The translations under genes and the position numbers were made by a program. Under the pieces are notes generated by a model. The model was not told the DNA's origin. It made no database searches and saw only the letters and a list, made by a program, of their open reading frames with translations. 64,000 bases of DNA from Pseudoxanthomonas sp. CF125. Its GTDB lineage: Bacteria > Pseudomonadota > Gammaproteobacteria > Xanthomonadales > Xanthomonadaceae. The stretch is from positions 1 to 64,000 of the forward strand of contig NZ_FNLD01000004.1 of NCBI RefSeq assembly GCF_900104085.1. Direction: 5' to 3'. This document shows, in pieces, positions 1-64,000 of this stretch. Numbering within the stretch: the stretch's first letter is position 1; each line of letters begins with the position of its first letter.

Positions 1-320
1 GCGGCCAGGTGCTGTGCAAGCCCGGTTCGATCAAGCCGCACACCGAGTTCGAGGCCGAGGTCTATGTCCTGTCCAAGGACGAAGGCGGCCGTCACACGCC
101 GTTCTTCAAGGGCTACCGTCCGCAGTTCTACTTCCGCACCACCGACATCACTGGCGCCGTTGAGCTGCCGGAAGGCGTCGAGATGGTGATGCCGGGCGAC
201 AACGTGAAGATGGTGGTCACCCTGATCAACCCGGTGGCGATGGACGAAGGCCTGCGCTTCGCGATCCGCGAGGGCGGCCGTACGGTCGGCGCCGGCGTGG
301 TGGCCAAGATCATCAAGTGA
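1..320 (+). CDS. tuf: Elongation factor Tu, 3' part
   Basis: EF-Tu is the GTPase that carries aminoacyl-tRNA to the ribosome. Only the last 105 codons are in the window, read in the frame of base 3 and ending at TGA 318-320. They cover the end of domain 2 and domain 3. [18 protein letters not shown] and the closing [15 protein letters not shown] match the family almost residue for residue; the G motifs are off-window. It lies directly before rpsJ, as the tuf copy at the end of a str operon often does, and is closed by a strong hairpin. A second tuf copy elsewhere cannot be judged here. Confidence 0.98.
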
Positions 321-365
321 CCATTTGGCCCCTAGCCGCGTAGCGGCTAGGGTTTTGCCAAATGG
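321..365 (+). terminator. tuf terminator, two-tier hairpin
   Basis: A perfect 10-bp stem (330-339 with 343-352, loop GTA) is followed by TTTT at 353-356. An outer 9-bp arm pair (CCATTTGGC 321-329 with GCCAAATGG 357-365) encloses it and starts at the base after the tuf stop codon. The inner hairpin plus T run is a standard rho-independent terminator shape. Confidence 0.85.
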
Positions 366-425
366 TCATCCCCGCGCAGGCGGGGATCCACAAGCAAGCC
401 GCCAAGATGCTGGCAAAGCTCCAAA
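325..425 (+). repeat. Terminator/REP cassette, copy 1
   Basis: First copy of a 101-bp direct repeat whose second copy is at 478-578 (offset 153). I count one mismatch, C377 against T530. Each copy contains the terminator hairpin, a GTCATCCCCGCG-type palindrome (here 365-390), and a shared downstream segment. Confidence 0.9.
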
Positions 426-441
426 CTAGCCTTGTCACGTC

Positions 442-467
442 GTCATCCCCGCGAAGGCGGGGATCCA
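442..467 (+). repeat. REP-type palindrome between cassette copies
   Basis: Palindrome GTCATCCCCGCG-AAG-GCGGGGATCCA, a third copy of the element at 365-390 and 518-543. The three copies are spaced 77 and 76 bp apart. This form is common as an intergenic repeat in Xanthomonadaceae (general knowledge). Confidence 0.8.
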
Positions 468-477
468 GGCCGACAGA

Positions 478-578
478 TTGGCCCCTAGCCGCGTAGCGGC
501 TAGGGTTTTGCCAAATGGTCATCCCCGCGTAGGCGGGGATCCACAAGCAAGCCGCCAAGATGCTGGCAAAGCTCCAAA
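478..578 (+). repeat. Terminator/REP cassette, copy 2
   Basis: Second copy of the 101-bp cassette. It keeps the 10-bp terminator stem and T run, but only the inner 5 bp of the outer arm pair. Its REP palindrome is at 518-543. Confidence 0.9.
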
Positions 579-745
579 ACTAAGTGTATGATTCGCGCCC
601 GACTTAACAGGCCGGGCGTGTTGTTGCAGTATCCGCCAGCGCCTCCTGGGAGGTCGCCGGTTACCGCGAAAAGAGGTGCAGGAAGCGCCTCGTGTTCGCC
701 AGACAAGGAAATGTCGCGTGATGGCCAGAATTGGCGCCCCCGCTA

Positions 746-774
746 TTGACGGGGCGATTCACGCGTCTTATACT
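746..774 (+). promoter_or_regulatory. Sigma-70 promoter of the S10 operon
   Basis: TTGACG at 746-751 and TATACT at 769-774 are separated by exactly 17 bp, a near-consensus housekeeping promoter. Transcription would begin near 781, giving a leader of about 165 nt before rpsJ. It is the best match in the 626-bp tuf-rpsJ gap. A weaker TATGAT at 587-592, followed by a CGCCCG/CGGGCG hairpin (596-618), could be a second start. Confidence 0.8.
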
Positions 775-784
775 TTTCTGTCTG

Positions 785-808
785 GGCGGGCCGGTTTACC
801 GGGCCGCC
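785..808 (+). promoter_or_regulatory. Hairpin in the S10 operon leader
   Basis: GGCGG-G-CCGG, loop TTTA, CCGG-G-CCGCC: a 9-bp stem with one G-G mismatch, beginning a few bases after the predicted start site and followed by GCTTTTC. In E. coli L4 controls the S10 operon through leader hairpins; a similar role here is only inference. The rest of the leader (809-932) shows no further clear structure. Confidence 0.4.
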
Positions 809-946
809 TAGCTTTTCAGGATGAATCCCCACAATGCGGTCGCGGGTTCCAGCAGCGGCTAGCGGGGAAATAACCAGCAAGATCAATCAGGGGCAAGGCA
901 TCCCAGAGGCCGCGCCCGTCGCTCTTTTAACCAAGGAAACTCCGTC

Positions 947-1258
947 ATGGCGGACCAAAAGATCCGGATCCGGCTCAAAGCGTACGATCATCGCCTGATC
1001 GACCGTTCGGCCAGCGAGATCGTAGAAACGGCCAAGCGGACCGGCGCGCAAGTGCGCGGCCCGATCCCGCTGCCGACCAAGATCGAGCGCTACACCATTC
1101 TCACCTCGCCGCACGTCGATAAAGACGCGCGTGACCAGTACGAGACCCGCACGCACAAGCGCGTGCTCGATATCGTCGACCCCAACGACAAGACCGTGGA
1201 CGCGCTGATGAAGCTCGAACTGGCTGCCGGCGTCGACGTCCAGATCAAGCTGACCTGA
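947..1258 (+). CDS. rpsJ: 30S ribosomal protein S10
   Basis: S10 (103 aa) is a protein of the 30S head and also acts as NusE in antitermination complexes. The start [14 protein letters not shown] and the segment [15 protein letters not shown] are family hallmarks, and the length equals that of E. coli S10. ATG 947 is preceded by AAGGAA at 933-938. It is the first gene of the S10 operon, with 10 bp to rplC. Confidence 0.98.
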
Positions 1259-1268
1259 GGCCACTGAC

Positions 1269-1922
1269 ATGACCGCGAAGAAATATTCGTTGGGTCTGGT
1301 CGGCCGCAAGGCTGGCATGACCCGGGTGTTCACCGAAGATGGCAAGTCCATCCCGGTCACCCTGATCGAAGCAACCCCGAACCGCATCACCCAGCTCAAG
1401 ACCCCCGAAACCGACGGCTACAGCGCCGTGCAGGTGGTGGTGGGCACGCGTCGCGCCGCGCTGATCAACAAGCCGGCAGCTGGTCACCTGGCCAAGGCCA
1501 AGGTCGAAGGCGGTCGTGGCTTGTGGGAACTGCGTGTGGAAGACGACAAGCTGGGCGACTTCACCGTCGGCGGCGAAATCAAGGCCGACATCTTCGAAGT
1601 GGGTCAGAAGGTCGATGTCCAGGGCGTGACCAAGGGTAAGGGCTTCCAGGGCACCATCAAGCGTTGGAACTTCACCATGGGCGACGCCACCCACGGTAAC
1701 TCGTTGTCGCACCGCCAGCCGGGTTCGCTCGGTCAGCGGCAGACGCCGGGCCGTGTGTTCCCGGGCAAGAAGATGTCCGGCCACATGGGTGCGGTGAACC
1801 AGAGCACGCAGAATCTGGAAGTCGTGAAAGTCGATGTCGAGCGCGGACTGATCGCCATTCGTGGCGCAGTGCCGGGTGCCCCGGGTGGCGACGTGATCGT
1901 GCGTCCGTCGAGCAAGGGATAA
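1269..1922 (+). CDS. rplC: 50S ribosomal protein L3
   Basis: L3 (217 aa) binds 23S rRNA early in assembly and reaches toward the peptidyl transferase centre. The N-terminal [16 protein letters not shown], the central [16 protein letters not shown] and the tip loop [18 protein letters not shown] are characteristic. Slightly longer than E. coli L3 (209 aa). The stop codon TAA 1920-1922 runs into the AGGGAG that precedes rplD, so the two are closely coupled. Confidence 0.98.
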
Positions 1923-1931
1923 GGGAGAACG

Positions 1932-2540
1932 ATGATGGAACTTGCCATCACAGGCAGCGCCAACAAATTGTCGGTTTCCGACGAAGTGTTTGGCCGCGAA
2001 TTCAGTGAAGACCTGGTTCACCAGGTCGTGGTCGCGTACCGCAATGCGGGCCGCGCCGGCACCAAGGCGCAGAAAACGCGCTCGGAAGTCAACGGCACCA
2101 CCAAGAAGTCAAAGAAGCAGAAGGGTGGCGGTGCACGCCATGGCGCCCTGACCGCTCCGATCTTCGTGGGCGGCGGCCGGACCTTCGCCGCCAAACCGCG
2201 CAGCTTCGAGCAGAAAGTCAACCGCAAGATGTACCGCGCGGCGATGAAGGCCATCCTGTCGGAACTCAACCGCCAGGGTCGCCTGATGGTCGTCGACTCG
2301 TTCGACGTCGATTCGGCCAAGACCACCGGCCTGATCGCCAAGCTCAAGGGCCTGGAAGTCGGTCGCCGTCCGCTGATCGTCACCGAAGAGGCCTCCGAGC
2401 ATCTGTACTTGTCGGCCCGCAACCTTCCCTACGTGGAAGTGCGCGACGTGCAGGGCCTGGATCCGGCCTCGCTGGTCGGCGCCGACACCGTGGTGATCAC
2501 CGCCGATGCGGTCAAGAAGATCGAGGAGTGGCTGGCATGA
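1932..2540 (+). CDS. rplD: 50S ribosomal protein L4
   Basis: L4 (202 aa) is a primary 23S rRNA binder whose extended loop lines the exit tunnel. In E. coli it also represses its own operon. The loop is visible as [16 protein letters not shown] and [11 protein letters not shown] around residues 55-90. Two in-frame ATGs follow AGGGAG: 1932 and 1935; 1932 is taken, but 1935 (201 aa) is equally possible. The stop overlaps the rplW start (ATGA 2537-2540), implying translational coupling. Confidence 0.97.
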
Positions 2541-2851
2541 GCACCGCCGTCAAAATCAGCAACGAAAAAATCTTCAGCGTGCTGCGCGCTCCTCGGGTCT
2601 CCGAGAAGACCGCTCGTCTGCAGGAAGTCTCCAACCAATACGTCTTTGAAATCTCGAGCACCGCTACCAAGGCCGAAGTGAAGGCCGCGGTCGAGCAGCT
2701 GTTCGACGTCAAGGTCGAAGGCGTCAACGTGCTGAACGTCAAGGGCAAGAACAAGTCCTTCCGTAACCGCACCGGCAGCCGCGGCAGCTGGCGCAAGGCG
2801 TATGTGCGTCTGGCCGAAGGCCAGGCCATCGACGTAACCGCCAAGGCCTGA
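2537..2851 (+). CDS. rplW: 50S ribosomal protein L23
   Basis: L23 (104 aa) lies at the exit of the peptide tunnel and docks trigger factor and [15 protein letters not shown] near the N-terminus and [19 protein letters not shown] are typical. ATG 2537 overlaps the rplD stop and has GAGGAG at 2523-2528; an upstream in-frame ATG (2528) lies inside rplD and is less likely. Confidence 0.97.
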
Positions 2852-2861
2852 GGAACATCCC

Positions 2862-3689
2862 ATGCCATTAATGAAATTCAAGCCCACTTCGCCCGGCCGC
2901 CGTTCCGCGGTCCGCGTCGTGACGCCCGACCTGCACAAGGGTGCGCCGCACGCGCCGCTGCTCGAGCCGCAAAGCAAGAGCGGTGGCCGTAACCACCACG
3001 GCCGCATCACCACCCGTCACATCGGTGGTGGCCACAAGCAGCACTATCGTCTGATCGACTTCAAGCGCGACAAGGTCGGCATTCCCGCCCGCGTCGAGCG
3101 CATCGAATACGATCCGAACCGCACCGCCCATATCGCGCTGCTTTGCTATGTCGACGGCGAACGTCGTTACATCATCGCGCCGAAGGGTCTGAAGGCGGGC
3201 GACCAGGTCATCGCAGGTAGCGATGCCCCGATCCGCGCCGGCAACACGCTTCCGCTGCGCAACATCCCGGTCGGCACCACGATCCACGCCATCGAGATGA
3301 AGCCGGGCAAGGGCGCGCAGATCGCTCGCGCCGCCGGCGCCGGCGTGCAGCTGGTCGCACGCGAGCAGGGTTTCGCCACGCTGCGTCTTCGCTCCGGCGA
3401 AATGCGCAAGGTGCAGATCGAGTGCTGCGCGACCATCGGCGAAGTCGGCAACACCGAGCACAGCCTCGAGAAGCTGGGTAAAGCCGGTGCCAAGCGTTGG
3501 CGCGGCATCAAGCCGACCGTTCGCGGCGCGGCCATGAACCCGGTCGATCACCCGCACGGTGGTGGTGAGGCCAAGGCCGGCCAGGGCAACCCGCATCCGG
3601 TCACCCCGTGGGGCGTACCGACCAAGGGTTACAAGACGCGCCATAACAAGCGCACCCAGCAATTCATCGTCCGCGATCGTAGGGGCTAA
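2862..3689 (+). CDS. rplB: 50S ribosomal protein L2
   Basis: L2 (275 aa) is needed for subunit association and for the peptidyl transferase region. KPTSPGRRS at the N-terminus, [15 protein letters not shown], and [12 protein letters not shown] near residue 230 with its conserved histidines identify it. Length matches the family (273-276 aa). GAGGAA precedes ATG 2862, and 6 bp separate it from rpsS. Confidence 0.98.
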
Positions 3690-3695
3690 TCGACC

Positions 3696-3974
3696 ATGGC
3701 ACGTTCACTCAAGAAGGGCCCATTCGTCGACCATCACCTCATCAAGAAGGTGGAGGCCGCCGGTGGCAGCAAGCGTCCGATCAAGACCTGGTCGCGTCGT
3801 TCGATGATCCTGCCGGAAATGGTGGGTTTCACCATCGCCGTGCACAACGGCAAGAACCATATCCCGGTGCTGGTCAACGAGAACATGGTCGGCCACAAAC
3901 TCGGCGAGTTCGCCGTCACCCGTACCTTCAAGGGTCACGGTGGCGACAAGAAAGCCGCGCCGGGCAAGCGTTAA
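3696..3974 (+). CDS. rpsS: 30S ribosomal protein S19
   Basis: S19 (92 aa) forms a complex with S13 in the 30S head and contacts A-site t[18 protein letters not shown] and [18 protein letters not shown] are diagnostic, and [15 protein letters not shown] is the conserved basic C-terminal part. Its stop codon TAA at 3972-3974 overlaps the AAGGAG that drives rplV. Confidence 0.98.
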
Positions 3975-3984
3975 GGAGATGACC

Positions 3985-4320
3985 ATGGAAGCTAAAGCCA
4001 TCCTGCGCACCGCGCGCATCTCCGCACAGAAAGCCCGCCTGGTCGCCGACCAGGTGCGCGGCCTGTCGGCCGAACGCGCCGTCAACTTGCTGAAGTTCTC
4101 GGACAAGAAAGCGGCGCACATGATCAAGAAAGTGGTTGAGTCGGCGATCGCCAATGCCGAGAACAACCAGGGCGCCGATGTCGACGAACTGAAGATCGTG
4201 ACCATCATGGTCGACGAAGGTCCGTCGCTGAAGCGTTTCATGGCGCGGGCCAAGGGCCGCGGCACCCGTATCCTCAAGCGCACCAGCCACATCACTGTGG
4301 TTGTGGGCGCAGGCAAGTAA
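3985..4320 (+). CDS. rplV: 50S ribosomal protein L22
   Basis: L22 (111 aa) extends a beta-hairpin into the exit tunnel and is a site of macrolide-resistance mutations. The start [19 protein letters not shown] and the hairpin segment [16 protein letters not shown] are typical. ATG 3985 is chosen because AAGGAG (3973-3978) lies 6 nt upstream; the ATG at 3979 is too close to that site, and the one at 3940 lies inside rpsS. Confidence 0.96.
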
Positions 4321-4338
4321 AGGCGGAAGGAAAAAACG

Positions 4339-5058
<720 letters not shown>

Positions 5059-5064
5059 TCGGCC

Positions 5065-5478
5065 ATGTTGCAACCAAAACGTACCAAGTACCGCAAGCAG
5101 CACAAAGGCCGCAACGACGGCCTGAGCTGGAGCGGCAATCTCGTCAGTTTCGGCGAGTACGGCCTGAAGGCCACTGCGCACGGTCAGCTGACCGCGCGCC
5201 AGATCGAGGCCGCGCGCCGTTCCATCAGCCGTTACGTCAAGCGTGGCGGCAAGATGTGGATCCGCGTGTTCCCCGACAAGCCGATCACCAAGAAGCCGAT
5301 CGAAGTCCGCATGGGCTCCGGTAAGGGCAACGTGGAATATTGGGTGGCTCAGATCCAGCCGGGCCGCATGATTTATGAAATCGAAGGCGTCACCGAGGAA
5401 ATCGCACGCGAGGCTTTCCGCCTGGCTGCTGCCAAGTTGTCTGTGACCACCACTTTCGTTACCCGGACGGTGCGCTAA
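5065..5478 (+). CDS. rplP: 50S ribosomal protein L16
   Basis: L16 (137 aa) organises the A-site tRNA pocket of the 50S subunit. [32 protein letters not shown] and [22 protein letters not shown] are family signatures, and the length matches E. coli (136 aa). Its TAA stop shares one base with the rpmC ATG (TAATG at 5476-5480), so the pair is translationally coupled. Confidence 0.98.
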
Positions 5479-5678
5479 TGGAACTCAAACAACTCCGCGA
5501 GAAGTCGGCGGACCAGCTGAACGAACATCTGACCGACCTGCGCAAGGAGCAGTTCTCCCTGCGCATGCAGCAGGTCACCGGTCAGCTGCCGAAGACCCAT
5601 GAGACCCGTCGGGTTCGCCGCGAGATCGCTCGCGTCAAGACCCTGCTCGGCCAGCCGCAACCGAGCAAGCAGAAGTAA
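5478..5678 (+). CDS. rpmC: 50S ribosomal protein L29
   Basis: L29 (66 aa) is a small two-helix protein near the tunnel exit, next to L23. The pattern [23 protein letters not shown] followed by [14 protein letters not shown] is the standard antiparallel helical pair. It starts within the last codon of rplP. Usual family length is 60-70 aa. Confidence 0.97.
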
Positions 5679-5689
5679 GGACCGCCGTG

Positions 5690-5956
5690 ATGAGCGACAA
5701 CAAAGAGAAATCTCAGCGCACGGTCGAAGGCCGCGTCGTGAGCAACAAGATGGACAAGACCGTCACCGTACTGGTGGAGCGTCAGGTCAAGCATGCCCTG
5801 TACGGCAAGTACATCCGCCGTTCCAGCAAGCTGCACGCCCACGATGCCGACAACGCCTGCAACGAAGGCGACGTGGTCCGCGTGGTCGAAATCGCCCCGC
5901 TGTCCAAGACCAAGAACTGGCGCGTGGTGGAAATCGTCACCCGTGCGGCCGTCTAA
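5690..5956 (+). CDS. rpsQ: 30S ribosomal protein S17
   Basis: S17 (88 aa) is a primary 16S rRNA binder with an OB fold. [18 protein letters not shown] and [18 protein letters not shown] are characteristic. ATG 5690 is chosen over the adjacent GTG 5687 because it is the stronger codon and still has AAGGA upstream. It precedes rplN by 16 bp. Confidence 0.97.
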
Positions 5957-5972
5957 CAAGGAAACCTGAATC

Positions 5973-6341
5973 ATGATCCAGATGCAGAGCTACCTTGACG
6001 CGGCCGACAACTCCGGCGCCAAGGAACTGATGTGTATCAAAGTGCTGGGCGGCTCCAAGCGCCGTTATGCGCACATTGGCGACATCATCAAGGTGACCGT
6101 CAAGGACGCCATCCCGCGCGGCAAGGTCAAGAAGGGCGAAGTCTACGACGCCGTCGTGGTGCGTACCCGCAAGGGTGTGCGTCGTGCGGACGGTTCGCTG
6201 ATCCGCTTCGATGGCAACGCGGCCGTGCTGCTCAACAACAAGCAGGAACCGATCGGTACCCGCATCTTCGGGCCAGTAACCCGCGAGCTGCGTTCCGAGA
6301 AGTTCATGAAGATCGTTTCGCTCGCGCCTGAAGTGCTCTGA
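5973..6341 (+). CDS. rplN: 50S ribosomal protein L14
   Basis: L14 (122 aa) contributes to the intersubunit bridges and binds near the GTPase centre. [27 protein letters not shown] is the classic N-terminus, with the [17 protein letters not shown] and [14 protein letters not shown] blocks following. Length matches E. coli (123 aa). It is the first gene of what is the spc operon in E. coli; no promoter is apparent here, so transcription probably continues from S10. Confidence 0.98.
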
Positions 6342-6356
6342 GCCGAGGACTTATAT

Positions 6357-6671
6357 ATGAACCGTATCAAGAAGGGCGACCAAGTGGTCGTCATCGCCGG
6401 CAAGGACAAGGGCAAGCGTGGTGACGTGGTGCGTGTGGACGGCGATCGCGTGATCGTCTCCAACGTCAACATCATCAAGCGCCACACCAAGCCGAATCCG
6501 CAGGCGGGTGTCGCCGGCGGCGTGGTCGAGCGTGAAGCTTCGATGCACATCTCCAATATCGCGCTGTTCAACCCGGCTTCCGGCAAGGGCGAGCGTATCG
6601 GTTTCAAGGTGCTGGAGGATGGACGCAAATTGCGTGTGTTCCGCTCCAGCGGTGAGGCGCTCGACGCCTAA
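6357..6671 (+). CDS. rplX: 50S ribosomal protein L24
   Basis: L24 (104 aa) is an assembly initiator that binds the 5' end of 23S rRNA. The KOW motif is plain at [16 protein letters not shown], residues 6-21, and [13 protein letters not shown] follows. ATG 6357 follows the AT-rich TTATATATG; GAGGA lies upstream. Spacing is 15 bp from rplN and 11 bp to rplE. Confidence 0.97.
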
Positions 6672-6682
6672 GGAATGAAGTC

Positions 6683-7225
6683 ATGACCACCCGTCTCGAA
6701 AAGTTCTACAAGGAACAGGTTGTTCCCAGCCTGACCGAGAAGTTCGGCTACGCCAATCCGATGGAAGTGCCGCGCATCACCAAGATCACCATCAACATGG
6801 GCGTGGGCGAAGCCGCGACCAACAAGAAGATCCTGGAGAACGCGGTCGCCGACCTGGCCAAGATCACCGGCCAGAAGCCGATCACGACCAAGTCGCGCGT
6901 TTCCGTGGCTTCGTTCAAGATCCGCGACGGCTGGCCGATCGGCTGCAAGGTGACCCTGCGCCGCGCGAAGATGTACGAATTCTTCGATCGTCTGGTCAAC
7001 GTGTCGCTGCCGCGCGTGCGCGACTTCCGCGGCGTGTCCGGCCGTTCGTTCGACGGCCGCGGCAACTACAACATGGGCGTGAAGGAACAGATCATTTTCC
7101 CGGAAATCGACTTCGACCAGGTCGACGCGGTCCGCGGCATGGATATCGCCATCACCACCACCGCCAAGACCGACGCCGAAGCCAAGGCGTTGCTCGAAGC
7201 TTTCAAATTCCCGTTCCGCAACTGA
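6683..7225 (+). CDS. rplE: 50S ribosomal protein L5
   Basis: L5 (180 aa) binds 5S rRNA in the central protuberance and contacts P-site t[42 protein letters not shown] and the [20 protein letters not shown] stretch identify it. Length equals the E. coli family (179 aa). AAGGAA precedes ATG 6683. Confidence 0.98.
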
Positions 7226-7245
7226 TTCGCTAAGGAAACCTGAGC

Positions 7246-7551
7246 ATGGCAAAGACCTCAATGGTTAACCGCGACATCAAGCGGGCCAAACTGTCCAAGA
7301 AGTACGCCGCCAAGCGCGAAGCGCTGAAGAAGACCATCTCCAGCCCGACCGCTTCGTACGAAGAGAAAATGGAAGCCGTGACCAAGCTGCAGAAGCTGCC
7401 GCGCGATTCGTCGCCCAGCCGCGAACGCAACCGTTGCGCGCTTTCGGGCCGCTCGCGCGGCGTCTACAGCAAGTTCGGCCTGGGCCGCAACATGCTGCGC
7501 AAAGCCACCATGAACGGCGACGTTCCCGGCCTGCGCAAGGCCAGCTGGTAA
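7246..7551 (+). CDS. rpsN: 30S ribosomal protein S14 (zinc-free type)
   Basis: S14 (101 aa) lies in the 30S head next to S3 and S10. [32 protein letters not shown] and the [23 protein letters not shown] end are family signatures. Only one cysteine is present and no CxxC pair, so this is the long zinc-independent form. It is followed by a 133-bp gap holding a large palindrome (7559-7630) rather than running directly into rpsH. Confidence 0.98.
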
Positions 7552-7558
7552 GAAAGCC

Positions 7559-7630
7559 GGGATTAGGGATTGGAGATTCGGGATTGGCGAAAGCGCTTTC
7601 CCCAATCCCGAATCTCCAATCCCTAATCCC
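7559..7630. repeat. 72-bp near-perfect palindrome in the spc operon
   Basis: Two perfect 29-bp arms (7559-7587 and 7602-7630; unit GGGATTAGGGATTGGAGATT...) flank a 14-nt centre, itself self-complementary apart from its end bases. Arms of the GGGATTAGGGATTGGGGATT type are a frequent intergenic repeat in Xanthomonas and Lysobacter (general knowledge). No T run follows, so it does not look like a terminator. It lies between two co-transcribed ribosomal genes. Confidence 0.9.
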
Positions 7631-7684
7631 AACCTAAGATTTTCGCGAAAGCGGATATCGGTGCTACTCAAAGGGTAATACGCA

Positions 7685-8080
7685 ATGAGCATGACTGATC
7701 CCATCGCCGACATGCTGGTCCGCATCAAGAATGCGGCCGCTGTAGGCAAGCCGACGGTGAAGATGCCGTCTTCCAACATCAAGGTCGCCATCGCCGGCGT
7801 ACTGAAGGCCGAAGGCTATATCGCCGATTCGCGCGTCAACACCATCGACAACAAGCCGCAGCTCGAGATCGTGCTGAAGTACTTCGAAGGCAAGCCGGTG
7901 ATCGAGCGCCTGACCCGCGTGTCCCGTTCGGGCCTGCGCAAGTACAGCGGCAAGGCCGATCTGCCCAAGGTGCTGGACGGCCTGGGCGTCGCCATCATTT
8001 CCACCTCCAAGGGCATCATGACCGACTCGCAGGCGCGCCAGCAGGGCGTCGGCGGTGAAGTCCTGTGCTTCGTGGCTTAA
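7685..8080 (+). CDS. rpsH: 30S ribosomal protein S8
   Basis: S8 (131 aa) binds the central domain of 16S rRNA and in E. coli represses the spc operon. [15 protein letters not shown], the [12 protein letters not shown] segment and [16 protein letters not shown] are diagnostic. ATG 7685 is followed by a second ATG at 7691; E. coli S8 has a single residue before MQDPIADML, so either is plausible. The RBS is weak (AAAGGG 7668-7673). Confidence 0.97.
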
Positions 8081-8092
8081 GGGAGTAAACGT

Positions 8093-8620
8093 ATGTCCCG
8101 TGTAGCCAAACAGCCGATCACCCTGCCGAAGGGCGTCGATTTCAATAATCAGTCCGATACGCTGAGCGTCAAGGGCCCGAAGGGCACCCTGTCGCTGGTC
8201 AAGCCGTCGGGCGTCGAGATCAAGCTCGAAGACGGCGTGCTGAACCTGTCCCCGGCCACCCCGGCCGACGACGCCATCACCGGCACCATCCGCGCGATCC
8301 TGGCCAACATGGTCAAGGGCGTGTCCGAAGGCTTCGAGCGCAAGCTTGAGCTGGTGGGCGTGGGTTACCGCGCTGCCATGGCCGGCAAGGACCTGAACCT
8401 GTCGCTGGGCTTTTCGCACCCGGTGCTGTTCAAGACCCCGGAAGGCATCACCATCACCACCCCGACCCAGACCGAAATCCTGGTGCAGGGCTCGGACAAG
8501 CAGCGCGTCGGTGAAGTGGCCGCCAAGATTCGCGGTTTCCGTCCGCCGGAGCCCTATAAGGGCAAGGGCGTGAAGTACTCCGACGAAGTCATCATTCGCA
8601 AGGAAGCCAAGAAGGCCTAA
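8093..8620 (+). CDS. rplF: 50S ribosomal protein L6
   Basis: L6 (175 aa) is a two-domain protein near the sarcin-ricin loop and factor-binding site. It starts [16 protein letters not shown], and the conserved C-terminal repeat contains [24 protein letters not shown] and [18 protein letters not shown]. Length matches the family (177 aa). Spacing to rpsH is 12 bp, with AAGGGAG upstream. Confidence 0.98.
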
Positions 8621-8652
8621 TAAGGCTTATCCGCTTCCCAAGGATCAAGATC

Positions 8653-9009
8653 ATGAGCATCAAGAACAACGCCCGTCTCCGCCGCGCCAAGAGCACCCGC
8701 GCCCATATCCGTGTGCTCGGCGTGCCGCGCCTGTCGGTGCTGCGCACCGGCCAGCACCTGTATGCGCAGCTGTTCAGCGCCGACGGATCCAAGGTCATCG
8801 CCGCGGCCAACACGCTGCAGGCCGACGTCAAGGAAGGCCTGAAGAGCGGCAAGAACAGCGAAGCCGCCGCCCGCGTGGGCAAGGTCATCGCCGAGCGCGC
8901 CGTGGCCGCTGGCATCCAGAAGATCGCCTTCGACCGTTCGGGCTACCGTTACCACGGCCGCATCAAGGCCCTGGCCGACGCCGCCCGCGAAGCCGGCCTG
9001 CAGTTCTGA
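8653..9009 (+). CDS. rplR: 50S ribosomal protein L18
   Basis: L18 (118 aa) binds 5S rRNA together with L5. [14 protein letters not shown], the hydrophobic [15 protein letters not shown] strand and [26 protein letters not shown] are family signatures; E. coli L18 is 117 aa. It is followed by an unusually long 169-bp gap before rpsE. Confidence 0.98.
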
Positions 9010-9032
9010 TTGACGCACGCATATTGAAACAG

Positions 9033-9049
9033 GTGGGGCCTGTCCCCAC
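9033..9049 (+). other. Small hairpin in the rplR-rpsE spacer
   Basis: GTGGGG, loop CCTGT, CCCCAC (6-bp stem), followed by GCTTTAAC. The 169-bp spacer (9010-9178) contains no ORF I can support. The hairpin could slow or partly stop transcription, but the T run is only three bases. Confidence 0.3.
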
Positions 9050-9178
9050 GCTTTAACCCGCCGGCAGGGGATTCTGTCGGACGCACCGCGACTTTTGCGC
9101 GCGGCTGCGGCTCACCGTTCCATTCCACAACTATAAGCGGCTCAGCCGTAATCACTTACTCATCAAAGGAATACGCAG

Positions 9179-9727
9179 ATGGCTGAAGAACAACGTGCAC
9201 CGCGGGGTCGTGATCGCGACCGCAACCGCGAAGAGAAAGTAGACGACGGCATGATCGAGAAGCTGGTCGCGGTCAACCGCGTCAGCAAGACGGTCAAGGG
9301 CGGTCGCCAGTTCACCTTCACCGCGTTGACGGTGGTGGGCGACGGCAACGGCAAGATCGGTTTCGGCTACGGCAAGGCTCGCGAAGTGCCGGTCGCCATC
9401 CAGAAGTCGATGGAATATGCGCGCAAGGGCATGCTCAACGTCGACCTGAACAACGGCACCTTGTGGCACCCGGTCAAGGCCGGCCACGGCGCGGCGCGCG
9501 TGTACATGCAGCCGGCCTCCGAAGGTACCGGCGTGATCGCCGGCGGCGCCATGCGCGCGGTGCTGGAAGCGGTGGGCGTGAAGAACGTGCTGGCCAAGGC
9601 CGTAGGTTCGCGCAATCCCATCAACCTGGTGCGCGCCACGCTGAAGGGCCTGGGCGACATGCAGTCGCCGACCCGCATCGCGGCCAAGCGCGGCAAGAAG
9701 ATCGAGGAACTCAATTATGGCAAGTGA
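9179..9727 (+). CDS. rpsE: 30S ribosomal protein S5
   Basis: S5 (182 aa) acts in decoding fidelity and mRNA unwinding with S3 and S4. [23 protein letters not shown] starts the dsRNA-binding fold, [16 protein letters not shown] follows, and [16 protein letters not shown] lies in the C-terminal domain. The N-terminus carries about 14 extra charged residues ([14 protein letters not shown]) compared with E. coli S5 (167 aa). AAAGGAA precedes ATG 9179. The end overlaps rpmD by 11 bp. Confidence 0.97.
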
Positions 9728-9914
9728 GTCCAACAAGACCGGTACGGTCAAGGTCCGCCTGGTGCGCGGCCTGCGTGGTTCCCAGGGCATCCACCGCTTG
9801 TCGGTGAAGGCGCTGGGCCTGAACAAGCTCAACGATGTGCGTGAACTGAAGGACAGCCCGCAAGTACGCGGCCTGATCAACAAGGTTCACTACCTCGTAC
9901 GCGTCGAGGAGTAA
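9717..9914 (+). CDS. rpmD: 50S ribosomal protein L30
   Basis: L30 (65 aa) is a small two-helix, three-strand protein of the 50S subunit. [25 protein letters not shown] and the end [16 protein letters not shown] match the family. ATG 9717 lies inside rpsE, in a different frame, giving an 11-bp overlap typical of translational coupling. A short extra N-terminus (ASESNKTG) is present. Confidence 0.96.
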
Positions 9915-9919
9915 TCGAT

Positions 9920-10357
9920 ATGCATCTCAATACATTGAAGCCGGGCGAAGGCGCCCGCACCGAGCGCAAGCGCGTCGGTCGCGGCATCGGTTCGGGCCTG
10001 GGCAAGACCTGCGGCCGCGGCCACAAGGGTTCGTTCGCGCGTTCGGGCAAGGGCAAGATCAAGGCCAAGTTCGAAGGCGGCCAGATGCCCCTGATCAAGC
10101 GCCTGCCCAAGGTCGGCTTCCGCTCGAAGCTGAAGCTGGACTGCGCCGAAGTGCTGTCCTACCAGTTGGACAAGCTCGAAGCCGGCGAGATCGATTTCGC
10201 CGCGCTGCGTGCCGCCAAGCTGGTGCCGACCTCGGCCAAGCGCGCCAAGATCGTCAAGAAGGGCGAGTTGACCAAGAAGTTCGTGCTGAAGGGCATCACT
10301 GCCACGGCCGGTGCCAAGGCGGCGATCGAAGCCGTCGGCGGCAGCGTGCAGGAGTAA
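9920..10357 (+). CDS. rplO: 50S ribosomal protein L15
   Basis: L15 (145 aa) is a late-assembly protein of the 50S subunit. The Gly/Arg/Lys-rich N-terminus [20 protein letters not shown] and [17 protein letters not shown] are signatures, with [22 protein letters not shown] near the end. Length matches E. coli (144 aa). It precedes secY by 7 bp, the conserved order. Confidence 0.98.
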
Positions 10358-10364
10358 TCGACGA

Positions 10365-11717
10365 ATGGCGCAAGGCAACACAGGCGGCGTAGGCGGGTTG
10401 GGCAAGTTCACCGAACTGCGCCAGCGTCTGCTGTTCGTGGTCGGTGCGCTGATCGTCTACCGCATCGGTTGCTTCATTCCGGTTCCCGGCGTGAACCCCG
10501 ATGCGATGCTGGCGATGATGCAGGCGCAGGGCGGCGGCATCGTGGACATGTTCAACATGTTCTCGGGCGGCGCCTTGCACCGTTTCAGCATCTTCGCGCT
10601 CAACGTGATGCCCTACATCTCGGCGTCCATCGTGTTCCAGCTGGCCGTGCACATCTTTCCTTCGCTGAAGGCGATGCAGAAGGAAGGCGAATCCGGCCGT
10701 CGCAAGATCACCCAGTATTCGCGCATGGGCGCGGTATTGCTGGCGGTGGTGCAGGGCGGCAGCATCGCGGTCGCCTTGCAGAACCAGATCGCGCCGAACG
10801 GCATGCCGGTGGTGTACAGCCCGGGCATGGGCTTCGTGCTGACCGCGGTGGTGGCATTGACCGCAGGCACCATCTTCCTGATGTGGGTGGGCGAGCAGGT
10901 GACCGAGCGCGGCGTCGGCAACGGCGTGTCGCTGATCATCTTCGCGGGCATCGTAGCTGGCTTGCCGGTGGCGGTGATCAATACGGTCGAGGCTTTCCGC
11001 AACGGCACCATCAGCGCCATCGCCTTGATCCTGATCGTGCTGACGGTAGCGGCATTCACTTATTTCGTCGTCTTCATGGAGCGGGGGCAGCGCCGGATCA
11101 CGGTGAACTACGCCAGGCGCCAGGGCGGCCGCAACGCGTACATGAACCAGACCTCGTTCCTGCCGCTCAAGCTCAACATGGCAGGTGTGATTCCGCCGAT
11201 CTTCGCTTCCAGCATCCTGGCCTTCCCGGCCACGCTGGCGCTGTGGTCCGGCCAGTCCACCTCGACCGTGTGGCTGCAACGCATCTCCCAGGCGCTGGCG
11301 CCGGGCGAGCCGCTGCACATGATCGTGTTCGCGGCGATGATCATCGGCTTCGCGTTCTTCTACACGGCGCTGGTGTTCAACTCGCAGGAAACGGCCGACA
11401 ACCTGAAGAAGTCGGGCGCGCTGATTCCGGGCATCCGTCCGGGCAAGGCGACCGCCGATTACGTGGATGCGGTGTTGACCCGTCTTACCGCGGTCGGTTC
11501 GCTGTACCTGGTCGCGGTCTGCCTGTTGCCGGAAATCATGCGTACCCAGCTGGGCACCTCGTTCTACTTCGGCGGCACCTCGCTGCTGATCGTGGTGGTG
11601 GTGGTGATGGATTTCATCGCCCAGGTCCAGGCGCACCTGATGTCGCACCAGTACGAAAGCCTGTTGAAGAAGGCGAACCTGAAAGGCGGCTCGCGCGGCG
11701 GTTTGTCGCGGGGCTAG
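10365..11717 (+). CDS. secY: Preprotein translocase subunit SecY
   Basis: SecY (450 aa) is the pore-forming inner-membrane subunit of the SecYEG channel. About ten hydrophobic segments are present. Early landmarks are [26 protein letters not shown] (first membrane segment) and [47 protein letters not shown] is the conserved cytosolic stretch before the last helices. ATG 10365 is chosen because longer reading starts inside rplO and the product then begins MAQGNTGG. A 353-bp gap follows. Confidence 0.97.
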
Positions 11718-11931
11718 AAACAACACCAGCAGGCTCGCGGGGCGGACGCTCCCGGGCCGGCGACTTAGATGGGCGGCCTGTGCAGCGATCTCGTGCGCGG
11801 GTGAGAATCAGTCAGTCCCTGCGCAAGAGTAGCGCGGGGCGAGAAGGGGAGAGGAACGGCGAAAGCCGGACATCGACCCGGATCAGGCAGGTTCCGGCGC
11901 CGGAGCATGGGCACACTCCCCATGCCGTGGT

Positions 11932-11955
11932 CCTGGCAGGCTTCGGCCTGCCAGG
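11932..11955 (+). terminator. UUCG tetraloop hairpin after secY
   Basis: A perfect 10-bp stem CCTGGCAGGC/GCCTGCCAGG closes a TTCG loop in the especially stable C(UUCG)G context. No clear T run follows (GCTTCCC), so it may be a partial terminator, a 3'-end protector or a pause site between the spc and alpha parts. Confidence 0.5.
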
Positions 11956-11957
11956 GC

Positions 11958-11986
11958 TTCCCAGAAACCCGAGATCTTGTTAAAAT
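11958..11986 (+). promoter_or_regulatory. Candidate alpha-operon promoter
   Basis: TTCCCA at 11958-11963 and TAAAAT at 11981-11986 are 17 bp apart, about 85 bp before rpsM. The -10 is good and the -35 matches at 4 of 6 positions. It would drive rpsM-rpsK-rpsD-rpoA-rplQ independently. Confidence 0.45.
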
Positions 11987-12070
11987 TCGTAGTTCACTCC
12001 GCCGGCTTGCACCGAATCCTCACGGATTTGCCTGCAATCGGGCCATCAAACACAGTTGGAGAGTCGCGTC

Positions 12071-12427
12071 ATGGCGCGTATTGCAGGTGTCAACCTGCCT
12101 GCCCAGAAGCATGTCTGGGTCGGGTTGCAGAGCATTTACGGCATAGGCCGTACCCGGTCGAAGAAGGTCTGCGAAACCGCAGGCGTCACTTCCACCACCA
12201 AGATCCGTGACCTGTCCGAGCCGGAAGTCGAGCGCCTGCGCGCCGAAATCGGCAAGTTCATCGTCGAAGGCGACCTCCGTCGCGAAGTGGGTATGGCGAT
12301 CAAGCGCCTGATGGACCTGGGCTGCTACCGCGGCCTGCGCCATCGCCGTGGCTTGCCGCTGCGTGGCCAGCGCACCCGTACCAATGCACGCACCCGCAAG
12401 GGTCCGCGCAAAGCCATCAAGAAGTAA
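12071..12427 (+). CDS. rpsM: 30S ribosomal protein S13
   Basis: S13 (118 aa) lies in the 30S head, binds S19 and forms bridges to the 50S subunit. [30 protein letters not shown] and the C-terminal [26 protein letters not shown] are family signatures. ATG 12071 gives the standard MARIAG start; the ATG at 12056 would add five unconserved residues. First gene of the alpha operon. Confidence 0.98.
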
Positions 12428-12439
12428 GGGGCGCGCATC

Positions 12440-12832
12440 ATGGCCAAACCAGCAGCAGCAAAAGTAAAGAAGAAGATCAAGCGCGTCGTCACCGACGGCG
12501 TCGCCCACGTCCACGCTTCTTTCAACAACACCATCGTCACCATCACCGATCGCCAGGGCAATGCGCTGTCGTGGGCCACTTCGGGCGGCGCGGGTTTCCG
12601 CGGTTCCCGCAAGTCCACGCCGTTCGCAGCGCAGGTCGCCGCCGAAAAAGCCGGCCGCGCAGCACTGGACTACGGTCTGAAGTCGTTGGAAGTGCGCATC
12701 AAGGGCCCCGGCCCGGGCCGCGAGTCCGCGGTGCGTTCGCTCAACAACGTTGGTTACAAAATCACCAACATCATCGACGTTACGCCTATTCCGCATAACG
12801 GTTGCCGCCCGCCTAAAAAGCGTCGCGTCTGA
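12440..12832 (+). CDS. rpsK: 30S ribosomal protein S11
   Basis: S11 (130 aa) forms part of the mRNA exit platform. [44 protein letters not shown] and the end [11 protein letters not shown] are diagnostic. Length matches E. coli (129 aa). Spacing to rpsM is 12 bp and to rpsD 14 bp. Confidence 0.98.
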
Positions 12833-12846
12833 GGAGCTGAAGAGAA

Positions 12847-13476
12847 ATGGCTCGTTATATTGGTCCTACCTGTAAGCTCGCCCGCCGCGAAGGCGTCGAT
12901 CTTTCCCTTAAAAGCCCGGCGCGCGCGCTGGATTCCAAGTGCAAGCTGGAGCAGAAGCCCGGCCAGCACGGCGCTACCGCCCGCAAGGGCAAGCTGTCCG
13001 ATTACGCCACCCAGCTGCGCGAAAAGCAGAAGGTCAAGCGTATCTACGGCCTGCTGGAGCGTCAGTTCCGCAACTACTACAAGAAGGCCTCGACCAAGAA
13101 GGGCAACACCGGCGAGAACCTGCTGCAGTTGTTGGAAACCCGCCTGGACAACGTCGTCTACCGCATGGGCTTCGCCATCACCCGTCCCTCGGCCCGCCAG
13201 CTGGTTTCGCACCGCGGCGTGCTGGTCAACGGCAAGTCGGTGAATCTGCCGTCCTACCAGGTCAAGGCCGGCGACGCGATCGAGCTTTCCGAAAAGGCGC
13301 AGAAGCAGTTGCGCGTCCAGGAATCGCTGACCGTGTCCGCACAGATGGACCTCAGCCCCTCGTGGGTTGAAGTGGACTCGAAGAAGTTCAGCGGCGTGTT
13401 CAAGGCCGTGCCGGATCGCGCAGATCTGCCTGCCGACATCAACGAAGCGCTGATCGTCGAGTTGTACTCGAAGTAA
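12847..13476 (+). CDS. rpsD: 30S ribosomal protein S4
   Basis: S4 (209 aa) initiates 16S rRNA assembly, takes part in decoding fidelity and represses the alpha operon in E. coli. [34 protein letters not shown] and the S4 RNA-binding domain [23 protein letters not shown] (about residues 98-160) are typical. GAGGAG lies upstream of ATG 12847. Confidence 0.98.
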
Positions 13477-13486
13477 TCCCATCACG

Positions 13487-13509
13487 AATCCCCGGATCAG
13501 CCGGGGATT
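13487..13509 (+). other. Intercistronic hairpin rpsD-rpoA
   Basis: AATCCCCGG, loop ATCAG, CCGGGGATT: a perfect 9-bp stem a few bases before the rpoA ribosome-binding site (AGGAG 13513-13517). It could adjust the ratio of alpha subunit to ribosomal proteins; this is inference. Confidence 0.5.
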
Positions 13510-13527
13510 TGCAGGAGACCAAGCAAC

Positions 13528-14526
13528 ATGACGGTTACCACACAGCAGGTGCTGCGCCCCCGCGGCCCGCAAATCGAACGCCTTGGCGACAATCGCGCCA
13601 AGGTCGTGATCGAGCCGCTGGAACGCGGCTACGGCCACACCCTGGGCAATGCGCTGCGTCGCGTGCTGCTCTCGTCCATCCCCGGCTTCGCGATCACCGA
13701 AGTCGAGATCGACGGCGTTCTGCACGAATACAGCACCATCGAAGGCCTGCAGGAAGACGTGCTTGAAGTCCTGTTGAACCTGAAAGACGTCGCCATCCGC
13801 ATCCACACCGGCGACAGCTCCACCCTGACCCTGGCCAAGCAGGGCCCGGGCGTGGTCACCGCCGCGGACATCAAGACCGACCACAACGTCGAAATCCTGA
13901 ACCCGGAACTGGTCATCTGCAACCTGACCAAGGACACGGCGATCAACATGCGCCTGAAGATCGAGCGCGGCTTCGGCTACCAGCCGGCCGCCGCCCGTCG
14001 CCGCCCGGATGAAGAAACCCGCGCCATCGGCCGTTTGATGCTGGACGCTTCGTTCTCGCCGGTCCGCCGCGTCGCCTATGCGGTGGAAGCCGCACGCGTC
14101 GAACAGCGTACCGACCTGGACAAGCTGGTCCTGGAAATCGAAACCAACGGCACCATCGACGCCGAGGAAGCCGTGCGCACCGCCGCCGACATCCTCAGCG
14201 ACCAGCTGTCGGTGTTCGGCGACTTCACCCACCGCGATCGCGGTGCGGCCAAGCCGGCCGCCAGCGGCGTGGATCCGGTGCTGCTGCGCCCGATCGACGA
14301 CCTGGAGCTGACCGTGCGTTCGGCCAACTGCCTCAAGGCCGAGAGCATCTACTACATCGGCGACCTGATCCAGAAGACCGAAGTCGAACTGTTGAAGACC
14401 CCGAACCTCGGCAAGAAGTCGCTGACCGAGATCAAGGAAGTCCTCGCACAGCGCGGCCTTTCCCTGGGCATGAAGCTGGAAAACTGGCCGCCGGCCGGCG
14501 TTTCCCAGCACGGCATGCTCGGCTGA
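13528..14526 (+). CDS. rpoA: RNA polymerase alpha subunit
   Basis: The alpha subunit (332 aa) dimerises to assemble RNA polymerase. Its C-terminal domain binds UP elements and activators. The N-terminal domain (about 1-235) contains [26 protein letters not shown] linker with GAAKPAASG follows, then the C-terminal domain from about residue 250, with [20 protein letters not shown] and [25 protein letters not shown]. Length matches E. coli (329 aa). Confidence 0.98.
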
Positions 14527-14540
14527 TCCAATAGTTGTAA

Positions 14541-14569
14541 CGGGTCCCCGCAGCAACTGCGGGGATCCG
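14541..14569 (+). other. Intercistronic hairpin rpoA-rplQ
   Basis: CGGGTCCCCGCAG, loop CAA, CTGCGGGGATCCG: a 13-bp stem with one G-T pair, 14 bases after the rpoA stop. No T run follows. It lies in a 209-bp gap before rplQ with no ORF I can support. Probably an attenuating or mRNA-stabilising structure. Confidence 0.5.
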
Positions 14570-14735
14570 GTTGAACATGCAACATTGAGCACGCAACACA
14601 ACGCCGACGCGCCCGAAGGTGCGCGGCGATGCCCGATCAGGACGAACGGGCTAGGGCCATCCGCAGTCCAAGCACCAACGCCATGATGGCGACAGCGAAC
14701 TCCAACAGCATCAACATTAACCAGGAATCAAGACC

Positions 14736-15119
14736 ATGCGCCACCAGAAAGCCGGCCGCAAATTCAGCCGCACCAGCGCCCATCGCCAGGCGATGTTCAG
14801 CAACATGGCCGCTTCGTTGATCAAGCAGGGCCTGATCCGCACGACCCTGCCCAAGGCCAAGGAACTGCGCCGCGTCGCAGAGCCCCTCATCACTCTGGCC
14901 AAGGTCGATGGCGTCGCCAATCGCCGCCTTGCTTTCGCGCGTCTGCGCGACAAGGAAGCGGTGGGTACGCTGTTCACCACCCTGGGCCCGCGCTACCAGT
15001 CGCGTCCGGGCGGCTACCTGCGCATCCTCAAGTGCGGTTTCCGCTCCGGCGACAATGCGCCGATGGCGTATGTCGAACTGCTGGACCGTCCGGAAGCGGC
15101 GGCACTGTCGGCTGAGTAA
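14736..15119 (+). CDS. rplQ: 50S ribosomal protein L17
   Basis: L17 (127 aa) is a protein of the 50S surface near the tunnel exit. [25 protein letters not shown] and the [18 protein letters not shown] block are unmistakable; [28 protein letters not shown] forms the conserved C-terminal part. AGGA precedes ATG 14736. It closes the superoperon and is followed by a strong terminator. Confidence 0.98.
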
Positions 15120-15147
15120 TCCAAGCCTGCAGCAAGCTATATACAGA

Positions 15148-15174
15148 CCCCGGCCTGGCCGGGGTTTTGTTTTT
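15148..15174 (+). terminator. Terminator of the ribosomal superoperon
   Basis: CCCCGGC, loop CTG, GCCGGGG (7-bp GC stem) followed by TTTTGTTTTT, a textbook rho-independent terminator 28 bp after rplQ. Confidence 0.92.
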
Positions 15175-15219
15175 CTGGCCGCCGGCATGAGTTAGCCGGC
15201 CAGCCGGCACTTGTGGCAT

Positions 15220-15248
15220 GTGACGGTGCGGGCGTGCGCGGAGATAAT
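15220..15248 (+). promoter_or_regulatory. Candidate dsbB promoter
   Basis: GTGACG at 15220-15225 and GATAAT at 15243-15248 with a 17-bp spacer, 30 bp before the dsbB ATG. Confidence 0.45.
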
Positions 15249-15277
15249 GGCCGCCATCGTTTTCGAACAGGTTTGCC

Positions 15278-15790
15278 ATGAATCCCTTTCAGTGGTCTTT
15301 CCGCACCCAATTCCTGACCGGGTTCGCCATCTGCGTGGCGCTGCTGGGGTTCGCCTTCTACTCGCAGTACCAGTTGGGTCTGAACCCATGCCCGTTGTGC
15401 ACGTTCCAGCGTGGGGCATTCGTATTGCTGGCGGTGGTGTTCCTGATCGGCGGCCTGCACTCGCCAAAGAGCGCAGGCGGTCGCGGCGCGTACGGCGGGC
15501 TGGCCCTGGTGGCTTCCGCTCTGGGCCTGGCAGTGGCCGGACGCCACGTCTGGCTGCAGCACCTGCCCGCCGACAAGGTGCCCGCCTGCGGTCCGGACTT
15601 GGCGTACATGATGGAAGCGTTCCCTTTCGCCGATGTGCTGCGCAAGGTGTTCACCGGCTCGGGCGAGTGCGCGGTGGTGGACTGGACCTTCCTGGGCCTG
15701 TCGATGCCGGAGTGGAGCCTGGCCTGGTTCCTGGCCTTGCTGGCCTGGGCGCTGTTCGCCGCATTCGGCCGGCGTAAGTTGCAAGCGTAA
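15278..15790 (+). CDS. dsbB: Disulfide bond formation protein DsbB
   Basis: DsbB (170 aa) is an inner-membrane protein that reoxidises DsbA and passes electrons to quinones. The first periplasmic loop carries the CPLC redox pair (NPCPLCTFQR, residues 37-46), and the second loop carries the other essential cysteine pair (PACGPD and GSGECA). Four hydrophobic helices are visible, at about residues 10-30, 47-62, 70-88 and 145-163. It is a single gene between two terminator-like regions. Confidence 0.95.
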   Translation: MNPFQWSFRTQFLTGFAICVALLGFAFYSQYQLGLNPCPLCTFQRGAFVLLAVVFLIGGLHSPKSAGGRGAYGGLALVASALGLAVAGRHVWLQHLPADKVPACGPDLAYMMEAFPFADVLRKVFTGSGECAVVDWTFLGLSMPEWSLAWFLALLAWALFAAFGRRKLQA

Positions 15791-15797
15791 CGACATT

Positions 15798-15825
15798 TTG
15801 ACGCGGCGCATCAATCTGGCAACAT
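15798..15825 (+). promoter_or_regulatory. Candidate promoter for the DAHP synthase gene
   Basis: TTGACG at 15798-15803 and CAACAT at 15820-15825 with 16-bp spacing; the -10 is weak. It starts 8 bp after the dsbB stop and 40 bp before the next ATG. Confidence 0.35.
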
Positions 15826-15864
15826 GGTGATCCGCTGAGTGACAGCTGATCAAGTAGCCCCACC

Positions 15865-17259
15865 ATGAGCAATACCGACCGCAATCTCCGTGCCGTGAAT
15901 CTTCCCACCGACTGGGCGCCCGCTTCCTGGCGTTCGCGCACGGCGGTGCAGATGCCCACGTATCCGGACGCGGAGGCGTTGGAATCGGCGTTGGGCGAAC
16001 TGCGCCAGTTGCCGCCGCTGGTGACCTCGTGGGAAATTTTCTCGCTGAAGAAGCAACTGGCCGAGGCGCAGGAAGGCAAGCGCTTCCTGCTGCAGGGCGG
16101 CGATTGCGCCGAGAGCTTCAGCGATTGCGAATCGGGCCTGATTTCCAACCGTCTGAAAGTGCTGCTGCAGATGAGCCTGGTGCTGGTGCACGGTCTGCGT
16201 TTGCCGGTGGTGCGCGTGGGCCGCTTCGCCGGTCAGTACGCCAAGCCGCGTTCGACCGACACCGAAACCCGCGACGGCGTGACCCTGCCGAGCTACCGCG
16301 GCGACCTGGTCAACCAGCCGGAATTCACCGCCGAAGCGCGCATTCCCGATCCGCGCCGCATGATCAAGGCGCACGCGCGTTCGGCGATGACCATGAATTT
16401 CGTGCGCGCACTGATCGATGGCGGCTTCGCCGACCTGCATCACCCCGAATACTGGAACCTCAACTGGGTGGGCTATTCGCCCAACGCCAACGAATACCAG
16501 CAGATGGCCACTTCCATCGGCGATGCGGTGCGTTTCATGGAAACGCTGGCCGGCTCGGAAGTGCATAACCTCAACCGCATCGATTTCTACACTTCGCACG
16601 AAGCGCTGTTGCTGCCGTACGAAGAAGCGCTGACCCGCGAGGTGCCGCGCCAGTGGGGCTGGTTCAATCTGAGCACGCACTACCCGTGGATCGGCATGCG
16701 CACCGCGGCGGTGGACGGCGCGCACGTGGAATACCTGCGCGGCGTGCGCAATCCGATCGCGCTGAAAGTCGGGCCGTCGGTGAATCCCGACCAGCTGCTG
16801 CGCCTGATCGACATCCTCAATCCGGAAGACGAGCCGGGCCGCCTGACCTTCATCCATCGCATGGGCGCGGCGCAGATCGCCGAGAAGCTGCCGCCGCTGC
16901 TGGATGCGGTGCGCCGCGACGGCCGCCGCGTGCTGTGGGTGTGCGATCCGATGCACGGCAATACCGAAAGCACCTCCAACGGCTACAAGACGCGCCGCTT
17001 CGACAATATCCGCGGCGAAGTGGAGCAGTCGTTCGATCTGCACGCCGCCGCCGGCACCCGCCTGGGCGGTGTGCATCTGGAGCTCACCGGCGAGGATGTG
17101 ACCGAATGCACCGGTGGTGCGCGCGAACTCACCGATATCGATCTGGAGCGCGCTTACCGCTCCACGGTGGATCCGCGTCTGAACTACGAGCAGTCACTGG
17201 AGATCGCGATGTCGATCGTGCGCAAGCAGAACCAGCTGGCCGCACCCGCGGCGCGGTAA
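15865..17259 (+). CDS. Class II 3-deoxy-7-phosphoheptulonate (DAHP) synthase
   Basis: Condenses phosphoenolpyruvate with erythrose 4-phosphate, the first step of the shikimate pathway. The 464-aa length and lack of resemblance to AroFGH place it in the class II (plant/PhzC/mycobacterial) family. The metal-binding GGDCAESF is at residues 78-85 and CDPMHGNT begins near residue 360. GRFAGQYAKPRS and RTAAVDGAHVEYLRG are further family blocks. The N-terminal extension for allosteric control seen in mycobacteria is short here. The gene is monocistronic, convergent with the amidase gene. Confidence 0.93.
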   Translation: MSNTDRNLRAVNLPTDWAPASWRSRTAVQMPTYPDAEALESALGELRQLPPLVTSWEIFSLKKQLAEAQEGKRFLLQGGDCAESFSDCESGLISNRLKVLLQMSLVLVHGLRLPVVRVGRFAGQYAKPRSTDTETRDGVTLPSYRGDLVNQPEFTAEARIPDPRRMIKAHARSAMTMNFVRALIDGGFADLHHPEYWNLNWVGYSPNANEYQQMATSIGDAVRFMETLAGSEVHNLNRIDFYTSHEALLLPYEEALTREVPRQWGWFNLSTHYPWIGMRTAAVDGAHVEYLRGVRNPIALKVGPSVNPDQLLRLIDILNPEDEPGRLTFIHRMGAAQIAEKLPPLLDAVRRDGRRVLWVCDPMHGNTESTSNGYKTRRFDNIRGEVEQSFDLHAAAGTRLGGVHLELTGEDVTECTGGARELTDIDLERAYRSTVDPRLNYEQSLEIAMSIVRKQNQLAAPAAR

Positions 17260-17283
17260 TTCGTCTGCGGGACTTTGCTGCTG

Positions 17284-17343
17284 CCCATCCTTAGGTAGAT
17301 GGGCTGATTAGGGGTTGATCGACGCGCCCCTGATCGGCGCGTC
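17284..17343. terminator. Candidate bidirectional terminator region
   Basis: Two hairpins lie between convergent genes: CCCATC/GATGGG (17284-17303, loop 8) and GACGCGCC/GGCGCGTC (17321-17343, loop 7). Neither has a strong T run. Confidence 0.4.
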
Positions 17344-17346
17344 GCT

Positions 17347-18954
17347 TCAGCGCGCAGGTTTGCGCGCGACGGTCACGCTGGGCAGGTACTGCGGCGGCAT
17401 ACGCGCGCCGGTGAGCTGCTCATAGGCATAGCCCAATTCGATGAGCCGCGGCTCGCTCCAGGCGGCGCCCATGAAAACGATACCCAGCGGTAGCCCGTTG
17501 CTGCTGCCCATCGGAATGGTCAGGCTGGGATAGCCGGCCACGGCCGCAGCGCCATAACCGGCGCCGGGGAAGTGGTCGCCGGTCAGCGGATCGGTCACCC
17601 AGGCCGGGCCGGTGGCAGGGGCGATCAACGCATCCAGCCGTTGCGCCTTGAGCGCAGCATCGATGCCTTCGGGACCGGCGAGGCGGCGCGCGCGCGATCG
17701 GGCGCTGATGTATTCCATTTCGCCCAGTCCGCCCTTGGCGTTGGCCTGCTCGAACAACTCCTGCCCGAAGAACGGCATTTCCGAAGTCGGGTATTGCTGG
17801 TTGTAGCCGATCAACTGCGACAGGGTCTTGAGCGGCGCATCGTGCTTCTGCAGGTAGCGTTCCAGCCCAGCCTTGAATTCGTAGAGCAACAGCGTGTTTT
17901 CGTCGTCCGACCATTGGCCGTCGGTCGGGATCTCGGCATCGACGACGGTCGCGCCAGCCTCGCGCATGGTTTTGATGGCCACTTCCATCGCCGCGGCGGC
18001 ATCGGGATGGATCGACAGCTTGCTGCGCATCACGCCGATGCGCGCGCCTTTCAGTCCATCGGCATTCAAATGCGAGTGGTAGTCGAGCGTGGTGTTCCAG
18101 GCGGTGTTGGCGGTCGCTGGATCTGCGTTGTCGCGGCCCGCCAGCACGGTCAGCAGATAGGCCGCGTCGGAGACGTTGCGGGTCATCGGTCCCGCAGTGT
18201 CCTGGCTGAAGGAGATGGGGATGATGCCGTCGCGGCTCACCAGGCCGACGGTGGGCTTCAATCCCACCAGCCCGTTCATCGCGGCAGGGCAGATGATGCT
18301 GCCGTCGGTCTCGGTACCGATCGCGGCCACGACAAGATTCGCCGATACCGCCACCGCGCTGCCGGAGCTGGAGCCGCAGGGGTTGCGATCCAGGGCATAA
18401 GGATTGCGCGTCTGTCCGCCGCGGCCGCTCCAACCGGAGGTGGAGCGGGTGGAACGGAAATTGGCCCATTCGCTGAGGTTGGTCTTGCCCAGAATCACCG
18501 CGCCGGCTTCGCGTAGGCGACGGACCAGGAATGCGTCGGTCTTGGGGCGGAAATCCTTCATCGCCAGCGAACCGGCGGAGTTGGCCATGGGCGTGGCGCC
18601 GATGTTGTCCTTGAGCAGTATCGGGATGCCGTGCAGCGGCCCGCGAACGGAATTGGTCTTGCGTTCTACATCGCGCAGGGCCGCTTCCTTCAGCGCCTCG
18701 GGATTGATCTCGATCACTGCATTGAGCGTCGGCCCCGTCTTGTCGATGGCGGCGATACGGTCCAGGTAGGCCTGGGTGAGGGTGCGGCTGTCCAGCTCGC
18801 CCTTTTGCATGCGGGTCTGCAGGTCGCTGATATCGGTTTCGGCGAAGATGAAATCGGTGGGTTCGGTCGCCGACGGAGCGGCGGCATCGGGCGCTTTGGG
18901 GCCGCATGCGCCAAGCGCGAGCGTGAGGGCCAGCAGAAGCGGTATGCGCCGCAT
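17347..18954 (-). CDS. Amidase-signature family lipoprotein
   Basis: A probable amide hydrolase (535 aa) anchored to a membrane as a lipoprotein. The signal peptide ends in the lipobox LGAC with Cys17 as the lipid-modified residue. The amidase-signature Ser-Ser-Lys site is complete: Lys115 in ILLKDN, the serine-rich [10 protein letters not shown] loop, and GTETDGSI with the nucleophilic serine. The substrate is unknown. The start at 18954 is chosen because it gives a proper lipoprotein signal; a longer reading starts 60 bp upstream. It lies downstream of a DUF2127 gene and typA on the same strand. Confidence 0.88.
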
Positions 18955-18988
18955 TGTGTTTCGTCCCCGGGAAGGTGCGTAGGGCAGG

Positions 18989-19495
18989 CTACTCAGCATC
19001 CGTGGGGCGCGCAATCTCGGCGTTGGCGGGCGTGCGCCGCTTGACCAGATCGCGCGCCAGTACCGCCACCACGATCAGATTGAGCATCAACACCGCCCAG
19101 GTGTGCCAGCCGTGGTGGTGGTAGAGCGCGTACACATCCAACGGCAGATAGGCCGCAGTACCCACGCAGCCCAGCCAGGAAGCCCATGCCTTGGCCCGCC
19201 ACAGACCCCACGCCTCGACCAGGCGCCAGACGGCGTAAAGCGACACGACCGCCACCGCCAGATGCACGGCGCCGGGGTTGATGGCGTCGAGCAGCGAGGG
19301 CAGGGTGCCGTGATCGGGGTTGAGGTTGAATTTGGCGATCAGCGCGGCAATCACATTGCGCAGCGGCTGCGGCCCCAGCACTTCCAGGCTGGCGGCCGCG
19401 ACCAGGGCCAACAGGCCCTTCAGGCCCTCGAACAGGGCCAGCACATGCAAACCCGGATGCGCTTGCGGAGCCGGGTTGTAGGCGGTTTCCGTCAC
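18989..19495 (-). CDS. DUF2127 family membrane protein
   Basis: A 168-aa predicted inner-membrane protein of unknown function. The pattern HVLALFEGLKGLLAL at the N-terminus, SLYAVWRLVEAWGLWRAKAWASWLG in the middle and AAYLPLDVYALYHH followed by a last hydrophobic helix (VLMLNLIVVAVLARDL) fits the DUF2127 family. About four membrane segments. It follows typA by 29 bp and precedes the amidase gene by 34 bp, so the three may be co-transcribed. Confidence 0.8.
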   Translation of the reverse strand: MTETAYNPAPQAHPGLHVLALFEGLKGLLALVAAASLEVLGPQPLRNVIAALIAKFNLNPDHGTLPSLLDAINPGAVHLAVAVVSLYAVWRLVEAWGLWRAKAWASWLGCVGTAAYLPLDVYALYHHHGWHTWAVLMLNLIVVAVLARDLVKRRTPANAEIARPTDAE

Positions 19496-19524
19496 TACTG
19501 CGACGCGCTACTGGACAGGCCCGA

Positions 19525-21354
19525 TCAGGCGGCGCGTGAGGCGCGCTTGCGGTCGCTTTCGCTGAGGAATTTCTTGCGCAGGCGGATTTCCTTCGGAGTG
19601 ACTTCCACCAGCTCATCGTCCTCGATGAAGTCCAGCGCCTGCTCCAGCGTGTACTTGATGGCCGGGGTCAGCTTGATCGCGTCGTCCTTGCCCGAAGCGC
19701 GCATGTTGGTCAGCGGCTTGGTCTTGATGGCGTTGACGGTCAGATCGTTGTCCTTGGAATGGATACCGATCAGCTGGCCTTCGTACACGTTGTCGCCTTC
19801 GGCGGCGAACAGCTTGCCGCGCTCTTCCAACGGACCGAGCGAATAGGCCGGCGTGGCGCCCGCGGCATTGGCGATCATCACGCCGTTCTGGCGCTTGGCG
19901 ATGGCGCCCTGTTCCTTGGGACCGTAATGGTCGAACACGTGGAACAGCAGGCCCGAACCCTGGGTCAAGGTACGGAACTCGTTCTGGAAGCCGATCAGGC
20001 CGCGGGCCGGGATCATGTAGTCCAGGCGCACGCGTCCCTTGCCGTCCGGCTCCATGTTCTTCAGCGCGCCCTTGCGGACGCCCAGCTTTTCCATGACGCC
20101 GCCCTGGTGCTGCTCTTCGATATCGACGACCAGCTGCTCGACCGGCTCCATCTGCTGCCCGTCGATTTCCTTGATGATGACTTCCGGGCGCGACACGGCC
20201 AGCTCGAAGCCTTCGCGGCGCATGGTTTCGATCAGCACCGACAGGTGCAACTCGCCGCGGCCTGAGACCAGGAACTTGTCCGGATCGGAACCTTCTTCGA
20301 CCTTCAGCGCGACGTTGTGCAGGGTTTCGCGCTCCAGGCGTTCGCGGATCTGGCGGCTGGTGATGAACTTGCCGCCGCTATGCTCCTTGCTGCCGGCGAA
20401 CGGCGAATTGTTGACCTGGAAGGTCATCGAGATGGTCGGCTCGTCGACGGTCAACGCGGGCAGCGCTTCGGGCGTGTCCAGCGCGCAGATGGTGTCGGAG
20501 ATGCTGAGGTCGGCCACGCCGGAAATGGCGACGATGTCGCCGGCTTCGGCTTCTTCCACTTCGATGCGCTCCAGGCCCAGGAAGCCGAGCACCTGCAGCA
20601 CCTTGCCCTGGCGCTTCTTGCCGTGGCGGTCGATCACGCTGACCGGCATGTTGGTGCGCACCTTGCCGCGCTGGATGCGGCCGACGCCGATCAGGCCGAC
20701 GAAGTTGTTGTAATCCAGCTGGCTGACGCGCATCTGGAACGGACCTTCGCGGTCCACGTCCGGCGGCGAGACGTGCTTCATGATCGCTTCGTACAGCGGG
20801 GTCATGTCGCCTTCGCGGGCGGAATCATCCAGGCTGGCGTAGCCGTGCAGCGCCGAGGCGTAGACGATGGGGAAGTCGAGCTGTTCGTTGGTCGCGCCCA
20901 GCTTGTCGAACAGGTCGAACACCTGGTCGATCACCCAGTCCGGACGCGCGCCGGGACGGTCGATCTTGTTGACCACCACGATCGGCTTGAAGCCCATCGC
21001 GAAGGCCTTCTGGGTGACGAAGCGGGTCTGCGGCATCGGGCCGTCCATCGCGTCGACCAGGATCAGCACCGAGTCGACCATCGACAGCACGCGCTCCACT
21101 TCGCCGCCGAAGTCGGCGTGTCCGGGGGTGTCGACGATGTTGATGCGGTTGCCCTGCCAGTTGATGGCGGTGTTCTTGGACAGGATCGTGATGCCACGTT
21201 CCTTTTCCTGGTCGTTGCTGTCCATCATCCGCTCGGTGGTGACCGTGCGTTCGCTGAACGTGCCCGACTGCTTGAGCAGGCAGTCTACGAGGGTGGTCTT
21301 GCCGTGGTCGACGTGGGCGACGATGGCGATATTGCGGAGGTTCTGAATGGACAT
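19525..21354 (-). CDS. typA: Ribosome-associated GTPase TypA/BipA
   Basis: BipA (609 aa) is a translational GTPase of the EF-G family that assists 50S assembly, notably at low temperature or under stress. The G domain contains AHVDHGKTT (residues 13-21), DTPGHADF and [20 protein letters not shown] is the switch region typical of BipA, and the C-terminal domain starts around [19 protein letters not shown]. Length matches the family. The -10 TATAAT at 21407-21412 gives a leader of about 45 nt. Confidence 0.97.
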
Positions 21355-21406
21355 GACGAAAGGCGCGATTTTGGAGCCGCGCTCGGGGCAGGGAAGGAAG
21401 CCGCGT

Positions 21407-21412
21407 ATTATA
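21407..21412 (-). promoter_or_regulatory. -10 element of typA
   Basis: TATAAT on the minus strand, 52 bp upstream of the typA ATG. No good -35 is visible at the right distance. Confidence 0.5.
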
Positions 21413-21484
21413 GCGGGTTAAATCCGTGCTTTAGCTCGGGAGCGGCCCGGAAAGGGACCGGATTCGTACCGCCGCCGCCGGTTT

Positions 21485-21509
21485 GGCGGTTTTTATCGGT
21501 AAAACCGCC
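21485..21509. other. Hairpin in the typA-ppiB divergent region
   Basis: GGCGGTTTT, loop TATCGGT, AAAACCGCC: a perfect 9-bp inverted repeat midway in the 214-bp divergent region, 60 bp before the cyclophilin ATG. It may be an operator or a leader hairpin. Confidence 0.45.
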
Positions 21510-21568
21510 CCAATCTGAAGAATTCGCTGAACCGTTTTCCTTCGCTGTCATCAACCATGGAGTCCCCA

Positions 21569-22063
21569 ATGTCCCTGACCGCCACCTTCGACACCGCCCG
21601 CGGCCCCATCAAGATCGAGCTGTACCCCGACAAGGCCCCGCTGACGGTGGCCAATTTCGTGAACCTGGCACAGCGCGGCTTCTACGACGGCCTCAGCTTC
21701 CACCGGGTCATCCCGGATTTCATGATCCAGGGCGGTTGCCCTGAAGGCTCCGGCCGCGGCGGCCCGGGCTACCGCTTCGAGGACGAAACCAACAACGGCG
21801 TGCGCCACGACCGCGGCGTGCTGTCCATGGCCAATGCCGGCCCCAACACCAACGGCAGCCAGTTCTTCATCACCCACGTGCCTACTCCGTGGCTGGACGG
21901 CAAGCACACCGTATTCGGCAAGGTCCTCGAAGGCCTGGACGTGGTGGACAGCGTGGCCGGCGGCGATGCCATCAACTCGGTGAAGATCGAAGGCGATGCC
22001 TCGGCCGTACTGGCCGCCAACGCCGACCGCGTGGCCGAGTGGAACCGTCACCTCAGCGCCTGA
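21569..22063 (+). CDS. ppiB: Cyclophilin-type peptidyl-prolyl isomerase
   Basis: Catalyses cis-trans isomerisation of X-Pro bonds. The 164-aa length and lack of a signal peptide suggest the cytoplasmic PpiB type. [13 protein letters not shown] carries the catalytic Arg and Phe, and [27 protein letters not shown] is the conserved core with Gln, Phe and Trp of the active site. ATG 21569 with GGAG at 21559-21562 is preferred over the ATG at 21557. Confidence 0.93.
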
Positions 22064-22080
22064 GGCGTTCGGGCTGGCGT

Positions 22081-22102
22081 GGGAGGGGTTTTGGCCCCTC
22101 CC
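22081..22102 (+). terminator. Hairpin after the cyclophilin gene
   Basis: GGGAGGGG, loop TTTTGG, CCCCTCCC, an 8-bp stem 18 bp after the stop. No T run follows, so it is a weak terminator candidate. Confidence 0.45.
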
Positions 22103-22198
22103 GCAACGGCAAGCCGACCGGCGGTCCATGCTAAAATTTTGCGCCGCAATAAACGGTCCGCGGCAGTCAGTCCGTTCCCTCACCCCACGAGGTTTGCA

Positions 22199-23398
22199 AT
22201 GCTCCAGTTAGCAGGACGCATGGGCCGCGCCAAGCCCAGCGCGATCATGGCGGTCGCCGAAAAGGCCAAGAAGCTCAAGGCCGCCGGCCGCGACATCATC
22301 AGTTTCTCCATCGGCGTCCCCAATTTCCTGCCCGGCGAACACGTTTACCAGGCCGCGCGCGATGCGCTGGCCAAAGACTCGGGCCAGTACGGTTCCAACC
22401 GCGGCGCCGATGCGCTGCTGGATGCGTTCCTGAAACACATGGAAGACCTGGGTCTCACCGGCTACACCCGCGCCAATGTGTCCACCGGCATCGGCGCCAA
22501 GCATGTGCTCTACAACCTGGCCGAGGCGCTGCTGGACGAAGGCGACACCATCGCTTTCCCGGCGCCGTACTGGACCACTTATGTCGATATCGCCGAGATC
22601 GTGAACGCCAGGATCCTGGAACTGCCGTGCCCGGCCAGCCAGGACTACAAGCTCACCGTCGCCCAGCTCGACGCCGCGCTGGCCACCAAGCCGAAGGTGT
22701 TCCTGTTCAACAATCCTTCCAATCCGACCGGCATGGTCTATACGAAGGAAGAAATCATCGCCCTGGCCGATGTGCTGGCGAAGTATCCGGACACCTGGAT
22801 CATCACCGACGACATCTACAACCGTATGCTGTTCGACGGGTTGGAGTACTACAACTTCGTGCAGGCGCGTCCGGAGTTGCGCGAGCGCACCGTGTTCGTC
22901 GATTCGCTGTCCAAGACCTATGGCATGCCGGGTTGGCGCGTGGGTTTCATGGCCGGTCCGGAGTCGATCGCCAAGGCGGTGACCACGCTCAACTCCAACC
23001 ACATCACCAACATCCCCGAAGTGACCACCGCGGCCGCCATCGCCGCGCTGTCCGGCCCGCAAGACGTCACCGAAGCCAAGAACCTGGAGTTCCAGGGCAA
23101 GCGCGATCAGGTCATGGCCGCGCTCGCAAAAATACCGGGCGTAGTGTGCCCGCGTCCGCAGGGCGCGTTCTACGTGTTCCCGGACATCAGCGTGGCCTTC
23201 GGCAAATCGCATGATGGCAACGTGATCCACAACGACATCGATTTCTGCAATGCCTTGCTGGAAGCCAAGGGCGTGGCCTGCGTGCCGGGTTCGGCCTTCG
23301 GCGAGCCGCGCGCGCTGCGGATCAGCTATACCTGCCCGACACCGCAGCTGGCGCCGGGCATGCAGCGGATCCAGGAATTCTTCGCCGAGTTGAAGTAA
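22199..23398 (+). CDS. Class I/II aminotransferase (aspartate aminotransferase type)
   Basis: A PLP-dependent fold-type I aminotransferase of 399 aa, closest in pattern to the aspartate aminotransferase Ib/AspB group. PAPYWTTYVD, NNPSNPTGMVY, TDDIYNRM and the Schiff-base lysine Lys239 in DSLSKTYGMPGWRVGF are all present. It would transfer an amino group between aspartate and 2-oxoglutarate; exact substrate is inferred. A TAAAAT at 22132-22137 could be its -10. mdh follows 48 bp later, so aspartate, oxaloacetate and malate interconversion are side by side. Confidence 0.88.
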   Translation: MLQLAGRMGRAKPSAIMAVAEKAKKLKAAGRDIISFSIGVPNFLPGEHVYQAARDALAKDSGQYGSNRGADALLDAFLKHMEDLGLTGYTRANVSTGIGAKHVLYNLAEALLDEGDTIAFPAPYWTTYVDIAEIVNARILELPCPASQDYKLTVAQLDAALATKPKVFLFNNPSNPTGMVYTKEEIIALADVLAKYPDTWIITDDIYNRMLFDGLEYYNFVQARPELRERTVFVDSLSKTYGMPGWRVGFMAGPESIAKAVTTLNSNHITNIPEVTTAAAIAALSGPQDVTEAKNLEFQGKRDQVMAALAKIPGVVCPRPQGAFYVFPDISVAFGKSHDGNVIHNDIDFCNALLEAKGVACVPGSAFGEPRALRISYTCPTPQLAPGMQRIQEFFAELK

Positions 23399-23446
23399 CC
23401 CGCCGGGCGCCCGTTGCCCGCCACAACATTTTTGAGGATTCGCACC

Positions 23447-24433
23447 ATGAAGACCCCCGTTCGAGTTGCCGTCACCGGCGCCGCCGGCCAGATCGGTTAC
23501 GCCTTGCTGTTCCGCATCGCTTCCGGCGAAATGCTGGGCAAGGACCAGCCGGTGATCCTGCAGTTGCTGGAGCTGCCCATCGACAAGGCCCAGGCCGCGC
23601 TGAAGGGCGTGATGATGGAGCTGGAAGACTGCGCATTCCCGCTGCTGGCCGGCATGGTCGGCACCGACGATCCGGAAGTGGCGTTCAAGGACGCCGACGT
23701 GGCCCTGCTGGTCGGCGCGCGTCCGCGCGGCCCGGGCATGGAGCGCAAGGATCTGCTGCTGGAAAACGCCAAGATATTCACTGCCCAGGGCGCGGCGTTG
23801 AACAAGGTCGCCAGCCGCAACGTCAAGGTGCTGGTGGTCGGCAACCCCGCCAACACCAATGCCTACATCGCCATGAAGTCGGCCCCGGATCTGCCGGCCA
23901 AGAACTTCACCGCGATGCTGCGCCTGGACCACAACCGCGCGCTGTCGCAGCTGGCCAACAAGGCCGGCGTAGCAGTGGGCGACATCCAGAACCTGATCGT
24001 GTGGGGCAACCACAGCCCGACCATGTACCCGGACTACCGCTTCGCCACCGTCAACGGCGTTTCGCTGAAGGACAAGATCAACGATGCGGCCTGGAACAGC
24101 GATGCGTTCATCCCGCAGGTAGGCAAGCGCGGTGCGGCGATCATTGAGGCGCGCGGCCTGTCTTCGGCGGCGTCCGCTGCTAACGCGGCCATAGACCACA
24201 TCCACGACTGGGTGCTGGGCAGCAACGGCAAGTGGGTGACCATGGGCGTGCCGTCGGACGGCAGCTACGGCATTCCCGAAGGCGTGATGTATGGCGTGCC
24301 GGTGACCACCGCCAATGGCGAATACACCCGCGTCGAAGGCCTGGAAATCGATGCCTTCAGCCGCGCGGCCATGGACAAGACCCTGGCCGAGCTGGAAGAA
24401 GAGCGCGCCGGCGTGGCGCATCTGCTGGGCTGA
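23447..24433 (+). CDS. mdh: Malate dehydrogenase
   Basis: NAD-dependent oxidation of malate to oxaloacetate in the TCA cycle. The protein has 328 aa, the length of the cytosolic-type MDHs found in many Proteobacteria rather than the 312-aa E. coli type. [19 protein letters not shown] is the nucleotide-binding loop, [15 protein letters not shown] the mobile active-site loop with arginines, and [14 protein letters not shown] holds the catalytic histidine. ATG 23447 is preceded by GAGGA. Ends with a clear terminator. Confidence 0.96.
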
Positions 24434-24458
24434 TCTTTGCACTCAAGCGAGACCTACG

Positions 24459-24486
24459 ACGCCGGGCTTGCCCGGCGTTGTTGTTT
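24459..24486 (+). terminator. mdh terminator
   Basis: ACGCCGGG, loop CTTG, CCCGGCGT (8-bp stem) followed by TGTTGTTT. Confidence 0.75.
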
Positions 24487-24524
24487 CCGACGTCCGCGAA
24501 CTTTCCGCAGCCAGTGGTGCGCCT

Positions 24525-24640
24525 CCCCCTTTGAAAAAGGGGGATTGAGGGGGATTTGCTTTTGCTTCTGACTTTGCTGTTGCTCCAATGAAGAGCAAGA
24601 GCAAGAGCAAATCCCCCGTAGCCCCCTTTTCCAAAGGGGG
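24525..24640. repeat. Composite palindromic repeat (CCCCCTTT...AAAGGGGG type)
   Basis: Two hairpins, CCCCCTTT-GAA-AAAGGGGG (24525-24543) and CCCCCTTT-TCC-AAAGGGGG (24622-24640), sit in opposite orientation around a middle whose ends are also complementary (GGGGGATTTGCT 24550-24561 with AGCAAATCCCCC 24605-24616). A single copy of the same family is at 38893-38932. No ORF I can support lies in the mdh-prpE gap. Confidence 0.8.
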
Positions 24641-24682
24641 CAAAGCCAAAGCCAAAGCCAAAGCCAAAGCCAAAGCCAAAGC
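24641..24682 (+). repeat. Hexamer tandem repeat (CAAAGC)7
   Basis: Seven perfect copies of CAAAGC directly abut the palindromic repeat. Such an array may change copy number by slippage. It lies about 90 bp before the prpE start and could influence its transcription; that is inference. Confidence 0.92.
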
Positions 24683-24775
24683 CACAGGCCCACGGTGGAC
24701 TAAGACCATGGTCGGGCGGCTACGCGCGCTTTGCGGGTCTATGCTCCGCGGGTGAATGCACTCGGGGCCACCGAA

Positions 24776-26677
24776 ATGGGCTACGAAGAGACCTATCGCC
24801 GTTCGATCGAACAACCCGAAACCTTCTGGGCCGAGGAAGCCAAGGCCATCCATTGGCATAAGCCGCCGCAGCGGATACTCGATTACTCCAATCCACCCTT
24901 CCGTCAATGGTTTGTGGGTGGTGAAACCAATCTCTGCTACAACGCAGTCGACCGGCACCTGCCCGAGCGCGCCGACCAGCTGGCCCTGGTCGCCATCTCC
25001 ACCGAAACCAACGTTACCCGCGAGATCACTTATGCCGAGCTGCATCGCGAGGTCAATGCGTTCGCGGCCATCCTGAAGAAACTCGATGTCGGCCGAGGCG
25101 ACCGCGTAGTCGTCTACATGCCCAATATGGCCGAGGCGGTGTTCGCCATGCTGGCCTGCGCGCGCATCGGCGCAGTGCATTCGGTGGTATTCGGCGGGTT
25201 CGCCGCGCACAACCTGGCGCTGCGGCTGGACGATGCGACGCCGAAACTGCTGATCGCCGCCGATGCCGGCATGCGCGGCGGCAAGGTGCTGCCGTACAAG
25301 GCGCTGGTGGACCAGGCTTGCGCGCAGTCGCAATCCCCACCGCCCAAGGTGCTGATCGTCTCGCGCGGACTCGATCCGGCGCTGCCGAAGGTCGAGGGAC
25401 GCGATGTCGACTACGCCACGCTGCGCGCGGAAGTCGGCGATGCGGAAGTGCCGGTGGAATGGCTGGAGTCCAACGAACCCAGCTACTTGCTCTACACCTC
25501 CGGCACGACAGGCAAGCCCAAGGGCGTGCAGCGCGACGTGGGCGGCTATGCGGTGGCATTGGCCTTGTCGATGCGTACCGTGTTCGACGTCGCCCCGGGG
25601 CAGGTGATGTTCTCCACTTCCGACGTGGGCTGGGCGGTGGGCCATTCCTACAACGTGTACGGACCGCTGATCGGCGGGGCCACATCGCTGCTGTACGAAG
25701 GGTTGCCTTTCAGCCCCGACGCCGGCATCTGGTGGTCGCTGTGCGAGAAGTACGGCGTGCGCACCATGTTCTCCTCGCCCACTGCCATCCGCGTGCTCAA
25801 GAAGCACGACGCGTCCTTCATCCGCAACCACGACCTGTCGAAGCTGCAATACCTGTTCCTGGCCGGCGAGCCGCTGGACGAGCCCACCGCGCACTGGATC
25901 CACGACGCGCTGCGCAAGCCGATCATCGACAACTATTGGCAAACCGAAACCGGCTGGCCGGCGATCACCTTGTTGCCGGGCCTGGACATGAAGCCGGTCA
26001 AGTTCGGCTCGCCGGGGTTTCCGAATCTCGGTTACCGGATGAAAGTGATCGACGAAAGCGACGGTGTCGAAGTGGCGGTCAACCGGAAAGGCGTGCTGGT
26101 GATCGAACCGCCGTTGCCGCCCGGGTGCATGACCACGATCTGGAACGACGATGCGCGCTTCGTCAGCAGTTATTTCAGCCACTTCAAGGAACTGCTGTAC
26201 AGCTCGCTGGACTGGGCGATCCGCGACGAGGATGGCTATACCTTCATCCTGGGCCGCACCGACGATGTGATCAACGTGGCTGGCCATAGGCTCGGCACGC
26301 GCGAGATCGAGGAATCGGTTTCCGGTTATGGCGGGGTCGCCGAGGCAGCGGTGATCGGCGTTCACGACGAACTGAAGGGACAAGTGCCGGTGGTGTTCGC
26401 CACTTTGCGGAAAAACACCGAAGAACCGCACGAGCGCGTCGCTGCCGCAGACGGCATGCGTCGCGCGGTGGAGCACAACCTGGGCGCGGTGGCGCGTCCG
26501 GCGCGCGTTTACATCGTCAATGCCTTGCCCAAGACGCGTTCGGGCAAGCTGCTGCGGCGCTCGCTGCAGGCGCTGGCGCAGGGCACCGATCCGGGCGATC
26601 TTTCCACGCTGGATGATCCCAATGCGTTGGAAGAAATAAAAAAAGCGTTGCTGCGGGGGCCGGAGGTGGGGAGTTGA
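24776..26677 (+). CDS. prpE: Propionyl-CoA synthetase PrpE
   Basis: Activates propionate to propionyl-CoA with ATP via an acyl-adenylate. The 633-aa protein starts YEETYRRSIEQPETFWAEEA like E. coli PrpE. It has the adenylation loop LLYTSGTTGKPKGVQRDVGGY, DNYWQTETGWP, LGRTDDVINVAGHRLGTREIEES and the catalytic/acylated lysine region PKTRSGKLLRR. The PrpE-type VQRDVGG and the neighbouring prp genes favour propionate over acetate. ATG 24776 is chosen by homology; GTG 24752 is in frame and the RBS is poor for both. Confidence 0.93.
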   Translation: MGYEETYRRSIEQPETFWAEEAKAIHWHKPPQRILDYSNPPFRQWFVGGETNLCYNAVDRHLPERADQLALVAISTETNVTREITYAELHREVNAFAAILKKLDVGRGDRVVVYMPNMAEAVFAMLACARIGAVHSVVFGGFAAHNLALRLDDATPKLLIAADAGMRGGKVLPYKALVDQACAQSQSPPPKVLIVSRGLDPALPKVEGRDVDYATLRAEVGDAEVPVEWLESNEPSYLLYTSGTTGKPKGVQRDVGGYAVALALSMRTVFDVAPGQVMFSTSDVGWAVGHSYNVYGPLIGGATSLLYEGLPFSPDAGIWWSLCEKYGVRTMFSSPTAIRVLKKHDASFIRNHDLSKLQYLFLAGEPLDEPTAHWIHDALRKPIIDNYWQTETGWPAITLLPGLDMKPVKFGSPGFPNLGYRMKVIDESDGVEVAVNRKGVLVIEPPLPPGCMTTIWNDDARFVSSYFSHFKELLYSSLDWAIRDEDGYTFILGRTDDVINVAGHRLGTREIEESVSGYGGVAEAAVIGVHDELKGQVPVVFATLRKNTEEPHERVAAADGMRRAVEHNLGAVARPARVYIVNALPKTRSGKLLRRSLQALAQGTDPGDLSTLDDPNALEEIKKALLRGPEVGS

Positions 26678-26778
26678 AACGCGGGGAGGTATTGCGATGC
26701 GCGTCGCCGCTATCCATTGCACTGCTCTTGCTTTCGGTGAAAGGCGCGCTAACTCGAAGCGATTCAATACTCAACGGC

Positions 26779-26917
26779 GTCATCCCGGCGAATGCCGGGA
26801 TCCATCCGGCCGGTTATGCGCGCTTTCCGGAAAGCCACTTCAATTAAGCGCCGAGTGTTTACTGCTGCGGAATTGTCGTGGCAGCCAAGGATGGATCCCG
26901 GCATTCGCCGGGATGAC
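26779..26917. repeat. REPIN-like inverted doublet
   Basis: Perfect 29-bp arms, 26779-26807 and 26889-26917, each holding the hairpin ATCCCGGCGAATGCCGGGAT and its ATCC tail. They are separated by an 81-bp non-repeated centre. The arrangement of two inverted REP units resembles REPINs mobilised by a RAYT transposase. It lies between the convergent prpE and HTH-citrate synthase genes; nothing else is seen in 26678-26938. Confidence 0.88.
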
Positions 26918-26938
26918 GGTCGATACGGAAAGGACTTG

Positions 26939-28156
26939 TCATTCGTCCAGCGCCGGAGACACTCCGGTGTAGCTTGCGCGTGGACGGATCAGCCTTCCCA
27001 GCGCCTGTTGCTCCAGCGCATGCGCCAGCCAGCCGGCCAGGCGTCCGGCGGCGAACATCACCAGCGCTGGCGTGGCCGGCAATCCGTGGGTCTGGCAGAT
27101 CGAGGCCAGCAGGAAGTCGATATTCGGACGTTGGCCGCTGATTTCCTCGGCGACCGCGATGATTTCCTCCAGGCGCGACATCATCGGTGTGCCCATCTGC
27201 GTTTGGCGGAGACGGGCGAGGATCTCGGCGGCGCGTGGATCGCCGTGCGGGTACAGCGCGTGGCCGAAGCCTGGCAGGTCATCGCCGCGCTGCCAGCGGG
27301 TTTCGATGAACTTGCGTACCGACGGTGCCTCGCCCGCATCGGCGATCAGGGCATGCGTGCGCGCAGTGGCGCCGCCGTGGCGAGGACCCGACAAAGCGGC
27401 CAGTCCGCTGCAGACGGTGGCATGCAGGTGCGCGCCGGTGGAAGCGACCACGCGTGCGGCGAACGCGGAAACGTTGAGTTCGTGATCGGCGCAGACCACC
27501 AGCGCCGCGCGCACGAGTTCGGCGAAATTCTCATCGCCCGGTTTCCAACTGTTGGCCAGCAGGCGATGCACCGGACCCGCGTACGGCGGCTGCGCGACCA
27601 GCAGTGCGGCGTTGTGGCGCAGCAGGGTCGCCGCGATCTCGTGGCGTACGCGCGGCGCGGAGTTGAAGGAATGGCGTACTTCCAGCGCCAACAGAGGAAT
27701 CGCCGACATCGCGCGTTCCAGCGGCGGCAAGCGTGCGTCGTTGGCGATCGCAGCCACGGTCGCGGGCCAGTGCGGGTCGATTTCCAGCGCGAAGGGGTCC
27801 TGCTCGCCGCAATCCCACAGCAGGCGGGCGATGTCTTCCAGGGTGTCGCCCTCGCGCGCGGCGCCGATCGCGGACTTGCCCCGGTAGTAGGGGCCATCGG
27901 GACGGATCAGCGAGATCCGGGTTTCCAGCACCGGCAGGCCTCGGTCCAGGCTCTGTGCCGCGCCTCTGGCCGCGCCGCGTCCGGCCTGCTTGCGTTGCGC
28001 CAGCCGCTCCACATCCTGCCGCGGATACAGGCGGCTGCGGTGGTCCGGGCCGGGGCGCGATTCCAGCAGGCCGCGGCTGACGTAGGCGTACAGCGTGGCC
28101 TGGCTGATGCCGAGCAGGCGGCAGGTGTCGCGGGCGGAGAGCAGGTCGGCGGCCAT
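26939..28156 (-). CDS. Helix-turn-helix/citrate synthase-like fusion protein
   Basis: A 405-aa protein with a MerR-like helix-turn-helix at residues 1-60 ([24 protein letters not shown], then a Tyr/Asp-rich wing [17 protein letters not shown]). A complete citrate synthase fold follows. [21 protein letters not shown] and PNIDFLLAS carry the two catalytic histidines and the aspartate, and RPRASYTG the substrate arginine. It may be active, or it may sense citrate, methylcitrate or acyl-CoA and control transcription. It is divergent from prpBC-acnD-prpF with a TTGATC dyad cluster in between, so I infer it regulates the prp genes. ATG 28156 is chosen because upstream extension is unconserved and crosses the dyad. 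I know of no characterised member. Confidence 0.85.
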
Positions 28157-28165
28157 GGCGATATG

Positions 28166-28193
28166 TTGATCGATTGGATCAAGATTGATCAAT
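28166..28193. promoter_or_regulatory. TTGATC dyad cluster, candidate operator
   Basis: TTGATC (28166-28171), five bases, GATCAA (28177-28182), then the perfect palindrome ATTGATCAAT (28184-28193). Four half-sites fit in 28 bp, 9 bp upstream of the fusion gene and about 110 bp before prpB. The AT-rich block contrasts with its GC-rich surroundings. Confidence 0.6.
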
Positions 28194-28300
28194 GCTCCCG
28201 ATGGTGCCAGATTTGCGGCCCGACGAGGGGCGTACCATTCGCGCACCTCCACCGCCCGGCCTGCCGCGCTGCGGCGGACCATCACCAGGAGTCCTGCCGC

Positions 28301-29203
28301 ATGAGCAACCCGTCCGCTGGCGCCCCCGCTTCACCGGGAATGAAGTTCCGCGCCGCGCTGGCCGCTGAATCGCCCCTGCAGGTGATCGGCGCCATCAACG
28401 CCAACCACGCGCTGCTGGCCAAGCGCGCCGGCTATCGCGCCATTTATCTTTCTGGCGGCGGGGTCGCGGCCGGTTCGCTGGGCCTGCCGGACCTGGGCAT
28501 CAACACCCTGGAGGACGTGCTGGTGGACGTACGCCGGATCACCGACGTGTGCGACCTGCCGTTGCTGGTGGATATCGATACCGGTTTCGGCCCCAGCGCC
28601 TTCAACATCGAACGCACGGTGAAATCGCTGATCAAGGCCGGCGCGGCCGCCTGCCATATCGAAGACCAGGTGGGCGCCAAGCGTTGCGGCCACCGTCCGG
28701 GCAAGGAGATCGTGAGCGCCTCCGAAATGGTGGACCGGGTCAAGGCCGCCGCCGATGCCAAGACCGATCCCGACTTCTTCCTCATTGCACGCACCGATGC
28801 GATCCAGGTCGACGGCGTGGACGCGGCCATCGAACGCGCCATCGCCTGCGTGGAAGCCGGCGCCGACGGCATCTTCGCCGAGGCCGCCTACGACCTGCCC
28901 ACCTACCAGCGTTTCGTCGAAGCGGTGAGGGCGCCGGTGCTGGCAAACATCACCGAGTTCGGCAAGACGCCGCTGTTCACTCGCGAGGAACTGGCTTCGG
29001 TGGGCGTGGCTATCCAGCTTTATCCGCTGTCGGCGTTCCGCGCCATGAACAAGGCCGCTGAAGCCGTGTACACCGCGATACGCCGCGATGGCCACCAGAA
29101 GAATGTGGTGGACATGATGCAGACGCGCGAGGAGCTGTACGAGCGCATCGGCTATCACGAGTTCGAGCAGAAGTTGGATGCGTTGTTCGCTGCTAAGAAA
29201 TAG
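28301..29203 (+). CDS. prpB: 2-Methylisocitrate lyase
   Basis: Cleaves 2-methylisocitrate to pyruvate and succinate, the last step of the methylcitrate cycle. The 300-aa protein has the isocitrate-lyase-family catalytic loop KRCGH at residues 127-131, [18 protein letters not shown] near the N-terminus, and DIDTGFG and IEDQ as metal and substrate contacts. ATG 28301 is chosen with AGGAG at 28287-28291; the reading frame stays open far upstream, but that part is unconserved. First gene of prpB-prpC-acnD-prpF. Confidence 0.95.
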
Positions 29204-29276
29204 TTCTAACTCTTCTCCCTCTGGGAGAAACGGATGAGGATGTGGCGAAGCAGTGGCGGTTCACCGTCCATGATTC

Positions 29277-29319
29277 CGCCGTACCCTCACCCCAACCCCT
29301 CTCCCGGTGGGAGAGGGGC
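29277..29319 (+). repeat. 43-bp palindromic repeat between prpB and prpC
   Basis: CGCCGTACCCTCACCCCAAC plus the perfect hairpin CCCCTCTCCC-GGT-GGGAGAGGGG (29296-29318). The reverse complement recurs inside folC at 62489-62531, differing at one base by my count. A shorter hairpin TTCTCCC/GGGAGAA (29213-29229) lies just before it. It falls inside the operon, 24 bp before prpC. Confidence 0.88.
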
Positions 29320-29343
29320 TTTAAATCTAGACGAGGTGTTGAA

Positions 29344-30492
29344 ATGTCCGAGGCTGCAGTTCCGTTTAAACCCAAGAAGTCCGTCGCCCTGTCCGGCACC
29401 GCCGCGGGCAACACCGCGCTGTGCACGGTCGGCCGCAGCGGCAACGACCTGCATTACCGTGGTTACGACATCCTGGATATCGCGCGCGCTTCGGAGTTCG
29501 AGGAGATCGCCTACCTGCTGGTGCACGGCAAGCTGCCCAATCGCGCCGAGCTGGCCAGCTACAAGGCCAAACTGAAATCGCTGCGCGGCGTGCCGGCCGC
29601 GGTGAAGGCTGCTTTGGAACAACTGCCTGCGTCCGCGCATCCCATGGATGTGATGCGCACCGGCGTATCCGTGCTGGGTTGCGTGTCGCCGGAGAAGGAC
29701 GACCACAACCATCCCGGTGCGCGCGATATCGCTGACAAGCTGATGGCTTCGCTGGGTCCGATGCTGCTGTACTGGTACCACTGGAGCCACAATGGCAAGC
29801 GCATCGACACCGATACCGACGACGACAGCATCGGCGGACACTTCCTGCACCTGCTGCATGGCGAAAAACCGCGCGACTCGTGGGTGCAGGCGATGCACAC
29901 TTCGCTAATCCTGTACGCCGAGCACGAGTTCAACGCCTCCACCTTCGCCTGCCGGGTCATCGCCGGCACCGGCAGCGACATGTACAGCGCCATTGCCGGC
30001 GGCATCGGCGCGCTGCGCGGACCCAAGCATGGCGGTGCAAACGAAGTCGCGTTCGAAGTGCAGAAGCGCTACGAATCGCCCGACGAGGCCGAAGCGGACA
30101 TCAAGGCCCGCGTGGAGCGCAAGGAAGTGGTGATCGGTTTCGGCCACCCGGTCTACACCACCGGCGATCCGCGCAACCAGGTGATCAAGGACGTGGCCCG
30201 CGAACTGTCGGATGAGCAGGGCAGCCGCAAGATGTACGACATCGCCGAGCGTCTGGAAACGGTGATGTGGGACATCAAGAAGATGTTCCCCAACCTGGAC
30301 TGGTTCAGCGCGGTCAGCTACCACATGATGGGCGTGCCCACCGCCATGTTCACTCCTCTGTTCGTGATCGCCCGCACCAGCGGCTGGAGCGCGCACGTGA
30401 TCGAACAGCGCATCGACGGCAAGATCATCCGCCCCAGCGCCAATTACACCGGCCCGGAAGACCTCGCCTTCGTACCGCTCGACAAGCGCTGA
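29344..30492 (+). CDS. prpC: 2-Methylcitrate synthase
   Basis: Condenses propionyl-CoA with oxaloacetate to 2-methylcitrate. At 382 aa it is the short citrate synthase type typical of Prp[16 protein letters not shown] and [13 protein letters not shown] hold the catalytic histidines, [16 protein letters not shown] the aspartate, and [10 protein letters not shown] the conserved arginine. ATG 29344 gives the [18 protein letters not shown] start; longer reading translates the palindromic repeat and is rejected. Confidence 0.95.
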
Positions 30493-30499
30493 GCGACGC

Positions 30500-30524
30500 G
30501 CGGACAGGACTTTGTCCTGTCCGC
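30500..30524 (+). other. Perfect hairpin between prpC and acnD
   Basis: GCGGACAGGAC, loop TTT, GTCCTGTCCGC: an 11-bp perfect stem 7 bp after the prpC stop, without a T run. Likely an mRNA processing or stability signal, or a partial attenuator. Confidence 0.55.
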
Positions 30525-30568
30525 TTGCAACCGAGCCCCAGCGCCAGCAACCCCACGGATCGCCAGCC

Positions 30569-33163
30569 ATGAACACCCAGTACCGCAAACCCTTGCCCGG
30601 CACTTCGCTGGAATACTTCGACGCGCGCGCCGCAGTGGAAGCGATACGGCCCGGCGCTTACGCCACGTTGCCTTATACCTCGCGCGTGCTGGCCGAGAAT
30701 CTGGTGCGCCGCTGCGATCCGGACACGCTCACCGATTCGCTGAAGCAGTTGATCGAACGCAAACGCGATCTGGATTTTCCGTGGTTTCCGGCGCGCGTGG
30801 TCTGCCACGACATCCTGGGTCAGACCGCGCTGGTGGATCTGGCCGGTTTGCGCGACGCCATCGCCGAGCAGGGCGGCGATCCTGCGCAGGTCAATCCGGT
30901 GGTGCCGGTGCAGTTGATCGTCGACCATTCGCTGGCGGTGGAATGCGGCGGCTTCGATCCCGACGCCTTCGCCAAGAACCGCGCCATCGAGGACCGCCGC
31001 AACGAAGACCGTTTCCATTTCATCGAATGGACGCGCCAGGCCTTCAAGAACATGGAAGTGATTCCGCCGGGCAACGGGATCATGCACCAGATCAACCTGG
31101 AGAAGATGTCGCCGGTGGTGCAGGTGCGCGACGGCGTGGCTTTTCCGGACACCTGCGTGGGCACCGACAGCCACACGCCGCACGTGGACGCGCTGGGCGT
31201 GATCGCGATAGGCGTCGGCGGATTGGAAGCGGAGAACGTGATGCTGGGCCGCGCCTCGTGGATGCGCCTGCCGGAAATCGTCGGCGTGCAGCTGACGGGC
31301 AGGCCGCAGCCCGGCATCACCGCCACCGACGTGGTGCTGGCGCTGACCGAATTCCTGCGCAAGTCGAAAGTAGTCGGCGCCTGGTTGGAATTCCACGGTC
31401 AAGGCGCTGCGGCGCTAACCCTGGGCGACCGGGCGACCATTTCCAACATGGCGCCGGAATACGGCGCGACCGCGGCGATGTTCTCCATCGATTCCCAGAC
31501 CATCGATTACCTGCGCCTGACCGGCCGCGAGGAACAACAGGTGAAGTTGGTGGAGCTGTACGCGCGCCACACCGGCTTGTGGTCCGACAGCCTGGAGCAG
31601 GCACAATACGAGCGCACGCTGCAGTTCGACCTGTCCAGCGTGGTGCGCAACATGGCCGGTCCGTCGAATCCGCACGCGCGTGTGGCCACCAGCGATCTTG
31701 CCGCCAAGGGCATCGCCGGCGCATGGGAAGAAACGCCAGGACTGATGCCCGACGGCGCGGTGATCATCGCCGCCATCACCAGCTGCACCAATACCAGCAA
31801 TCCGCGCAACGTGATTGCCGCCGCATTGCTGGCGCGCAACGCAAATCGCCTGGGACTGGCGCGCAAGCCGTGGGTTAAGACCTCGCTCGCACCTGGTTCC
31901 AAAGCCGTGAAGCTGTACCTGGACGAAAGCGGCCTGATGACGGAACTGGAGGCGCTGGGCTTCGGCGTGGTCGGTTTCGCCTGCACCACCTGCAACGGCA
32001 TGTCCGGCGCGCTGGACCCTGTTATCCAGCAGGAAATCATCGACCGCGATCTGTATGCGACCGCCGTGCTGTCGGGCAACCGCAACTTCGATGGCCGTAT
32101 CCATCCGTATGCGAAGCAGGCTTTCCTCGCATCGCCCGCGCTGGTGGTGGCCTATGCCATCGCCGGCACCATCCGTTTCGACATCGAGAAGGACGTGCTG
32201 GGCGTGGTCGATGGCAAAGAGATCCGGCTGAAGGACCTCTGGCCCAGCGACGAGGAGATCGATGCGGTAGTGAAGGCGTCGGTGAAGCCGGAGCAGTTCC
32301 GCAGCGTGTACGCGCCGATGTTCAACGTACGCGTCGAACACGGTCCCAAGGTCGAACCGCTGTACGACTGGCGCGGCATGAGCACCTACATCCGCCGCCC
32401 GCCGTACTGGGAAGGCGCGCTGGCGGGCGAACGCACCTTGCGCGGCATGCGGCCGCTGGCGGTGCTGCCGGACAACATCACCACCGACCATCTGTCGCCC
32501 TCCAACGCGATCATGCTCGACAGCGCCGCCGGCGAGTACCTGGCGAAGATGGGCGTGCCCGAAGAAGACTTCAATTCCTACGCCACCCATCGCGGCGATC
32601 ATCTGACCGCCCAGCGCGCAACCTTCGCCAATCCCAAACTGTTCAACGAAATGGTGCGCAATGCCGATGGCGGCGTAAAGCAGGGTTCGCTGGCGCGCGT
32701 CGAACCGGAAGGCAGGGTGATGCGTATGTGGGAAGCGATAGAAACCTACATGGAGCGCAGGCAGCCATTGATCATCATCGCCGGCGCCGACTACGGCCAG
32801 GGATCCTCGCGCGACTGGGCCGCCAAGGGCGTGCGCCTGGCCGGCGTAGAAGCGATCGCCGCCGAAGGTTTCGAACGCATCCACCGCACCAACCTGATCG
32901 GCATGGGCGTGCTGCCGCTGGAGTTTAAACCCGGCACCGACCGCAACACGCTGGGCATCGACGGTACCGAGACTTTCGATGTGATCGGCGAACCCGCTCC
33001 GCGCGCCGAATTGACTCTGGTGATCCATCGCCGCAACGGCGAGCGCGTGGAAGTTCCCGTCATCTGTCGCCTGGACAGCGACGAAGAGGTATCGATCTAC
33101 GAAGCCGGCGGTGTGCTGCAGCGCTTCGCGCAGGATTTTCTTGAATCGTCCAAGGCCGCCTGA
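30569..33163 (+). CDS. acnD: Fe/S-dependent 2-methylcitrate dehydratase AcnD
   Basis: An aconitase-family dehydratase (864 aa) that converts 2-methylcitrate to 2-methyl-trans-aconitate in the PrpF-dependent route. The [4Fe-4S] cysteines are seen in ITSCTNTSNPRNV and FACTTCNGMSG. GTDSHTPHVDALGVIAIGVGG and the C-terminal swivel domain with GADYGQGSSRDWAAKG are family blocks. Its position directly before prpF identifies AcnD rather than AcnA. ATG 30569 has no strong RBS. Confidence 0.93.
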   Translation: MNTQYRKPLPGTSLEYFDARAAVEAIRPGAYATLPYTSRVLAENLVRRCDPDTLTDSLKQLIERKRDLDFPWFPARVVCHDILGQTALVDLAGLRDAIAEQGGDPAQVNPVVPVQLIVDHSLAVECGGFDPDAFAKNRAIEDRRNEDRFHFIEWTRQAFKNMEVIPPGNGIMHQINLEKMSPVVQVRDGVAFPDTCVGTDSHTPHVDALGVIAIGVGGLEAENVMLGRASWMRLPEIVGVQLTGRPQPGITATDVVLALTEFLRKSKVVGAWLEFHGQGAAALTLGDRATISNMAPEYGATAAMFSIDSQTIDYLRLTGREEQQVKLVELYARHTGLWSDSLEQAQYERTLQFDLSSVVRNMAGPSNPHARVATSDLAAKGIAGAWEETPGLMPDGAVIIAAITSCTNTSNPRNVIAAALLARNANRLGLARKPWVKTSLAPGSKAVKLYLDESGLMTELEALGFGVVGFACTTCNGMSGALDPVIQQEIIDRDLYATAVLSGNRNFDGRIHPYAKQAFLASPALVVAYAIAGTIRFDIEKDVLGVVDGKEIRLKDLWPSDEEIDAVVKASVKPEQFRSVYAPMFNVRVEHGPKVEPLYDWRGMSTYIRRPPYWEGALAGERTLRGMRPLAVLPDNITTDHLSPSNAIMLDSAAGEYLAKMGVPEEDFNSYATHRGDHLTAQRATFANPKLFNEMVRNADGGVKQGSLARVEPEGRVMRMWEAIETYMERRQPLIIIAGADYGQGSSRDWAAKGVRLAGVEAIAAEGFERIHRTNLIGMGVLPLEFKPGTDRNTLGIDGTETFDVIGEPAPRAELTLVIHRRNGERVEVPVICRLDSDEEVSIYEAGGVLQRFAQDFLESSKAA

Positions 33164-33176
33164 CCGGAGAGCCGCA

Positions 33177-34370
33177 ATGCCGCACGTCCCGCAAATCAGC
33201 ATTCCCGCCACCTACATGCGCGGCGGCACCAGCAAGGGCGTGTTCTTCCGCCTGCAGGACCTGCCCACGGCGGCGCAGGTTCCGGGCAAGGCGCGCGATG
33301 CATTGCTGTTGCGGGTGATCGGCTCGCCCGATCCCTACGGCAAGCACACCGATGGCATGGGCGGCGCCACGTCCAGCACCAGCAAGGTGGTGATCATCGC
33401 GCCGGCTTCGCAGCCCGGCCATGACGTCGACTATCTGTACGGGCAGGTTCCGCTCAACGAAAGCTTCATCGACTGGAGCGGCAACTGCGGCAACCTGTCT
33501 TCGGCGGTCGGTCCGTTCGCCATTTCCAATGGCTTTATCGATCCGGCGCGCGTTCCGCGCGACGGGATCTGCACGGTGCGCATCTGGCAGGCGAACATCG
33601 GCAAGACCATCATTGCGCATGTGCCGGTCATCGATGGCCGGGTGCAGGAGACCGGGGACTTCGAACTGGACGGCGTGACTTTTCCGGCCGCCGAAATCCA
33701 GCTGGAGTTCCTCGACCCCGCCGATGAAGGCGATGGCGAAGGCGGCGGCGCCATGTTCCCCACCGGCAATCTTGTCGATGAACTCCAGATACCGGGTGTG
33801 GGTACGTTCAAGGCCACCATGATCAATGCCGGTGTACCCACGATCTTCGTCGATGCCGCCGCATTGGGTTACGACGGCACCGAATTGCAGGGTGCGATCA
33901 ACGAAGACAAGGCGGCACTGGCCAAGCTGGAAGCCATTCGCGCGCACGGCGCCGTGCGCATGGGCCTGATCGGCGATGCCGCCCAGGCTGCGGCACGCCC
34001 GCTGACGCCGAAGATCGCCTTTGTCGCGCCACCGAAGGACTATGTTTCCTCCAGCGGCAAGCCGGTGCGCGCGGCCGACATCGATCTGCTGGCCCGCGCC
34101 ATCTCCATGGGCAAACTGCACCACGCGATGATGGGCACCGCTTCGGTGGCCATCGCTTCGGCCGCGGCGGTGCCGGGCACGCTGGTCAACGCAGCCGCGG
34201 GTGGCGGCACCCGCGAAGCCATCGTCTTCGGACATCCCTCCGGCACTCTGCGCGTGGGCGCCGAGGCGAAACAGGCCGAGGGTCAATGGACGGTGGCCAA
34301 GGCCATCATGAGCCGCAGTGCACGGGTGCTGATGGAAGGCGCGGTGCGGGTGCCCGGCGAGGTCCTGTAG
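33177..34370 (+). CDS. prpF: 2-Methylaconitate cis-trans isomerase PrpF
   Basis: Isomerises 2-methyl-trans-aconitate, the AcnD product, to the cis form. The 397-aa protein has the diagnostic PATYMRGGTSKGVFF N-terminus, DGMGGATSSTSKV, and DWSGNCGNLSSAVGPFA with the conserved cysteine. Two repeated halves, as in diaminopimelate epimerase-like folds, are expected. GGAG precedes ATG 33177, and only 13 bp separate it from acnD. The stop TAG is part of a short palindrome. Confidence 0.95.
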   Translation: MPHVPQISIPATYMRGGTSKGVFFRLQDLPTAAQVPGKARDALLLRVIGSPDPYGKHTDGMGGATSSTSKVVIIAPASQPGHDVDYLYGQVPLNESFIDWSGNCGNLSSAVGPFAISNGFIDPARVPRDGICTVRIWQANIGKTIIAHVPVIDGRVQETGDFELDGVTFPAAEIQLEFLDPADEGDGEGGGAMFPTGNLVDELQIPGVGTFKATMINAGVPTIFVDAAALGYDGTELQGAINEDKAALAKLEAIRAHGAVRMGLIGDAAQAAARPLTPKIAFVAPPKDYVSSSGKPVRAADIDLLARAISMGKLHHAMMGTASVAIASAAAVPGTLVNAAAGGGTREAIVFGHPSGTLRVGAEAKQAEGQWTVAKAIMSRSARVLMEGAVRVPGEVL

Positions 34371-34371
34371 G

Positions 34372-34387
34372 GCCGGGCTTGCCCGGC
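34372..34387 (+). terminator. Short hairpin at the prpF stop
   Basis: GCCGGG, loop CTTG, CCCGGC, beginning 2 bp after the TAG stop; followed by AGCTCTT rather than a T run. Weak terminator candidate. Confidence 0.35.
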
Positions 34388-34573
34388 AGCTCTTCGCTCC
34401 GCTGGGCCGCCCCTCCACCCCCAAAGACAAGGGCAGCCGAGTAAGCTCTGCGGGGGCTGTGTGGCTGCATTTGTGACCCTCATAACGGACGTGCCGCCGT
34501 GGGTCTGCAAACCTCTACGCGGGGAATTTTCGTAATGACGAGGGCGCCGCTTGGCCGGGCGCAAGGGGAGTCA

Positions 34574-35107
34574 ATGGACGCCGCAGAACTGTATTTCAAG
34601 ACCGATGCCGGCAAGCAGGAGATCCTGGACCGCGGGCGCAAGCTGCCTGCGGCGATGCGTTCGCTGCTGCTGATGGTTGACGGTCAGCGCGATCATGCGC
34701 AATTGCGCGAGCTGATGGCGGGCTTGCATGCGCCAGATAACGCGCTGGAACAACTGCTGGTCATGGGTCTGGTCAGGCGCCAGGAGTCGGCATTGCCGGC
34801 ACGGGCAGCTGCGGCACCGCCGGCACCGCCGGTATCACCCATATCGCCCATATCGCCATTGCCGGGCGAAGTGAAGCTGCCTGCGGATTTCGGCCGCTAC
34901 CGCAGTCTCTATGAAATCGTCACCGACACCGTGCGCAGGCACATCGGTCTGAAAGGTTATTTCCTACAGTTGAAAATAGAGAAATGCGCCGATGTGGACG
35001 CGCTGCTGGCGTTGCTGCCGGAAATCGCCACGGCGCTGACCAAGGCCAAGGACCACACCTTCGCCAGCGAATGGCTGGCGCGCACGCGCGCGGAAGTACA
35101 GGCCTGA
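34574..35107 (+). CDS. Conserved hypothetical protein (177 aa)
   Basis: No function recognised. The N-terminal part (ELYFKTDAGKQEILDRGRKLPAAMRSLLLMVDGQRDHAQL, residues 4-43) follows a pattern I have seen in uncharacterised beta- and gammaproteobacterial proteins. A Pro/Ala/Ser linker with PPAPPVSPISPISPLPG (about residues 85-100) then leads to a helical C-terminal domain (YEIVTDTVRRHIGLKGYFLQLKIE). No signal peptide. GGGGAG at 34565-34570 supports ATG 34574. The linker suggests two domains, perhaps an adaptor or regulator. Confidence 0.72.
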   Translation: MDAAELYFKTDAGKQEILDRGRKLPAAMRSLLLMVDGQRDHAQLRELMAGLHAPDNALEQLLVMGLVRRQESALPARAAAAPPAPPVSPISPISPLPGEVKLPADFGRYRSLYEIVTDTVRRHIGLKGYFLQLKIEKCADVDALLALLPEIATALTKAKDHTFASEWLARTRAEVQA

Positions 35108-35112
35108 GCAAG

Positions 35113-35138
35113 GGCAGGGCCGTGCGCCGTGCCCTGCC
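35113..35138. terminator. Bidirectional terminator candidate
   Basis: GGCAGGGC, loop of 10, GCCCTGCC between two convergent genes, followed by TTCGTCTT. Confidence 0.5.
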
Positions 35139-35144
35139 TTCGTC

Positions 35145-35753
35145 TTAAAGACCTTCGGCCGCCATCGCGGCAGCGACGCCGCCGTCGGCGCGCATGCGGT
35201 CGAAGAAGCGTTCCAGGTTACCCAAACCCGACAGATCGACCTGCGTGGCCCTGGCCCAGCGCAAAGCCACGAACAGATAGGGATCGGCGATGGAACGGGC
35301 GCCGGTCAACCAATCCTTGCCGGCAAGCTGCGCGTCCAGACGCTCGAACAAGCCACGCAGTTTCTGCCGCGCGTTGTCCTTGCTCTTTTCGATCATGGCT
35401 TCGTCGCCCAGGAATCGCGTAGACCCGAATATCGGGTGGAATGCGGGATGCACGTCGGCGTTGAGGAAAGCCAGCCAGCGGTTGATCTCGGCGCGGCTCT
35501 TCGGCGTGCCATCGCCGCCCAGGCCCGATTCGGGAAAAGTATCTGCGAGGAAATTCAGGATCGCCGCGTTTTGAGTCAACACCCAGCCATCGACCTCCAG
35601 CACCGGCACGGCACCGGCAGGATTGAGTGCGAGATATTCGGGCGTCTTCATGCCTGCCGCATCCATGACTTGCAAGTCGAATGGCTTGCCGATCCAGCGC
35701 AGCGCGATATGGTCGGACAGCGAACAGGCGCCGGGTTTGGTGTACAGCTTCAT
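35145..35753 (-). CDS. Glutathione S-transferase (beta class-like)
   Basis: A 202-aa two-domain GST. The N-terminal thioredoxin-like part MKLYTKPGACSLSDHIALRW places a cysteine at position 10, as in bacterial beta-class GSTs. NPAGAVPVLEVDGWVLTQNAAILNFLAD holds the cis-proline and the glutathione gamma-Glu contact. The helical C-terminal domain includes the N-capping motif SIADPYLFVALRW. It would conjugate or reduce electrophiles with glutathione in the cytoplasm. ATG 35753 is preferred over one 15 bp upstream. Confidence 0.9.
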   Translation of the reverse strand: MKLYTKPGACSLSDHIALRWIGKPFDLQVMDAAGMKTPEYLALNPAGAVPVLEVDGWVLTQNAAILNFLADTFPESGLGGDGTPKSRAEINRWLAFLNADVHPAFHPIFGSTRFLGDEAMIEKSKDNARQKLRGLFERLDAQLAGKDWLTGARSIADPYLFVALRWARATQVDLSGLGNLERFFDRMRADGGVAAAMAAEGL

Positions 35754-35765
35754 GCGCGACATCTC

Positions 35766-35801
35766 CAAAGAAAAACGGGCGGGGAATATTCCCAGCCCGT
35801 T
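35766..35801 (-). terminator. Terminator of the SleB-like gene
   Basis: Read on the minus strand: AACGGGC, an inner GGGAATATTCCC palindrome, GCCCGTT, then TTTTTCTTT. A strong rho-independent signal that ends 12 bp before the GST start codon and insulates the two genes. Confidence 0.75.
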
Positions 35802-35867
35802 CTCGTATTGTCGATGCGGCGAAAGTAAAGCCCCGTTACGAAGCGACCGTTGCTTAAGCGGCTGTTA

Positions 35868-36323
35868 CTAGGATTTCGGCTTCAGCTTCTGCACGCGCAG
35901 GAAGGTGTGATCGCCGATGGTGGCCACCTGGTAGGCGTTGCGCCAGCTCGGGCTGGCGATGTTGTGCGCCATGAAGTGGCTGGCGCCGGGGACGATCTCC
36001 TTGCGCTGGCCGGGCGGCAAAGCCCAGTTGCGTTCGGCGCCCAGGGCGACGTTGATCGATTTGGCCCAGGCATCCGAATTCTGCAAGCGGGTGCCGGGCG
36101 CCACCAGGGTCGGGGCGAACTGCTTGCGGGCGGTGACGACTTCGCACATCGAATCGCCCCACAGGCCGCTGTCCAGGCGGCGCAGGGCCACCTCGGCCAC
36201 GGCCTGCTGGCCGCGCAGGGTCTGGTCGCGGGCTTCCAGATAAACGGTGGTGCTGAGGCAGAGCGAGTCTGCGGCGGGCTGCGGCAACATGTGCGACAGC
36301 CAGAGAATCCAAGCCAACTTCAT
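35868..36323 (-). CDS. SleB-like cell wall hydrolase (Hydrolase_2)
   Basis: A 151-aa protein resembling the SleB/CwlJ catalytic domain that acts on peptidoglycan. LSTTVYLEARDQTLRGQQAVAEVALRRL (residues 23-50) carries the catalytic glutamate in YLEAR. CEVVTARKQFAPT and PGASHFMAHN are the other conserved blocks. The short hydrophobic N-terminus may be a signal sequence. AAGGAG lies upstream of the ATG. Probably a cell wall remodelling enzyme; no spore genes are implied. Confidence 0.85.
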   Translation of the reverse strand: MKLAWILWLSHMLPQPAADSLCLSTTVYLEARDQTLRGQQAVAEVALRRLDSGLWGDSMCEVVTARKQFAPTLVAPGTRLQNSDAWAKSINVALGAERNWALPPGQRKEIVPGASHFMAHNIASPSWRNAYQVATIGDHTFLRVQKLKPKS

Positions 36324-36611
36324 TGAAACGAACTCCTTGCTCCGTCTTGGCAGCGTCCGCGCGCCCTTCCTCAGGAAAGGAGCGTTGGGTAGACACGGCG
36401 TCAGGGCGTCATGGGGAGGCAGCTACTCCGACGAGCTGCCCGAGGCCGGCCAGAAGGTGCAATCAGGGCCGGGGTGGCTCGCCAGTTGGAACGGGGGCGG
36501 GCCGAAAAAGTTGGCGCAAGGTAAGGGCCCAACCCCCAACCCCGCCTGAACCCCTAAGCTTGACAATCATGCTAAGTGCTTGATTGGAAATGGAGTCTTT
36601 GCTCTGAACTC
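36324..36611. other. Gap without recognisable gene
   Basis: Upstream region of the SleB-like gene. I see its RBS but no clear promoter, no supported ORF and no repeat in this stretch; the palindromes begin at 36612. Confidence 0.5.
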
Positions 36612-36636
36612 TCCCTTCTCCCGGTAGGAGAAGGGA
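36612..36636. repeat. Palindrome TCCCTTCTCC/GGAGAAGGGA
   Basis: Perfect 10-bp stem with loop CGGTA. It resembles the hairpin of the 29277 repeat in layout (CCCTTCTCCCGGTAGGAG) but not in arm sequence. Confidence 0.7.
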
Positions 36637-36645
36637 ACTACACAC

Positions 36646-38932
<2,287 letters not shown>

Positions 38933-38952
38933 CCGGAAAGAGTCGTTCAGCT

Positions 38953-39585
38953 CTATGGCGCAGCTTCGGTGACGACGTTGCCAGCCAGCACCCGTGGCTT
39001 GGGCGCGAACCAGCGCATCGTCACCGCGCACATCGGGCCAATGGAGAGCGCGAAGACCAGCGTTCCCCAGCCCGCATCGCCGCCCATCGACCAGCCTGCC
39101 ACCAGCACGCTGGCCTCTATCAGGGTGCGCACCAGGCCGATGGGCCAGCCGGTACGGCGATGCAGGCCGGTCATCAGGCCATCGCGAGGGCCGGGACCGA
39201 AGTTCGCGCCTATGTACATGCCGGTCGCCAGCGCCAGGATCAGCAAGCCGCTGACGAAGGCGGGGATCTGTTGCCACAGCCCCTGAAATTCCGGGAACAG
39301 CCAGAGTCCGAACTGCGCGCTGGGGCCGATCAGCAACACGTTGAGCACCGTGCCCAGCCCGGGCTTCTGGCGAATGGGAATCCACAGCAAAAGCACGACC
39401 AGGCCGATCAAATTGGTCAACGCGCCGAACGACCAGCCGGTCTGTTCCGACAAGCCCTGCGTCAATACGTCCCACGGCGCGATGCCCAGGCTGGCGCGCA
39501 CCATCAGGCTGATCCCTATTCCATAGAGGAACAAGCCCAGGAGGAGTTGGGCGAAACGGCGTGCGAACAGGGGAGGCAAAGCCAT
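38953..39585 (-). CDS. YczE/YitT-like membrane protein
   Basis: A 210-aa integral membrane protein of unknown function. RFAQLLLGLFLYGIGISLMVRASLGIAPWDVLTQGLSE at the N-terminus, and GMYIGANFGPGPRDGLMTGLHRRTG in the centre, match the YczE/YitT-type family. About five or six hydrophobic segments. ATG 39585 is chosen since the open frame upstream is unconserved. The LysE-type gene ends 103 bp upstream on the same strand. Confidence 0.82.
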   Translation of the reverse strand: MALPPLFARRFAQLLLGLFLYGIGISLMVRASLGIAPWDVLTQGLSEQTGWSFGALTNLIGLVVLLLWIPIRQKPGLGTVLNVLLIGPSAQFGLWLFPEFQGLWQQIPAFVSGLLILALATGMYIGANFGPGPRDGLMTGLHRRTGWPIGLVRTLIEASVLVAGWSMGGDAGWGTLVFALSIGPMCAVTMRWFAPKPRVLAGNVVTEAAP

Positions 39586-39688
39586 GCGTGCGATTCCAGT
39601 ACGGAGAACGATTCTATCGGCCGCATGCAGCGCATGCCTGCGACGCTCAGTTCCAACCGGCGAGCGCCGGCTTGCCGCGCTGCGCCGC

Positions 39689-40330
39689 TCAGGCCGCGTG
39701 ATTGTTGCGCAGACGCAGTAAGCCGACGCCGAGGACGACGAACATCGCTCCGGACAAGCGGTTGAATCGCCGCGCACGCGCGGCACTGGCGAACCAGTGG
39801 CCCATGCCGCGTACCAGCCCGACATAGCAAAGGTGCGACATCGCCGTGCAGGCCGCGAAGGTCAGCGTCAGCATCACGAACTGGCGCATCGCCGGCACTT
39901 CGCTGCTCATGAACTGCGGAAGCAGCGCAGTGAAGAAGAGGATGCTCTTGGGATTGGTCGTCGCCACCAACAGACCTTGCAGGAACAGCCGTGCGATCGG
40001 CTGCTCCCTCGTCCCCACTGCATGCGATGCCGTGTCGAAGACGCTGGCCCGGCTGCGCCATTGCCGAATACCCAGATAGATCAGGTAGACCGCACCCGCC
40101 AGCTTGAGCGCGCCGAACAGCCACGCGGACGTCTTTAGCAGCGCGCCCAGACCCAGCATCGCGGTCGCCGACACCAGAACGACTCCGGCCGCATTGCCGG
40201 CCGAACCGACGAGCGCCCGACGCATGCCCAGCGTCGCCGCGTTGGATACCGCCAACAGGACGGCGGGGCCGGGGCTGAACGCGGTGACCAGCGACAACAT
40301 GCAAAACAACGACCACGCGGACAGGCTCAT
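39689..40330 (-). CDS. LysE/RhtB family amino acid exporter
   Basis: A 213-aa inner-membrane exporter. The N-terminal TAFSPGPAVLLAVSNAATLGMRRALVGSAGNAAG is the LysE family signature. Six hydrophobic segments are visible, and ATTNPKSILFFTALLPQF is the conserved central motif. It probably exports an amino acid or derivative; the substrate cannot be told. It starts 42 bp after the alcohol dehydrogenase gene on the same strand. Confidence 0.9.
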   Translation of the reverse strand: MSLSAWSLFCMLSLVTAFSPGPAVLLAVSNAATLGMRRALVGSAGNAAGVVLVSATAMLGLGALLKTSAWLFGALKLAGAVYLIYLGIRQWRSRASVFDTASHAVGTREQPIARLFLQGLLVATTNPKSILFFTALLPQFMSSEVPAMRQFVMLTLTFAACTAMSHLCYVGLVRGMGHWFASAARARRFNRLSGAMFVVLGVGLLRLRNNHAA

Positions 40331-40372
40331 CCACCGTCTCTCCGGTTATCGAAAGCAAGAGGTCTCATGCGC

Positions 40373-41389
40373 CTACCAGCCCGCCAGCACCAGCTTGCCG
40401 ATGGTGGTCCCGGATTCCAGCCGGCGATGCGTTTCGCGCAGGTTGGCGGCGTTGATGGCGCCGATGGTTTCGGTGTGCGTGGTGCGCAATTCGCCTGCAT
40501 CGATCAAGCTGGCGAGGCGGGTCAGGATGCGGTGCTGTTCGATCATGTCCGGCGTGCGGAAACGCGCGCGCGCGAACATCATTTCCCAGTGGATGCCGAT
40601 GCACTTGGCCTTGTAGGGATCGCCGATCTTCAGCGGGCCGCTGGGCTCCACGATCAGCCCCACGTGCCCCTGCGGCGCGAGGATTTCGCCTAGGGTTCCC
40701 CAATAGCGGTCGGTATCGGCCAGGTTGAGCGCCGCATCGACCTGCGCATGCCCCAGGGCCGCCAGTTGCGGCGCGAGCGGCTGGCGATGGTCGATGACGT
40801 GCTGCGCGCCCAACGACAGACACCAGTCGATGCTTTCCTTGCGCGAAGCGGTGGCGATGACCGTGAAGCCGGCACGTCGCGCCAACTGGATGGCGATGGA
40901 GCCGACGCCGCCGGCTCCGCCGATGATCAACAAGGTCTTGTCGTTGTGTTCGGCGTCGATCGAAAACGGCATGCGCTCGAACAGCAGTTCCCATGCGGTG
41001 ATGGCGGTCAGCGGCAATGCCGCGGCTTGTGCGAAATCCAGGGTCGTCGGCTTGCGGCCGATCAGGCGTTCGTCCACCGGTTGGAACTGCGCATCGCTGC
41101 CGCTACGGGTGACGTCGCCGGCGTAATAGACCTCATCGCCGGGTTTGAACAGCGTGACGTTTTCGCCGACCGCTTCGACCACGCCTGCGGCGTCGTAGCC
41201 CAGCACTTTCGGCTGCGCTTCCACTTGCGGTTTGGGCGAACGGATCTTGGTGTCGACCGGGTTGACCGAAACCGCTTCGACGCGGACCAGTACGTCGTGG
41301 CCGGCGGCGACGGGTTTCGGCAGTTCGACATCCTGCAGCGATTCGGGATCGCTGATCGGCAGGTAGCGGGTCAAGGCGATGGCTTTCAT
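40373..41389 (-). CDS. Zinc-type alcohol dehydrogenase / quinone oxidoreductase family
   Basis: A 338-aa MDR-superfamily NADPH reductase. VRVEAVSVNPVDTKIR and GYDAAGVVEAVGENVTLFKPGDEVYYAG form the N-terminal GroES-like domain. LLIIGGAGGVGSIAIQLARR is the Rossmann loop near residue 155. No zinc-ligand cysteines are visible at the usual places, so it is of the zinc-free quinone oxidoreductase (ZADH/YhdH-like) kind. Third gene of MFS-AKR-ADH, with 29 bp to the AKR gene. Confidence 0.9.
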   Translation of the reverse strand: MKAIALTRYLPISDPESLQDVELPKPVAAGHDVLVRVEAVSVNPVDTKIRSPKPQVEAQPKVLGYDAAGVVEAVGENVTLFKPGDEVYYAGDVTRSGSDAQFQPVDERLIGRKPTTLDFAQAAALPLTAITAWELLFERMPFSIDAEHNDKTLLIIGGAGGVGSIAIQLARRAGFTVIATASRKESIDWCLSLGAQHVIDHRQPLAPQLAALGHAQVDAALNLADTDRYWGTLGEILAPQGHVGLIVEPSGPLKIGDPYKAKCIGIHWEMMFARARFRTPDMIEQHRILTRLASLIDAGELRTTHTETIGAINAANLRETHRRLESGTTIGKLVLAGW

Positions 41390-41418
41390 GCGGGGGCTCC
41401 AGTTTCGGCGTGGGGGTT

Positions 41419-42450
41419 TCAGACCGGGGTCGGGTTGCGTTCGGAGAACTGGCCGCGCCAGTACGGGTAGTAAGGATAGGGCGGGGTGAGCGCGCTGGCG
41501 GCATCCAGCTTGGTCATTTGTGCGGCAGACAGATTCCAGCCGACCGCGCCCAGGTTCTGACGAAGCTGCTCTTCGTTGCGAGCGCCGATCAGCACGGTGG
41601 AAACGGTGGGCCGTTGCAGCAGCCAGTTCAAGGCGATCTGCGGAATGGTCTTGCCGGTTTGCTCGGCGACTTCATCCATCGCTTCGATGATGCGGTAAAG
41701 ACGTTCTTCGTCGATGGGCGGCGCGAAATCGGCGGTGTCGTGCAAGCGACTATTTTCCGGCAGCGGCTGTCCGCGGCGGAGTTTGCCGGTCAGGCGCCCC
41801 CAGCCCAGCGGGCTCCACACCACCGCGCCCACGCCCTGGTCCTGGCCCAGCGGCATCAGTTCCCACTCGTAGTCGCGGCCTATCAACGAGTAATAGGTCT
41901 GGTTGGCGACGTAGCGCGAATAGCCGCGCTGGTCGGCGATGGCCTGCGACTTCATCAGATGCCAGCCGGAGAAGTTGGATACGCCCAGGTAGCGCACCTT
42001 GCCCGCACGCACCAGACCATCCAGGGTCGAGAGGGTTTCCTCGACCGGGGTCATCGCATCGAAGGCGTGCAGTTGCAGCAGATCGATGTAGTCGGTGCCC
42101 AGGCGTTGCAAGGCTTCGTCCACTGCCTGCAGCAGATGGAAGCGCGAGCTGCCGGCGTCGTTAGGGCCATCGCCCGCGCGCAAGCCGGTCTTGGTGGAAA
42201 GAATCACTTGATCGCGCCGGCCTTTGATCGCCGCGCCCAGGATGGATTCGGACGCGCCGTCCGAATACACATCGGCGGTGTCGAAAAAATTGAGGCCTGC
42301 TTCCAGGCTGATGTCGATCAATCGCCTGGCTTGCGCGTCGTCGGTATTTCCCCAGGCGCTGAACAACGGCCCCTTGCCGCCGAAGGTGCCGGCGCCGAAG
42401 CCCAGTACCGGTACCTTGAAGCCTGAGTTGCCGAGAAAACGGGTTTCCAT
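41419..42450 (-). CDS. Aldo/keto reductase
   Basis: A 343-aa NADPH-dependent TIM-barrel reductase. Tyr in NFFDTADVYSDGASESILG, Lys in VILSTKTG and His in IDLLQLHAFD form, with the Asp of DTAD, the catalytic tetrad. TVSTVLIGARNEEQLRQNL is the C-terminal cofactor motif. It probably reduces aldehydes or ketones. AAGGAG lies upstream of ATG 42450, which is preferred over the ATG 15 bp earlier. It lies between MFS and ADH genes, spacing about 30 bp on each side. Confidence 0.92.
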   Translation of the reverse strand: METRFLGNSGFKVPVLGFGAGTFGGKGPLFSAWGNTDDAQARRLIDISLEAGLNFFDTADVYSDGASESILGAAIKGRRDQVILSTKTGLRAGDGPNDAGSSRFHLLQAVDEALQRLGTDYIDLLQLHAFDAMTPVEETLSTLDGLVRAGKVRYLGVSNFSGWHLMKSQAIADQRGYSRYVANQTYYSLIGRDYEWELMPLGQDQGVGAVVWSPLGWGRLTGKLRRGQPLPENSRLHDTADFAPPIDEERLYRIIEAMDEVAEQTGKTIPQIALNWLLQRPTVSTVLIGARNEEQLRQNLGAVGWNLSAAQMTKLDAASALTPPYPYYPYWRGQFSERNPTPV

Positions 42451-42481
42451 AAGGTGCTCCTTCAAAAAGAAAAGTAGGGGT

Positions 42482-43699
42482 TCAGGCGCATTCGGGCTGT
42501 TCGACCATCACCACACGATCGCGCTTGCGCTCCAGCGCAATGGCCCACAAAGCCACCAGGAATGCGGAGAACGGCACCAGCGCCGCGACCCATGGCAATG
42601 CGGTCAGGCCGGGGCCATGCATGATCACCACGCCGCCCAGCCACGCACCGAATGCATTGCCCAGGTTGAAGGCGCCGATGTTCAAGCTGGAAGCCAGGCT
42701 TTGCGCGCCTGTCGCTTTCTGCAGCACCCACAGCTGCAAAGGAGAAACAGTGGCGAACGCAGCTGCGCCCAGCAGGCCGACGAATACCACCATCGCCCAC
42801 TGGCTGTGCAAGACGAAGGTCATCAGGCCCATCACCGCGGTCAATGCGATCAACGTGCCCAGCAGCGCAGGTAACAGACGGCGGTCGGCGAATTTTCCGC
42901 CCAGCAGATTGCCCGCGATCATGCCCACGCCGAACACCAACAGGATCGGCGACACCGCCGCTTCGGCGAAGCCGGCGATTTCGGTAAGCAAAGGCTGGAT
43001 ATAGGTGTAGACGGTGAACATGCCGCCGAAGCCGAGCACGGTCATCAGCAGGCCCAGCAGCACCTGCGGGCGCGCCACCGCTTTGATTTCCTCGCGGAAG
43101 GCCATCGGTGCGGCGTCGCCGCGGTCTTTGGGCACCAGCGTGGCGATGACCACAGTGGCGATCACGCCGATCGCGGCGACCGCCCAGAAGGTCGAGCGCC
43201 AGCCGTAATGCAGGCCCAGCCAGGCGCCCGCCGGCACGCCCAGCAGCGTGGCCACGGTCAGGCCGGTGAACATGATGGAAATCGCCGAGGCCTTGCGGTC
43301 TTCGGCGACCAGCCCGGTCGCCACCACGGCGCCAACGCCGAAGAAAGTGCCGTGGGCCAGCGAGGTGACCACGCGGGCGATCATCAGCACGGTGTAATTG
43401 GGCGCCAGTGCGCAGGCCAGATTGCCCAGGGTAAAGATCACCATCAGCGCTACCAACACTGCCTTGCGCGGCATGCGGCTGGTGGCGGCGGTCAGCAACG
43501 GCGCGCCGACGAACACGCCCAGGGCGTATCCGGAAATCAGCAGGCCGGCTGCGGCGATGGACACGTGCAGGTCGCTGGCTACCTGCATCAGCAGGCCCAT
43601 GATCACGAATTCGGTAGTGCCGATGCCGAAGGCGCCGGCGGTCAGCGCGTACAGGGCGATGGGGAAACGCTTGGAGGAAGGGGGGATGGTGGCGTTCAA
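42482..43699 (-). CDS. MFS transporter (DHA1/AraJ-like)
   Basis: A 405-aa drug:proton antiporter-like protein with twelve hydrophobic segments. ALTAGAFGIGTTEFVIMGLLMQVASDL is the typical AraJ/YdhP-type first helix. VARVVTSLAHGTFFG contains the motif B arginine, and LTVATLLGVPAGAWLG is the motif C region. It is the first gene of the MFS-AKR-ADH run and is divergent from a LysR gene 96 bp away, an arrangement typical for induced efflux. Confidence 0.9.
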   Translation of the reverse strand: MNATIPPSSKRFPIALYALTAGAFGIGTTEFVIMGLLMQVASDLHVSIAAAGLLISGYALGVFVGAPLLTAATSRMPRKAVLVALMVIFTLGNLACALAPNYTVLMIARVVTSLAHGTFFGVGAVVATGLVAEDRKASAISIMFTGLTVATLLGVPAGAWLGLHYGWRSTFWAVAAIGVIATVVIATLVPKDRGDAAPMAFREEIKAVARPQVLLGLLMTVLGFGGMFTVYTYIQPLLTEIAGFAEAAVSPILLVFGVGMIAGNLLGGKFADRRLLPALLGTLIALTAVMGLMTFVLHSQWAMVVFVGLLGAAAFATVSPLQLWVLQKATGAQSLASSLNIGAFNLGNAFGAWLGGVVIMHGPGLTALPWVAALVPFSAFLVALWAIALERKRDRVVMVEQPECA

Positions 43700-43744
43700 A
43701 GTGGTGCTCAGGTTTCGACTGGGTGCCAGCTTGAGACTTTCACT

Positions 43745-43767
43745 GAATATGAAAAACAGCGAATATG
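43745..43767. promoter_or_regulatory. GAATATG direct repeats in the MFS-LysR region
   Basis: GAATATG at 43745-43751 and 43761-43767, 16 bp apart, in an AT-rich block between the divergent start codons. A plausible binding region for the LysR-type regulator. Confidence 0.4.
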
Positions 43768-43795
43768 GCTAATAACTCTCAATGAATTATTGACA

Positions 43796-44716
43796 ATGGA
43801 TCGGGTAGGCGACCTCACCCTGTTTTTGCGCGTGCTGGACCTGGGTTCGATCACGGCTGCGGCCCGTAGCCTGGATCTGTCGGTGGCGGTCGCCAGCCAG
43901 CGGCTGAAACGGCTGGAGCGCGATCTGGGCGTGCGCTTGCTGCACCGGACCACGCGCCGCCTGCATCCCACCCCGGAAGGCGCGGCGCTGGCGCAGCAAG
44001 GGCGGGTGCTGGTGGAGGATCTGGAATCGCTGGGCACGGGCCTGCGCGAAACCGCCACCGAGATCGCCGGCACGCTGCGGGTGACGCTGTCGGCTTCTTT
44101 CGGCCGCCAATACGTGTCGCCGCTGCTGCCCAGGTTCCTGGCGCTGCATCCCAAACTGCGGATCAGCGTGCATCTCAGCGACCAGGTGGTGGACCTGGTC
44201 AGCGAAGGATTCGATCTGGCGATACGCATCGGTGCACTCGAAGACTCCAGCCTGGTGGCGCGCCATGTCGCGCCCAACCGGCGCGTGCTGTGCGCGTCGC
44301 CCGCTTATCTGAAACGTCGGGGCAATCCGCGCTTGCCCAAGGATCTGATGGAGCACGATTGCCTGCTGCTGTTCGGCAGCAGCGGCCGCCAGGACGTCTG
44401 GCGCCTGCACGACGCGCAGGGCGAAGAACACGCGATACGCGTACAGGGACGGTTCGAAAGCAATTACGGCGAGTTGCTGCGCGACGCTTCGGTCGCTGGC
44501 GAGGGCATCGCCATCCATTCCCTGTGGCATATCGCCGACGATCTGCGCGCAGGCCGCTTGCGCGTGGTGCTGCCGGATTGCCGCCTGGCCACCACCGCGA
44601 TCAGTGCGGTCATGCCGCAGCGCAGGCTGGTGCCGCCGCGGGTCGGAGCGTTCGTGGACTTTCTGGTTTCGCAGTTCGGCGACGCGCCATGGGAACGCGG
44701 ACTGAAAGTTGGTTGA
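43796..44716 (+). CDS. LysR-family transcriptional regulator
   Basis: A 306-aa DNA-binding regulator. The winged helix-turn-helix is at residues 5-65 (FLRVLDLGSITAAARSLDLSVAVASQRLKRLERDLGVRLLHR), and the effector domain follows with LRVTLSASFGRQYVSPLLPRFL and the GFDLAIRIGALEDSSL motif of the CrgA-like subgroup. ATG 43796 is the first sensible start; the open frame extends far upstream but is the shadow of the MFS gene. It likely controls the divergent MFS-AKR-ADH genes. Confidence 0.93.
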   Translation: MDRVGDLTLFLRVLDLGSITAAARSLDLSVAVASQRLKRLERDLGVRLLHRTTRRLHPTPEGAALAQQGRVLVEDLESLGTGLRETATEIAGTLRVTLSASFGRQYVSPLLPRFLALHPKLRISVHLSDQVVDLVSEGFDLAIRIGALEDSSLVARHVAPNRRVLCASPAYLKRRGNPRLPKDLMEHDCLLLFGSSGRQDVWRLHDAQGEEHAIRVQGRFESNYGELLRDASVAGEGIAIHSLWHIADDLRAGRLRVVLPDCRLATTAISAVMPQRRLVPPRVGAFVDFLVSQFGDAPWERGLKVG

Positions 44717-44726
44717 AGCCGGTTTT

Positions 44727-45521
44727 TCAGTCCGCCTGATCGAAAGAGAACGCATCCATGGCCATGCCGCCCATTTGCACCGCGTGATGCAGCCGGGTGG
44801 CGCGCGCGTCCGCGCCGCCCGCGCCCAACGCTATGTAAAGCGGGTAGAGATGTTCGGTGGTCGGATGATTGCGGTGGGCTTGCGGTAGCGCTTCCCAGTC
44901 GAGCGCGCCTTGCAGGTCTTTCGCCAGCAACTTCTCGCTGAGCGCATCGGTGAACGCCTGCACCCAGGGATAAGCCGGCGCGTCTTCGTGCCGCCAGTCG
45001 AGTTCACGCAGGTTGTGCGAATACCCACCGGAGCCGATGACCAGTACGCCTTGCTCGCGTAGTGGAGCCAGGGCCAAGCCCAGCTGGTAGTGCCAGACGG
45101 AAGACCGGGACGGATTCACCGACAACGCCACCACGGGAATGTCCGCCTGCGGATACATGCGTCGAAGCGGCACCCAGGTGCCGTGGTCGATGCCGGTACG
45201 CTCGTCCACGCGCGCCTCGAATCCGGCTGCGGCCAGTTGACCTGCAATTTCCTCGGCCAAGGCTGGTGCGCCCTGGGCCGGGTATCGGATGTCGTACAGC
45301 GGTTTGGGGAAGCCGCCGAAGTCATGAATGGTTTCCGGCGCGAGGTTGGAGGTCACGGTCGGTTCGCTGGCGAGGAAGTGGGCCGAAGCGACGATCACGG
45401 CGCGCGGACGCGGCAGCGATTTCCCCAGTCCGTCGAGGAAACGGGCGGTGGGTGAATCCTCCAGGGCCATCATTGGCGACCCGTGGGACAGGAACAGCGA
45501 AGGTAGGCGAGTGGTTTCCAT
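44727..45521 (-). CDS. ygiD: LigB-like extradiol dioxygenase (YgiD, DOPA 4,5-dioxygenase family)
   Basis: A 264-aa non-haem metal enzyme of the class III extradiol dioxygenase superfamily. SLFLSHGSPMMALED holds a metal-ligand histidine near residue 14. IDHGTWVPLRRMYP holds a second, and GSGGYSHNLREL and HPTTEHLYPLYIALGA are conserved blocks. The family oxidises catechols such as DOPA; the natural substrate in bacteria is unclear. ATG 45521 is chosen by homology. It converges on the LysR gene with 10 bp between stops. Confidence 0.88.
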   Translation of the reverse strand: METTRLPSLFLSHGSPMMALEDSPTARFLDGLGKSLPRPRAVIVASAHFLASEPTVTSNLAPETIHDFGGFPKPLYDIRYPAQGAPALAEEIAGQLAAAGFEARVDERTGIDHGTWVPLRRMYPQADIPVVALSVNPSRSSVWHYQLGLALAPLREQGVLVIGSGGYSHNLRELDWRHEDAPAYPWVQAFTDALSEKLLAKDLQGALDWEALPQAHRNHPTTEHLYPLYIALGAGGADARATRLHHAVQMGGMAMDAFSFDQAD

Positions 45522-45652
45522 GCCCACAGGATCGGGGCATGCGGGCATCGCGCCAAGGTTCACGGCCAAGCCGGTGTGTTGCAGCCATGCGCGTGCACAC
45601 GGACCGACGGACCTATCTGGAACAATGCCTGCGGGCCACACCCGGATATCGC

Positions 45653-47116
45653 ATGACCCCGCACGGCACGACTCCGCACGAACTCCGCTCCGCCGCCCGC
45701 CCGCGTCCCGACCAGGCCATGGTCGACATCGCCGACTACGTGGTGGACTACCGGATCGATTCGGAGCATGCGTACGACACTGCGCGCCACATGCTGCTGG
45801 ACTCGCTGGCCTGCGCCATGCTGGCGGTGAAGTTCCCGGATTGCGCGAAACATCTGGGCCCCGTGGTTCCCGGTGCGACGATGCCAGACGGTGTGCCCAT
45901 TCCAGGCACCGGCCATGAACTCGATCCCGTGCAGGCCGCTTTCGCCATCGGCGCCCAGATCCGTTGGCTGGACTTCAACGACACCTGGCTGGCGGCCGAG
46001 TGGGGCCATCCGTCCGACAATCTGGGCGCCCTGCTGGCGGTGGCCGATTACCTCAGCCGCAAGGCCGGCCGCGAAGGGGGCAAGCCGCTGACCGTGCGCG
46101 ATGTGCTGACCGCCGCGATCAAGGCCCATGAAATCCAGGGCGTCTACGCCCTGCAGAACTCGTTCAACCGAGTCGGCCTGGATCATGTGATCCTGGTCAG
46201 GCTCGCTTCCACCGCCCTGGCCACCCGCATGCTGGGCGGTGGCAAGGAACAGGTCGTCAACGCGGTTTCGCATAGCTGGATCGACAATGGCGCGCTGCGC
46301 ACCTACCGCCACGCCCCCAACACCGGCCCCCGCAAAAGCTGGGCCGCGGGCGACGCTTGCCGCCGCGCGGTCATCCACGCGCTCAATGCCGTGAACGGCG
46401 AGGCCGGCTACCCCAGCGCCCTGAGCGCGAAGACATGGGGCTTCTACGACGTCGCCTTCAAGGGCGGGGAATTCCGGTTCGAGCGCCCATTCGGCAGCTA
46501 TGTCATGGAAAACGTGCTGTTCAAGATCAGCTTTCCCGCCGAATTCCACGCCCAGACCGCGGTCGAGTGCGCCATGGCCCTGCATCCGCAGGTCAAGGAC
46601 CGGGTCGGCCAGATCGAGAGGGTCGCGCTGGAAACCCAGGAAGCGGGCCTGCGCATCATCGACAAGACCGGCCCGCTGGCCAATTACGCCGACCGCGACC
46701 ACTGCCTGCAGTACATGGTGGCGGTACCCTTGATCTTCGGCCGCCTGACCGCAGACGACTACACCGACGCCGTCGCCGCCGATCCGCGTATCGATGCCCT
46801 GCGTGGCCTGATGGAGGTCAGGGAGAACCCACGGTTCACCCGGGACTACTTCGACCCCGACAAGCGCTACATCGGCAACTCCGTGCAGGTGTTCTTCAAG
46901 GACGGCGGCAGCACGGACCGGATTTCGATCGATTTCCCCATCGGCCACCGCAGGCGCCGGGCCGAAGGCGTTCCCCTGCTGATGGCCAAATGCGAGGCGG
47001 CCCTGCGCGCGCAGCTGGCGGCTGCGCAAGTGGACCGGATCATGGTCCTGGCGGCCGATCCGTCCCGTTTCGACGCCCTCCCGGTCCATACGTTCATGAA
47101 CATGTATCGCGCCTAG
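45653..47116 (+). CDS. prpD: 2-Methylcitrate dehydratase PrpD
   Basis: Converts 2-methylcitrate to 2-methyl-cis-aconitate without an Fe/S cluster. The 487-aa protein matches E. coli PrpD along its length: IRWLDFNDTWLAAEWGHPSDNLG, KAHEIQGVYALQNSFNRVGLDHV, SLRTYRHAPNTG-like RTYRHAPNTGPRKSWAAGD, and FGSYVMENVLFKISFPAEFHAQTAVE. ATG 45653 gives an N-terminus of family length; ATG 45587 is in frame but lies closer to the divergent ygiD. It is about 11 kb from prpF and has no TTGATC dyad in front. Confidence 0.93.
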   Translation: MTPHGTTPHELRSAARPRPDQAMVDIADYVVDYRIDSEHAYDTARHMLLDSLACAMLAVKFPDCAKHLGPVVPGATMPDGVPIPGTGHELDPVQAAFAIGAQIRWLDFNDTWLAAEWGHPSDNLGALLAVADYLSRKAGREGGKPLTVRDVLTAAIKAHEIQGVYALQNSFNRVGLDHVILVRLASTALATRMLGGGKEQVVNAVSHSWIDNGALRTYRHAPNTGPRKSWAAGDACRRAVIHALNAVNGEAGYPSALSAKTWGFYDVAFKGGEFRFERPFGSYVMENVLFKISFPAEFHAQTAVECAMALHPQVKDRVGQIERVALETQEAGLRIIDKTGPLANYADRDHCLQYMVAVPLIFGRLTADDYTDAVAADPRIDALRGLMEVRENPRFTRDYFDPDKRYIGNSVQVFFKDGGSTDRISIDFPIGHRRRRAEGVPLLMAKCEAALRAQLAAAQVDRIMVLAADPSRFDALPVHTFMNMYRA

Positions 47117-47162
47117 AGTTATGAGATAGTGCGTTTGGCCTGACTGACTTGTTATGGTACCG

Positions 47163-47193
47163 TTAACACAGCCTTCACATGGACACGCATAAT
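47163..47193 (+). promoter_or_regulatory. Candidate ompA promoter
   Basis: TTAACA at 47163-47168 and CATAAT at 47188-47193, spacer 19 bp, which is longer than ideal. It would give a leader of about 105 nt ending in an AT-rich TTTTTTTTAAGGAG before the start. Confidence 0.35.
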
Positions 47194-47303
47194 CTGCATG
47201 AGATGGCGTGCAGACATGGCCGTCTGAACAACCCAAAAAAGTCGGACCGTTTAACGAAGTACTCCGGTTTCTCTTACAACTGATTTTTTTTAAGGAGCTG
47301 CAA

Positions 47304-48440
47304 ATGAATAAGAAACTTCTCTGTGCCGCAATGCTGGCCGGTCTGAGCTGGGCGCAGGCCGCTTCCGCTCAGGAGTTCGATGACCGTTGGTACCTCACCG
47401 GTTCGGCCGGTTACAACATGCAGGACGACGACCGTCGTACCGAAGATACCCCGTTCGTCACTTTGGGCCTGGGCAAGTTCATCAGCCCGAACTGGTCCCT
47501 GGACGGCGAGCTGAACTATCAGAACCCGAGCTTCGACGGCGGCATCGCTGGCGCGAACGACGACCTGAACTGGAGCCAGTACGGTATCTCAGCCGACCTG
47601 CGTCGCCACTTCATCTCCGAGGGCCGCGGTTGGAACCCTTACATCGTTGCCGGCCTGGGTTACCAGCGTTCGGAAGAAGAGTACGTTCCAACCACTGGTA
47701 CGGAGTCACCGCTTGACCGTAAGGATGGCAACTTCGCCGCCAAGCTCGGCGCGGGTATCCAGACTTCGTTCGACAAGCGCATCGCGGTGCGTGCCGAACT
47801 GGCCATGCGTTTCGACTTCGACGACAGCAGCGTCGCGGCTGAGGGCGGTCCGGATTGGGGCGGTTACCCGCACCAGCAGGAAGAAAGCTACTTCGGCGAC
47901 ATCCTGGCTTCGGTCGGTGTCGTGATCCCGCTCGGCCCGGCGCCGACGGCTGCGGTTGCGCCTGCTCCGGAAGTGGCTCCGAACTGTGCGGATCTGGATG
48001 ACGACGGCGACGGCGTCAACAACTGCAACGACAAGTGCCCGGGTTCGCAGGCTGGCCAGACCATCGGTCCGGACGGCTGCCCGGTTGCCGTGGCGATCGA
48101 CCTGAAGGGCGTCAACTTCAACTTCGACAAGTCGACCCTGCGTCCCGACGCGGTTGCGATCCTGAGCGAAGCCACCGAAATCCTGAAGCGTTACCCGGAT
48201 CTGCGCGTTGAAGTGGCCGGCCATACCGACCAGTGCGGTAAGGACGCCTACAACCAGAGCCTGTCCGAGCGTCGCGCCAAGGCTGTGTACGACTACCTGA
48301 CCACGAACGGCGTCGATGCCGGCCGTCTGGTGGGTCCGATCGGCTACGGCGAAAGCCGTCCGCTGGAAGACCTGGGCCAGGCCTTCCCGGCTTGCAAGAG
48401 CGAGAAGAACCGCCGCACCGAGCTGAACGTCCAGAACTAA
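47304..48440 (+). CDS. OmpA-family outer membrane protein
   Basis: A 378-aa outer membrane protein with a signal peptide ending ASA before QEFDDRW. An eight-stranded OmpA-like beta-barrel spans about residues 25-215, followed by a Pro/Ala hinge (PTAAVAPAPEVAP). A calcium-type thrombospondin-3 repeat follows (DLDDDGDGVNNCNDKCPGS), then the C-terminal OmpA peptidoglycan-binding domain with VAGHTDQCGKDAYNQSLSERRA. It tethers the outer membrane to the wall. AAGGAG precedes ATG 47304. Strong terminator downstream. Confidence 0.93.
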   Translation: MNKKLLCAAMLAGLSWAQAASAQEFDDRWYLTGSAGYNMQDDDRRTEDTPFVTLGLGKFISPNWSLDGELNYQNPSFDGGIAGANDDLNWSQYGISADLRRHFISEGRGWNPYIVAGLGYQRSEEEYVPTTGTESPLDRKDGNFAAKLGAGIQTSFDKRIAVRAELAMRFDFDDSSVAAEGGPDWGGYPHQQEESYFGDILASVGVVIPLGPAPTAAVAPAPEVAPNCADLDDDGDGVNNCNDKCPGSQAGQTIGPDGCPVAVAIDLKGVNFNFDKSTLRPDAVAILSEATEILKRYPDLRVEVAGHTDQCGKDAYNQSLSERRAKAVYDYLTTNGVDAGRLVGPIGYGESRPLEDLGQAFPACKSEKNRRTELNVQN

Positions 48441-48465
48441 TCGGACGCAGGTTCAAGCAAGACCA

Positions 48466-48495
48466 GAAGCCCGGCCTAGCGCCGGGCTTCTTTTT
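48466..48495 (+). terminator. Terminator of the OmpA gene
   Basis: GAAGCCCGGC, loop CTAGC, GCCGGGCTTC, then TTTTT: a perfect 10-bp stem 25 bp after the stop. Confidence 0.93.
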
Positions 48496-48612
48496 GCGCA
48501 TACGAAAACCGTCGTGCGGCTTCTCCGCTGGTTCTCCGCGATGCTTGCGCGAACATTCGCCGCAGTGCCGTTGCAAGCTGCGAGCGGCAAACTGCGGGCT
48601 ATCAGACTTTCC

Positions 48613-48641
48613 TTGATATTGGCTGCTGCGCTTCCTACACT
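48613..48641 (+). promoter_or_regulatory. Promoter of the secreted orphan gene
   Basis: TTGATA at 48613-48618 and TACACT at 48636-48641 with a 17-bp spacer, 30 bp before ATG 48672. Confidence 0.6.
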
Positions 48642-48671
48642 CAGGCCCTATCCAACGCCCGGGTTTTTCCA

Positions 48672-49169
48672 ATGCGCCGCTTCGTTGTCTCCAGCCTGTT
48701 TGCCTTCGCCGCGATTCCAGGCGCCAACGCACTGCCCAACTGCACGGGTAGCACCGTATCGCCGCCGCTGTCCTCGACGCAGACCTTGCTGGCGCCCGTC
48801 GCTCCCGAACTGGCCACCAACACCACGCCGCTGGGCGCGCCCAGCGGCGTCCTGGCGCACGCCTACGACGAAGCGCAGTCGGTCGACCGCGTGCTGCTGC
48901 GGTTGCGGGTACAGGCCTGTCAGAACGTAGCGATGGCGATGCCCGCGCAAAGCGTCGCCAACCCCAACGATCCGGCGGCTTATAAACCAAAGACGGCCTT
49001 CGACAACACGCCCTGGCGTTTCGACATGACCCAGAACGGCAAGCGCATGACCGCCGACGAATTCGATGCCTGGATGAAATCGCGCGGTGTGCGCGTGGTC
49101 AAGGGCGTGCCGCCTGCGGCAACGCCCGCACCGGTCGTGGCTCCGGCCGCAGAGCCGGTAAAGAAGTAA
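48672..49169 (+). CDS. Secreted hypothetical protein (165 aa)
   Basis: No function recognised. An N-terminal signal peptide (MRRFVVSSLFAFAAIPGANA) is followed by two isolated cysteines (PNCTGS and QACQNV), which could form a disulfide in the periplasm. A conserved-looking block WRFDMTQNGKRMTADEFDAWMKSRGVRVVKG (residues 117-147) leads to a low-complexity Ala/Pro tail ending in KK. It has its own promoter and stands alone. Probably a family restricted to Xanthomonadaceae, which I cannot check. Confidence 0.75.
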   Translation: MRRFVVSSLFAFAAIPGANALPNCTGSTVSPPLSSTQTLLAPVAPELATNTTPLGAPSGVLAHAYDEAQSVDRVLLRLRVQACQNVAMAMPAQSVANPNDPAAYKPKTAFDNTPWRFDMTQNGKRMTADEFDAWMKSRGVRVVKGVPPAATPAPVVAPAAEPVKK

Positions 49170-49216
49170 TCCGGCGTTCCGTCGCTTTCGGCGCGGCGCG
49201 CACTCTGTAGTAGCCC

Positions 49217-49978
49217 TTGGCTTCCGCTAACACTCCAAGGCCAACGCCGGGCGCAAGGCATGGGCTCGCGCGCACGCTATCCAAGTTGGGAGTCTGCTCC
49301 CGTACCGAAGCGGCGGCCTGGATATCGGCCGGTCGGGTATCGGTGGATGGGCGGGTGGTCAGGAGCGCGGAATTTCCGGTGGTCAGCGGACTGCATCGTA
49401 TCGCCGTGGACGGCGCGGAAATCGGTCCGGGTCTGCGCCGCTATCTGGCGCTCAACAAACCGCGCGGACTGGTGACCACGGCCAAGGACGAGCACGGCCG
49501 CGACACGGTTTACCGATGCTTCGACGGCGCCGGCCTGGGCTGGATCGCGCCTGTCGGCCGCCTGGATAAAGCCAGCGAAGGGCTGCTGCTGTTCACCAAC
49601 GATCCCGAATGGGCCGCATCCATCACCGATCCGGAAACCGGACCGGACAAGACCTATCACGTGCAGGTCGACCGCATTCCCGATGCCGCCTTGCTCGAGC
49701 ATCTGTCGGCGGGCGTGGCGGCGGAAGGAGAACATCTGCGCGCGAAGTCCGCGCGGATGCTGCGCCATGGGGAAAAGAACGCCTGGCTGGAGATCGTGCT
49801 GGAGGAAGGCCGCAACCGGCAGATCCGCCGCCTGCTGGCCGAATTCGATATCGGCGTGTTGCGTTTGATCCGCATCGCGATAGGCGGCCTGGCTCTGGGC
49901 GAATTGCCCAAGGGGAAGTGGCGAAACCTTTCGGCGGAAGAAGCTGCCGCGTTAGCGCCCGCATCGTCATTGCCGTAG
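49217..49978 (+). CDS. RsuA/RluB/E/F family pseudouridine synthase
   Basis: Modifies a uridine in rRNA or tRNA. The 253-aa protein has an S4 domain at the N-terminus (RTLSKLGVCSRTEAAAWISAGRVSVDG) and the catalytic domain with LNKPRGLVTT and the catalytic aspartate in VGRLDKASEGLLLFTND, then EGRNRQIRRLL. The start must be the TTG at 49217: an in-frame TAG lies at 49211 and there is no later ATG or GTG before the S4 domain. No clear RBS. The TAG stop at 49976-49978 is part of a repeat. Confidence 0.85.
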   Translation: MASANTPRPTPGARHGLARTLSKLGVCSRTEAAAWISAGRVSVDGRVVRSAEFPVVSGLHRIAVDGAEIGPGLRRYLALNKPRGLVTTAKDEHGRDTVYRCFDGAGLGWIAPVGRLDKASEGLLLFTNDPEWAASITDPETGPDKTYHVQVDRIPDAALLEHLSAGVAAEGEHLRAKSARMLRHGEKNAWLEIVLEEGRNRQIRRLLAEFDIGVLRLIRIAIGGLALGELPKGKWRNLSAEEAAALAPASSLP

Positions 49979-50064
49979 GAGCGGCGTAGGAGCGGCGTAG
50001 GAGCGACGTGAGTCGCGATGAAGGTTTATCGGCAAAGCCCCATCGCGACTTACGTCGCTCCTAC
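49975..50064. repeat. GTAGGAGCG repeat: tandem plus inverted element
   Basis: Three tandem 11-bp units of GTAGGAGCGGC (49975-50007, last unit with one change) lead into a 24-bp inverted repeat (49997-50020 with 50041-50064, one mismatch, 20-bp loop). The GTAGGAGCGACG...CGTCGCTCCTAC form is a known widespread palindrome in Xanthomonadaceae and Pseudomonas. Confidence 0.88.
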
Positions 50065-50081
50065 GAAAATATCTACGCCTA

Positions 50082-51296
50082 TCAGCTTTTGATGACGCCC
50101 AGTTCGCGCCCGATCAGGATGAAGGCATCGATCGCGCGGTCCAGGTGTTCGCGCGTGTGCGCCGCGCTCATCTGCGTGCGGATGCGGGCCTGGCCCTTGG
50201 CCACGACCGGGAAGAAGAATCCGATCGCGTAAATGCCTTCCTCCAGCAGCCGCTCGGCGAAGCGCTGCGCTAGCGGCGCGTCGTACAGCATCACCGGGCT
50301 GATGGGATGCACGCCCGGGCGGATGTCGAAACCGGCGGCGGTCATCTTCTCGCGAAAATAGCGGGTGTTGTCCGCCAGTCTTTCGCGCAGCTCGCCTGCC
50401 GAAGAGAGCATGTCGAAGGCCTTGATGCCGGCGGCGACCACGTGCGGGGGCAACGAGTTGGAGAACAGATAAGGACGCGAACGCTGGCGCAGCAGTTCGA
50501 TGACTTCCTTCTTGGCGGTGGTGAATCCGCCCAGCGCCCCGCCCATCGCCTTGCCCAGCGTGCCGGTGACGATGTCGATGCGGTCCAGCACGCCTTTGAC
50601 CTCGGCCGAACCGCGACCGGTCGCGCCCAGAAAACCGGTGGCGTGGCATTCGTCGATATGCACCAGCGCGCCGTATTTCCTCGCCAACGCCGTGATTTCG
50701 TCCAGCGGCGCGATGAAGCCGTCCATGGAGAACACGCCGTCGGTGGTGATCAGTTTGGTCTTGCAGCCCGCCAACTCGGCGGCCTGCAATTGCGCTTCCA
50801 GGTCCGCCATATCGCAATTGGCGTAGCGGAAACGCTTGGCCTTGCACAGGCGCACGCCGTCGATGATCGAGGCGTGGTTGAGGGCGTCGGAGATCACTGC
50901 GTCGTTTTCGCCCAGCAGCGGTTCGAACAGGCCGCCGTTGGCGTCGAAGCAGGCGGCGTAGAGGATGGTGTCCTCGGTGCCGAAGAATTCGGCGATCTTC
51001 GCTTCCAATTGCTTGTGCAGATCCTGGGTGCCGCAGATGAAGCGCACGCTGGCCATGCCGAAGCCATGCGTATCCAGCGCGTCCTTCGCCGCCTGGATGA
51101 TGTCCGGGTGGTCGGCCAGTCCCAGGTAGTTGTTGGCGCAGAAATTCAGCACTTTGCGGCCGTCGGCCAGCTCGATCTCGGCGGACTGGGGGCTGGTGAT
51201 GACGCGTTCGGCCTTGAACAGGCCCTGGGCGCGGATGGCGTCCAGTTCGGCGACGTAATGCTGGGTGAGGCCGGGCTGAGTCTGCGGGTCGGACAT
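50082..51296 (-). CDS. kbl: Glycine C-acetyltransferase (2-amino-3-ketobutyrate CoA ligase)
   Basis: Converts 2-amino-3-oxobutyrate and CoA to glycine and acetyl-CoA, the second step of threonine breakdown after Tdh. The 404-aa alpha-oxoamine synthase has [49 protein letters not shown] and the PLP lysine in [17 protein letters not shown] 51296 gives the family N-terminus. Its partner tdh lies 6.7 kb away on the same strand, with the sulfate operon in between. Confidence 0.95.
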
Positions 51297-51473
51297 GGCA
51301 AGTCGCACAAGGGGAAAGACTGCCAGTTTAACAATTCGCTGCCCGACCAAGCTCGGCGGTGCCGGGCTTCATGCCGATCCGACATAAGCCGCGTGCCTTA
51401 AGTCATTTCTCCTGGGCAATGTGCATGCGCAGCATCAGCACTCTCCTCCAACTCCCTATTCAGGAATCTATCG

Positions 51474-52925
51474 ATGCCACACCCGACCTCGCGCGCAGTC
51501 GCCAGAACCCGCAGCCCCTGGACTCTGGGCGCGCTGGCCTGCGCGCTGGCGTTTCCGGCGTGGGCGCAGAACACCTTGACCGTGGAGCAACTGCAACAGC
51601 GACTGGAAGCCCTGGAGCGACGGGTGGGCGGGGCGGCTGCGGCCGAGCAGGGGGAGCCGAATCCTGAGCCGGGGCTGGCCGATCTGGACCAGCGCCTGCG
51701 CATCCTGGAGCGCAAACTGGAACTGCAGCAGGAAGAGCAGGTGGCCAAGGCCAAGGAAGCGCCGGTGATCGCGGTCAACGACAAGGGCGCTTCCTTCAAG
51801 TCGGCCAATGGCGACTACGAAATCAAGATCCGCGGCTTGCTGCAAGGCGACGGCCGCTTCTTCCTGGATGGGGTGCCGGCAGGCAACAACGACACCTTCC
51901 TGTTGCGCACCGCGCGGCCGATCATCGAAGGTTCGCTCGGCAAGCTGGTGGGCTTCCGCTTCACGCCGGAATTCGCCGGCGACAGCGCCAGCATCGTCGA
52001 TGCCTATGTGGACCTTCGTTTCGACCCCGCTTATACCGTGCGCGCGGGCAAGTTCACTTCGCCGGTGGGACTGGAGCGCCTGCAATCCTCGTCGGCGTTG
52101 TCCGATGTGGAGCGCGCGCTGCCCAGCGAGCTGGCGCCCAATCGCGATATCGGCGTGCAGCTGCAGGGCGACGTGGCCGAAGGCCGCTTCGGCTACGCGA
52201 TCGGCGTGTTCAACGGCACCGTCGACGGACGCGATGCGGTCACCACCAATCCCGACAACGAGTTCGAATATGCGGGACGCGTGTTCTTCGAGCCGTTCAA
52301 GAACGACGCCAACGCGTTATCGGGTCTGGGCTTCGGCATCGGCGCCAGCGTCGGCGACAAACAGGGCAGCGGCGCCAATTTCCTGCCGCGCTACCGCACG
52401 CCCGGCCAGGTGCAATTCTTCAACTACCGTGCCGCGGCGTTGGCCGACGGACAGCACAGCCGTATTTCCCCGCAGGGTTACTACTATCGCAATGCATTCG
52501 GATTGCTTGCCGAGTACATTGTCTCCAAGCAGGAAGTCAGCATAGGCGGCGTGCGCGAGGAACTGTCGAACAAAGCCTGGCAGGCGACCGCCAGCTACGT
52601 GCTCACCGGCGAGGACGCCAGCTACCGTGGCGTGGTCAAGCCCTCGCGTCCATTCAGTCCGGGCAAGGACGGATGGGGCGCCTTCGAGCTGGTAGGCCGT
52701 TACGGCGTGCTGGAAATCGACGAAGACGCATTCCCGTTGTTCGCCGACCCGGCAGTGTCCGCCAGTGAAGCCTCCTCCTGGACGGTAGGTCTGAACTGGT
52801 ATCTCAGCAGCAACCTCAAACTGGTATTGAACTACCTGCATACCAGCCTGGAAGGCGGCGCAGCGGGTGGCGCCGACCGCGAAGACGAGAAAGCCGTGTT
52901 CACACGCCTGCAAGTAGCCTTCTGA
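51474..52925 (+). CDS. Phosphate-selective porin O/P-like outer membrane channel
   Basis: A 483-aa outer membrane porin. A signal peptide (cleaved near AWAQN) is followed by a coiled-coil region ([17 protein letters not shown] and [19 protein letters not shown], residues 33-90) and a 16-strand-type barrel with [33 protein letters not shown] and a terminal aromatic residue (RLQVAF). OprO/OprP members take up phosphate or polyphosphate. Here it lies 19 bp before sbp, so it may admit sulfate; this is inference from context. Confidence 0.85.
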
Positions 52926-52944
52926 AAAAACCGGAGCCATTCCT

Positions 52945-53967
52945 ATGAATCTCGCCTCTATCCCATTGCCCCTCCGGACCTTGCTGCTCGCCTTCGGCCT
53001 GACCGTCGCCGCGGGCGCCTTGGCCAAGGACGTGAAGCTGCTCAATGTCTCCTACGATCCCACCCGCGAGCTCTATCGCGATTTCAACGCCGCCTTCGCC
53101 AAGGACTGGCAGCAGAAGAAAGGGCAGAAAGTCGAAATCGAAACCTCGCACGGTGGCTCCGGCAAGCAGGCGCGCGCGGTGATCGACGGACTGGAGGCCG
53201 ACGTGGTGACGCTGGCGCTGGCCTACGACGTGGATTCCATCGCCCAGCGCGCCAAGTTGTTCCCGGCCAACTGGCAGAAGCGCTTGCCCGAGAACAGCTC
53301 GCCGTACACTTCCACCATCGTGTTCCTGGTGCGCAAGGGCAACCCGAAGAAGATCAAGGACTGGCCCGACCTGCTGCGGCCCGGCGTCGCGGTGATCACG
53401 CCCAACCCCAAGACTTCCGGCGGCGCGCGCTGGAACTATCTCGCCGCGTGGGCGTACGGGTTGAAGATTTTCAAGGGAGATGAAGCCAAGACCCGCAACA
53501 TGGTGCGCGCGCTGTTCCGCAACGTGCCGGTACTGGATACCGGCGCACGCGGCTCAACCACCACGTTCGTGCAGAACGGAATAGGCGATGTGCTGCTGGC
53601 CTGGGAAAACGAGGCGTTCCTGTCGATCGAGGAACTGGGCCCGGACAAGTTCGAGATCGTCGTGCCAAAACTGTCGATCCTGGCCGAACCGCCGGTGGCG
53701 CTGGTCGACAAGAACGTCGACAAGCATGGAACCCGCGAAGTGGCGCAGGCCTACCTGCAATATCTTTACTCGCCGGAAGGGCAGAAGATCGCCGCCAAGC
53801 ACTACTATCGTCCGCGCTATCCTCAATATGCCGACCCGGCCGACGTCGCGCGCTTCCCGAAAGTCGAACTGGTGACCATCGACCAGGTATTCGGCTCATG
53901 GGCGCAGGCGCAGGCCAAGCATTTCGCCGAGGGCGGCGTGTTCGACCAGATCCAGTCGGAGAAATAA
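52945..53967 (+). CDS. sbp: Sulfate ABC transporter substrate-binding protein
   Basis: The periplasmic receptor (340 aa) that binds sulfate for import. A signal peptide (cleaved after GALA) precedes [20 protein letters not shown]. The sulfate contacts are in [30 protein letters not shown] and [17 protein letters not shown], both diagnostic of Sbp/Cys[23 protein letters not shown] is the hinge region. Second gene of porin-sbp-cysT-cysW-cysA. Confidence 0.95.
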
Positions 53968-54822
53968 TTGGCAGCAAGCTCACCTTTGCCGTCCGCCAAG
54001 CGGGCACGACGCAGTCGCGTGGTGCCCGGTTTTGGTTTGAGCCTGGGCGTCACCCTGACTTGGCTGTCGTTGATCGTGCTGATTCCGCTGGCCGGTTTGC
54101 TGCTGAAGGCCGGCGGCCTGGGCTGGCAGGGTCTGTGGCAGATATGGACCGAGTCACGCGTGCTGGCTGCGTTGAAGCTGAGCTTCGGCACCGCACTGGC
54201 CGCCGCGGCTTTCAATGCGGTGATGGGCACATTGGTGGCCTGGGTATTGGTGCGCTACCGGTTTCCCGGCAAGCGCGTGTTCGATGCGATGATCGACCTG
54301 CCATTCGCCTTGCCCACCGCTGTGGCCGGCATCGCGCTGACCTCGTTGTACGGGCCCAATGGCTGGGTCGGCCGCTGGTTCGAAAGCGTCGGCGTCAAGA
54401 TCGCCTACACGCCGCTGGGCATCACCCTGGCGCTGGTGTTCATCGGCCTGCCATTCGTGGTGCGGGTGGTCCAGCCTGTGCTGTCCGAAGTGGAGCGCGA
54501 GCTGGAGGAAGCCGCCGCGACCCTGGGCGCCAGCCGCTGGCAGGCGGTGCGGCGGGTGATCCTGCCGGCACTGTGGCCGGCGATCGTGACCGGCTTCGGC
54601 CTGGCCTTCGCGCGCGGCGTCGGCGAGTACGGGTCGGTGATCTTCATCGCCGGCAATCTGCCGGGCCTTACCGAAATCGCGCCGTTGCTGATCACTTTCA
54701 GGCTGGACGAATACCAATACGCCGACGCCGCGGCCATCGCCCTGGCGATGCTGCTGCTGTCGCTGCTGATGCTGCTGGCCATCAATGCGCTGCAGGCGAA
54801 GCTCTCACGGCGCGGACGTTAA
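53968..54822 (+). CDS. cysT: Sulfate ABC transporter permease CysT
   Basis: An inner-membrane permease (284 aa) of the sulfate/thiosulfate importer. Six hydrophobic segments are visible. [37 protein letters not shown] and the ABC-contact loop [27 protein letters not shown] (EAA motif) are family traits. It starts with TTG 53968, directly after the sbp stop codon; GGAG lies at 53957-53960. No nearer ATG fits. Confidence 0.92.
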
Positions 54823-54823
54823 G

Positions 54824-55792
54824 ATGAGCGAAGCTATTTCCGCCGTCATCGCCCTGCCGCCCGAGACCCTCTTGGTGACACCCGCCAACGCCCGTCGTAC
54901 CAACGCGACTCCCGCGATCACCGAACCGCGCTGGGTGCAGCTGCTGTTGATCGGCGCCGCGCTGCTGTTCCTGCTCGGGTTCCTGCTGCTGCCGCTGGTG
55001 CTGGTATTCGCCGAAGCGCTGGGCAATGGCGTGCAGGCATTCGTGAATGCGATTACCGAAACCGATGCCCTGGCCGCGATCGAGCTCACCTTGCTGGTGA
55101 CCGCGATCGTGGTGCCGCTGAACCTGGTCTTCGGCATCGCCGCGGCATGGGCGATCAGCAAGCACGAGTTCCGCGGCAAGCGCTTGCTGGTGAGCCTGAT
55201 CGATCTTCCCTTCGCGGTCTCGCCGGTGGTGGCGGGCCTGGTGTTCGTGCTCATCTTCGGCGCGCAAGGCTGGGCCTGGCCGTTGATCGAGGAAGGCTGG
55301 CATTTCGACCTCCCATTGCTGGGCGCAACCACGCTGCAGTTGCCCAAGATCATCTACGCCGTGCCGGGCATCGTGCTGGCGACGGTGTTCGTCACCTTCC
55401 CCTTCATCGCCCGCGAGCTGATGCCGCTGATGGAGCAGCAGGGCACCGACGAAGAACTGGCCGCGTTGAGCCTGGGCGCCAGCGGCTGGCAGACGTTCTG
55501 GCGCGTGACTCTGCCCAACATCCGCTGGGCGCTGCTGTACGGCGTGCTGCTGTGCAGCGCGCGCGCGATGGGCGAGTTCGGCGCGGTATCGGTGGTATCG
55601 GGACATATCCGCGGCCGCACCAACACGCTGCCGCTGCATGTGGAAGCGCTCTACAACGACATCGGCCAGAGCCATGGCGCCGCGTTCGCGGTCGCCTCGC
55701 TGCTGGCCATCACCGCACTGATCACGCTGGTGGTCAAGGCATACCTGGAATGGCGGCATGGCGAATCGCTCGCCGCCAATCATCGTCATTGA
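54824..55792 (+). CDS. cysW: Sulfate ABC transporter permease CysW
   Basis: The second permease (322 aa) of the sulfate importer. The N-terminus is longer than in E. coli (about 35 residues before the first helix). [38 protein letters not shown] and the EAA-type loop [27 protein letters not shown] are diagnostic, as is [31 protein letters not shown] 54824 lies 1 bp after the cysT stop. Confidence 0.94.
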
Positions 55793-55802
55793 GGCCGCAC
55801 CC

Positions 55803-56852
55803 ATGACCATCCGCATCGAAAACCTCAGCAAGCGCTATGGAGACTTCACCGCGCTGGACGACATCAGCCTGAACGTGCGCGATGGCGAATTGCTGGCGCT
55901 GCTGGGTCCCTCCGGTTCCGGCAAGACCACCTTGCTGCGCGCGATCGCCGGCCTGGAACAGGCCGATGGCGGCCGCGTGCTGCTGGGCGGCGAAGACGCT
56001 TCGCAGTTGAGCGTGCAGGCCAGGCGGGTGGGCTTCGTGTTCCAGCACTACGCGTTGTTCCGGCACATGAACGTGCGCGAGAACATCGCTTTCGGCCTGC
56101 GTGTGCGCCGCGGCGAAAAGCGCTGGCCCGACGCGCGCATCCGCGAACGGGTCAGCGAACTGCTCTCGCTGGTGCAGTTGGAAGGACTGGAATCGCGCTT
56201 TCCGTCGCAACTCTCCGGCGGCCAGCGCCAGCGCGTGGCGCTGGCGCGCGCGCTGGCGATCGAACCGCGGGTGCTGCTGCTGGACGAACCCTTCGGCGCA
56301 TTGGATGCGCAGGTACGCCGCGACCTGCGCCGCTGGTTGCGCGAGATCCACGACCGCACCGGACTGACCACCGTGTTCGTCACCCACGACCAGGAAGAAG
56401 CGCTGGAACTCGCCGACCGCGTCGCCATCCTCAACCAGGGCCGCATCGAGCAGTTGGGCAGCCCGGCCGAAACCTACGACGAACCGGCCAGCCCGTTCGT
56501 GTATTCCTTCGTCGGCGCGGTCAATCGGTTGCCCGGGTACTCAACGCAAGGGCGCCTGCAGGTCGCCGGGCTGGATCTGGACCTTCGCGACAAACCGGAG
56601 TTGCAGGGTCCGATCGAACTTTATGTGCGCCCGGAGCATCTGGCGGTGACCGATTCGGGCGATACCTGGCTGGCGACCGTACTGGCCAGCCAGCGCAGCG
56701 GACCCAGGCAGCGGTTGTGGGCGCGTCTGCAGGAAGGCGATGCGGAAGTCGAGGTGGAACTGCCCGGAGGGGCGGGGCTACCGGCCTATCCGACGGGTTC
56801 CCAGATCCGGCTGGCACCATCGCGATTCGGCGTGTTCGCCGCGGAGAAATAG
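55803..56852 (+). CDS. cysA: Sulfate ABC transporter ATP-binding protein CysA
   Basis: The ATPase (349 aa) of the sulfate importer. Walker [10 protein letters not shown] is at residues 35-43, [19 protein letters not shown] is the signature, and [16 protein letters not shown] is Walker [24 protein letters not shown] has the Q-loop. The C-terminal TOBE-like domain starts around [12 protein letters not shown]. Last gene of the run; no obvious terminator follows in the 164-bp gap. Confidence 0.95.
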
Positions 56853-56902
56853 TTCCATCTGAAAGCATCCGAAGTTTTGCGAGAACTTTACGGCGCGGAC
56901 AC

Positions 56903-56931
56903 TTGACGACGCGAATGTTGCGTCGCAATAT
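56903..56931 (+). promoter_or_regulatory. Promoter of the TorF-type gene with internal dyad
   Basis: TTGACG at 56903-56908 and CAATAT at 56926-56931, 17-bp spacer. A perfect 6-bp inverted repeat CGACGC/GCGTCG (56907-56925, 7-bp centre) fills the spacer, where a repressor would block polymerase. Confidence 0.5.
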
Positions 56932-57016
56932 CAATTCGGTTAAAAAATCGTGAACCTGCGATTGCGCTTTTGTTTAAACCCGCGCCGAAGCCCACCGTCC
57001 ACTTAGGAGAACCCGG

Positions 57017-57799
57017 ATGAAGCCAGTCAAACTCAGTATTGCCCTAGCGGTCGCGTTGTTGGCGACGCCGTTTGTGTCGTTTGCTCAAGAAGCCGAGGCG
57101 CCTGCCGCCGAAGAAGAGGCTTCGTCGCCTTTCAGCGCCACCTTCGCGGTCACCTCCGACTACGTGTTCCGCGGCGTGTCGCAGACCGATGAAGGCCCTG
57201 CCTTCCAGGCGGGCGTGACCTACTCGGCGCCCTTCGGCCTGTATGCGGGTATCTGGGGCTCCAACGTGGATTTCGGCGATCCGGATCCGGAAGCCGGCAT
57301 TCGCGGCCCGAACTATGAGCTCGACTATTTCGTCGGCTGGAACAAGGACCTGAGCGACGCGTGGAATCTCGATCTCGGCGTGACCCGCTACGCCTACGAG
57401 GACGACAGCAGGTTCTACGGCAACATCAACTACAACGAATACATCGCCAAGCTGACGTGGAGCGGTCCGGTGACGATCGGCGGCATCCTTGCCTATGCCG
57501 ATGACTACGGCAATGCCGATATCGAAGAAGTCTATAGCGGTCTGTCTGCCTCGTACGACATCGGCGAAAGCGGATTCTCGCTGGGCGCCACGACCGGTTA
57601 TACGTCGCTGGAATATCCAAGCGACGGCGGCCGTGTCGATTACTTCGATGGTTCGGTCACGCTCAGCAAGAGCTTCGGTCCGGCCACCGCCACGGTGGGT
57701 TACTACGACACCTTCGGTTCCGATGCCGACGAACTGAAAGATGGTTCGGACATCTACGACGATCGCGTGGCGGTGACCATTACCGTCGCGGTGCCGTAA
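57017..57799 (+). CDS. TorF-family putative porin (TIGR02001-like)
   Basis: A 260-aa outer membrane protein of unknown cargo. The signal peptide ends SFAQ before an Ala/Glu-rich stretch. FSATFAVTSDYVFRGVSQTDEGPAFQAG is the hallmark start of the family, with ANVDF-like GIWGSNVDFGDP next. Alternating aromatic residues suggest a barrel, and the chain ends TITVAVP rather than in an aromatic. AGGAG precedes ATG 57017. Confidence 0.85.
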   Translation: MKPVKLSIALAVALLATPFVSFAQEAEAPAAEEEASSPFSATFAVTSDYVFRGVSQTDEGPAFQAGVTYSAPFGLYAGIWGSNVDFGDPDPEAGIRGPNYELDYFVGWNKDLSDAWNLDLGVTRYAYEDDSRFYGNINYNEYIAKLTWSGPVTIGGILAYADDYGNADIEEVYSGLSASYDIGESGFSLGATTGYTSLEYPSDGGRVDYFDGSVTLSKSFGPATATVGYYDTFGSDADELKDGSDIYDDRVAVTITVAVP

Positions 57800-57831
57800 G
57801 CGGTCGCTACAAACCGCTAGAGCAAAAAAAC

Positions 57832-57859
57832 AGAAGGGCGCCGAAAGGCGCCCTTCTTT
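57832..57859. terminator. Bidirectional terminator with GAAA tetraloop
   Basis: AGAAGGGCGCC, loop GAAA, GGCGCCCTTCT (11-bp stem), with TTT after it on the plus strand and an A run (57824-57830) that gives seven T on the minus strand. It would end both the TorF-type gene and tdh. Confidence 0.88.
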
Positions 57860-57905
57860 GTAGCCGTGCTGGTGAGCGCGGAACCTGCGTCAATTCCAGC
57901 AGCAG

Positions 57906-57925
57906 GTCGGGGCTACGCCCCCGAC
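57906..57925. repeat. Small palindrome GTCGGGG/CCCCGAC
   Basis: 7-bp arms around CTACGC; the GGGGCTACGCCCC core is a frequent intergenic palindrome. It lies between convergent genes. Confidence 0.55.
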
Positions 57926-57970
57926 ACCCGGGAAGGTCGGTTCACGCGTCGGCCACGTAGAGTCAACCGC

Positions 57971-59005
57971 TCAGTTCCAGCTCAATACCACCTTGCCGGC
58001 CTTGCCCGCTTCCATCAGGTCGAAGCCCTTCTGGAAATCGTCGATCGGCATCTGGTGGGTCAGCACCTTGCCCAGCGGAAAACCGCCCAGCACCAGCTGC
58101 GTCATCTTGTACCAGGTCTCGTACATCTTGCGGCCGTAGATGCCCTGCACGGTGAGGCCCTTGAAGATGATGCGGTCCCAATCCACGCCCGCACCCTTGG
58201 GCAGGATGCCCAGCAGCGCGATCTTGCCGCCGTGGTACATGCAATCGAGCATGTCGTTGAAGGCGGTCGGGTTGCCGCTCATTTCCAGGCCCACGTCGAA
58301 GCCTTCCATGTGCAGGTCGGCCATCACGTCCTTCAGCGACTGCTTGGCCACGTTGACCACGCGGGTGGCGCCCATGTCGGCGGCCAGCTTCAGGCGGAAA
58401 TCGTTGACGTCGGTGACCACCACGTTGCGCGCGCCGATGTGCTTGCAGATGCCGGCGGCGATGACCCCAATGGGGCCGGCGCCGGTGATCAGCACGTCCT
58501 CGCCGACCACATCGAATTCCAGCGCGCAGTGCGCGGCGTTGCCGTAGGGATCGAAGAACGCGGCCAGCTCGCTGGGGATCTGGTCGGGAATCGGCCACAG
58601 GTTGCTGGCCGGCATCACCATGTATTCGGCGAAGGCGCCATTGCGGTTCACGCCGATGCCCACCGTGTGCGGGCACAGGTGCGGACGGCCGCCGCGGCAG
58701 TTGCGGCAATGGCCACAGACGATGTGGCCTTCGGCGGAAACGCGCTGGCCCAACGCATAGCCGCTGACGCCCGGACCCATCTCCACGATGCGGCCCACGA
58801 ACTCGTGGCCGATCACCAGGCCCGGTTTGATGGTGCGCTGGCTCCAGTCGTCCCACAGGTAGATGTGCAGGTCGGTGCCGCAGATCGCGGTCTTCTCCAG
58901 CTTGATCAGCACTTCATTGGGGCCGGGCTGGGGCACGGGCACCTGTTCCATCCAGATCCCTTTGCCCGCTTCCCGTTTGACCAGTGCTTTCATCGTTTGC
59001 GCCAT
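57971..59005 (-). CDS. tdh: L-threonine 3-dehydrogenase
   Basis: Oxidises threonine to 2-amino-3-oxobutyrate with NAD, feeding Kbl. The 344-aa zinc-dependent MDR enzyme has the catalytic zinc site at Cys42 ([12 protein letters not shown]) and His67 in GHEFVG. The structural zinc site is in [16 protein letters not shown], and the Rossmann motif is [19 protein letters not shown]. Length matches E. coli Tdh (341 aa). A TATAAT lies 34 bp upstream. Confidence 0.96.
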
Positions 59006-59039
59006 GACGGTGCAGGCCCTGCCTTGAGAGAGGGCGCGA

Positions 59040-59045
59040 ATTATA
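59040..59045 (-). promoter_or_regulatory. -10 element of tdh
   Basis: TATAAT on the minus strand, 34 bp upstream of the tdh ATG; no convincing -35 in the GC-rich sequence beyond it. Confidence 0.45.
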
Positions 59046-59150
59046 CGCCGCCGCCCATGACCGGCCGTTGGTCCTCCCTGCCATAATCATGGAGTCGCCG
59101 GCAAACAGGCTGGCTACAATCCAAAGTCCATGATCTGCAAGGAATTGCCC

Positions 59151-61316
59151 GTGCGTTTGAACCTGCTTGCCGTTTCGCTAGCCGTCGCCCTTGCGGCCCA
59201 GACCGGCACCGCCCAGGCCGCCGAAGGCATGTGGGTGCCACAACAGCTTCCCGAAATCTCCGGGCCGCTGAAAAAGGCCGGCCTCAAGCTCAACCCCAGG
59301 CAACTGGCCGATCTGACCGGCGACCCGATGGGCGCGGTAGTGGCACTGGGCGGCTGCACGGCAAGTTTCGTTTCCCCGGGCGGCCTGGTGGTCACCAACC
59401 ACCATTGCGCTTACGGCGCCATCCAGCTGAACTCGACAGCGGAGAAGAATCTGATCAAGCAGGGCTTCAATCCGGCTACGCCCGCCGATGAAGTCAGCGC
59501 CGGCCCCAACGCGCGCATCTACGTGCTCGATTCGATCAAGGACGTCACCGCCGAGGCCAAGACCGCCATCGGCTCGGCCGGAGACGATCCACTGGCGCGG
59601 ACTCGCGCGCTGGAAGCGTTCGACAAAAGACTCACCGCCGAATGCGAAGCCGAAGCGGGCTTCCGCTGCAAGCTCTACAGTTTTTCCGGCGGCAATACCT
59701 ATCGCCTGTTCCGCAATCTGGAAATCAAGGACGTGCGCCTGGCCTATGCGCCGCCCAGCGGAGTGGGCAAGTACGGCGGCGAAATCGACAACTGGATGTG
59801 GCCGCGCCATACCGGCGACTTCGCTTTCTATCGCGCCTATGTGGGCAAGGACGGCAAGCCGGCCGCGTTCTCCAAAGACAACGTGCCTTACCGGCCGAAG
59901 CACTGGTTGAAGTTCGCCGACAAGGCGCTGGGCGAGGGCGATTTCGTGATGGTGGCCGGCTATCCGGGATCCACCAACCGCTACGCGCTGGCCAGCGAAT
60001 TCGACAGTACCGCCAGCTGGACCTATCCGACCATCGGCAAGCACTACAAGAACCTGATCGCATTGGTGGACGCGGCAGGCAAGAAGAATCCCGATATTCA
60101 GGTCAAGTACGCCAGCACCATGGCCGGCTGGAACAACACCAGCAAGAACTACGAAGGCCAGTTGGCGGGCTTCGAGCGCATCGATGCCGCCTGGCAGAAG
60201 CATGCCGATGAAGAAGCGGTCCTGGTGTGGCTGCGCGGCCGCGGCGCGCAGGGAAATGCCGCGCTGGCGGCGCACGACAAGCTGATCGAACTCGGCGAGG
60301 CGGCCAAGACCACGCGCGAACGCGATCTGGTCGTCGGCCAGCTCAACAACACCGCGATGCTGGGTACGGCGATCCAGTTGTACCGCCTGTCCATCGAACG
60401 CGAAAAACCCGACGCCGAGCGCGAGGCCGGCTACCAGCAGCGCGACTATCCTTCCATCGAAGGCGCACAGAAACAGCTGGAGCGGCGCTACGTACCGGCG
60501 ATGGACCGGCAGTTGCAGCAGTATTGGTTGCGCCAGTACGTGCAGCTGCCTGCAGCGCAGAGAGTGGCTCCGATCGACAAGTTCCTGGTCGGCGGCAAGG
60601 AGCAGAACCTCACCCGTGCGCTGGATCGCCTCGCCAAGACCAGGCTGGGCAGCACCGACGAGCGCATGAAATGGTTCAAGGCAGACCGCAAGGCGTTCGA
60701 ATCCAGCACCGATCCCGCCATTCAATACGCCGTCGCGGTGATGCCTTCGCTGCTCAAATTCGAGGAGGAGCGCAAGACGCGGGCCGGCGAGGCCTTGCTG
60801 GTGCGGCCGGTTTATCTGCAGGCGGTGGCCGATTACCGCAAGAGCAAGGGCGAGTTCGTGTATCCAGACGCCAACCTTTCGCTGCGCATCACTTTCGGCA
60901 ACGTAGTCGGTTACCAGCCGAAGGACGGAGTGGAATACACGCCGTTCACCACCGTCGAAGGCGTCGCCGCCAAGGCGACCGGCGCGGAGCCGTTCGACGC
61001 GCCGCAGGCCTTGCTCGATGCGGTCAAGGCCAGGCGTTACGGCGGTTTGGAAGACAAGCGCCTGGGCACGGTGCCGGTGGATTATCTGTCCAATCTGGAC
61101 ATCACCGGCGGCAACTCCGGTTCTCCGGTACTGGATGCGCACGGCAAGCTGGTGGGGCTGGCGTTCGACGGCAATTGGGAGTCGGTCAGTTCCAACTGGG
61201 TATTCGATCCGAAAATGACGCGCATGATTTCCGTCGATGGCCGCTACCTGCGCTGGATCATGCAGGAGGTCTACCCGGCGCCGCGATTGCTCAAGGAAAT
61301 GGGTGTGGCGCGCTGA
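59151..61316 (+). CDS. S46 family dipeptidyl peptidase (DPP7-like)
   Basis: A 721-aa secreted or periplasmic serine peptidase that releases dipeptides from N-termini. The signal peptide ends TAQA before AEGMW. The catalytic triad is His85 (VVTNHHCAYG), Asp223 (RHTGDFAF) and Ser656 (GGNSGSPV). Eighteen residues after the serine is Gly674 (FDGNWE); DPP11 enzymes, specific for acidic P1, have arginine there, so hydrophobic P1 preference of the DPP7 type is inferred. GTG 59151 has AAGGAA 6 nt upstream and begins the signal peptide; ATG 59130 has no RBS. Confidence 0.93.
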   Translation: MRLNLLAVSLAVALAAQTGTAQAAEGMWVPQQLPEISGPLKKAGLKLNPRQLADLTGDPMGAVVALGGCTASFVSPGGLVVTNHHCAYGAIQLNSTAEKNLIKQGFNPATPADEVSAGPNARIYVLDSIKDVTAEAKTAIGSAGDDPLARTRALEAFDKRLTAECEAEAGFRCKLYSFSGGNTYRLFRNLEIKDVRLAYAPPSGVGKYGGEIDNWMWPRHTGDFAFYRAYVGKDGKPAAFSKDNVPYRPKHWLKFADKALGEGDFVMVAGYPGSTNRYALASEFDSTASWTYPTIGKHYKNLIALVDAAGKKNPDIQVKYASTMAGWNNTSKNYEGQLAGFERIDAAWQKHADEEAVLVWLRGRGAQGNAALAAHDKLIELGEAAKTTRERDLVVGQLNNTAMLGTAIQLYRLSIEREKPDAEREAGYQQRDYPSIEGAQKQLERRYVPAMDRQLQQYWLRQYVQLPAAQRVAPIDKFLVGGKEQNLTRALDRLAKTRLGSTDERMKWFKADRKAFESSTDPAIQYAVAVMPSLLKFEEERKTRAGEALLVRPVYLQAVADYRKSKGEFVYPDANLSLRITFGNVVGYQPKDGVEYTPFTTVEGVAAKATGAEPFDAPQALLDAVKARRYGGLEDKRLGTVPVDYLSNLDITGGNSGSPVLDAHGKLVGLAFDGNWESVSSNWVFDPKMTRMISVDGRYLRWIMQEVYPAPRLLKEMGVAR

Positions 61317-61511
61317 CCGGCACGGGTATCGTCCCGCCAAGGGCAGTCGATTGCCTCAACTGCCGGACCTGAGCTTTGGTTTGTCGGCGCGCTGCGGCGC
61401 GTTCTTAGGTCATGGCGCTTTGGGTTTGTCGCGGCGCGGTATCATTCGCTCCCGTCGTCGTTTCAACCCTTGGAACGCCCGGCTTCACTTCCCCCACGGA
61501 ACCACTCCCGC

Positions 61512-62156
61512 ATGCGCATCCTGCTTGCCCGCCACGGCGAAACGCCGTGGAACGCCGAAGGCCGCTACCAAGGCCAGATCGACATCCCGTTATCGCCCAT
61601 CGGCGAGTCGCAAGCCGCCGCGCTGGGCGTGCGCCTGGCGGATGTGGATATCACCCGCGCGGTGGCCTCGCCGCTGTCGCGCGCGCGCCGTACCGCAGAA
61701 CTGGCCCTGGGCGAAGCGCGCGTGCCTATGCTCGCCCTGGATCCGGACCTGCAGGAAATCGCGCACGGCGAATGGGAAGGCTTGCTGGCCAGCGAGATCA
61801 ACGACAAGGATCCGGCACGGCTGCGCGCGTGGCGCGAAGAGCCCGAAACCGTGCTCATGCCCGGCGGCGAATCGCTGCGCCAGGTGCTGGACCGTTCCTG
61901 GCAGGGCCTGGCGCGCGCGGCCGACGGCCTGGGCGAGGGCGACACGCTGCTGGTCGTCGCGCACGATGCGGTCAACCGTGTGATCCTGTGCCGCATTCTC
62001 GGCCTGCCGTTGTCCAAATTGTGGAGCTTCCGCCAGGCGCCGACCACGCTCAATCTGTTGGAAGGCCCCGACGTGGACCACTTGGAAATCGTCCGCCTCA
62101 ACGATTGCGCACACCACACGCCGTTCTTCGGCGAAGCGGTGCACCGGGCGCTGTAA
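61512..62156 (+). CDS. Histidine phosphatase family protein
   Basis: A 214-aa branch 1 histidine phosphatase (phosphoglycerate mutase-like). LARHGETPWNAEGRYQGQIDIPLS holds the phosphorylated histidine (His8 in RHGE). VASPLSRARRTAELAL has the second arginine, and LLVVAHDAVNRVIL the second histidine. The substrate cannot be told from sequence; relatives include CobC- and GpmB-like enzymes. ATG 61512 is preferred over the ATG at 61470. It lies 4 bp before folC, so they are probably co-transcribed. Confidence 0.88.
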   Translation: MRILLARHGETPWNAEGRYQGQIDIPLSPIGESQAAALGVRLADVDITRAVASPLSRARRTAELALGEARVPMLALDPDLQEIAHGEWEGLLASEINDKDPARLRAWREEPETVLMPGGESLRQVLDRSWQGLARAADGLGEGDTLLVVAHDAVNRVILCRILGLPLSKLWSFRQAPTTLNLLEGPDVDHLEIVRLNDCAHHTPFFGEAVHRAL

Positions 62157-62160
62157 GTCC

Positions 62161-63564
62161 ATGGCGCGCACGCTACAGGAGTGGCTCGATTACATCGAGC
62201 AGCAACACCCCAAATCCATCGAACTGGGCTTGGAGCGCACGCGCGAAGCGGCGGAGAGGCTGTCGCTGGGCAAACCCGCCGCGCACGTCATCACCGTTGG
62301 CGGCACCAACGGCAAGGGCTCCACGGTAGCGTTCATCGAGGCCATCGCCCACGCGGCAGGATTGAAAGTCGGCACCTACACTTCGCCGCATCTGCTGCGC
62401 TACAACGAACGCGTGCGCATCGAGGGACGCGAGGCCAGCGATGAAGAACTGGTCGCTGCGTTCGAAGCGGTGGAGGCGGCACGCTCGAGCCCCTCTCCCA
62501 TCGGGAGAGGGGTTGGGGTGAGGGTACGGCGCAGCGGGGATTCCCCAGCTGTCGGACAAAAACCATCCTCACCCAACCCCGTATCAAGTACGGGGCAGGC
62601 TCCTCCCCTTGAAGGGGAGGGCTCAGACATACCGCTCACCTATTTCGAATTCGGCACGCTGGCCGCGCTCTGGCTTTTCCAACAATCGAATCTCGACCTG
62701 GTAGTGCTCGAAGTCGGCCTCGGCGGCCGCCTCGACGCGGTCAACATCGTCGATCCGGACGTCGCCGTCATCACCACCGTCGATATCGACCATGTCGACT
62801 GGCTGGGCAACGACCGCGAAAGCATAGGCTTCGAGAAAGCCGGCATCGCCCGCGCCTGGAAGCCGCTGGTGCTGGGCGAAAGAGATTCGCCTTCCAGCGT
62901 ACTGCGCCACGCCTACGCCATTGGCGCCAATGCAGTGCGGCTGGGCAGCGACTTCATCCATGAGCCTGTGGATGAATCGCACTGGCGCTGGCGCGATGCC
63001 GGTTTCGAGATCGAACTGCCGAATCCGAAGCTCAGCGCGCCGGTGCAGCGCGCCAACGCGGCGACCGCAATCGCGGCATTGCGCGCGCTGGATATCGAGT
63101 TGCCAAGCTCCGCATTCGCCGCAGGTATTGCTTCGGCAACGCTCCCCGGAAGATTGCAACGCTTCGACCTGCATGGCACGCCGGTGATCGTGGACGTGGG
63201 CCACAATCCGCAGGCCGCGCGCGAACTGTCGGCATGGCTGCGGGCCGAACCTGTGCCTGGACGCACACTTGCCGTGTTCGCTGCGCTGGCCGACAAGGAC
63301 GTGCAGGGCGTGGTTGCAGCGCTTGAGGGCGAAGTCTCGGATTGGTTTCTCGCCAGCTTGGAAAGCGTGGGCACGCGCGGGCAATCGGCGGATGAGCTGG
63401 CGTCGAAGGTCAGCGGCGCGGCAGCCGCGGGCTCGCGCCACGCCGACGTGCGTGCCGCGCTGCAGGCAGCTCGAGCGCAGGCGCATGCGGAAGATCGAAT
63501 ACTCGTATTCGGCTCTTTCCACACCGTTGCCGAAGCGCTGGCGATCCTGCATTCAGGTCAATGA
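62161..63564 (+). CDS. folC: Dihydrofolate/folylpolyglutamate synthase, with in-frame repeat insertion
   Basis: Adds glutate residues to folates and joins dihydropteroate to glutamate. The ATP loop VGGTNGKGSTVAF is near residues 46-58. SPHLLRYNERVRI, TYFEFGTLAALWLF, VGLGGRLDAVNIVDPDVAVITTVDIDHVDWLGNDRESI and VDVGHNPQAARELS are family blocks. The product has 467 aa, about 45 more than E. coli FolC (422). The excess is residues 109-155 (62485-62625), a translated palindromic repeat inserted between EAVEAAR and DIPLTYFEF without breaking the frame. The enzyme is probably still functional since FolC is essential in most bacteria. Confidence 0.93.
   Translation: MARTLQEWLDYIEQQHPKSIELGLERTREAAERLSLGKPAAHVITVGGTNGKGSTVAFIEAIAHAAGLKVGTYTSPHLLRYNERVRIEGREASDEELVAAFEAVEAARSSPSPIGRGVGVRVRRSGDSPAVGQKPSSPNPVSSTGQAPPLEGEGSDIPLTYFEFGTLAALWLFQQSNLDLVVLEVGLGGRLDAVNIVDPDVAVITTVDIDHVDWLGNDRESIGFEKAGIARAWKPLVLGERDSPSSVLRHAYAIGANAVRLGSDFIHEPVDESHWRWRDAGFEIELPNPKLSAPVQRANAATAIAALRALDIELPSSAFAAGIASATLPGRLQRFDLHGTPVIVDVGHNPQAARELSAWLRAEPVPGRTLAVFAALADKDVQGVVAALEGEVSDWFLASLESVGTRGQSADELASKVSGAAAAGSRHADVRAALQAARAQAHAEDRILVFGSFHTVAEALAILHSGQ
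62485..62625 (+). repeat. Palindromic repeat inserted in folC
   Basis: 141 nt (47 codons) that interrupt conserved FolC sequence. It contains the 43-bp element of 29277-29319 in reverse orientation (62489-62531, one difference), a CCCCGTA/TACGGGG hairpin (62577-62595) and CTCCCCTT/AAGGGGAG (62602-62619). The encoded peptide includes SPSPIGRG and SSTGQAPPLEGEG, low in complexity. Confidence 0.85.
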
Positions 63565-63594
63565 TGGAGAAGCCGTTTCGCGGCACCGTATAAT
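63565..63594 (+). promoter_or_regulatory. Candidate promoter of the SPOR-domain gene
   Basis: TGGAGA at 63565-63570 and a perfect TATAAT at 63589-63594, spacer 18 bp, starting right after the folC stop. Confidence 0.5.
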
Positions 63595-63632
63595 TCGCAC
63601 GGCATTCCCGCCGCGTCGTTTTGCGAGCCCGC

Positions 63633-64000
63633 ATGGATACCGCCCTCAAACAACGCCTGATCGGCGCCGTCGTCCTGGTGGCGCTGGCGGTGATCTTCCT
63701 GCCGATGCTGATCAAGGGCCCGGCGCCCGACAGCGGCGTATCGGACGTACCGCTGGAGGTGCCGGCCACGCCAGGAGGGCAGTACGAAACCCGCGAACTT
63801 CCCTTGGTGGCGCCCGGCAACGCCCCGGCGGGCGGTGTGGTGGGCCTGGATGAGAAGCCGGCCGCCGCGCCGGCAAGCGCAAGCGAAGCCGTTCCGCTCG
63901 GTACTGCCCCAGCCCCCGCAGCGGGCGTCATGCTGCCGGCCAGCACCGCAGGCGGCAACTACGCGGTCAATTTCGGCGCTTACGCCACGCCGGCCGACGC
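63633..64000 (+). CDS. SPOR-domain protein (DedD-like), 5' part
   Basis: The first 122 codons of a gene that runs off the right edge. MDTALKQRLIGAVVLVALAVIFLPMLI is a short cytoplasmic start and a single membrane helix, as in DedD. A Pro/Ala/Gly-rich periplasmic linker follows, and NYAVNFGAYATPADA at the end begins a SPOR domain, which binds denuded septal peptidoglycan. The order folC-SPOR gene, usually followed by cvpA and purF, is common in Gammaproteobacteria. Confidence 0.85.
   Translation, partial: MDTALKQRLIGAVVLVALAVIFLPMLIKGPAPDSGVSDVPLEVPATPGGQYETRELPLVAPGNAPAGGVVGLDEKPAAAPASASEAVPLGTAPAPAAGVMLPASTAGGNYAVNFGAYATPAD

Follow-up and report, generated by a model that had tools for sequence, protein, structure and literature searches.

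A predicted regulator built on a citrate synthase fold beside the propionate genes of Pseudoxanthomonas sp. CF125

Introduction

The closest described counterparts of the gene reported here are the regulators of propionate metabolism named PrpR. According to the introduction of PMC9765439, which cites Suvorova 2012, propionate metabolism is run by a Fis-type PrpR in all analysed Xanthomonadales. For X. citri, PMC12153269 reports that PrpR represses the prp genes through the site GTTGCAA-N2-TTGCAAC and that propionate induction persists in the PrpR mutant, and in P. aeruginosa the GntR-type PrpR is described as a repressor (PMC9765439).

In this study, we analysed a stretch of 64,000 nucleotides from Pseudoxanthomonas sp. 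CF125 (contig NZ_FNLD01000004.1, positions 1 to 64,000), hereafter called the window. It carries a gene of a kind that databases file as citrate synthase and that is most likely, judging from comparative sequence analysis, a DNA-binding switch built from the citrate synthase (CS) fold. A first-pass annotation of the window had known of no characterised member of this kind, and our search of the open-access literature, made through ranked listings, agrees. No description of a CS fold serving as the sensor of a transcription factor was found in the open-access literature searched.

Results

The fusion gene and its predicted structure

The gene and the parts of its product, P0001, are as follows.

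26939-28156, minus strand: HTH-citrate synthase fusion gene (P0001), ATG start, 405 aa
27989-28144, minus strand: helix-turn-helix (HTH) domain, residues 5-56 (Pfam HTH_17 / MerR_1, alignment A1)
27932-27979, minus strand: flexible linker, residues 60-75 (pLDDT <50 in the AlphaFold2 model)
26978-27943, minus strand: CS domain, residues 72-393 (Pfam PF00285)

The initial reading of an HTH joined to a full CS fold within 405 aa was confirmed for both domains by the Pfam search. HTH_17 gave the top HTH score (residues 5-56, 35.9 bits, cut-off 27), MerR_1 was also above its cut-off (residues 9-54, 24.2 bits, cut-off 21.6) and Citrate_synt (PF00285) matched residues 72-393 with 212.5 bits (cut-off 27). 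PF00376 stayed below its cut-off (19.1 against 28.2 bits), and neither PrpR_N (PF06506) nor AAA+ or sigma-54 interaction domains matched P0001 in Pfam; a profile search for PF06506 in genome G000 gave no match either. The AlphaFold2 model of the monomer, computed from the 22-member alignment A1, reached a pLDDT of 86.4 and a pTM of 0.78, with a low-confidence linker at residues 60-75. The first-pass description of the HTH as MerR-like is limited to the predicted winged helix, because the model is without the MerR coiled coil; in its favour MerR_1 is above cut-off, and against it HTH_17 is the best match. In a Foldseek search with the model, the best 50 PDB rows were all methylcitrate or citrate synthases (TM by query 0.62-0.69), at an rmsd of 5.7-12 A, so that the domain arrangement is not matched exactly.

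The motif TLYAYVSRG, at residues 21-29 of the HTH, was identical in 22/22 members of A1, where it forms the longest unbroken invariant run, and was kept in 54 of the 61 rows of a wider fusion set, varying in the other seven. Three genes of the genome itself matched P0001, namely the fusion gene, prpC and a third that is presumably gltA. The nearest named relative among the loci found was in Pseudoxanthomonas sacheonensis (L004, 96%), and a chance fusion was ruled out by the presence of full-length two-domain relatives in 33/37 genomes of the same genus, its own included.

The active site

The motifs GPRHGGA, GFGHALY, PNIDF and RPRASYTG, listed by the first-pass annotation as kept, are all present in P0001. 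So are all seven active-site residues, H225, H260, H299, R308, D347, R372 and R391, which we take as the counterparts of pig H238, H274, H320, R329, D375, R401 and R421, and they are invariant in the 22 members of A1, the family of the window protein among them. The wider survey covered 61 fusion rows, with one gene entered twice. R308, R391 and R393 were kept in 61/61, R372 in 60, H225 in 58, H260 and D347 in 55 each and H299 in 54. Six far relatives (L160-L165) have lost H260 and D347, and five of them also have H299 changed or gapped; single-residue changes were seen at H299 in L118 and L170 and at R372 in L172. The conservation expected of homologues thus held throughout A1 and failed for the catalytic His and Asp in 6/61 rows, all divergent. 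This loss, with the arginines kept in 61/61, fits the role of a sensor domain, and it appears that in some lineages the CS fold functions without catalysis.

It must be noted that D347 is kept in A1 although oxaloacetate binding alone should not require it, and catalysis is therefore possible. In this regard, P0001 could be a bifunctional enzyme-regulator that retains the synthesis of methylcitrate or citrate and alters its DNA binding during turnover. The seven invariant residues of A1, catalytic Asp included, and the PGFGH and PNID motifs of the window protein are what such an enzyme would show. However, no NCBIfam enzyme model reaches its cut-off in P0001: the best, the PRK12350 citrate synthase, scores 158 against 332 bits, and the 2-methylcitrate synthase equivalogs NF009006 and TIGR01800 score 124.9 against 550 and 146.6 against 421.3. 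The catalytic losses in 6/61 rows also speak against it, and the neighbouring genes include a dedicated PrpC, which leaves no obvious need for another such enzyme. We consider a bifunctional protein unlikely.

The prp neighbourhood and the putative operator

The fusion gene is flanked by the following features.

24731-26677, plus strand: prpE, propionate-CoA ligase, convergent with the fusion gene (TIGR02316, 1123 bits, cut-off 827)
28166-28192, strand not assigned: putative operator TTGATCAATCTTGAT-N7-ATCAA as read on the minus strand, core match 28166-28189 (upstream-DNA comparison)
28185-28213, plus strand: predicted prpB promoter, -35 TTGATC (28185-28190), TG (28205-28206), -10 CAGATT (28208-28213)
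28301-29203, plus strand: prpB, methylisocitrate lyase, presumed target (NF008455, 528 bits, cut-off 353)
29344-30492, plus strand: prpC, 2-methylcitrate synthase, presumed target (NF009006, 722 bits, cut-off 550)
30572-33163, plus strand: acnD, 2-methylisocitrate dehydratase, presumed target (TIGR02333, 1810 bits, cut-off 1420)
33180-34370, plus strand: prpF, 2-methylaconitate isomerase, presumed target (TIGR02334, 724 bits, cut-off 441)

That the fusion faces prpBC-acnD-prpF and converges on prpE, as first read, stood up, with all five genes above their NCBIfam equivalog cut-offs. In the stretch that separates the fusion gene from the convergent prpE, at 26783-26925, inspection by eye showed two inverted ATGGATCCCGGCATTCGCCGGGATGACG-like copies, which may be a dispersed repeat or a two-way terminator.

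The upstream DNA of 21 of 23 loci was compared with that of the window, two loci with a missing gene start being left out. In the window, the putative operator ATCAATCTTGAT-N7-ATCAA, of 24 bp, lies 9 bp ahead of the fusion start codon and overlaps the -35 box of the weak prpB promoter that we predict. In Lysobacteraceae loci the start codon is immediately preceded by the form TTGATCAATCTTGAT-N7-ATCAA, with one change in L020. Loci of Rhizobium, Sphingomonadales and Phenylobacterium, whose neighbours differ, have TCAATCTTGAT-N7-ATCAA in that place, and the Poribacteria locus (L023) shows no more than a poor form of the block. Wherever an operator was scored (20 loci), a start codon follows within 1-12 bp, and therefore the promoter of the fusion gene itself must overlap the block.

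In the genome itself, the operator pattern matched exactly at one place, with two mismatches at one and with three mismatches at nine, compared with no match for a control pattern, and as the exact site is single, prpE has no exact operator of its own. Each of these sites, and the exact one is no exception, falls within an open frame of at least 100 codons, which settles nothing because the DNA is GC-rich. Several of the ten sites with two or three mismatches (L053-L062) have the form ATCCATCTTGATCTTG.

Linkage of operator and fusion

We searched 297 genomes of the family for the operator (at most one mismatch, with the reversed pattern as control) and for the full-length fusion (E <= 1e-60). 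The operator was found in 88/297 genomes (90 sites, no reversed-control matches) and the fusion in 88/297, and the two sets of genomes were identical; this and the phylum sample below contain related genomes, so that counts are not independent trials. In 87 of the 90 cases the operator lay 9-41 bp upstream of the fusion protein match; in G161 operator and fusion, a contig-end gene, were on different contigs. G145 (L094) has a second operator 231 bp upstream, adjoining prpB, giving one operator per divergent gene, the two being 218 bp apart. In G031 (L093) a second operator, with the same promoter block, stands ahead of acnD on another contig among other neighbours. Such a relocated acnD operator and the one-per-gene arrangement argue for control of the target genes and not of the regulator alone. 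Stop codons inside the match were present in three of the 88 fusion genes (G267, G289, G337), and contig ends truncate two others (G161, G278).

A wider sample comprised 398 genomes of the phylum (fusion at E <= 1e-50, exact operator). The fusion was present in 52/398 genomes (53 genes) and the exact operator in 40/398, that is, in 36/52 genomes with the fusion compared with 4/346 without it (Fisher p 4e-34, the genomes not being independent), and all 36 operators of fusion genomes were directly upstream of the fusion on the same strand. Of the 16 fusion genomes without an exact operator, 15 were viewed by eye (G627 was left out): eight had a variant (L106, L108, L109, L112, L121, L168, L169 and L170), and in seven, namely L118 and the six degenerate L160-L165, none was visible. 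The four genomes with an exact operator and no fusion match at E <= 1e-50 (G376, G505, G619, G645) may hold chance or orphan sites.

It could be argued that the operator belongs to a different, unlinked regulator and that the fusion is a hitch-hiker, given that operator binding by the fusion is deduced by comparing sequences. However, the operator tracks the fusion across bacteria whose neighbouring genes differ (CS, CoA-transferase, prp), and it is missing together with the fusion in members of g1, g26, g47, g48 and g64, genera that otherwise have both. We regard a hitch-hiking fusion as the remotest of the explanations considered here.

Neighbours across the phylum

In the best 30 of the 53 phylum loci, the divergent neighbour was a citrate synthase in 20, prpB in five, acnD in one and none of these in four. 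The 20 citrate synthases are related to the partner of L021/L022, and those of L021, L022 and L023 are above the PRK12350 cut-off. All 24 neighbour citrate synthases viewed (L021-L023, L025 and 20 of L106-L129) have Glu where the catalytic Asp is expected, and two aligned M. tuberculosis CitA chains also read NVEF there. In three of these last four, L107, L108 and L111 (=L174), and also in L167, the fusion is divergent from a family-III CoA-transferase gene, with the operator in L107, L174 and L167 and a variant in L108. Genes for 2-hydroxyacid dehydrogenases are found near L169 and near the plasmid copies of Ewingella and Caballeronia. Neighbours of these two kinds suggest another hydroxyacid or acyl-CoA pathway. 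L118, in which no operator was visible, has a different neighbour. The degenerate L160 and L161 adjoin MipA and a CitMHS citrate transporter (by Pfam for L160, by eye for L161), and upstream of them stands a different inverted repeat, TTTACA-N4-TGTAAA.

Matches to the fusion were also present on 35 plasmids. They include Agrobacterium fabrum C58, where the neighbour is a citrate synthase, and Ewingella, where it is a CoA transferase, as well as Deinococcus and Caballeronia. Nine matches had no annotated feature; the 26 that were annotated were all named citrate synthase of some kind.

PrpR and the fusion in the family

PrpR_N (PF06506) was found in 36/297 family genomes, none of them among the 88 with the fusion (hypergeometric probability 1.2e-6 if genomes were independent, which they are not). 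In 10/10 PrpR loci examined (of 36), PrpR is divergent from prpBC, which is the place of the fusion. Genus g48 has the fusion in four genomes and PrpR in twelve, and g1, g26, g47 and g64 include members that lack both. A further 173/297 genomes lack both, and prpB was present in 80/80 of those searched; a genome can therefore have the pathway without the fusion. The PrpB of these 80 was of the window's kind in 24 (85-92% identity) and of a 61-66% kind in 56, and in G025 prpB follows prpE with no regulator in between. It looks as if the fusion and PrpR were alternatives to each other, with many relatives managing prpB in the absence of both. The first-pass proposal that the fusion regulates the prp genes in place of PrpR is very probable, in view of 0/297 genomes with both and the same divergent place in 10/10 PrpR loci examined.

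These results also bear on the view that P0001 is a plain enzyme, namely a third citrate synthase whose HTH is vestigial and whose place beside the prp genes is incidental. The active site is intact and the 26/26 plasmid annotations read citrate synthase, as this view would have it; nevertheless, the longest invariant run of A1 lies in the HTH, the operator occurs in 88/88 family fusion genomes and no genome has both the fusion and PrpR. We hold a plain enzyme to be very improbable, and reject it on the operator linkage and on the lack of PrpR in genomes with the fusion.

The predicted prpB promoter

The predicted prpB promoter has a 17 bp spacer, its -35 TTGATC inside the operator and a TG ahead of CAGATT, and looks like a weak extended -10 type. 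Among 62 distinct sites the block GGTGCCAGATT was conserved outside the searched pattern; conservation inside that pattern proves nothing, because the search fixed those positions. CAGATT occurred as the -10 at that spacing in 43/57 distinct prpB upstream regions of the fusion type. The regulator-less comparison set consisted of 29 regions, from 30 loci out of the 80 genomes without PrpR or fusion, and had TAAAAT in 15/29 and not in the other 14. TA[ATC]AAT, with a shuffled rate of 1-1.5%, was found in 0/57 fusion-type, 0/10 PrpR-type and 15/29 regulator-less regions. None of the 29 regulator-less regions (L193-L222) has the operator-type spacing, and no regulator gene was evident near regulator-less prpB where viewed, as if expression were constitutive.

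Origin of the fusion

In a tree of 72 rows, with few outgroups and a program warning of long branches, the fusions formed one clade (100/100) and the neighbour citrate synthases another (92/82), and the two grouped together (98/88) as against PrpC and one presumed GltA. A recent PrpC duplication as origin was ruled out, the fusion clade (100/100) being apart from PrpC. It is a fair guess that the adjoining citrate synthase was duplicated and that the copy became its regulator.

Discussion

P0001 is, in our judgement, highly likely to be a one-component regulator that seats its HTH on the operator, uses its CS pocket as a ligand sensor, represses its own gene and probably activates prpBC. The N-terminal winged HTH would bind the putative operator between the fusion gene and prpB. 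The CS fold would act as sensor, its retained active site binding 2-methylcitrate, or oxaloacetate with propionyl-CoA. Citrate synthases close their domains on substrate binding. Such closure would be a natural means of shifting the HTHs here, and closure of the CS domain on its ligand may alter how the protein sits on DNA. Because the operator spans the stretch in which the promoter of the fusion gene has to lie, the protein should repress itself. Ligand-bound protein would most likely activate prpBC-acnD-prpF, given that the operator overlaps the -35 box of the weak predicted prpB promoter and the sequence upstream of it. The predicted operator renders the regulator idea directly testable.

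The sign of control deserves attention. P0001 might instead block RNA polymerase at the prpB -35 and be released by methylcitrate or propionyl-CoA. The putative operator overlaps the predicted -35 hexamer, and repressors are described both for P. aeruginosa (the GntR-type PrpR; PMC9765439) and for X. citri (PrpR, upstream of prpB; PMC12153269), the latter making repression by the fusion quite possible. However, one would expect a promoter under repression to be strong by itself, and TA[ATC]AAT is absent from 57 fusion-type regions, compared with TAAAAT in 15/29 regulator-less ones. The fusion-type promoter reads as needing help, which argues for activation. On these promoter sequences we lean somewhat towards the fusion as an activator of prpBC-acnD-prpF, and release from repression is a possible but less favoured account.

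Beyond the regulator proposed here, a more far-reaching account may be outlined, which we hold to be improbable: P0001 would be an active (methyl)citrate synthase that signals the flux through its own reaction by DNA binding, and the founding type of a widespread regulator family, born by duplication beside citrate synthase genes and moved to the prp operons of Xanthomonadaceae, where it displaced PrpR, to CoA-transferase genes of other bacteria and, catalytically dead, to a citrate-transporter locus.

The fusion is common (52/398 phylum genomes) yet filed as an enzyme, and therefore annotations of central carbon metabolism may carry false citrate synthases. Many relatives have it in the usual position of PrpR, beside a conserved DNA site, and the 88/297 family genomes with the fusion and without PrpR contrast with the statement in PMC9765439 on PrpR in all analysed Xanthomonadales.

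Comparison with known systems

MerR-activated promoters have spacers of 19-20 bp. The fusion resembles the MerR family in an HTH above the MerR_1 cut-off. It differs in that its model is without the long antiparallel coiled-coil helix of that family, a linker (residues 60-75) leading to the CS domain. The prpB promoter, as predicted, would have a 17 bp spacer, shorter than those of MerR, with the operator overlapping and preceding the -35. On the lack of a coiled coil in the model and the predicted 17 bp spacer, P0001 was not placed in the MerR family.

The Fis-type PrpR (PF06506; Salmonella), with which PMC12153269 compares the X. citri protein, has the same target genes and the same divergent place beside prpBC (10/10 loci examined, of 36). 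However, its PrpR_N and AAA+ domains are not matched in P0001, the two never co-occur in the 297 family genomes, and the X. citri site GTTGCAA-N2-TTGCAAC (PMC12153269) differs from the fusion operator. The GntR-type PrpR of Pseudomonas aeruginosa (PA0797) also regulates a prp operon, with a GntR/FCD architecture unrelated to the fusion (PMC9765439). With PrpC, M. tuberculosis CitA and PRK12350 the fusion has the fold and the active-site residues in common, whereas it adds an HTH and a linker, is below all NCBIfam enzyme cut-offs and forms a separate clade (100/100).

In working principle, the likeness is to MocR/GabR, described as a winged HTH with a whole metabolic enzyme fold as sensor, as is likewise proposed for the fusion. 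MocR/GabR has an aminotransferase fold, and enzyme fold, HTH type and ligand chemistry all differ from those of the fusion; the likeness is drawn at the level of that principle. Enzyme folds as sensors of transcription factors are thus already known, as in MocR/GabR, and the CS fold would, by the open-access literature searched, be a new one.
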